A stretch of DNA of 24,229 nt from a virus: positions 1 through 24,229 of IMG/VR virus record IMGVR_UViG_3300022857_000068, one strand, 5' to 3'. Positions within the stretch are counted from its first letter, which is position 1; each line of letters starts with the position of its first letter. Below the pieces are notes generated by a model. It was given only the letters and a program-made list of their open reading frames with translations. It was not told the origin of the DNA and made no database searches. Positions 1 through 24,229 of this stretch are shown piece after piece. Both the position numbers and the translations under genes were made by a program.

Positions 1-2
1 CT

Positions 3-740
3 GGCTTTGGAACTTTTAGTAGAGGACATTGGAGAATATGGAAAAAGTTTTCTCAAGCAGGAAATCCTGTAGGAAAAGCTTATTGGGACGAAGCTCAACC
101 TTATAAAAAAGAAATTGAAGATTTAGTTGATACTTTTGCTTTTGACGAATGGCCACATAAGTTATTAATTCCAGCTTATGACGGTGGTAACTACGAAGCA
201 TTAGGACTAAAAGCTAAAGAAATAACTAACTGGGATCCTTCACCACATACTAATTCTTATTTAAATGACCCTAAAGGTGTAGATTTATTTAGTCAAGAAC
301 CTATTGTTGAAAAAGAAAAAGCTTGGGTTATGGCTAGTCTTTTAAGTAAAATGAATTGGTTAAAAAAACAAACTTTTAATTGGCCTATTAAAACTTTTGG
401 AAACATTAAAGAAGGTCAAACTAGATTAAAAGAACACGAACTATATCAAGAGTATAGAAAACATTGGGGTATACTAAGTCCTCCTCACTCTCATACTTTA
501 AATGGAAGTGGTTGGTGGAGAGTAAGATATAATATGGCTTGTGATGCAGAATCTATTTTACTAGGTCACCCTTCTGAAACTAAAGTATTAGGTGACGGAT
601 ATAATATTGATATAGATAATATAGAAAATAAATCTGACCAAGAATTAAAAGAAATTGTATCTTACCAGAAAGAAAGTTTTATAAAGAATACTTGGAATAA
701 AGAAAGAACGAAAGAATATTTTAAATGTCTATTGGAATAA
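3..740 (+). CDS. C-terminal part of a putative glycosyltransferase-like protein (5'-truncated)
   Basis: The frame is open from the left edge to the stop at 740, giving at least 245 codons; the real start lies outside the window. An internal ATG at 330 is not a convincing start because the frame upstream reads as ordinary protein. The tail contains SGWWRVRYNMACDAESILLG followed by HPSETKVLGDGYNI and a helical end rich in Lys and Glu. That order (Arg-rich strand, small residues, acidic residue, 'LLG..SE...LG' and a closing helix) resembles the nucleotide-sugar-binding half of GT-B glycosyltransferases, but no signature is decisive. It overlaps the kinase gene by 16 bases, so the two are probably co-translated. 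The sugar-nucleotide enzymes downstream make a transferase plausible. It could instead be an unrelated phage protein. Confidence 0.45.
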   Translation, partial: GFGTFSRGHWRIWKKFSQAGNPVGKAYWDEAQPYKKEIEDLVDTFAFDEWPHKLLIPAYDGGNYEALGLKAKEITNWDPSPHTNSYLNDPKGVDLFSQEPIVEKEKAWVMASLLSKMNWLKKQTFNWPIKTFGNIKEGQTRLKEHELYQEYRKHWGILSPPHSHTLNGSGWWRVRYNMACDAESILLGHPSETKVLGDGYNIDIDNIENKSDQELKEIVSYQKESFIKNTWNKERTKEYFKCLLE

Positions 741-1297
741 TAATATTTGACGGACCAGATGGTGTAGGTAAAACTACTTTAATTAATCATATTAAAAAAG
801 CTAATCCTAATGCATATTATATGCATTTAAGAGTTCATAAGAATATGAAATTGTGGCATACAGCTACAGCTAGATTAGCAAGTAAAAAAAGACGTGAAGG
901 TAAGTTAGTTTTATTAGATAGACATTGGCCAAGTGAACAATGTTATTCTTATATTTATAGATCAGGTCCTTCTTATAATCCTAAAAAAATATATCAAACT
1001 TTAAATAATCAAGGAGCTTTATATGTATGGTGTATACCAGAAGATACAGCAAGAGTTAAAGAAAATCATAGAATTAATAGAGAAAAACGACATGAAGAGT
1101 ATCATGATATTGATGACGTTGTCGACTATTATTATCAGCATTGGTTTGGTAAACCTACTAGGTCTAATTTTTTAAGTGAAATTTCTCCATTAAGAGAAAG
1201 AGATAATTTTGTTAGATATGACATGTTTAAAGATGGTCATAAGTTAGATGAATTTTCAAATAAAATAATAGAAAGGTCAATGGTATTACAAATATGA
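725..1297 (+). CDS. Thymidylate kinase-like deoxynucleoside monophosphate kinase
   Basis: This 190-residue P-loop kinase should phosphorylate a dNMP to dNDP in the cytoplasm. A Walker A loop, GPDGVGKT, sits at residues 10-17, and a DRHWPSEQ motif near residue 66 matches the DR(Y/H/W) motif of thymidylate kinases. A C-terminal region rich in basic and aromatic residues could form the lid. The ATG at 725 lies inside the end of the previous gene and the stop overlaps the next ATG by 4 bases, so the gene is embedded in an operon with the thymidylate-synthase-family gene and dCMP deaminase. Phages with modified bases need a kinase that accepts the modified monophosphate (gp1 in T4), and the position beside the hydroxymethylase-like gene fits that role. 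The true substrate cannot be read from the sequence. Confidence 0.8.
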   Translation: MSIGIIIFDGPDGVGKTTLINHIKKANPNAYYMHLRVHKNMKLWHTATARLASKKRREGKLVLLDRHWPSEQCYSYIYRSGPSYNPKKIYQTLNNQGALYVWCIPEDTARVKENHRINREKRHEEYHDIDDVVDYYYQHWFGKPTRSNFLSEISPLRERDNFVRYDMFKDGHKLDEFSNKIIERSMVLQI

Positions 1298-2124
1298 AAG
1301 ATATAAATTTAAAATATAAAAAAAAGTTATGGGAAATATATAGAGAACCTGATTTTATATGTAAGCCAAGAGGTTTAAAAATTACTGAAAAGCTAAACAA
1401 CAGCTGGATAATAGATATGGATGATCCTATTATTACTATACCTGAAAGAAAACTATCTTATAGCTTTATGTTTGGCGAAGCAGCATGGATGTTAGAAGGT
1501 AGAAACGATGTCGAAAGTGTAAGTAAATATGTAGATGGAGTTAAAAGATTTAGTGACGATGGAATAACTTTCTTTGGAGCATATGGTCCTAAAATTATAA
1601 CTCAAACTTCATATGTAGTTGATACTTTAATTAAAGATAACGATAGTAGACAGGCTGTATTAAACATATGGAGAGAGAATCCTAGATCAAGTAAAGATAT
1701 TCCTTGTACTCTATCTCTACAATTCTTTTTAAGAGAAGCAAGTGATGATTTATGGTTACACACCGTTGCTACAATGAGAAGTAATGACGCCTGGTTAGGA
1801 ACTCCTTATGATACTTTTAACTTTAGTGCTATATCTTTTTATATAGCTTGTTGTTTAAATTTTCGTGGATTAAAATGTAAGTTAGGAAGTTTAAATATAC
1901 AAGCAGGTAGTAGACATATTTATGAAAATGACTTTAAAAAGTTAGATAGTATTTTTAATAGTAATTATCATGACGAAAGTGAAATATCATTTAACAGTCT
2001 TATTGAAAAATATAAAGATAGTCCTAAAAAATTTATATCTAATTTAAGAGAAGCAGCAGATTATACTCCTGTATCAAAAGATAAATCAAGACTTCAAAAA
2101 ATAGATTTCATTACACATGGGTAG
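1294..2124 (+). CDS. Thymidylate synthase family enzyme, likely dCMP hydroxymethylase
   Basis: This 276-residue protein belongs to the ThyA / pyrimidine hydroxymethylase family, which transfers a one-carbon unit from methylene-tetrahydrofolate to C5 of a pyrimidine monophosphate. The catalytic Cys is C138 in KDIPCTLSLQFFLR. The phosphate-binding MRSND and the substrate loop LGTPYDTFNF follow, then a conserved HIY near residue 210. In thymidylate synthases the loop reads L-G-x-P-F-N, and that Asn (N177 in E. coli, N229 in L. casei) reads the uracil ring. Here it is Asp (D173), the change known to switch preference to dCMP in T4 dCMP hydroxymethylase. The usual RR pair before the catalytic Cys reads RQ. 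Neighbouring kinase and dCMP deaminase genes fit either role. The family is certain; dCMP as substrate is a good inference but untested. Confidence 0.85.
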   Translation: MKDINLKYKKKLWEIYREPDFICKPRGLKITEKLNNSWIIDMDDPIITIPERKLSYSFMFGEAAWMLEGRNDVESVSKYVDGVKRFSDDGITFFGAYGPKIITQTSYVVDTLIKDNDSRQAVLNIWRENPRSSKDIPCTLSLQFFLREASDDLWLHTVATMRSNDAWLGTPYDTFNFSAISFYIACCLNFRGLKCKLGSLNIQAGSRHIYENDFKKLDSIFNSNYHDESEISFNSLIEKYKDSPKKFISNLREAADYTPVSKDKSRLQKIDFITHG

Positions 2125-2575
2125 GGAAGTATCTGATTTTTATTTTTTAAAAATGGCTTTACTTGTCTCTGAACGTGGTACTTGCGCACGTAGAAAAGTT
2201 GGTAGTATATTTGTTAATAAAAAAAATCATGTTATAGCTACAGGATATAATGGAAATCCAAGTGGCTTTACTCATTGTACAGATAAACCTTGTGCAGGTG
2301 CTAAATCTAAATCAGGTACAGATTTAGATAAATGTGAAGCAATACATGCTGAGCAAAATGCTTTACTTCAATGTAAAGACGTTCATGAAATAGATAGAGT
2401 TTATTGTACTCTATCTCCCTGTATTCATTGTGTCAAGTTACTTCTTAATACTTCAACTCAACATATTATATTTTGTGAAGAGTATGTTCATAGAGATGCT
2501 AAAAAATTATGGATATTAGGTGGAAGAGAATGGAAATACATTAGTAAAAGTGTAGTTTTAGAAAGACTTAATTAG
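2117..2575 (+). CDS. dCMP/cytidine deaminase family protein (probable dCMP deaminase)
   Basis: This zinc-dependent deaminase of 152 residues is predicted to convert dCMP to dUMP. The zinc and catalytic motif HAEQN starts at residue 77 (H77, E79), and the second half, PCIHC, supplies C102 and C105. N-terminal MALLVSERGTCARRKVG and ATGYNGNP match phage and bacterial dCMP deaminases. Additional Cys residues (C54, C59, C73) sit in a loop that holds a structural zinc in T4-type enzymes. The ATG overlaps the stop of the upstream gene (ACACATGGGTAG) and its own stop shares a base with the GTG start of the polymerase. If the upstream enzyme consumes dCMP, this deaminase may balance dCMP and dUMP pools, as in T4. 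Confidence 0.9.
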   Translation: MGREVSDFYFLKMALLVSERGTCARRKVGSIFVNKKNHVIATGYNGNPSGFTHCTDKPCAGAKSKSGTDLDKCEAIHAEQNALLQCKDVHEIDRVYCTLSPCIHCVKLLLNTSTQHIIFCEEYVHRDAKKLWILGGREWKYISKSVVLERLN

Positions 2576-4416
2576 TGTTTAATATAAATAAAATAAATGA
2601 AGCTACACTCATAGCTATAGATACAGAGACCTGTGATCCTAATTTAAAAACTATGGGTCCTGGTGGTTTTAGAAAAGATGGCCACATTGCTGGAATATCT
2701 ATATCAACAGACAGTGGTTATACTGAATATTTTCCAATAGGCCACGAAGGTGGAGGTAATTTAAATAAAACTAAAGTAATTGAATTTATGGATTATATCT
2801 ATAAATCTAATAAAAAGCTTATATTTGCTAATGCCATGTATGACTTAGAGTGGCTTTATTCACTGGATAGTCGCCTTACCGTTACTCGTCATCACAAGAT
2901 ATGTGACGTTCAAACGATAGAACACTTAATAGATGAAAATAAATTAAAGTATTCATTAGATAGTCTTGCTAATTTTTATTTAAGAAAATCTAAATACGAA
3001 GTTGAACTAGCACAAGCTGTACTCTATAAGTTTGGTAAACGTGCTAAAGTAAAAGAAAATTTATGGAGACTTCATGCTAATGAAGTAAGCGAGTATGCAA
3101 AAGAAGATGCTCTACTTACTTTAGGTATATATCAAAAACAACAGGCTAGAATTAAAAGAGAAGAAATAGAAAATATTGTTGACTTTGAATCTAGACTTAT
3201 ACCTGTTCTATTTCACATGAGAAGAAAAGGTGTTAAGGTAAATGTAGAAAAAGCACATAAACTTTATAGTGAATTAGAAAAAAGACAAGTAGAAGTTCAA
3301 TCAGTGCTAAATAGACTAGGAGGTACCGAAGTTAATGTATGGGCAAACGCCTCTTTAAAGGAAGCATATGATAAAAATAATATTAGTTATACACACACCG
3401 CAAAAGGTACTCCATCTTTCACTGCAAGTTGGTTGGAAACTCAAAGTGATGATGTTAGTAAAAGTATCTTAAAAGTTAGAAAGTTAGACAAGATTAGAAA
3501 TACATTTGTAAAGAATATGATTATTGATAAAGCTTCTAATGGAAGAATATATTGTGGCTTTAATCCAATGGGTACTGTTACAGGTAGATTTAGTTCTCAA
3601 TATCCTAATCTTCAACAAGTACCAGCGAGAGACCCTGAACTTGGACCGTTAATCAGAGGTTTATTTGTACCTGAAGAAGGTGACGAATGGGTTTGTGCTG
3701 ACTACTCTCAACAAGAGCCAAGAGTATTAGTTCACTATGCTAGTCTTAAAGGAATGGAAACAGCTATGCAAGTTCAAGATGAATTTAATAAAAATGATAA
3801 AACAGATTTCCATCAAATGGTTGCAACTATGGCTAGTATACCTAGAAAACAAGCTAAGACTATTAATTTAGGTTTGTTTTATGGTATGGGAAATAAAAAA
3901 TTAGCCTCAGAATTAGGATTAGATAGTGATCAAGCTTATGAATTATTTAATCGTTATCATGATAAAGTTCCTTTTGTAAAAGAACTATCAAGACAGGTTT
4001 CTAATGTGGCAAGTTCTAGAGGTTACATTAAAACTTTATTAGGTAGAAAAAGAAGATTTAATATGTGGGAACCTAGAGACAGTTGGGGTGAGAGAGCTTA
4101 TTCTTTATCAGAAGCACATTCTCATTATCCTAAACAAGAACTTAAACGAGCTTATACTCATACAGCAATGAATGCTTTAATACAAGGATCATCTGCTGAT
4201 ATTACTAAAGCAGCAATGATTAAAATATATGAAGCAGGATTATTAGATGAGATTGATTTAAAACTTACAGTACATGACGAATTAGATTTTTCAGTTCCTC
4301 ATGGTAAACAAAAATGTTTTGAAGACAGTTTACAAATCATGAAAACTTGTGTAGATTTGAAAGTGCCTTTAACGGTAGATGTCGAGAAAGGAGACAGTTG
4401 GGGTACTATAAAGTAA
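2575..4416 (+). CDS. polA: Family A DNA polymerase with 3'-5' exonuclease domain
   Basis: This 613-residue replicative polymerase starts at GTG 2575, which shares its first base with the preceding stop codon. The N-terminal DnaQ-like exonuclease is intact: DTE (D16, E18), NAMYD (D90) and YAKED (Y174, D178). The polymerase half has TGRFSSQYPNLQQVP, motif A DYSQQEPR (D376), motif B RKQAKTINLGLFYG (K428, Y436) and motif C HDE (567-569). Motif A carries QQEP in place of the common QIEL, a variant I recall from T7-like and marine phage polymerases. The position equal to E. coli F762 is Leu (L432). There is no 5' nuclease domain. The length is shorter than E. coli Pol I and typical of podophage-like enzymes. 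Confidence 0.97.
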   Translation: MFNINKINEATLIAIDTETCDPNLKTMGPGGFRKDGHIAGISISTDSGYTEYFPIGHEGGGNLNKTKVIEFMDYIYKSNKKLIFANAMYDLEWLYSLDSRLTVTRHHKICDVQTIEHLIDENKLKYSLDSLANFYLRKSKYEVELAQAVLYKFGKRAKVKENLWRLHANEVSEYAKEDALLTLGIYQKQQARIKREEIENIVDFESRLIPVLFHMRRKGVKVNVEKAHKLYSELEKRQVEVQSVLNRLGGTEVNVWANASLKEAYDKNNISYTHTAKGTPSFTASWLETQSDDVSKSILKVRKLDKIRNTFVKNMIIDKASNGRIYCGFNPMGTVTGRFSSQYPNLQQVPARDPELGPLIRGLFVPEEGDEWVCADYSQQEPRVLVHYASLKGMETAMQVQDEFNKNDKTDFHQMVATMASIPRKQAKTINLGLFYGMGNKKLASELGLDSDQAYELFNRYHDKVPFVKELSRQVSNVASSRGYIKTLLGRKRRFNMWEPRDSWGERAYSLSEAHSHYPKQELKRAYTHTAMNALIQGSSADITKAAMIKIYEAGLLDEIDLKLTVHDELDFSVPHGKQKCFEDSLQIMKTCVDLKVPLTVDVEKGDSWGTIK

Positions 4417-4560
4417 ATGAAAATAGGTGTTAATTCTAATTTACAATTGAGATTAAAAATTGATGAATTAAAAAAACAATTAGAATTAGAAACTACCAAA
4501 AGAAAAATAGCTGAGAATAAGCTAAAAAAGTATGAAAATAGGATTTCTAGGACTAGGTAA
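4417..4560 (+). CDS. Small coiled-coil protein, 47 residues
   Basis: The ATG follows directly on the polymerase stop codon (TAAATG) and the frame stays open for 47 codons, ending inside the next gene with a 29-base overlap. The protein is Leu/Lys/Glu-rich, with LRLKIDELKKQLELE reading as a short heptad coiled coil. No family is recognised. Tight spacing on both sides argues for translation coupled to the polymerase, but the product is too short to be certain, and AT-rich sequence gives Lys/Glu-rich frames easily. Confidence 0.5.
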   Translation: MKIGVNSNLQLRLKIDELKKQLELETTKRKIAENKLKKYENRISRTR

Positions 4561-5794
4561 GTTAGGACTTCCAGTAGCTCTTGCTGTAGAAAGTAAAGGA
4601 CATCAAGTCATCGGAACTGATATTAATGAAACTACATTAAGAAATATTAGATTTAAAACTTTATCTTACAGAGAAGAAGGTGCTGAAGAATTATTAAAAA
4701 CATCTAAACTTCAATTAAAACCCTTAGATAAAATTGTTGAAGAATCAGATATTATATTTGTACCGATACAAACTCCTCATGAAAAAAAGTATGAAGGTAT
4801 TACAAGAATTCCTGAAGAACGTGCTGATTTTAATTATGAATTTTTAATCAATGGAATAAAGGAACTCAATGAAGAAATCGAAAAACAAGGGAAAGATAAA
4901 ACTGTTATTATTATTTCTACTGTCTTGCCTGGTACTATTTCAAAGTTTATTAAACCAATTCTTGGCACTCATTTAAAACTTTGTTATAACCCATTTTTTA
5001 TAGCAATGGGAACTACTATTAAAGATTTTTTATTTAGTGAAATGATTCTATTTGGAGTAGATGACGAGGGTGCAGCAAAACAGGCTCAAAAATTTTATAA
5101 GACTATTAATAAAGCTCCATTTCATAAAACAACTTTAGAAAATGCAGAATTGATTAAAGTAGTTTATAATACTTTTATTTCAACTAAAATTGCTATGATG
5201 AATACAGTTATGGAAACTTGCCATCATTTACCTAATACTGATGTTGATGACGTAACAGAAGCTTTATCTAAATGTGATAATAGAATTATAAGTAAAAAAT
5301 ATTTATATGGAGGTATGGGAGATGGAGGTGGTTGTCACCCTAGAGATAATATAGCTCTCAGTTATCTAGCTCGCAAATTTAAGTTATCTTACAACTGGTA
5401 TGATAATATTATGAAACAGAGAGAAAATCAAACTGAATGGTTAGCTGATTTAATTATAGAAAATAAAGGAGATAAACAAATAAATATATTAGGTAAAACT
5501 TTTAAACCTGAAACTAATATTGAAACAGGTAGTCCATCTATATTGTTGAAAAATATTTTAGAAGAAAAAGGAGAGACAGTAAGAATGTGGGATCCTTGGG
5601 TTGACGATAACAACATAATGAAAGTAAAAGAAGAATATGAATGGGATAAAGTTCCACAGTTATTTTTTATTGGTTGTAAACACGAAGTGTGGAAAGAGTT
5701 TTATTTTATGCCTGATTCAGTAGTCATTGATCCGTTTAGATATTTAGAAGTACATGAAAATGTAAAATACATACCTATAGGAAAAAACACATGA
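4532..5794 (+). CDS. UDP-glucose/GDP-mannose dehydrogenase family protein
   Basis: This 420-residue NAD-dependent nucleotide-sugar dehydrogenase oxidises a UDP- or GDP-hexose at C6 (UDP-glucose to UDP-glucuronate in the best-known members). The Rossmann motif GLGKLG is at residues 7-12. The central domain has STVLPGT, CYNPFF and AELIKVVYNTF with the conserved Lys and Asn. The catalytic Cys is C268 in GGGCHPRDNIAL, where the family more often has GGSCFPKD. The C-terminal domain begins at ILGKTFKPETNIETGSPS. The domain order and length are complete, so it should be active. It lies two genes upstream of an NAD-dependent epimerase, and together they could feed a sugar to one of the glycosyltransferases. 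The exact sugar cannot be told from the sequence. Confidence 0.92.
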   Translation: MKIGFLGLGKLGLPVALAVESKGHQVIGTDINETTLRNIRFKTLSYREEGAEELLKTSKLQLKPLDKIVEESDIIFVPIQTPHEKKYEGITRIPEERADFNYEFLINGIKELNEEIEKQGKDKTVIIISTVLPGTISKFIKPILGTHLKLCYNPFFIAMGTTIKDFLFSEMILFGVDDEGAAKQAQKFYKTINKAPFHKTTLENAELIKVVYNTFISTKIAMMNTVMETCHHLPNTDVDDVTEALSKCDNRIISKKYLYGGMGDGGGCHPRDNIALSYLARKFKLSYNWYDNIMKQRENQTEWLADLIIENKGDKQINILGKTFKPETNIETGSPSILLKNILEEKGETVRMWDPWVDDNNIMKVKEEYEWDKVPQLFFIGCKHEVWKEFYFMPDSVVIDPFRYLEVHENVKYIPIGKNT

Positions 5795-6012
5795 TAAGTG
5801 AAACTCAATTAGATTTAATTAAAGCAGAAAGAAAACAATGGAGAGAAAATAGTATTTTAAATACTATTGCTATTCAAAAGTTAGCTGTTGAACTTGATAC
5901 AGTAAGAAAACAAAAAGATGAATTACAAGAAAAATTAAATAACATTAATAAAATAAGTATTATAGAAAATGGAAAAACAAATCTGGCAGACGATCAGATC
6001 AAAATTAAATGA
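5791..6012 (+). CDS. Hypothetical coiled-coil protein, 73 residues
   Basis: The ATG overlaps the stop of the sugar dehydrogenase (ACATGATAAG), suggesting coupled translation. The protein is charged and helical, with AVELDTVRKQKDELQEKLNN forming a probable coiled coil. The 3' end overlaps the nuclease gene by 44 bases in another frame. No family is recognised. It resembles the short coiled-coil protein at 4417-4560 in size and style but not clearly in sequence. Confidence 0.6.
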   Translation: MISETQLDLIKAERKQWRENSILNTIAIQKLAVELDTVRKQKDELQEKLNNINKISIIENGKTNLADDQIKIK

Positions 6013-6358
6013 TTTTTTTATCCAACGTATAGAAACTTCGATTGAACGTGGTATTCCAGATGTACACTATTGTGTTGATGGAGTTTCGGGCTGGCTAGAA
6101 GGTAAGTATTTGCAGTCCCCCAAAAGAGAAAAGACCAAATTAAAGCTAAAACTGAGTATAGAACAAATCGCATGGCACAAGTCTTACTCCTACAATGGTG
6201 GCCTTGTCTACTTAATTGTGAAAAAGGATAAACAAATTTATTTATTTGACAGCAACGATGGTGAAGCTTTAGCTAAAGGTGTAAGTCGAGATGATTGGGA
6301 AAAAATGGCTTTAGCAAAAGATTGGGAAAATCTTAAAAAAGTATTAAGTAAAAAATGA
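5969..6358 (+). CDS. VRR-NUC / PD-(D/E)xK-like nuclease
   Basis: This 129-residue protein has the layout of small phage VRR-NUC or Holliday-junction-resolvase-like nucleases. RGIPDVHYCVDGVSGWLEGK supplies the metal-binding D31 in a GIPD motif, then E44-x-K46 in a strand, followed by a Gln-containing helix (SIEQIAWHKS) and a closing YLIVKKDKQIYLFD strand pair. Such enzymes act on branched or nicked DNA in phage replication and recombination. The start at 5969 lies inside the preceding gene. The preceding codons contain no strong ribosome-binding site, so an alternative start is possible. The stop overlaps the epimerase ATG by 4 bases. The nuclease fold is likely; the substrate is unknown. Confidence 0.75.
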   Translation: MEKQIWQTIRSKLNDFFIQRIETSIERGIPDVHYCVDGVSGWLEGKYLQSPKREKTKLKLKLSIEQIAWHKSYSYNGGLVYLIVKKDKQIYLFDSNDGEALAKGVSRDDWEKMALAKDWENLKKVLSKK

Positions 6359-7212
6359 AAACTGTTGTGGTTATAGGTGGTTGTGGTTTTGTTGGAAGCA
6401 ATTTGGTTCAATATTTAATTAATAAAAACTACACTGTAATTGTTATTGATAATGAATATTCAGGTGTAAGAAAATTTAAACAAGTCTTGTATATTAGAGA
6501 TAATTCTATTAACATCAGTTCTATTTTAAAAAAGTTAAAGATACATACCATTTTTCATTTTGGAGAGTTTTCAAGAATCAATCAAAGTTTTTATAAAACA
6601 GAAGATTGTTTAGATTTTAATATAAAAGGAACTTTAGAAGTTGTTAAATACTGTAGTAAAAACAACGTTAAATTAGTGTATTCAGCTTCATCAAGTACTT
6701 TTAATAACAAAGAAAACTTATCTCCTTATGCTTATAGTAAGTTTCATAATGTTAATTTAATTAAAAACTATCATCAATGGTTTAATCTTAAATATGAAAT
6801 TGTTTATTTCTTTAATGTTTACGGACCAGGTCAAATTGGTACTGGTAATATGGCAACTGTCGTAGGTATATTTGAAGATCAATATAGAAATAAAAAACCT
6901 TTAACCATTGTAAAACCTGGAACTCAAAGAAGAAACTTTACTCATATAGATGATATAGTGAATGGAATATATAAAGCCTGGAAGAAAAATTTAAATAAAG
7001 AATATATGTTAGGGAATGAAAAAAGTTATAGTGTAATTGAAGTTGCTAAAATGTTTAATCATAGGATTAAATTTATTAAAGAACAAAAAGGAGAAAGATT
7101 TAAGTCTGTTAAAATAGATAACAAAAACAATAAGTTATTGAATTTTAAAGCAGAAATTAACTTAAAAGACTATATAAAGACTTTGGAACATAAAGAGAAT
7201 ATTATTGTCTAA
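6355..7212 (+). CDS. NAD-dependent nucleotide-sugar epimerase/dehydratase
   Basis: This 285-residue short-chain dehydrogenase is of the extended GalE/WcaG type. The NAD-binding GGCGFVG is at residues 8-14, the Ser/Thr region is YSASSSTF and the catalytic Y125-xxx-K129 sits in SPYAYSK. FNVYGPGQ and QRRNFTHIDDIVNGI are standard substrate-side motifs of UDP-hexose and UDP-uronate epimerases. The protein is slightly shorter than the usual 310-340 residues, mostly at the C-terminal end. It follows the sugar dehydrogenase and could act next on its product, for example as a UDP-glucuronate 4-epimerase or a decarboxylase-related enzyme. Which of these it is cannot be decided by eye. It closes the first operon; a leader hairpin follows. 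Confidence 0.88.
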   Translation: MKTVVVIGGCGFVGSNLVQYLINKNYTVIVIDNEYSGVRKFKQVLYIRDNSINISSILKKLKIHTIFHFGEFSRINQSFYKTEDCLDFNIKGTLEVVKYCSKNNVKLVYSASSSTFNNKENLSPYAYSKFHNVNLIKNYHQWFNLKYEIVYFFNVYGPGQIGTGNMATVVGIFEDQYRNKKPLTIVKPGTQRRNFTHIDDIVNGIYKAWKKNLNKEYMLGNEKSYSVIEVAKMFNHRIKFIKEQKGERFKSVKIDNKNNKLLNFKAEINLKDYIKTLEHKENIIV

Positions 7213-7243
7213 TAGAGAAAAAAATAATATAAAGTAAAAATAA

Positions 7244-7294
7244 GCGATTATTATATAAGTACCGGGTATTCGTACATGGGCCATTAATAATCGT
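7244..7294 (+). promoter_or_regulatory. Stem-loop in the leader of the 7318 gene
   Basis: GCGATTATTA (7244-7253) pairs with TAATAATCGT (7285-7294), allowing one G-U pair, and outer TAAG/CTTA can extend the stem past a one-base bulge. The loop holds a small GC-rich segment with two GTAC tetramers. No T-tract follows, so it is not a standard terminator. It lies directly before the recurring leader box, like the hairpin at 13233-13272. It may be an RNA processing or stability element, or an operator. Confidence 0.45.
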
Positions 7295-7300
7295 CTTATT

Positions 7301-7317
7301 AACTAGAAAGGTAGAAT
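7301..7317 (+). promoter_or_regulatory. Recurring leader and ribosome-binding box
   Basis: ACTAGAAAGGTAGAAT before ATG 7318 is repeated almost exactly before the ATGs at 12825, 13294 and 14066, and more weakly at 9027. AAAGG serves as the Shine-Dalgarno sequence. Identity extends beyond what ribosome binding needs. Confidence 0.6.
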
Positions 7318-8061
7318 ATGACAGAAGAAAAAGAAAGTGTATTGAAGCGAATTCAAAAGCTTTTAAAAATGTCTACTGAAAACGGCGCTTCTGAGAACGA
7401 AGCAATGTTAGCTGCAGATAAAGCTCAGAAATTACTTCAAGAACACAACTTATCTATTGCTGATCTTAAAGATGAAGATCAAGTAGAACCTATGGATAGC
7501 GAAGATGTAGAGGTCGATAGAGATTTATGGAAAGGCTATATAAGAAATGCTACAGCTAAACTGTATTTTTGTAAGACTTATACTACAATGAAATTAGATA
7601 CACACTACAAGAGAGTTAAAGTTATTACTTTTGTAGGTAGAAAATCTAATCGAATGGTAGCTACAGAGATGTGTAAATACTTTATTAATACAGTAGAACG
7701 ATTAGCTGATGAAGAATTTAGAGAAGTTCCAGGCAGTCGTGCTGCTATTAATAAAATGGCTCATGCTTTTAAACAAGGCGCTGCTTCTAAATTATCAAGT
7801 AGATTAAATGATAGATATAACGAGATTGCTCCTGAGTATATTCCTCAAGGAAATCCTGATGGTTTACCAGTTCTTTATAAGAACGAGCAAATGGCTATTA
7901 CTAAATGGCTAGAGCAAAAAGGTATTCGATTAAGAAGTGCTCCTTCAAGAATGAGTATCAGAGATAGAGTAGCCTACAGCCGTGGATCAGAAAAAGGCGA
8001 TGGAATAGGGATAAATACGCAGATAAATGCTAGAACTAAGTCTAGAATGTTGGGTCGTTAA
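7318..8061 (+). CDS. DUF2786 domain protein, 247 residues
   Basis: The N-terminal 50 residues (RIQKLLKMSTENGASENEA, AADKAQKLLQEHNLS) match the DUF2786 pattern found in many phage and bacterial proteins. The rest is a mixed alpha/beta region with TYKRV-type basic stretches and a basic C-terminus (SRGSEKGDGIGINTQ), similar to the domain that usually accompanies DUF2786. The molecular role of DUF2786 proteins is not established. The gene starts a new transcription unit after a 105-base leader with a hairpin and a strong AAAGG site. The small HExxH protein follows within 31 bases, and such pairing with a metallopeptidase-like gene is something I have seen in related contexts. Confidence 0.75.
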   Translation: MTEEKESVLKRIQKLLKMSTENGASENEAMLAADKAQKLLQEHNLSIADLKDEDQVEPMDSEDVEVDRDLWKGYIRNATAKLYFCKTYTTMKLDTHYKRVKVITFVGRKSNRMVATEMCKYFINTVERLADEEFREVPGSRAAINKMAHAFKQGAASKLSSRLNDRYNEIAPEYIPQGNPDGLPVLYKNEQMAITKWLEQKGIRLRSAPSRMSIRDRVAYSRGSEKGDGIGINTQINARTKSRMLGR

Positions 8062-8091
8062 TTGTTATAATAGGGTCAAGAGATTGGCCCT

Positions 8092-8391
8092 ATGAAACTA
8101 ACAGAGATTAAATATAAAAACACTACAACTAAAGTAATCTTTAAAAAGATTGAAGATTATGCTTTATATTCTTTCAACGATAATACTCTCACTATTAGAA
8201 AAGGTTTAACTAAACAAATACTTGGTAAAACTTTGTTTCACGAAATATTTCATATCATTATGGCTTTAAATAATTTTCATGTAGGACCACACGGTGAAGA
8301 AAAAGTAGCATCACTTACTGAACAATATTATACTATTCTTAAAAGTAATCCTGTTTTAAAAAATTTAATAATGAGATGTATAAATGACTAA
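8092..8391 (+). CDS. Small putative zinc metallopeptidase-like protein (HExxH)
   Basis: This 99-residue protein has HEIFH at residues 50-54 within LGKTLFHEIFHIIM, a helix of the ImmA/IrrE or SprT zinc-peptidase type, and a following Glu-rich helix (GEEKVASLTEQYY) that could give the third zinc ligand. N-terminal beta strands precede the helix, as in ImmA/IrrE proteins. The start has only a weak purine stretch and lies next to a small hairpin (TAGGG/CCCTA, 8072-8093) that partly covers the ATG. Known relatives cleave repressors or host regulators, but no target is visible here. The stop overlaps the next gene by 8 bases. Confidence 0.65.
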   Translation: MKLTEIKYKNTTTKVIFKKIEDYALYSFNDNTLTIRKGLTKQILGKTLFHEIFHIIMALNNFHVGPHGEEKVASLTEQYYTILKSNPVLKNLIMRCIND

Positions 8392-8602
8392 AGTATTTTT
8401 ATTTATGTATTTATGTAGTAGTCTTCCAGGCACTGAATGTAAAATTATACCTACTCCTAATATAATGTTTAACGATATGTACGATTGTACATCTTATGGT
8501 TATAATTATTCTTATAAAATGATTACTAATCTTGATAGAAAATGGGTTAACAGTATGGGTGCTTATTTTAAATTTATGTGTGAATATAAGGAAATTATTT
8601 AA
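8384..8602 (+). CDS. Small Cys-containing protein with hydrophobic N-terminus
   Basis: This 72-residue protein starts with a hydrophobic stretch (VFLFMYLCSSLPG) and has four spaced Cys residues, ending with FKFMCEYKE. It may be exported or membrane-attached with two disulfides. The layout (hydrophobic start, central Cys, 'C.Y' near the end) recurs in the 65-residue protein at 10121-10318, so the two may be distant paralogues. The function is unknown. Start and stop overlap both neighbours, suggesting coupled translation. Confidence 0.6.
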   Translation: MTKVFLFMYLCSSLPGTECKIIPTPNIMFNDMYDCTSYGYNYSYKMITNLDRKWVNSMGAYFKFMCEYKEII

Positions 8603-8889
8603 TGAATAGAATAAAAAAAGAACCAATATACAAAGAGTTAATGTCACTTCCTACTCAAAACTATTGGATTACATTTACTTACTCCACTAAAAGAAAACCT
8701 GATAAACATCTTTACTTTTCTTTTGCACAATTTGATATAGAACCTTATTTTCCTCGTGTCAATCGTTTCTTTGATTTCTGTATAGATAACATGAAAAATT
8801 TTAATTTTATTGATTTTGAAATTATTGACTATAAAAATAAAATTCCACGTTATCAAGAAAATATAGAGAAAGAGTTTACAATCCACTAA
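8602..8889 (+). CDS. Hypothetical protein, 95 residues
   Basis: The ATG shares a base with the preceding stop (TTTAATGAAT). The protein is rich in aromatic residues (YWITFTYSTKRK, FSFAQFDIEPYFPRVNRFFDF), suggesting a small compact fold with beta strands followed by a helix. No family is recognised. It is the last gene before a 137-base AT-rich gap (8890-9026), which shows no clear terminator hairpin and contains only weak promoter-like sequence. Confidence 0.6.
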   Translation: MNRIKKEPIYKELMSLPTQNYWITFTYSTKRKPDKHLYFSFAQFDIEPYFPRVNRFFDFCIDNMKNFNFIDFEIIDYKNKIPRYQENIEKEFTIH

Positions 8890-9026
8890 ATTAGTGTGAC
8901 TTAGAACGATTTATAGAGCAGGTTGTATTCTTTTATATACTATCTATCGTATTATTTTTTCTTGTTTTTATGGATTATTTTTTAATTTAAAAATTATAAA
9001 GTAATAAAAAAATAGAAAGGAATAGT

Positions 9027-9233
9027 ATGACTATACAAAAGTTAGATAAGATTATCAAAGATATTAATAAAGATAACGCACCACCTAATGGCTGGCCATC
9101 AGATAAAGAATGGAACGAAGAAGAAGCTAAGAAAGCAGATGCCGCAGCAGGCTTAGGCTTAGAAGCTTCTGACTTTAGCGATGACGGCGCAGATTTAGAA
9201 GAACTTAATGATATAATAGAAGGGAACGATTAA
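9027..9233 (+). CDS. Hypothetical acidic protein, 68 residues
   Basis: A variant of the recurring leader box (AATAGAAAGGAATAGTATG) gives this gene a good start. The protein is strongly acidic at its C-terminal half (SDDGADLEELNDIIEGND), with an Ala-rich helix before it. The function is not recognised. Small acidic phage proteins sometimes mimic DNA or bind basic host proteins, but nothing specific supports that here. It opens a run of five overlapping small genes. Confidence 0.65.
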   Translation: MTIQKLDKIIKDINKDNAPPNGWPSDKEWNEEEAKKADAAAGLGLEASDFSDDGADLEELNDIIEGND

Positions 9234-9517
9234 TGCCACACTTAGTAATTAAAAGAGATGAACTCATTTACTCTAATGCTATTGCCAGGACTAAAGACTG
9301 GCCTAGACATTTTAAGAAACACGAGTTCGAAGATGTAACCAAGTTCGATAAAGATCAAGAATGGCCAATCCATTTTTCAATTAGAATGGCTGACGATAGA
9401 CATAGAATACTTTTCGAACACTATAACGGAGAGTTATATCAATTAGATATACCTTTAAGTGTTTATGGTAAATTAAAAGTATTAGATAAAAACAAAGATA
9501 AGAGTAGTTTGCAGTAA
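9233..9517 (+). CDS. Hypothetical protein, 94 residues
   Basis: Start and stop share bases with both neighbours (TTAATGCC, AGTAATGG). The protein is mixed in charge, with DWPRHFKKHEF and HFSIRMADDRHRILFEHYNG suggesting a short alpha/beta domain. No motif of a known family is visible. Confidence 0.65.
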   Translation: MPHLVIKRDELIYSNAIARTKDWPRHFKKHEFEDVTKFDKDQEWPIHFSIRMADDRHRILFEHYNGELYQLDIPLSVYGKLKVLDKNKDKSSLQ

Positions 9518-9714
9518 TGGTAGATCAAACACAAGAAGAAATACTAGAAGTTCAGACTAAAAATAAACAAATAAAGTATGCAACAGACACTTCTAAAATG
9601 TTTGACGAGTGGTTAAAACAGTGTCCTGTAGTTTATTATTTATCTGAACAAGTAGATGAAGAAGTTAATAAAATAATCAAATATACATTTGATAAAAAAG
9701 TAAGGAGAAAGTAA
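9517..9714 (+). CDS. Hypothetical protein, 65 residues
   Basis: This small charged, mostly helical protein ends in KKVRRK. The start overlaps the previous stop and the gene's own stop overlaps the next ATG (AAGTAATGG) behind a good AAGGAGA site for the following gene. The function is unknown. Confidence 0.6.
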   Translation: MVDQTQEEILEVQTKNKQIKYATDTSKMFDEWLKQCPVVYYLSEQVDEEVNKIIKYTFDKKVRRK

Positions 9715-10124
9715 TGGATGATAAAGATGTAATGAAAGCAATAAGAAACTGTGGTACTCCAATGACACATCATAAATTTTGGAGTAAAGCTGCACTTTCT
9801 AAAGCAGCAAGAAAAGCGAAAGCAAATAAGTGTGTACACTTTTTAACTAACGTGCCTAACTCTAAAGAGGGTTGGGCATTTATTAATCAGATGAAAAAGT
9901 ATCTACATAAGGGTAGATATAGTTTAAGACTAAAGGGTCGTGGATCAAGGAAAGAACATGGTAATCAAAGTTTTATACCTTTACCGCACGCTGAACATTA
10001 CTCAATATATATAGATCAAAAAATAATGGACGGAAATAATCCATCTTTTTATGCTCTTAATGAGTATAAGATTAGACAAAAATTAAGAAATTTAAGATCG
10101 GAGATAGATGAATTGTTAAAATGA
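9714..10124 (+). CDS. Hypothetical basic protein, 136 residues
   Basis: AAGGAGAAAGTA precedes the ATG. The protein is basic, with a Lys/Ala-rich helix (AALSKAARKAKANKCVHF), a central LRLKGRGSRKEHGNQ segment, strands ending in EHYSIYIDQKIM and a helical C-terminus (IRQKLRNLRSEIDELLK). The basic loop could bind nucleic acid, but no family is recognised. It overlaps the next gene by 4 bases. Confidence 0.65.
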   Translation: MDDKDVMKAIRNCGTPMTHHKFWSKAALSKAARKAKANKCVHFLTNVPNSKEGWAFINQMKKYLHKGRYSLRLKGRGSRKEHGNQSFIPLPHAEHYSIYIDQKIMDGNNPSFYALNEYKIRQKLRNLRSEIDELLK

Positions 10125-10318
10125 AAACAGTTATATTGTACCTAATAGTCATTCTTAATAGTGGAAATGATTATGAGTTGCGCCGTATAATATCTTATGA
10201 AGAGTTATCTTGTAGCAATTGGTACGAAAAAAATATAATTTTTAGAAATAATAATAGTAATAAATACAACGACTTATATGTTTCAGGATATATATGTCAA
10301 TATCAGAAAGGAGAATAA
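10121..10318 (+). CDS. Small protein with hydrophobic N-terminus, 65 residues
   Basis: The N-terminus TVILYLIVILNSG looks like a signal or membrane segment. Two Cys residues follow, one in the middle and one in YICQY near the end, which resembles the arrangement at 8384-8602. The ATG overlaps the preceding stop (AAATGAAA). The function is unknown; an exported or inner-membrane location is an inference from the hydrophobic start. Confidence 0.55.
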   Translation: MKTVILYLIVILNSGNDYELRRIISYEELSCSNWYEKNIIFRNNNSNKYNDLYVSGYICQYQKGE

Positions 10319-10319
10319 T

Positions 10320-10577
10320 ATGCAAAAAGTAAAGATTAAGTTTTCAGTAATTACTCCATGCGAGAAAGAATACGAAATTGTAGATCAAGAGTTATGGGAT
10401 TTTGGAAAAGATAGATTTAAAGAATTAGCTAAATCTGACGATAGTCAAGAAATTTTTTCTGACGAAAGAATTTATGGACTAAAAGTTATTGAAGATAGTT
10501 ATTATGAAGATAGTCCTAATAGAGAAGTTCATAAAATAGAAAACATAGTCATCGATGGTAAAAATCAATGGTATTAA
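10320..10577 (+). CDS. Hypothetical protein, 85 residues
   Basis: The start is placed at ATG 10320 because AAAGGAGAATAAT lies just ahead of it; an upstream in-frame ATG at 10278 lacks a site and lies inside the preceding gene. The protein begins with a beta strand (KVKIKFSVITP) and is acidic in the middle (LAKSDDSQEIFSDERIYG). No family is recognised. Confidence 0.65.
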   Translation: MQKVKIKFSVITPCEKEYEIVDQELWDFGKDRFKELAKSDDSQEIFSDERIYGLKVIEDSYYEDSPNREVHKIENIVIDGKNQWY

Positions 10578-10590
10578 AGAAAGGAGAAAT

Positions 10591-10887
10591 ATGACTAAAT
10601 ATGTAAAAATAAAAGATTGTGTTGTTGGTAAAAAATATCGTTTCGAAGAACACGAACATACTGTAACAAGCTATGATTATAATTATTCTTATATGACAGG
10701 TACTTGTGTCACTAATCAAGTTTATACTGATAGAGAAAAAGTATTTGGAGAATATGAACAGTTAATAGAAATAAAGTTACATATGATTAGACCTGAGTTA
10801 GAAGGAGAATATGATAATAAGCTTATGTTTTATTTTCCACATGACAACGAAATTTATAATAAAGTTAAAGTTGTAGAATATGAGTAA
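10591..10887 (+). CDS. Hypothetical protein, 98 residues
   Basis: The start at 10591 follows AAAGAAAGGAGAAAT, a strong ribosome-binding site; a longer frame from 10555 would overlap the previous gene without one. The protein is rich in Tyr and Glu (HEHTVTSYDYNYSYMTG) and probably a small beta domain. The function is unknown. Confidence 0.65.
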   Translation: MTKYVKIKDCVVGKKYRFEEHEHTVTSYDYNYSYMTGTCVTNQVYTDREKVFGEYEQLIEIKLHMIRPELEGEYDNKLMFYFPHDNEIYNKVKVVEYE

Positions 10888-10909
10888 TTTAGAATTATTA
10901 TAAACTATT

Positions 10910-11446
10910 ATGAATATATTTTATTTACATAAAGATCCAGATATCTGTGCAACTTATCATTGCGATAAGCACGTTCTTAAAATGATTATAGAATATGCGC
11001 AGCTACTATCGACAGCACACCGGCTTTTAGATGGCGTAGAGGGCCGTGGATCAAGCAAGAGTGGTAAAACGCAAGTACGAGTATGGACTTTAGATTACAA
11101 GCGTGATACTCTCATTTATAAAGCTTCTCATGTAAATCATCCATCTAATATATGGGTACGTTCTTCAAGCGAACATTACGAATGGTTATGGAAATTGTGG
11201 CATTATCTTTGTGTAGAATATACTAATCGTTACGGCAAAGTTCACTTGACTTGGAAAAAGTTAAGAGGTGAATTATCTGATCTTCCTAAAAATATAGATA
11301 AGAATGTAGGTTTTTTAGAACCACCACAATGTATGCCTGACGATTGTAAAAGAGAAGATTCTATTACTGCTTATCGTGGTTTCTACAGAGCTCACAAACG
11401 TGAGTTTGCTACATGGAAAAATCAGATACCACACTGGTTTAATTAG
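10910..11446 (+). CDS. Conserved phage protein of the 'MNIFYLxxDPxxCAxxHCDKH' type, 178 residues
   Basis: The opening MNIFYLHKDPDICATYHCDK followed by HVLKMIIEYAQLLSTAHR is a pattern I recall in many phage proteins of about this size, with the later NHPSNIWVR and WLWKLWHYLCVEYTNRYGK also typical. Conserved His and Cys residues (HCDKH, NHP) could bind metal or catalyse a reaction, and the conserved Trp/Arg residues suggest an enzyme. No activity is established to my knowledge. The region is somewhat less AT-rich than its neighbours. The 22 bases upstream lack a strong Shine-Dalgarno sequence. Confidence 0.75.
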   Translation: MNIFYLHKDPDICATYHCDKHVLKMIIEYAQLLSTAHRLLDGVEGRGSSKSGKTQVRVWTLDYKRDTLIYKASHVNHPSNIWVRSSSEHYEWLWKLWHYLCVEYTNRYGKVHLTWKKLRGELSDLPKNIDKNVGFLEPPQCMPDDCKREDSITAYRGFYRAHKREFATWKNQIPHWFN

Positions 11447-11485
11447 CTTTACAAAAACACTAAAACATGCTAACAGTTTCATATA

Positions 11486-11728
11486 ATGTTAGTATATTTT
11501 CAGTTTTGGCGTTGTGGATATTACGCCAAAGGGCTTGTTGAAGCTGACAATTTAGATGCAGCATCAAAAGCTCTGTGGGCTGAGCACGTTGGTACCTTTA
11601 AATGGGAAGATCAAACTAAAGATCAACCCGAGAACGCCAACTATCTGACTATAGAGGAGTACAAATATGAGCGAAGCTCTGATGGAAAAACTGAACCAAA
11701 AGATGAAGCTAGAAGCCAAGTGGGCTAG
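11486..11728 (+). CDS. Hypothetical protein, 80 residues
   Basis: The protein starts MLVYFQFWRCGYYAKGLVEA, which resembles a small phage protein I have seen beginning 'FQFWRCG.YA.GLVEA', so the start is believable despite the lack of a Shine-Dalgarno sequence. The ATG lies in the right arm of a short inverted repeat (CTAACA/TGTTAG) and overlaps a TATAAT hexamer at 11482-11487. The last 20 codons overlap the following gene and look less protein-like (SSDGKTEPKDE), so relatives may end earlier. The function is unknown. Confidence 0.6.
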   Translation: MLVYFQFWRCGYYAKGLVEADNLDAASKALWAEHVGTFKWEDQTKDQPENANYLTIEEYKYERSSDGKTEPKDEARSQVG

Positions 11729-11831
11729 CGAATTACTTTCTAATGGTGCGGTTACTGTTGAAATGGTAAATATCTCTAAAGAGGTAAAAACTGTTGAACG
11801 GGAAATTAAAGAAGTAGTAGAACACAAATAG
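11667..11831 (+). CDS. Small helical protein, 54 residues
   Basis: A clear GAGGAGT precedes ATG 11667 and the frame runs 54 codons. The protein is helical and charged (MSEALMEKLNQKMKLEAK, then VNISKEVKTVEREIKEVVE), a likely coiled coil. It overlaps the end of the previous gene by 62 bases. The strong ribosome-binding site makes it more convincing than its length alone. The function is unknown. Confidence 0.6.
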   Translation: MSEALMEKLNQKMKLEAKWASELLSNGAVTVEMVNISKEVKTVEREIKEVVEHK

Positions 11832-11872
11832 TTCTACTGTACAAATTATAAGTTTTAAATTACCATAGCTAT

Positions 11873-12043
11873 ATGGCTAAGATACCTATCTCACGACTAA
11901 ACTCTGCACCTGAAAAGTATGCAGCAAATGAATTTAATCAATTAATTGAAGACTTACAAGACATGGTAAAAATTTTAAACTCTACTTATCCTAAAGACCA
12001 GAATGATGAGAGAGAAAGACAAGTATGGTTATTAGGAGGATAG
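11873..12043 (+). CDS. Small virion-like protein, 56 residues
   Basis: The protein begins MAKIPISRLNSAPEKYAANE and continues FNQLIEDLQDMVKILNSTYP, a pattern I recall in small proteins near head and tail genes of marine podophages. It ends VWLLGG, and the codons for that end (TTAGGAGGATAG) also provide the ribosome-binding site of the next gene, whose ATG follows immediately. A structural role is an inference. Confidence 0.6.
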   Translation: MAKIPISRLNSAPEKYAANEFNQLIEDLQDMVKILNSTYPKDQNDERERQVWLLGG

Positions 12044-12370
12044 ATGGCTAATATATATAAAAATGAAATGTTTGCTTTAGCTAATACAGGAGCTAATTTA
12101 CTTTATTCTGTACCTTCTGATACACGAGCTATTATTAAAACACTTCAAGCTGTTAATATTGGAGCTAATGTACAAGTTACTGTTACAGCAAATAATTTAA
12201 CAACAAGTTATAATACTGCTGTGGAAACTATCTTGAGTAATACTTCAACAAACTTGTTAAAAGGGCCGTTGATCCTTCAGGAATCAGAAAGTTTATCAAT
12301 TACTGCTGCAGCAAGTGACGTTGTTTCAGGAGTATTATCTGTTCTTGAATTAAATAGGAACGAACAGTAG
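12044..12370 (+). CDS. Putative small virion protein, beta-rich, 108 residues
   Basis: AGGAGG just ahead makes this one of the strongest start sites in the window, which suits an abundant product. The protein has no Cys, is Thr/Asn/Ser/Ala-rich and alternates hydrophobic residues (ANVQVTVTANNLTTSYNTAV, then LKGPLILQESESLSITAAAS), typical of beta-sandwich head-decoration or fibre-associated proteins. The Gly-Pro-Leu-Ile-Leu then 'ESESLSITA' stretch looks like the 'high-energy loop' region of small phage structural proteins I recall. No firm family. It is the last gene before a 454-base non-coding region. Confidence 0.6.
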   Translation: MANIYKNEMFALANTGANLLYSVPSDTRAIIKTLQAVNIGANVQVTVTANNLTTSYNTAVETILSNTSTNLLKGPLILQESESLSITAAASDVVSGVLSVLELNRNEQ

Positions 12371-12438
12371 TAATACTTGTACTCATTAGATATATTCTAT
12401 ATATAAAGAGTTTTTTAACTTATTTAAGGGATAATTAA

Positions 12439-12513
12439 GTGTTTTTATATTTTCTAGATTTTATTTTATTTGTGTTAGCTGTCATATTCATACTTGTGGT
12501 TTATACTATATAG
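12439..12513 (+). CDS. Putative single-pass membrane microprotein, 24 residues
   Basis: A GTG at 12439, 7 bases after AAGGGA, opens a 24-codon frame whose product is almost entirely hydrophobic (LDFILFVLAVIFILVVY), enough for one membrane helix. It shares the pattern M-x-L-Y-F-x-D-x-x-L-x-x-L-A-x-x-F-I-x-V-x-Y with the microprotein at 18304-18372, which makes chance less likely for both. The role is unknown; tiny holin-like or regulatory membrane peptides are possible. Confidence 0.45.
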   Translation: MFLYFLDFILFVLAVIFILVVYTI

Positions 12514-12556
12514 AAATATAAAAATAAAAAAAAATATTTCAAATAATCTCAAAAGA

Positions 12557-12649
12557 GCCAATACCAATACCTTTTGACTATTATCATTGGTACTAAAGGA
12601 TAGTACTGGTATTGGCACTTTACTGGAGCCAATACCTCCAATACCTTTT
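12557..12649 (+). promoter_or_regulatory. Mutually exclusive hairpins built on GGTATTGGC
   Basis: GGTATTGGC (12608-12616) is perfectly complementary to GCCAATACC at 12557-12565 (upstream) and again at 12628-12636 (downstream, 11-base loop). It can pair with only one at a time. The 12-mer CCAATACCTTTT is also present twice (12564-12575 and 12638-12649), and a further small hairpin GTACT/AGTAC lies at 12590-12606. This is the geometry of an attenuator, a structured RNA switch or a protein-binding site cluster. Confidence 0.6.
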
Positions 12650-12807
12650 CTTCTAACCCGAGGCTGCCGTGAGGACTTTTTTCTGTTTATTTAAATATTT
12701 ATTTATAATACCGTATAGTAGAAGTGATTTTTACTCTTTTTGTTTATTGTTTTATTTTATTGTATATTAATTAAATAGAGCAAATTAGAGTAAGAATAAT
12801 TAATAAT

Positions 12808-12824
12808 AACTAGAAAGGTAGAAT
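12808..12824 (+). promoter_or_regulatory. Recurring leader and ribosome-binding box
   Basis: AACTAGAAAGGTAGAAT before ATG 12825 is identical to the box before ATG 7318. Confidence 0.6.
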
Positions 12825-13187
12825 ATGAGTAATATAAATCTGGCCGTAAAGCCTAAAGTAACTGAAAAGACAAAATCTGAGGTAGTTAAACCTAAAGCTA
12901 AGGTTAAAGCTATGGATCCTAAAGATTATAAGGGAACTTATAAATATGATAAGGATTCTAGAATTCAGATATGTGTAGATAAAAACCCTAAGAGAGAAGG
13001 CTGTGGTGGTTGGAAAAGATTTAATCTTTACAAAAACGGTTTAAAGATTAGAGATTTTTTAGCAAACGGCGGAAAGACTATCGACCTTGATTGGGATAGA
13101 GAAAGAGGCTTTGTTGCTGTAGAAATTATAGATGAAGCTGGCAGAGCAGGCAAATCTGCTAAAGCAACATTTACTCTTAAAAAATAA
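12825..13187 (+). CDS. Hypothetical Lys-rich protein with a C-terminal beta domain, 120 residues
   Basis: The first 35 residues are Lys/Val/Pro-rich and probably disordered (KPKVTEKTKSEVVKPKAKVK). The rest contains two Cys residues and beta-strand-like stretches (RIQICVDKNPKREGCGGWKR, GFVAVEIIDEAGRAGKS). No family is recognised. The gene is transcribed behind the recurring leader box and is followed by a hairpin leader for the next gene, so it may be a single-gene unit. Confidence 0.7.
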   Translation: MSNINLAVKPKVTEKTKSEVVKPKAKVKAMDPKDYKGTYKYDKDSRIQICVDKNPKREGCGGWKRFNLYKNGLKIRDFLANGGKTIDLDWDRERGFVAVEIIDEAGRAGKSAKATFTLKK

Positions 13188-13232
13188 TTATACGGTATAA
13201 TTTGATAATCTTTAAATTATACTTATAATATT

Positions 13233-13272
13233 GGTAGCGAATAGTTTTGTTTTCATTTTTCTATTCGTTACC
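13233..13272 (+). promoter_or_regulatory. Stem-loop between the 12825 and 13294 genes
   Basis: GGTAGCGAATAG (13233-13244) pairs with CTATTCGTTACC (13261-13272) over 12 positions with one G-U pair and a 16-base T-rich loop. A TATAAT hexamer lies at 13196-13201. The right arm is followed by ATTTAACTAG, not a T-tract. It occupies the same place relative to the leader box as the hairpin at 7244-7294, so processing or regulation is likelier than simple termination. Confidence 0.55.
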
Positions 13273-13276
13273 ATTT

Positions 13277-13293
13277 AACTAGAAAGGAAGAAT
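13277..13293 (+). promoter_or_regulatory. Recurring leader and ribosome-binding box
   Basis: AACTAGAAAGGAAGAAT before ATG 13294 differs by one base from the boxes before 7318 and 12825. Confidence 0.6.
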
Positions 13294-13629
13294 ATGGGAT
13301 ATACAAACTATTGGAGACAGAAAACAGATATACCACAAGGTAAGTGGAAAATAATCAAAGAAGAATACGAGGAATATGTAAAACCAGTTGCTGGTGATCT
13401 TATTGAAGATAGTTCTAGCATTGATAATATAGTGTTCGATGGAAGTTGCGAAACTTTTTTCTTTACTCAAAAAGCAACTACAGAAGCAGAGAGAAATTAC
13501 AAAGAGCAAGATATATCTTTTCACTTTTGTAAAACTAGAGGTGCTAAATACGATTTAGCAGTGTGGTATTTATTAACATTTATTAATAGATTATGTCCTG
13601 AAATACATATATCAAGAGATTTGCTATAA
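13294..13629 (+). CDS. Hypothetical protein, 111 residues
   Basis: The protein begins GYTNYWRQKTDIPQGKWKII and has CETFFFTQKATTEAERN and FHFCKTRGAKYDLAVWYLL further on, consistent with an alpha/beta domain with conserved aromatic residues. I have an impression of similar proteins in phage and bacterial genomes ('MGYTxYW'), but no function. The stop shares a base with the ATG of the 22-residue microprotein (CTATAATGG). Confidence 0.7.
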   Translation: MGYTNYWRQKTDIPQGKWKIIKEEYEEYVKPVAGDLIEDSSSIDNIVFDGSCETFFFTQKATTEAERNYKEQDISFHFCKTRGAKYDLAVWYLLTFINRLCPEIHISRDLL

Positions 13630-13697
13630 TGGAATTATTTTTATTAGCAATGATTGTATCAATTGTCTTATTAAGATTATGGAGTGATAAATGGTAG
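13629..13697 (+). CDS. Putative membrane microprotein, 22 residues
   Basis: The ATG overlaps the stop of the preceding gene (TAATG) and the stop overlaps the start of the next gene (ATGGTAG), so the frame fits exactly as a coupled bridge between two genes. The product is a hydrophobic helix (ELFLLAMIVSIVLLRLW) with a short polar end (SDKW). It differs from the other two microproteins but has the same size and topology. The role is unknown. Confidence 0.5.
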   Translation: MELFLLAMIVSIVLLRLWSDKW

Positions 13698-13996
13698 AAA
13701 AAGATAAAGTTGATTGGTGTTACTATTTTAAAAGCATAGATAGGTGGATAAGAGTTTGTACTAAAGATATGAATGAAGGCTTTTCTGTGTTTACTAAACA
13801 AACGAGAGTAAAAGAACATTATAAGAAAATGGCTGACACTGGTGTAGAATTTTACACTTGTGATGACGATGATTTAGATAAAGAATACGGAATGTACTAT
13901 GGTAATTTAGAGTTTGATCCATTAGATATAATGGAAACTAATAGTGGTCATACTAAAATGTTTTATAAAGAAAATGGTAAATGGCAACCCTTATAA
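13691..13996 (+). CDS. Hypothetical protein, 101 residues
   Basis: The protein is acidic with a run of Asp (TCDDDDLDKEYG) and many aromatic residues near the N-terminus (DWCYYFKSIDRWIRVC). The start overlaps the stop of the microprotein by 7 bases. No family is recognised. Confidence 0.65.
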   Translation: MVEKDKVDWCYYFKSIDRWIRVCTKDMNEGFSVFTKQTRVKEHYKKMADTGVEFYTCDDDDLDKEYGMYYGNLEFDPLDIMETNSGHTKMFYKENGKWQPL

Positions 13997-14048
13997 TAAT
14001 ATTGTTTTAATTGCTAAAAAATATTTTATTCTTAATTTTAAGATAAAT

Positions 14049-14065
14049 TAATAGAAAGGTAGAAT
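14049..14065 (+). promoter_or_regulatory. Recurring leader and ribosome-binding box
   Basis: TAATAGAAAGGTAGAAT before ATG 14066 matches the box of 7318 apart from its 5' end. A small palindrome, TCTTAA/TTAAGA, lies about 15 bases upstream. Confidence 0.5.
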
Positions 14066-14311
14066 ATGTTTAAAAGAATAAAGAAAACAGAAGATGATCC
14101 TTCTCTAAAAGAAGCACAGACTTTTGTAAAAGGTTGGGTAGAAAGAGTTGTACTATCAACTGGAGTATTATTAGTTGATGAAGAAGCTACATATAAACAA
14201 GGTATAAAGAAAAATAAAGCAGCCTCTTTTTTATCTACAAAAGATGGCTATCCAGAAATATTAGGACCAGCTATTTTTATACCTCACGAAGTTAAATCGG
14301 AGTGGTATTAG
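14066..14311 (+). CDS. Hypothetical protein, 81 residues
   Basis: The N-terminus is Lys-rich and the middle contains VERVVLSTGVLLVDEEATYK and KAASFLSTKDGYPEILGPA, probably a small beta domain. Behind the recurring leader box, it opens the 14066-15377 run of overlapping genes. The function is unknown. Confidence 0.65.
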   Translation: MFKRIKKTEDDPSLKEAQTFVKGWVERVVLSTGVLLVDEEATYKQGIKKNKAASFLSTKDGYPEILGPAIFIPHEVKSEWY

Positions 14312-14312
14312 T

Positions 14313-14735
14313 ATGTTATCTAAATTACCTGATTTTGTATCTAAAAAAGTAGATATGTTAACTGCAGCAAGAAGTTTTAAGGCTGCGATAGATAAAAATT
14401 GTAAAGCAATGGGTATGGATCCAGATTGGGAAACTAATATCTCACTTTACAAAGATTATAATAATGATTCTAATAGTGATAAAATTATTGTTGTTAGTTT
14501 TGAAGCAGGTCCACATGATTGGGGAGTAGAATATTCTTTAGGATCTAAACCTAGTAGTTATAAAATGCATGGCAATATTCAAGATTGGTATTTAGAATGT
14601 TACTATGGTTTCGATGTAATGTTTACACCTTTAGAACATGATACTGCGCCTAGTTTTAAACAAATAAGTTTAAAGCCAGGTCCTTCTAAAAATATGAGAG
14701 ATAAATACGATATTGTGGAGGTAACTAATGTCTAA
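14313..14735 (+). CDS. Hypothetical protein, 140 residues
   Basis: The ATG lies one base after the previous stop, with CGGAGTGG upstream as ribosome-binding site. The protein has an N-terminal helix (DMLTAARSFKAAIDKNCKAM), then strands such as KIIVVSFEAGPHDWGVEYSL and a WYLECYYGFDVMF segment. It looks like a folded alpha/beta domain; no family is recognised. It overlaps the next gene by 8 bases. Confidence 0.7.
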   Translation: MLSKLPDFVSKKVDMLTAARSFKAAIDKNCKAMGMDPDWETNISLYKDYNNDSNSDKIIVVSFEAGPHDWGVEYSLGSKPSSYKMHGNIQDWYLECYYGFDVMFTPLEHDTAPSFKQISLKPGPSKNMRDKYDIVEVTNV

Positions 14736-14943
14736 AAGATTTATTGCAGACTTCGTAGCAAAAGCTTGGTTTACTAAATACAAAGAGCAAATGTCTAAAG
14801 AAGATTATGCTCAATATGTGAAAGACTTTAAAGCAAGTACTATTGTCTATAAAGCTACATGGAAATCTAAGGATGATCCAGTAGAAAAATTACCATACGG
14901 AATAAAAGTAATAAACATAGAGGAGGCGAGAATAAATGGATGA
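14728..14943 (+). CDS. Hypothetical protein, 71 residues
   Basis: GTGGAGG precedes the ATG. The small protein is rich in Lys and aromatic residues (FVAKAWFTKYKEQMSKEDYA, FKASTIVYKATWKSK). The stop overlaps the next ATG by 8 bases and its last codons supply AGGAGG for that gene. The function is unknown. Confidence 0.65.
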   Translation: MSKRFIADFVAKAWFTKYKEQMSKEDYAQYVKDFKASTIVYKATWKSKDDPVEKLPYGIKVINIEEARING

Positions 14944-15163
14944 TAAACCAATAATGAGAGATCCTATAGATTCTGAAGAAGCGAAAGCTATGGACAGAGA
15001 TAACTCACAAGTATGTGTCTTGTGTAAAGAAAGTTTTGCTGGTTGGGGAAATAATCCTGAACCACTAGCAAAATACGAAGAAGGCGTGTGTTGCGATCAA
15101 TGCGATATGGATAAAGTAATACCTCAACGAATAAAGGAGCATAATAATGGCGGACAAATATAA
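14936..15163 (+). CDS. Small protein with a probable zinc-binding Cys cluster, 75 residues
   Basis: CVLCKE (C-x2-C) and, about 30 residues later, CCDQCD form a four-Cys arrangement typical of zinc ribbons. An intervening FAGWGNNPEPLAKYE loop and an acidic N-terminus make up the rest. Strong AGGAGG upstream. It could bind zinc and act as a small regulator or adaptor, but nothing more specific is visible. It overlaps the next gene by 17 bases. Confidence 0.65.
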   Translation: MDDKPIMRDPIDSEEAKAMDRDNSQVCVLCKESFAGWGNNPEPLAKYEEGVCCDQCDMDKVIPQRIKEHNNGGQI

Positions 15164-15377
15164 AAAACTAACTATCTATGTTAGTGAAGAACAAGAAAAA
15201 GTGTTAAAAGACTTTGATGTAATGGCAATAAGAAAAGAACAGTTTCCCTTATTACATTATACAGTAGGAATCATTAGTAAAAGATTAGAGGAAACGCATA
15301 ATAGAATGATTACCGATGTAGACCCTAATACTTGCGATATATCTACACTACATCTTAATAGTCAAACGATAGAATAA
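15147..15377 (+). CDS. Hypothetical protein, 76 residues
   Basis: AAAGGAGCATAATA lies before the ATG. The protein starts with a strand (KKLTIYVSEEQEKVLKDFDV), then a helix and a hydroxyl-rich C-terminus (CDISTLHLNSQTIE). It is the last of the overlapping run from 14066 and is followed by a 67-base AT-rich leader. The function is unknown. Confidence 0.65.
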   Translation: MADKYKKLTIYVSEEQEKVLKDFDVMAIRKEQFPLLHYTVGIISKRLEETHNRMITDVDPNTCDISTLHLNSQTIE

Positions 15378-15444
15378 TATTGTATAATTTTGTTATTATT
15401 TATTTATTTTATTTAAATAAGTTAAATTTTAATAAAGGAGACAT

Positions 15445-15681
15445 ATGAAACGATTAGAAGGAATATATCGAGGGTATGATATCTTCGAAAAAGATAATGT
15501 GTGGAAGATAGAGTTAGAAGGTAAAACCATTACAACTTTTAATAAGATATTAAATGTTGATGGAAAAGCTAGTTGCCTTACAGAAATCGACCGTATCAAA
15601 CGAGAAGAATATCACGAAAGAGAGAGAAATGTTCAACGAGTAGACGCACAAGTAAAAGCAACAAGAGATGGAGGAGTATGA
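15445..15681 (+). CDS. Hypothetical protein, 78 residues
   Basis: AAAGGAGACAT precedes the ATG. The N-terminal half is beta-like (EGIYRGYDIFEKDNVWKIEL) and the C-terminal half a strongly charged helix (RIKREEYHERERNVQRVDAQ). The beginning 'GIYRGYDI' recalls small phage domains of unknown role. It overlaps the next start by 4 bases. Confidence 0.65.
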   Translation: MKRLEGIYRGYDIFEKDNVWKIELEGKTITTFNKILNVDGKASCLTEIDRIKREEYHERERNVQRVDAQVKATRDGGV

Positions 15682-15962
15682 GTAAATTTATAGACGTAAA
15701 ATCACACAACAAAACTGTATTACCTAAAGATTTTAAAATGAATAGCATTCAAAAATCTCCAAGAATCAGTGAAATATCAGATGGTATGTTAGGGTTCGAA
15801 TTCGATGGACAATATATAGTTGATCCTACAATGGACGAAACAGGGAGATATCCTGTTGATGGACAGAAATATTATAATATATCAAAAGTAGATGTTTCAA
15901 GAATGATAAAGAAAAACATGCCTCAAATATACAAGGATTATCCAGAATGGAAAAATAAATAA
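15678..15962 (+). CDS. Hypothetical protein, 94 residues
   Basis: The start is placed at ATG 15678 because GGAGGAGT lies directly upstream and the ATG overlaps the previous stop (GTATGAG). An in-frame ATG at 15573 is inside the previous gene and lacks a site. The protein contains ISDGMLGFEFDGQYIVDPTM and VSRMIKKNMPQIYKDYPEW. No family is recognised. Confidence 0.65.
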   Translation: MSKFIDVKSHNKTVLPKDFKMNSIQKSPRISEISDGMLGFEFDGQYIVDPTMDETGRYPVDGQKYYNISKVDVSRMIKKNMPQIYKDYPEWKNK

Positions 15963-15987
15963 AATATATTGTTTAACCTTAGTTTCT

Positions 15988-16030
15988 ATTCTATATTTTT
16001 AGATTAATTAAAAACTAACTAAAAAGGAGA
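15988..16030 (+). repeat. Leader repeat, copy 1
   Basis: A 43-base AT-rich segment starting ATTCTATATTTTTA and ending TAACTAAAAAGGAGA matches the segment at 16412-16454 at 40 of 43 positions. It includes the ribosome-binding site of the 16036 gene and may also contain a promoter. Confidence 0.75.
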
Positions 16031-16035
16031 GCCTA

Positions 16036-16410
16036 ATGGAATATACTGGATACATCGTTTTAAAATTTAACGATAAAGATACTCAACCAATAGATACAAA
16101 TAAAAGATTACACAATACTATCTTCTTAAAACCAGAAATGGATATCAAACAAAAAGAAGATTTTAGACCAGAAATCTTACCTATATACACTTCGCATAAA
16201 GAAGCAGAAGCGGACGCAGAATGGGATTCAAGCAGCACTAACGAAGATTATTCAACAATTAGAAAAGTTACCATCACTATAGAAGAAGAAACTTACAACA
16301 CTATTGAATCAGAGAGAAAAACACTCAATAATTTAATAAGTAAGTATCCAGAGGATAATCAAGTTTACAAAGATACATTAAAAGAAATATCTTGGTATAA
16401 CAAAGATTAA
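16036..16410 (+). CDS. Hypothetical protein, paralogue of the 16459 product, 124 residues
   Basis: The protein has a GYIVLKF strand near the N-terminus, a central LPIYTSHKEAEADAEWDSSS and a strand IRKVTITIEEE. This order is shared with the next gene (GYIVNN, SIFLDKASAEEHRDFVESN, VIKEVEINI), and their leaders are near-identical, so the pair arose by tandem duplication. This copy has an extra C-terminal helix of about 35 residues. The function is unknown. Confidence 0.7.
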   Translation: MEYTGYIVLKFNDKDTQPIDTNKRLHNTIFLKPEMDIKQKEDFRPEILPIYTSHKEAEADAEWDSSSTNEDYSTIRKVTITIEEETYNTIESERKTLNNLISKYPEDNQVYKDTLKEISWYNKD

Positions 16411-16411
16411 T

Positions 16412-16454
16412 ATTCTATATTTTTAAATTTAGTAAAAACTAACTAAAAAGGAGA
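16412..16454 (+). repeat. Leader repeat, copy 2
   Basis: This is the second copy of the 43-base leader segment, three mismatches from 15988-16030, directly before ATG 16459. Confidence 0.75.
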
Positions 16455-16458
16455 AAGT

Positions 16459-16719
16459 ATGGACATTTCTAAAAAGAAAGTATGGGGCTACATAGTTAAT
16501 AATTTAGATTTTAGACCTAAAGAAAAAATCAGTCAAGACCCAGTAACTTATATGGCATTTCCTAGTAGATTTAATTTAGATTTCAACAAAGAAAAGTCGC
16601 AATACGAATCAATTTCTATTTTCTTAGATAAAGCATCAGCAGAAGAACACAGAGATTTCGTAGAGAGTAATACTGGTGAGACATGCGTAATCAAAGAAGT
16701 AGAAATTAATATAATATAG
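16459..16719 (+). CDS. Hypothetical protein, paralogue of the 16036 product, 86 residues
   Basis: The protein contains VWGYIVNN, then ISIFLDKASAEEHRDFVESN and CVIKEVEINII, corresponding to three segments of the preceding gene product. It ends at the strand that in the longer paralogue is followed by a helix. The leader repeat supplies AAAAAGGAGA. A role common to both is likely but not recognisable. Confidence 0.7.
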   Translation: MDISKKKVWGYIVNNLDFRPKEKISQDPVTYMAFPSRFNLDFNKEKSQYESISIFLDKASAEEHRDFVESNTGETCVIKEVEINII

Positions 16720-16728
16720 GAGACAATC

Positions 16729-16950
16729 ATGAGTTTAATTCTTAAAAATAAAAAAGGTAAAGTAATAGATAAGTGTGGATACGAAGAAGAAGGTGGAAAC
16801 ATCTTCTATAATAATAAAAAGGTTGGCACATTCGAATTAGAGCACGATAGCGCCTTAGGAAGTTATTATCTATATACTATCGACAACGGAAAACAATATC
16901 ACGACCATTATTTTATAGAAGAAACAATCATACAAGAGAATAATCTTTAA
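16729..16950 (+). CDS. Hypothetical protein, 73 residues
   Basis: TAGGAGACAATC precedes the ATG. The protein is a short beta-rich sequence (SLILKNKKGKVIDKCGYEEE, KKVGTFELEHDSALGSYYLY). The function is unknown. It is the last small gene before terS, separated from it by 37 bases. Confidence 0.65.
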   Translation: MSLILKNKKGKVIDKCGYEEEGGNIFYNNKKVGTFELEHDSALGSYYLYTIDNGKQYHDHYFIEETIIQENNL

Positions 16951-16987
16951 TTTACAATCATAAAATAATCGTTATAGTAGGATAATT

Positions 16988-17437
16988 ATGGCGATAACTA
17001 TAGACCAGATTCATCAGACTAACGAAGCAACCTTAACCTCAATGGAAAAGAAGTTCTGTGAGGGTATAGCACAAGGAAAAGGTAAAAGAACCAGTGCTGT
17101 TGACGCAGGTTACTCTGAAACTTCTGCTCATGTACAAGCCGCAAGAAACTTAAAGAAAGATAAGATTATCCAGTACATCGATAGATTAAGGGTTGATGCG
17201 AGGCGCTTGACAGGTGAAAGCGTGTCTCAAGAGGTCGAAAAGCTAGATGTGGTGTACAAAGATGCTTGTAGCAAGAAACAATATTCCGCCGCGGTCAATG
17301 CGATAAGGTTGAAGGCCCAACTGTTAGGGTTTTTGATTGAGAAGAAAGAAGTACAACATAGTACACTTGACGCAATGAACGATGATGAGATGTCAACATA
17401 CCTAGACAAGATAGAGAAAGACCACAACATACAATAA
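16988..17437 (+). CDS. terS: Terminase small subunit
   Basis: This 149-residue protein is predicted to recognise phage DNA for packaging and to load the large subunit. LTSMEKKFCEGIAQGKGKRT followed by SAVDAGYSETSAHVQAARNL and LKKDKIIQYI matches the helix-turn-helix N-terminal domain of phage small terminases ('KFC..Y......A...AGYS..TA...A..LLK...V'). The helix VYKDACSKKQYSAAVNAIRL in the middle suits the oligomerisation part, and the C-terminus is acidic (LDAMNDDEMSTYLDKIEKD). The start has GTAGGATAATT upstream. Unusually, terL is 2.7 kb downstream, with repeats and other genes between. Confidence 0.88.
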   Translation: MAITIDQIHQTNEATLTSMEKKFCEGIAQGKGKRTSAVDAGYSETSAHVQAARNLKKDKIIQYIDRLRVDARRLTGESVSQEVEKLDVVYKDACSKKQYSAAVNAIRLKAQLLGFLIEKKEVQHSTLDAMNDDEMSTYLDKIEKDHNIQ

Positions 17438-17464
17438 TATAATATAACACACAACATACAATAA
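17423..17464 (+). repeat. 15-base direct repeat at the 3' end of terS
   Basis: CACAACATACAATAA occurs at 17423-17437, where it encodes the last terS codons and stop, and again at 17450-17464 just after the gene. The period is 27 bases. It may be a terminase binding site or a duplication scar. Confidence 0.7.
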
Positions 17465-17479
17465 CACGCCGCCGCAGTC

Positions 17480-17581
17480 ATTGACTTGATTGACTTGACT
17501 TGTGGTGCTTGTGCCTAGTTGATCAGCAAGGATCAAAGGATCAGTAGGGATCAAAGGCGCAAGATGGAGCAACGAGGATCA
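17480..17581 (+). repeat. Repeat block A: ATTGACTTG units and phased GATCA sites
   Basis: Two ATTGACTTG units (from 17480 and 17489) plus a further ACTTG are followed by GATCA at 17521, 17531, 17539, 17549 and 17577. The first four GATCA sites are spaced 10, 8 and 10 bases, close to one helical turn. The segment is clearly richer in G and C than its surroundings. It has no open frame of note. It resembles a clustered protein-binding region, perhaps for packaging or replication initiation. Block B repeats the design. Confidence 0.7.
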
Positions 17582-17682
17582 GGAGTATATATATCAACAA
17601 CAATATAATTATATTCTTGTTTAATTGTGTATAAAAATATCTATACTGTACAGATATTAACTAAAACAGAAAGAAGAAATAT

Positions 17683-18063
17683 ATGACAAAGTTAGTAGAA
17701 AACAAAATACCTCTATCGTTTAGAGGAATAGCAGACAAAAAAGTTCTTTTTAGATTGTTCAATCCTAAAAGAAATAAATCTAAGTCTTTCAACATTTATG
17801 AAAAAGCTAGACTTAGTTCAACTATCAAACAAGCCTTCGATAATGAATATAGAAAAGTGGATATCGAGTACGATACAACCGCTAACCTTAGATTTAAAAA
17901 AGCTAATGTGTTAGTAGATGTGCCTCAGTATATCATTAAATCTAAAAAGAAGCTCTATGAGGAAATGCTTTCATCTAACAGAGAGTTTATGAAAGATAAT
18001 AAAGTACCTCAAAGTATTATAAACAATCAAAAATACTTCGAGCAAATAGTATCAAGCTTATAA
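17683..18063 (+). CDS. Hypothetical basic protein, ordinary-composition paralogue of the 18577 product
   Basis: This 126-residue, Lys/Arg-rich protein starts after AGAAAGAAGAAATAT. IPLSFRGIADKKVLFRLFN, then KSKSFNIYEKARLSSTI and RKVDIEYDTT are shared in order with the 18577 product (ISLSFREYANKKLLFRLVN, KSKSYDIYENAKLSTNI, RKIDIEYDTT). It uses a normal residue set including Gly, Pro, Gln and Met. It is preceded by repeat block A and followed by a GC-rich terminator hairpin, so it is a single-gene cassette. The family is not recognised; the basic character would allow nucleic-acid binding, but that is only a guess. Confidence 0.75.
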   Translation: MTKLVENKIPLSFRGIADKKVLFRLFNPKRNKSKSFNIYEKARLSSTIKQAFDNEYRKVDIEYDTTANLRFKKANVLVDVPQYIIKSKKKLYEEMLSSNREFMKDNKVPQSIINNQKYFEQIVSSL

Positions 18064-18076
18064 TAATAAATTATGA

Positions 18077-18096
18077 GGGGGCGAAAAAATCGCCCC
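18077..18096 (+). terminator. Stem-loop terminator after the 17683 gene
   Basis: GGGGCGA (18078-18084) pairs with TCGCCCC (18090-18096) around an A5 loop; an extra G at 18077 can pair with T18097. Only a short TTCGATT follows in place of a full T-tract, so termination may be partial or two-way. It lies 13 bases after the stop codon. Confidence 0.65.
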
Positions 18097-18100
18097 TTCG

Positions 18101-18174
18101 ATTGACTTGACTTGATTGACTTGATCACCGTTGATCAAGGAGGAAAGAAAAAAGTATTGAGCAATAGGGATCAG
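18101..18174 (+). repeat. Repeat block B: ATTGACTTG units and phased GATCA sites
   Basis: ATTGACTTG at 18101 and 18114, joined by ACTTG, is followed by TTGATCA at 18121 and 18131 (10-base spacing) and GGGATCAG at 18167-18174. The same components in the same order form block A. It lies between the terminator of the 17683 gene and the dinucleotide-depleted island, so block plus gene appears twice. Confidence 0.7.
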
Positions 18175-18303
18175 AATATAATAAAAAAATTGTTAGAAAA
18201 AGCTCTAGACCTTCCGTAACTTAAAAATATATTAAAACGTTTTTTTTTTTTTAAAATAGATTATTAATTAATTTTATTAATTAAAAAGAAAGTTAGACTA
18301 ATT

Positions 18304-18372
18304 ATGATTTTATACTTTAAAGACTTATTATTAATTCTATTAGCTTTATTATTTATAATAGTTATTTATTAA
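18304..18372 (+). CDS. Putative single-pass membrane microprotein, 22 residues, inside the island
   Basis: ATG 18304 is one of only three TG-containing sites in the island and opens a frame encoding a hydrophobic helix (KDLLLILLALLFIIVIY). It matches the microprotein at 12439-12513 at the framework M-x-L-Y-F-x-D...L-A..F-I-x-V-x-Y. No GG-type Shine-Dalgarno sequence is possible under the island rule; AAAGAAAG lies 11-18 bases upstream. The role is unknown. Confidence 0.5.
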   Translation: MILYFKDLLLILLALLFIIVIY

Positions 18373-18383
18373 CTAATATGAAA

Positions 18384-18458
18384 TTCTACTTATACTAGAA
18401 TAATAAGAATAAAGAGAGAACGAAACGAGAACAAAATAGTTTCTACTTATACTAGAAT
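18384..18458 (+). repeat. 18-base direct repeat pair in the island
   Basis: TTCTACTTATACTAGAAT occurs at 18384-18401 and 18441-18458, 57 bases apart. Each copy has inverted ends TTCTA...TAGAA, as in an operator half-site pair. They lie upstream of the 18577 gene and may bind a regulator. Confidence 0.7.
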
Positions 18459-18576
18459 TTAACGTTTTTTTATTTTACTTTAATTAAAAAATAATAGATA
18501 ATTCTATTATCTTTTAAAAATAAAATCTTTTTATATTAAAAGAGTTTTTAAAAGAAATAGAAAGTAGAAAAAAAAG

Positions 18577-18984
18577 ATGAAAAAAATAATCGAAAATAAC
18601 GTAGAAAAAAAGATAGTAGAGAATAAAATTTCTTTATCTTTTAGAGAATACGCTAATAAAAAACTATTATTTAGATTAGTTAATAATAAGCGTAGTAAAA
18701 GTAAAAGTTACGATATTTACGAGAACGCTAAATTATCGACTAATATAGCGTTAGCGTTTAATAATAATTATCGTAAAATAGATATAGAATACGATACTAC
18801 TAAAAATAATAGATTTAAAAAAGTAAATCTATTAATAGATTTAAATTCTTACTTAGATAAAAGTAAAAAGAATTTATATCTAGATTTATTAAATTCTAAC
18901 GATACTTATATAAAAGAAAATAAAGTATCGAACGAGATTATCGAGAATAATAAATATTTTCGTAATTTAGTTAATAGTCTTTAA
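18577..18984 (+). CDS. Hypothetical basic protein, composition-constrained paralogue of the 17683 product
   Basis: This 135-residue protein aligns along its length with the 17683 product. It contains no Gly, Pro, Gln, His, Trp or Cys and no Met after the start, because codons for these need GG, CC, CA or TG. Where the paralogue has IPLSFRG this one has ISLSFRE (Pro to Ser, Gly to Glu), and FNPKR becomes VNNKR. Conserved FRL, SKS, IYE and IEYDTT are kept, so the reading frame appears to be under selection. The ATG has no Shine-Dalgarno sequence. A perfect terminator follows 17 bases after the stop. The function is unknown. Confidence 0.8.
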   Translation: MKKIIENNVEKKIVENKISLSFREYANKKLLFRLVNNKRSKSKSYDIYENAKLSTNIALAFNNNYRKIDIEYDTTKNNRFKKVNLLIDLNSYLDKSKKNLYLDLLNSNDTYIKENKVSNEIIENNKYFRNLVNSL

Positions 18985-19001
18985 ATCTAACTAAAAGAAT
19001 T

Positions 19002-19036
19002 AAGCGTCTATATTAATTTATAGACGCTTTTTTTTT
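19002..19036 (+). terminator. Rho-independent terminator after the 18577 gene
   Basis: AAGCGTCTATA (19002-19012) and TATAGACGCTT (19019-19029) form a perfect 11-base-pair stem with a TTAATT loop, followed by a T-tract to 19036. The stem keeps to the island rule while being functional-looking, which shows the rule is compatible with normal expression signals. Confidence 0.85.
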
Positions 19037-19341
19037 ATCTTTTCTTTTCTAAATTTTCTTATTCTCTTTAATAATTAGCTAAAATAAAAACGTATTAAGT
19101 TTAACGATTTTTAATCGTATAAAGTTTAAAAACGAAATCTACTCTTTAGTAGAGAAAGAGAGAGATAGAGTGATGAATGGCTTAAATGTGTATAAATTTT
19201 TGTGTAAAAAAAAAATTTTTTTTATATAAGTTTATATAAAAGAACTAGGCGATATTCATTGGTAGGGAGACTTACTTGAATAGGGGTGATGGTGGGCAAC
19301 TTTTTTGTTTCTATAGTATCTAAAACGAAATAAATAAACAT
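19037..19341 (+). other. Gene-free leader between the island terminator and the glycosyltransferase
   Basis: No gene is supported. The first part is still inside the island, with two small hairpins (ACGAT/ATCGT near 19103-19117 and TCTACT/AGTAGA at 19138-19153). From 19171 the composition changes sharply: an A10-T8 tract at 19206-19223, then a G-rich stretch at 19261-19296 with GGG and GGGG runs on the plus strand, then TTTTTT. An 18-codon frame at 19174 has no support. A packaging, origin or promoter role is possible. Confidence 0.5.
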
Positions 19342-20193
19342 ATGACTATTTCGATTTTGCTTCCTACAAGAAAAAGGATATCTTTGCTTAAAAAATGTAG
19401 AGAATCATTATTAGATAATGCTTCTGATCCCTCAAAAATTCAACTACTTTATGGAGTAGATGATGATGATCAAGCTACAATAGATTTTTTAAAAGAAGAT
19501 AAACATCCAGCTAGGTCTGTAATAAAATTTCCAAGACAAGGATATGAGAACTTACATTTATATAATAATGCTCTAGGAGCCTATGCTCAAGGTAACTGGA
19601 TAATGTTCTTTAATGACGATGCAATTATGGAAACTAAAAATTGGGATTTAGAAATCGGTAAGTTTGATGGACAATTCAAGCTTCTTAAAGTAAAAGAACA
19701 AACAGGACATCCTTATAGTATCTTTCCCATTATACCTTATGATTGGTTTAGATGTTTAGATCACATAAGTCTCCATGGTCAAAATGATGCATGGGTCTCT
19801 GAGGTTGCTTACATGTTAGATATAATGCAAGACGTTGATATAAAAGTTTTTCACGATAGAGCAGATATTACTGGTAACAATAATGACGAAGTCTTTAAAG
19901 AAAGAACTTATAAAGAAGGGAACCCTGATCAAGAAGGTGATCTTCATCATCAAAAAATGGTAAATGCCAGATTTGCGGACGCAAGTAAGTTATCTTGGTT
20001 CCTTGATAAAATTGGACAATCTTCTTTACATTGGAAAAAAATTACTAAAAAAGAGATTAAACCATTTATTAAATTAGAAGAAAAATTTTTAGAGTATCAA
20101 AAAGCGGGTGCGATAGGAGCCGGAAAACAAAATGCAAAAATCCCAGATCAAGGAAAAGTTAAAGTCAGCTATTCAGATATACAAAAAGACTAA
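19342..20193 (+). CDS. GT-A fold glycosyltransferase (family 2-like)
   Basis: This 283-residue protein opens with the nucleotide-sugar-binding strand TISILLPTRKR, continues with a helix and YGVDDDDQ, and has MFFNDDAIMET at residues 88-97, where NDD stands in for the DxD metal-binding motif. A later HGQNDAWVSEVAYML segment fits the acceptor side. It is predicted to move a sugar from a nucleotide donor, either to phage DNA bases or to another acceptor; donors could come from the sugar dehydrogenase and epimerase at 4532-7212. The 3' end overlaps terL by 62 bases. A glycosyltransferase directly before terL is unusual. There is no clear Shine-Dalgarno sequence before ATG 19342. Confidence 0.8.
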   Translation: MTISILLPTRKRISLLKKCRESLLDNASDPSKIQLLYGVDDDDQATIDFLKEDKHPARSVIKFPRQGYENLHLYNNALGAYAQGNWIMFFNDDAIMETKNWDLEIGKFDGQFKLLKVKEQTGHPYSIFPIIPYDWFRCLDHISLHGQNDAWVSEVAYMLDIMQDVDIKVFHDRADITGNNNDEVFKERTYKEGNPDQEGDLHHQKMVNARFADASKLSWFLDKIGQSSLHWKKITKKEIKPFIKLEEKFLEYQKAGAIGAGKQNAKIPDQGKVKVSYSDIQKD

Positions 20194-21634
20194 AGATCCA
20201 AGAGCTTCAGAAGTCATTGAACATTTAACTAAGATACTATCAACTTCTAAATCGAGAGATAGTTTGTTAGATTATGCAAAGCATGTATATCCTGGATACA
20301 AGGATCCCGCACATATAAAATTAATTGCAAAAAATTTAGAGCTTCTAGAAAAAGGAGAGATAAATAGATTAGCAGTCTTTATGCCACCAAGGCATGGAAA
20401 GTCTATGCTCTGTTCAGAGTTCTTTCCAGCATGGTATCTAGGAAATAATCCTAAAGAGTTTGTAATTCAATCTACTTATGCTCAGGAACTTGCTGATGAC
20501 TTTGGTCGTAAAGTTCGTAATCAGATAGCTTCTCCAGATTTTAATAGTGTCTTTCCACAAGTTGGCTTGCGTGCTGATTCAAGTTCAGCTAAACGATTTC
20601 ACACTATGCAAGGTGGAACTTATTCTGCTGTCGGCGCCGGTGGAGCGATTACAGGTAGAGGTGCTCATCTACTTATTATCGATGATCCTATAAAGGGTAG
20701 AGAAGATGCTGAGTCCGAGACACAAAGAAGAAATTTAGTAGAATGGTATAAGTCAGTCGCTTACACTAGACTTCAACCCGGTGGAAAAATTATAATTATT
20801 CAAACACGATGGCATCAAGATGATTTAGCAGGCCACATTTTAGCAGAGAGTAAAGAAGATTGGAAAGTTTTAGACCTTCCTGCTATCGATGATAAAGGTA
20901 ACGCTTTATGGCCAGAAGCTTATTCTAAAAAAGATTTAGAAAAAATTAAAGATACAGTCGGTCAACGTGTATGGCAAGCTCTTTATCAACAGCAGCCAAG
21001 TAATGATGAAGGATCCATTATCAAAAGAGAGTGGTGGAATATTTATGATGGAGAAAAAATCCCTTCGTTATCTTATGTACTTCAATCTTATGATACTGCC
21101 TTCTCTACAAAAAGTTCTGCTGACTTTTCAGCTTGCACTACTTGGGGAGTATTCAATGCTCGTGATGAAAATAATGTACCTTACGCTGCAGCAATATTAT
21201 TAGACGCATGGAAAGAAAGATTAGAGTATCCTGATTTAAGAAAGAGAGCACAAGAGAGTTTCGAAGAATGGAAACCCGATCAAGTACTGATTGAGCAACG
21301 AGCCTCTGGTCAATCTCTTATACAAGATATGAGAAGATCAGGAGTTCCTGTAGTTACATTTAATCCAGATAGAGATAAAGTTTCAAGAACTCATGCTATT
21401 GCTCCCATGTTCGAAGGTGGGTTAGTCTTTACAATGGACGAAGATTGGACTAAAAGTGTATTAGATGAATCGGGATCTTTCCCTTATGGAAAGCATGATG
21501 ACATACACGATACTTGCGTTCAAGCTTTAATGCGTATTCGTGATGGCTTTTTAGTAACACACCCCGATGATCCTGACGATGAAGATTATGAACAAACAAA
21601 ATATACAAAAAAAGACAAACATTATTACTCTTAA
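20132..21634 (+). CDS. terL: Terminase large subunit
   Basis: This 500-residue packaging motor has both domains. The ATPase has Walker A PPRHGKS at residues 85-91, Walker B HLLIIDDP ending near 186, and IIIQTRWHQDDLAG as coupling motif. The RNase-H-like nuclease has D321 in SYDTAFSTKSSADFS, E388 in VLIEQRASGQ and D456-D457 in KHDDIHD. It pumps DNA into the prohead and cuts it. The start overlaps the glycosyltransferase, with AGGAG about 12 bases upstream, rather far. An ATG start at 20132 gives a normal N-terminal helix. The conserved motifs are intact. Confidence 0.97.
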   Translation: MQKSQIKEKLKSAIQIYKKTKDPRASEVIEHLTKILSTSKSRDSLLDYAKHVYPGYKDPAHIKLIAKNLELLEKGEINRLAVFMPPRHGKSMLCSEFFPAWYLGNNPKEFVIQSTYAQELADDFGRKVRNQIASPDFNSVFPQVGLRADSSSAKRFHTMQGGTYSAVGAGGAITGRGAHLLIIDDPIKGREDAESETQRRNLVEWYKSVAYTRLQPGGKIIIIQTRWHQDDLAGHILAESKEDWKVLDLPAIDDKGNALWPEAYSKKDLEKIKDTVGQRVWQALYQQQPSNDEGSIIKREWWNIYDGEKIPSLSYVLQSYDTAFSTKSSADFSACTTWGVFNARDENNVPYAAAILLDAWKERLEYPDLRKRAQESFEEWKPDQVLIEQRASGQSLIQDMRRSGVPVVTFNPDRDKVSRTHAIAPMFEGGLVFTMDEDWTKSVLDESGSFPYGKHDDIHDTCVQALMRIRDGFLVTHPDDPDDEDYEQTKYTKKDKHYYS

Positions 21635-21929
21635 TCGGTATAGACCTTTTAAAGATAGGCCACCTACTTCTAAAGAAGTAGAACAAAAACAAGATGATGA
21701 AGTAGTTTTAGGTTTAAATGATGCATGTCTCCAGATTATGGAGAAGATGGATCTAAAAGGATATGCTTTATTAGCCTGGGACGAGAAGGGAGTACCTTGT
21801 ATTTCATGGTCTTGTAATCATAATAAATCGCCTATTAGCGAAATGTTACTTCCGACCTTTACACAGTCATGTTTTCAGAGTATATTAAATAAAAAATTAA
21901 GCACAACGGAGGATTTAAAAGATGAGTAA
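21588..21929 (+). CDS. Hypothetical protein following terL, about 113 residues
   Basis: The frame is open from 21567, but the first codons overlap terL; ATG 21588 after GATGAAG is the more likely of two weak starts, and the true start might be later. The body contains RYRPFKDRPPTSKEVEQ, then GLNDACLQIMEKMDLKGYAL and CISWSCNHNKSPISEM. Three Cys residues are spread over the second half. No function is recognised. It overlaps the next gene by 8 bases. Confidence 0.6.
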   Translation: MNKQNIQKKTNIITLNRYRPFKDRPPTSKEVEQKQDDEVVLGLNDACLQIMEKMDLKGYALLAWDEKGVPCISWSCNHNKSPISEMLLPTFTQSCFQSILNKKLSTTEDLKDE

Positions 21930-22164
21930 CCCATTTACAAGACAAAGTATTAGTAATCATAACACTAAAAACTATTCAGTTGAAGATGTTAAAAAATCTA
22001 ATGCAAGATTTTATGAAAAAAATCCTGGAGCTATCGAGCCTGCAGCTATGATTAAAAAAGCTATGCAGAATCCTAACGATGAAGTAGTACTAGAACAAAC
22101 AAGAAAAGAAAATGAAATGGAAAATTTCATTGGAAAACTAAATATAACTGGGAGTATATATTAA
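21922..22164 (+). CDS. Hypothetical protein, 80 residues
   Basis: CGGAGGATTTAAAAG precedes the ATG. The protein is Asn/Lys-rich and polar (SVEDVKKSNARFYEKNPGAI, AAMIKKAMQNPNDEVV), probably helical. The stop shares a base with the next ATG (TTAATGAC). The position after terL suggests a packaging or head-assembly role, but no family is recognised. Confidence 0.65.
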   Translation: MSNPFTRQSISNHNTKNYSVEDVKKSNARFYEKNPGAIEPAAMIKKAMQNPNDEVVLEQTRKENEMENFIGKLNITGSIY

Positions 22165-22358
22165 TGACTAAAACACAAATGACAACTAGAACAGCTGTTC
22201 AATATAATTCAAGTGGAGCTGCCGCAGGTTTTACACCTCAAGCACATCCACCACATCAAGATCCATCTGCTGCAAATACTATTCAAGATAAAACTAAAGG
22301 CAACTCTAGTTTTCATTCTGATAATGCTGCTTTTATAAAAAAAATTAAAAGAGGTTAA
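22164..22358 (+). CDS. Hypothetical low-complexity protein, 64 residues
   Basis: The protein is rich in Thr, Ala, His, Pro and Ser (AAGFTPQAHPPHQDPSAANT) with a basic end (KKIKRG). It is probably disordered. The start is coupled to the previous stop. The function is unknown. Confidence 0.6.
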   Translation: MTKTQMTTRTAVQYNSSGAAAGFTPQAHPPHQDPSAANTIQDKTKGNSSFHSDNAAFIKKIKRG

Positions 22359-22360
22359 TT

Positions 22361-22627
22361 ATGGCTTACATTACTAAAAAAGGTGACAAACCTAACATGA
22401 GAGATGTAGCTGGTGAAGAAAGCAATCCAGGAAAAAGAGGAAACCCTGGTGTAATGACTCCCGTATCTGATAAAGATATAGATATAATTAAAGGTGATAA
22501 GTCTGAATCAGGTTCTAACTCTTATGCTAAAGCTACTCAAGCAGCAATTACAAAATTAAAAGGTGTTAAACTTACTCCCGTATCTGATAAAGATATAAAA
22601 ATATTAAAAAAGACAGCTAAGGATTAA
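22361..22627 (+). CDS. Hypothetical protein with an internal repeat, 88 residues
   Basis: The TPVSDKDI peptide occurs twice, near residues 34 and 73, as M-TPVSDKDI-D-I-I-K and L-TPVSDKDI-K-I-L-K, encoded by an identical 24-base DNA segment. The rest is Gly/Lys/Asn-rich (MRDVAGEESNPGKRGNPGVM). The gene begins 2 bases after the previous stop. Small terL-proximal proteins with repeated short peptides may be scaffolding or linker proteins, but this is a guess. Confidence 0.65.
   Translation: MAYITKKGDKPNMRDVAGEESNPGKRGNPGVMTPVSDKDIDIIKGDKSESGSNSYAKATQAAITKLKGVKLTPVSDKDIKILKKTAKD
22457..22597 (+). repeat. 24-base direct repeat within the 22361 gene
   Basis: Identical 24-base segments beginning ACTCCCGTATCTGATAAAG lie at 22457-22480 and 22574-22597, 117 bases (39 codons) apart and in frame. 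Confidence 0.8.
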
Positions 22628-22629
22628 TT

Positions 22630-22845
22630 ATGTCAAGAAATAATGGTGAAGATTTCGTAGCAACTAAAGCTGAAAGTACTTTTGACGATGAAGGTAATAC
22701 TATAACAGCTAATGCTAATGTATCTAGTAGTTATTCAGGTGGATTATTGTACAAAGGTAAAATTAAAAATTATACATCTGCTGGAGAAATTACAAAAAAG
22801 AATGAAGCAAAAATTATTCAACTAAAGCCTAAAGATAAAGAGTAA
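22630..22845 (+). CDS. Hypothetical protein, 71 residues
   Basis: The polar protein has AESTFDDEGNTITANANVSS followed by SYSGGLLYKGKIKNYTSA and a Lys-rich end. The ATG follows the previous stop by 2 bases and its stop overlaps the next ATG. The function is unknown. Confidence 0.65.
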   Translation: MSRNNGEDFVATKAESTFDDEGNTITANANVSSSYSGGLLYKGKIKNYTSAGEITKKNEAKIIQLKPKDKE

Positions 22846-22979
22846 TGGCTAAGCAGAAGTTCACACACTTCGTGCCAAGAGATCAGCCTAAGAAAAGACC
22901 AGGCGTTCACAAGAAATCTCAAAACAAATCTGAGAAGATACAAAAATCTCAACGAAGATATAAAGGACAAGGTAGATAG
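22845..22979 (+). CDS. Small basic conserved phage protein, 44 residues
   Basis: The protein reads MAKQKFTHFVPRDQPKKRPG and then continues with VHKKSQNKSEK and a basic end RRYKGQGR. I recall very similar 'FTHFVPRD.PKKRPG.HKK' proteins in marine phage genomes, always short and close to terminase and head genes. TAATG couples it to the gene before. DNA or RNA binding is likely from the charge, but no role is known. Confidence 0.75.
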   Translation: MAKQKFTHFVPRDQPKKRPGVHKKSQNKSEKIQKSQRRYKGQGR

Positions 22980-22980
22980 T

Positions 22981-23541
22981 ATGGAAGAATTTGTATGCGC
23001 TGATGGAAGAATGTCTGTTAACGGTGTCTGTTATATAGCTAAAACACCGGATCAAGGTAATGATAATAATACTATACTTCCTCCACCACCATCTTCTAAA
23101 AATAAATTTGAATGGGACTTTGATAAAGTTGGAGATACTGTAGGAAATTTTAACGATACTCTTACAGAGAATTTAACTTCTTTTAATTCTTATGTTTCTG
23201 AAAAACTTGGAGTAAAAAATATAGCTAAGAATGCTGCTATAGGATTAGCTCTAGGACCTTATGCAATTCCTCTTGCAATAGGTAAAAGTATGTTTAGTCA
23301 ATTTCAAACAAATAAAAATACTCAAAACTATACTGATACAGATCCTCAAGGTAATATGGTAACTTATGATATGATGACTTATAATAATCCTACAGAAAGC
23401 CAACCAGGTTTTGGTACTACTCCTCAAGGAAATTATACAAATCAATTTGACGGAGGGGATCCAGGTCAAAGTAATAATGCAAGAGGCGGAACTTTTGGTG
23501 ATTCAGTAAATGACAACAGTAGTTTCAGTGATTATTCATAA
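22981..23541 (+). CDS. Putative virion-associated protein, 186 residues
   Basis: The N-terminus has a Cys pair (EEFVCADGRMSVNGVCYIAK), followed by a Pro-rich linker (LPPPPSS), a helical region, a hydrophobic stretch (NAAIGLALGPYAIPLAIGKS) and a Gly/Asn/Gln-rich, probably disordered C-terminus. Such a mix is common in internal virion or membrane-active phage proteins. No family is recognised. The stop shares a base with the next ATG. Confidence 0.65.
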   Translation: MEEFVCADGRMSVNGVCYIAKTPDQGNDNNTILPPPPSSKNKFEWDFDKVGDTVGNFNDTLTENLTSFNSYVSEKLGVKNIAKNAAIGLALGPYAIPLAIGKSMFSQFQTNKNTQNYTDTDPQGNMVTYDMMTYNNPTESQPGFGTTPQGNYTNQFDGGDPGQSNNARGGTFGDSVNDNSSFSDYS

Positions 23542-23831
23542 TGGCTAGAACTAAAAGAAGTATTAAAACTTCAGTAAAGTCTGGTAACTTTAGATCAACT
23601 AAGTCAGGAGCTGGTATGACTTCTAAAGGTGTAAAAGCTTATAGACGAGCTAACCCAGGTTCTAAATTAAAAACTGCAGTTACTGGTAAAGTAAAACCTG
23701 GAAGTAAAGCAGCTAAACGTAGAAAAAGTTATTGCGCAAGATCATTAGGCCAATTAAAAAGAAGCTCTGCTAAAACAAGGAATGATCCTAACTCTAGAAT
23801 CAGACAAGCTAGAAGAAGATGGAAGTGTTAA
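23541..23831 (+). CDS. DUF6321-like basic protein, 96 residues
   Basis: The protein is highly basic, with KSGAGMTSKGVKAYRRANPG, KLKTAVTGKVKPGSKAAKRR and KSYCARSLGQLK, and ends RIRQARRRWKC. This is the pattern of the DUF6321 family, found in many phages, also beside packaging genes. The conserved Cys-Ala-Arg-Ser, the 'DPNSRI..ARRRW.C' end and the Gly-Met/Leu-Thr box are all present. It probably binds nucleic acid, but the role is not established. Confidence 0.8.
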   Translation: MARTKRSIKTSVKSGNFRSTKSGAGMTSKGVKAYRRANPGSKLKTAVTGKVKPGSKAAKRRKSYCARSLGQLKRSSAKTRNDPNSRIRQARRRWKC

Positions 23832-24229
23832 TTGTCATATCTTAATGCAAACATACCAGCAACATATGCACAAATTAGAAGGGAGTATTTATATGATTGT
23901 AAAAAACATCACGGCGAAGTTGAAGATTGTATTATCTTTGGTATTACAAGTATGGGTGGACGTGCAATATTATGGCATGCTCTTATGGAGAACGGTGCAA
24001 TATTCTATCGCTTGCCTATTAGTGCATTTATTCAACGTGGCTTTAAAGCAGAAGAAGTACCAATCAGACGACTTGATGAACTTGAGCTTTGGAATTCTTT
24101 TAGTTATTATCCTACTGTTACTAGCTGGTCTATTTTAACAGCTTCTTCAGGAAAGTATATTGGTAAAGATAAAAAGTGGCATCATGGAAAATATTTATTT
24201 ACTATTGATTGGGCTCACCCTGAAAGTAA
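23832..24229 (+). CDS. Conserved phage protein, TTG start, truncated at the right edge
   Basis: The frame opens at TTG 23832, directly after the previous stop, and stays open for 132 codons to the edge. It begins (TTG read as Met) SYLNANIPATYAQIRREYLY, then DCKKHHGEVEDCIIFG, and later WHHGKYLFTIDWAHPES. I recall close relatives in pelagiphage-like genomes beginning 'SYLNADIPATYAQIRREYLYDCK'. The role is unknown. A frame beginning ATG at 23782 in another phase overlaps it but is not convincing. Confidence 0.8.
   Translation, partial: MSYLNANIPATYAQIRREYLYDCKKHHGEVEDCIIFGITSMGGRAILWHALMENGAIFYRLPISAFIQRGFKAEEVPIRRLDELELWNSFSYYPTVTSWSILTASSGKYIGKDKKWHHGKYLFTIDWAHPES

Follow-up and report, generated by a model that had tools for sequence, protein, structure and literature searches.

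We found that a 955-bp island at positions 18216-19170 of the window is maintained by selection almost free of a single dinucleotide context, and that this clean zone is bounded by an operon made up of a hydrophobic micro-ORF, a gene termed P1 and a terminator. The window, that is the whole stretch of 24,229 nucleotides that was analysed, is a phage contig, carrying terminase and family A polymerase genes. Our leading explanation, which we put forward tentatively, is that selection has kept this transcription unit clear of the sites at which the phage would hypermodify its own cytosines.

The island has a GC content of 18.2% and contains no GG, no CC, three TG (with T at 18305, 18379 and 18578) and one CA (at 18432); from 18580 to 19170 (591 bp) all four dinucleotides are absent. 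These counts, first given in an initial annotation of the sequence, proved exact on recount. All four absences reduce to one strand-symmetric rule, as had been proposed there: C never stands before A or C (CM), which on the other strand means that G never follows G or T (KG). In 5,000 mononucleotide shuffles of the island the forbidden steps numbered 86.1 on average (sd 6.5, minimum 63) against the four observed, so that equal depletion in shuffled sequence, which had been named as a possible counter-observation, was not seen. The dismissal of low GC content as the cause likewise holds, as the island is still rich in G after A or C and in C before T or G; the observed/expected ratio of CG is 3.5 inside the island and 0.63 outside, and GC, at 1.16, is not avoided. 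Outside the island CA, TG, CC and GG occur at 0.95, 1.02, 1.04 and 1.00 of expectation and the longest run free of all four is 55 bp. The nearest flanking forbidden steps are a CC at 18214 and a TG at 19171; both edges are therefore sharp, lying within two bases of the island's ends. Genome-wide avoidance is thus excluded, as had been argued from the sharp edges, and restriction or PAM avoidance across the genome was rejected because the motif is not depleted outside the island (0.95-1.04). KG/CM seemed over-represented in the left flank, but not after correction for composition (ratio 1.0).

The features of the operon and its neighbours are as follows.

16988-17437, + strand: terminase small subunit, which anchors the syntenic block on the left.
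17530-17581, + strand: four GGATCA copies upstream of P2.
17683-18063, + strand: P2, 126 aa, a paralogue of P1 in DNA of ordinary composition, which serves as an internal control.
18216-19170, both strands: the island free of CM/KG, from dinucleotide counts and shuffles.
18304-18372, + strand: micro-ORF of 22 codons, MILYFKDLLLILLALLFIIVIY, a conserved hydrophobic peptide whose ATG breaks the rule.
18417-18432, + strand: leader motif AGAACGAAACGAGAAC, conserved in P1 operons; the CA exception begins at its final base.
18577-18984, + strand: P1, 135 aa, a novel family, with no G, P, H, Q, W or C and no M past the start.
19002-19029, + strand: intrinsic terminator 3' of P1, free of KG/CM, which scores as a terminator on both strands.
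19030-19170, no strand: right-hand portion of the island, non-coding and carrying CGTATTAAGTTTAA-like repeats; it has no KG/CM, and relatives are depleted in them.
19342-20193, + strand: GT2-type glycosyltransferase, right neighbour of the island.
20132-21634, + strand: terminase large subunit, right anchor.

P1 is limited to 13 amino-acid types because glycine, proline, histidine, glutamine, tryptophan, cysteine and internal methionine cannot be encoded under the rule. The three TG steps had been ascribed to ATG codons, and all three do lie in ATG: those at 18305 and 18578 belong to the starts of the conserved 22-codon ORF and of P1. The ATG at 18378-18380, however, opens a frame of just 6 codons and probably does not mark where a gene begins. 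A hydrophobic ORF of 22-26 aa is present in most P1 operons at -135 to -302 (at -518 and -521 in the long islands of loci L091 and L127), and among relatives its ATG is a recurrent exception to the rule. The Shine-Dalgarno region of P1 operons mostly lacks GG. An AT-rich stretch immediately to the left of the island is a candidate promoter, but it lies in CM-rich DNA, a point against our leading explanation. In many loci, L070, L094 and L214 among them, a TTGA/ATGA-like element containing TG is conserved about 55 nt upstream of the micro-ORF as another recurrent exception, and this is possibly a promoter element within the island. An exact 18-mer search with the leader motif returned the P1 operons of this phage group and a few unrelated contigs without an island; the same search of other phages revealed no island beyond this group. 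The GGATCA hexamer occurs 22 times in the window against 6.5 expected, with one further copy at 18168-18173, just left of the island, and the patch is conserved; these may be promoter, activator, protein-binding or packaging sites.

Structure prediction for P1 from 35 sequences reached a pLDDT of 50, and a P2-led prediction from 87 sequences reached 93.4. The P2 model, which is of high confidence, found no fold match in the PDB or BFVD, which points to P1/P2 being a protein family with a novel fold.

Searches of IMG/VR with P1/P2 and the terminase large subunit (TerL) recovered about 100 further contigs with P1, nearly all of which carry the same island, 565-1,190 bp in length. Gene order is constant among them: TerS-(P2)-P1-(fdx-like)-GT2-TerL. 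Among 114 unique P genes, 49 P1 genes have no KG or CM at all past the start codon and P2 genes have 33-43 each, so the absence of GG and TG is kept in metagenomic homologues, the comparison that the initial annotation had proposed. P1 homologues down to about 65% identity are mostly clean. The shorter islands consist of about 100 bp upstream, the gene and about 140 bp downstream, and in L127, where the operon has an extra ORF of 60 codons, the island stretches over that ORF to reach 1,187 bp. This rule-obeying ORF (L127 3633-3815) was also seen in L126, L129 and L130, and L091 has a related long island; no Pfam family was found for the L127 ORF, and a ribbon-helix-helix identity considered for it was dropped for want of Pfam support. 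Many contigs among the TerL loci L110-L167 end in or near the island edges, which we do not take as genome ends because low coverage or repeats could cause the same clustering.

Neither the phage collection nor 84,980 cellular genomes yielded a homologue of P1/P2, and no island was seen in the nearest relatives in the collection (two Pelagibacter phages plus a complete marine genome, TerL 43-45% identical). Scans of up to 50 kb each in related or module-bearing phages (HTVC027P, HTVC023P, 023Pt_psg01, HTVC119P, HTVC200P, ctIqW946, ct3Et533 and ctUtU524) also showed no island. We conclude that the conservation of the island and its operon bounds are confirmed within this phage group. The initial annotation had further asked whether homologous islands might freely contain the four dinucleotides; most are clean, but there is a minority of relaxed lineages, several of them strand-biased.

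In five relaxed lineages the counts of KG and CM in P1 are 0/26 (L160), 0/13 (L206), 1/16 (L120), 2/16 (L199) and 1/20 (L210). Relative to their own composition KG is depleted (p = 3e-6 to 3e-9, by a Poisson approximation) and CM stands at 0.6-0.8 of expectation. Over gene and leader (411-1174 in L160) these loci avoid KG on the coding strand alone, with CM near normal. Three other relaxed lineages, L078, L081 and L144, have no strand bias; L144, which shares its contig with L168, keeps the modification module described below. For a pooled profile we used 56 clusters at 90% identity, and since these clusters are related the observed/expected figures for KG/CM are descriptive: 1.01/0.94 far upstream, 0.10/0.47 in the leader, about 0.06/0.16 in the gene, 0.03/0.08 in the terminator, about 0.5/0.2 from 60 to 160 nt past the stop, and 0.87/0.86 further on. 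Since every KG of the coding strand reads as CM on its complement, it is the template strand that is stricter within the transcription unit, and this grading is confirmed by the counts. Past the terminator the depletion goes on with its strand bias reversed, which, like the unbiased relaxed lineages, counts against our leading explanation.

At the other end of the window lie genes that together resemble a cytosine-modification module.

3-740, + strand: 3' part of a phrog_14998 protein, truncated where the contig begins; a candidate DNA sugar transferase.
725-1297, + strand: thymidylate-kinase-like P-loop kinase, candidate hmdCMP kinase.
1294-2124, + strand: pyrimidine hydroxymethylase of the thymidylate-synthase fold, predicted dCMP hydroxymethylase.
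2117-2575, + strand: dCMP deaminase.
2575-4416, + strand: family A DNA polymerase (PolA).
4532-5794, + strand: UDP-glucose 6-dehydrogenase, candidate for donor-sugar supply.

The full module comprises genes for a C5-MTase-like protein, a MazG-like protein, phrog_14998, the thymidylate-kinase-like protein, the hydroxymethylase, dCMP deaminase, PolA and UDP-glucose dehydrogenase. It is present in all four contigs that reach both regions, namely three others, in which the series from the C5-MTase-like gene to PolA is complete, and the window, whose first genes are cut by the contig start; the contig of L168 ends within PolA. The best PDB match of the hydroxymethylase is the CMP 5-hydroxymethylase MilA (E 3.5e-25), far above thymidylate synthases, and the protein has Asp in the T4 gp42 column that tells dCMP hydroxymethylase from thymidylate synthase, so an enzyme of the dCMP type is predicted. 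The MazG-like, thymidylate-kinase-like and dCMP deaminase genes are adjacent and supply the supporting pool enzymes of the T4 type, with predicted substrates. With these genes beside the hydroxymethylase, cytosine modification is likely in this phage group, a judgement made from gene content. The island is absent from four other complete phage genomes that have the hydroxymethylase and from one that has both the hydroxymethylase and phrog_14998, so the module alone does not require an island.

Relatives of phrog_14998 occur in T4-like Aeromonas, Erwinia and Providencia phages and others; two lie beside a UDP-galactopyranose mutase gene and two records call the protein a glycosyltransferase. 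The family, also seen at L243-L249, looks like an uncharacterised family of DNA sugar transferases. Comparison with T4 beta-GT gave an hhalign probability of 1.5% and a profile search of the PDB gave no match; a resemblance of the C-terminus to T4 beta-GT noted by eye was discarded, as neither search supported it. Genome G003 encodes, at L106 8815-9873, a C5-MTase-like protein whose active-site motif reads NPPC, and G004 has a relative; the G003 protein, in a phage predicted to use hydroxymethylcytosine, might act in CM context or use an unusual donor.

Could the island have arisen by mutation? Directed C-to-T change before A or C was one of the candidates of the initial annotation; a deaminase or a RIP-like process could act in this way on a duplicated gene, and P1 and P2 are indeed tandem paralogues in which TA is the commonest single fate of both CA (28% of cells) and TG (36%). 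Most changes are nevertheless of other kinds: C is kept by a change of the next base, to CT or CG, in 24% of CA cells, and the CC of P2 is resolved mostly without C-to-T change. CG stands at 38 per kb in P1 against 8.7 expected (4.4-fold) and 16 in P2, and 14 unique P1 genes have ACG where the start is expected, with no in-frame ATG (the start being assigned by inference). Since a C-to-T process would make neither CG nor ACG, it is excluded as the main cause. Coding function has also been retained, the ORF being intact in all 49 unique zero-exception genes and P1 evolving under purifying selection (median dN/dS 0.17 over 227 pairs), while P2 is untouched and the island is present in most contigs that lack P2. 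We therefore regard local hypermutation as very improbable. The chance of import from a globally biased replicon, another of the original candidates, or of an assembly artefact, is negligible. Sharp edges and a composition unlike that of the flanks would suit either, but the island lies at one syntenic position in about 100 contigs, drawn from many metagenomes, is sharp-edged in each, adjoins the ordinary P2 and is shared by divergent P1 genes that have no homologue in the phage collection or the cellular genomes searched. The variable location and patchy distribution of a mobile element were not seen. Recent import and artefact are thus excluded.

The remaining alternatives accept selection. 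If the P1 transcript shunned UG and GG (and CA and CC) to evade an endoribonuclease or RNA-binding factor present during infection, the clean unit would be expected to track a transcript, as it does, and the avoidance of coding-strand KG only in L160, L120, L206 and L210 would follow. We consider this unlikely, because CA and CC are equally absent in most lineages, which an RNA rule does not predict, and the depletion reaches DNA upstream of the micro-ORF and 3' past the terminator; we know of no ribonuclease that prefers a UG/GG-type pair. We give similarly little weight to a phage or host nuclease that cuts CM/KG here, for example at a packaging site or a first-entering end, from which sites would have been lost. 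One rule that is the same on both strands fits such an enzyme, packaging signals often lie between TerS and TerL, where the island is, and the early-entering (first-step-transfer) DNA of phage T5 lacks restriction sites such as EcoRI. Protection nevertheless tracks the operon, taking in the inserted ORF, and one strand is kept more strictly than the other; moreover, with a site of just 2 bp such a nuclease would also destroy all remaining DNA of the phage if this lacked protection, so that modification is needed again. The original suggestion of protection from an enzyme that reads KG holds in broad terms: the single context, the modification module and the selected avoidance agree with it, but the phage's own modifying enzyme is a likelier reader than a nuclease. 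Finally, an AEP-type primase, a terminase or a coating protein might have to miss a short site over about 1 kb in a replication or packaging zone. The sites used by primases are very short, an AEP-like primase is encoded in G003, and lagging-strand priming would fit the strand bias; the clean zone is, however, centred on P1 and not on its non-coding part, and it spans the inserted ORF, which makes this explanation improbable.

Avoidance of the phage's own modification would account for these observations as follows. The phage would make 5-hydroxymethylcytosine and decorate C before A or C on either strand, the candidates for the decorating step being phrog_14998, as a sugar transferase, and the C5-MTase-like enzyme. 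We infer the CM context from the island itself; such a context would explain all four absent dinucleotides at once. Bulky modifications in the major groove are reported to block bacterial RNA polymerase, a block attributed mainly to promoters; for T7 RNA polymerase, marks on the template strand are reported to matter more (PMC11550810). An unadapted host RNA polymerase could thus be hindered by bulky marks on the template strand, and a first operon needed from modified virion DNA would have to carry none. P1 would act early, possibly aiding transcription of the modified genome, and P2 would be made later, from ordinary DNA. Given that the clean zone takes in a transcription unit and that the rule is tightest on the template strand, the island would most simply be the first operon that has to be read from modified incoming DNA. 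That it is a dedicated modification-free beachhead, readable in this way by unadapted host polymerase, is possible but somewhat doubtful. Host RNA polymerase can transcribe T4 DNA that carries glucosylated hydroxymethylcytosine. This, together with the attribution of the block mainly to promoters, limits the first-operon reading.

The P1-island phages are a widespread, uncultured group in which a DNA-level dinucleotide rule, extending over coding and non-coding DNA, has confined a protein to 13 amino-acid types and imposed an ACG start in some lineages. If avoidance of self-modification is the cause, base hypermodification has a fitness cost, paid when incoming modified DNA is transcribed, and the sequence context of a modification enzyme leaves a footprint that the genome sequence by itself is enough to reveal. 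P1 and P2 make a natural matched pair for the effect of modified templates on transcription, and P1/P2 (novel fold) and phrog_14998 (DNA sugar transferase) are candidate new families.

We found no described precedent for the island among the open-access papers searched. A dinucleotide context, TG/TC, has been proposed for hypermodification derived from 5hmdU in Pseudomonas M6, Salmonella ViI and Delftia phi W-14 (PMC6449724), which resemble the present phages in combining a hydroxymethylase and nucleotide kinase set with modification in a dinucleotide context. Those phages modify thymine, whereas cytosine would be the target here, and the parts of that account available to us describe no site-free operon. 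In gene content the present phages are like the T4-type 5hmC phages, with dCMP hydroxymethylase, dCMP deaminase, a MazG-type pyrophosphatase, a kinase, a candidate sugar transferase and a UDP-sugar enzyme, but unlike T4 their candidate transferase has no detectable homology to beta-GT. To our knowledge T4 has no island comparable to this one. Arabinosylation of the RB69 type is found among the T4-type 5hmC phages with DNA sugar transferases (PMC6024577). The cytosine carboxymethyltransferase CmoX of Synechococcus phage S-B43 is, like the proteins of G003 and G004, a phage enzyme of the C5-MTase type; its context is GC (PMC12783734), a dinucleotide that the island does not avoid. A further parallel to the selection described here is restriction-site avoidance in phage genomes such as that of T5, where enzyme sites are stripped from DNA that must stay usable early in infection. 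The island differs from it in that the site is only 2 bp long, nearly all copies are gone from about 1 kb of DNA, a single operon is affected and seven amino-acid types have been lost.
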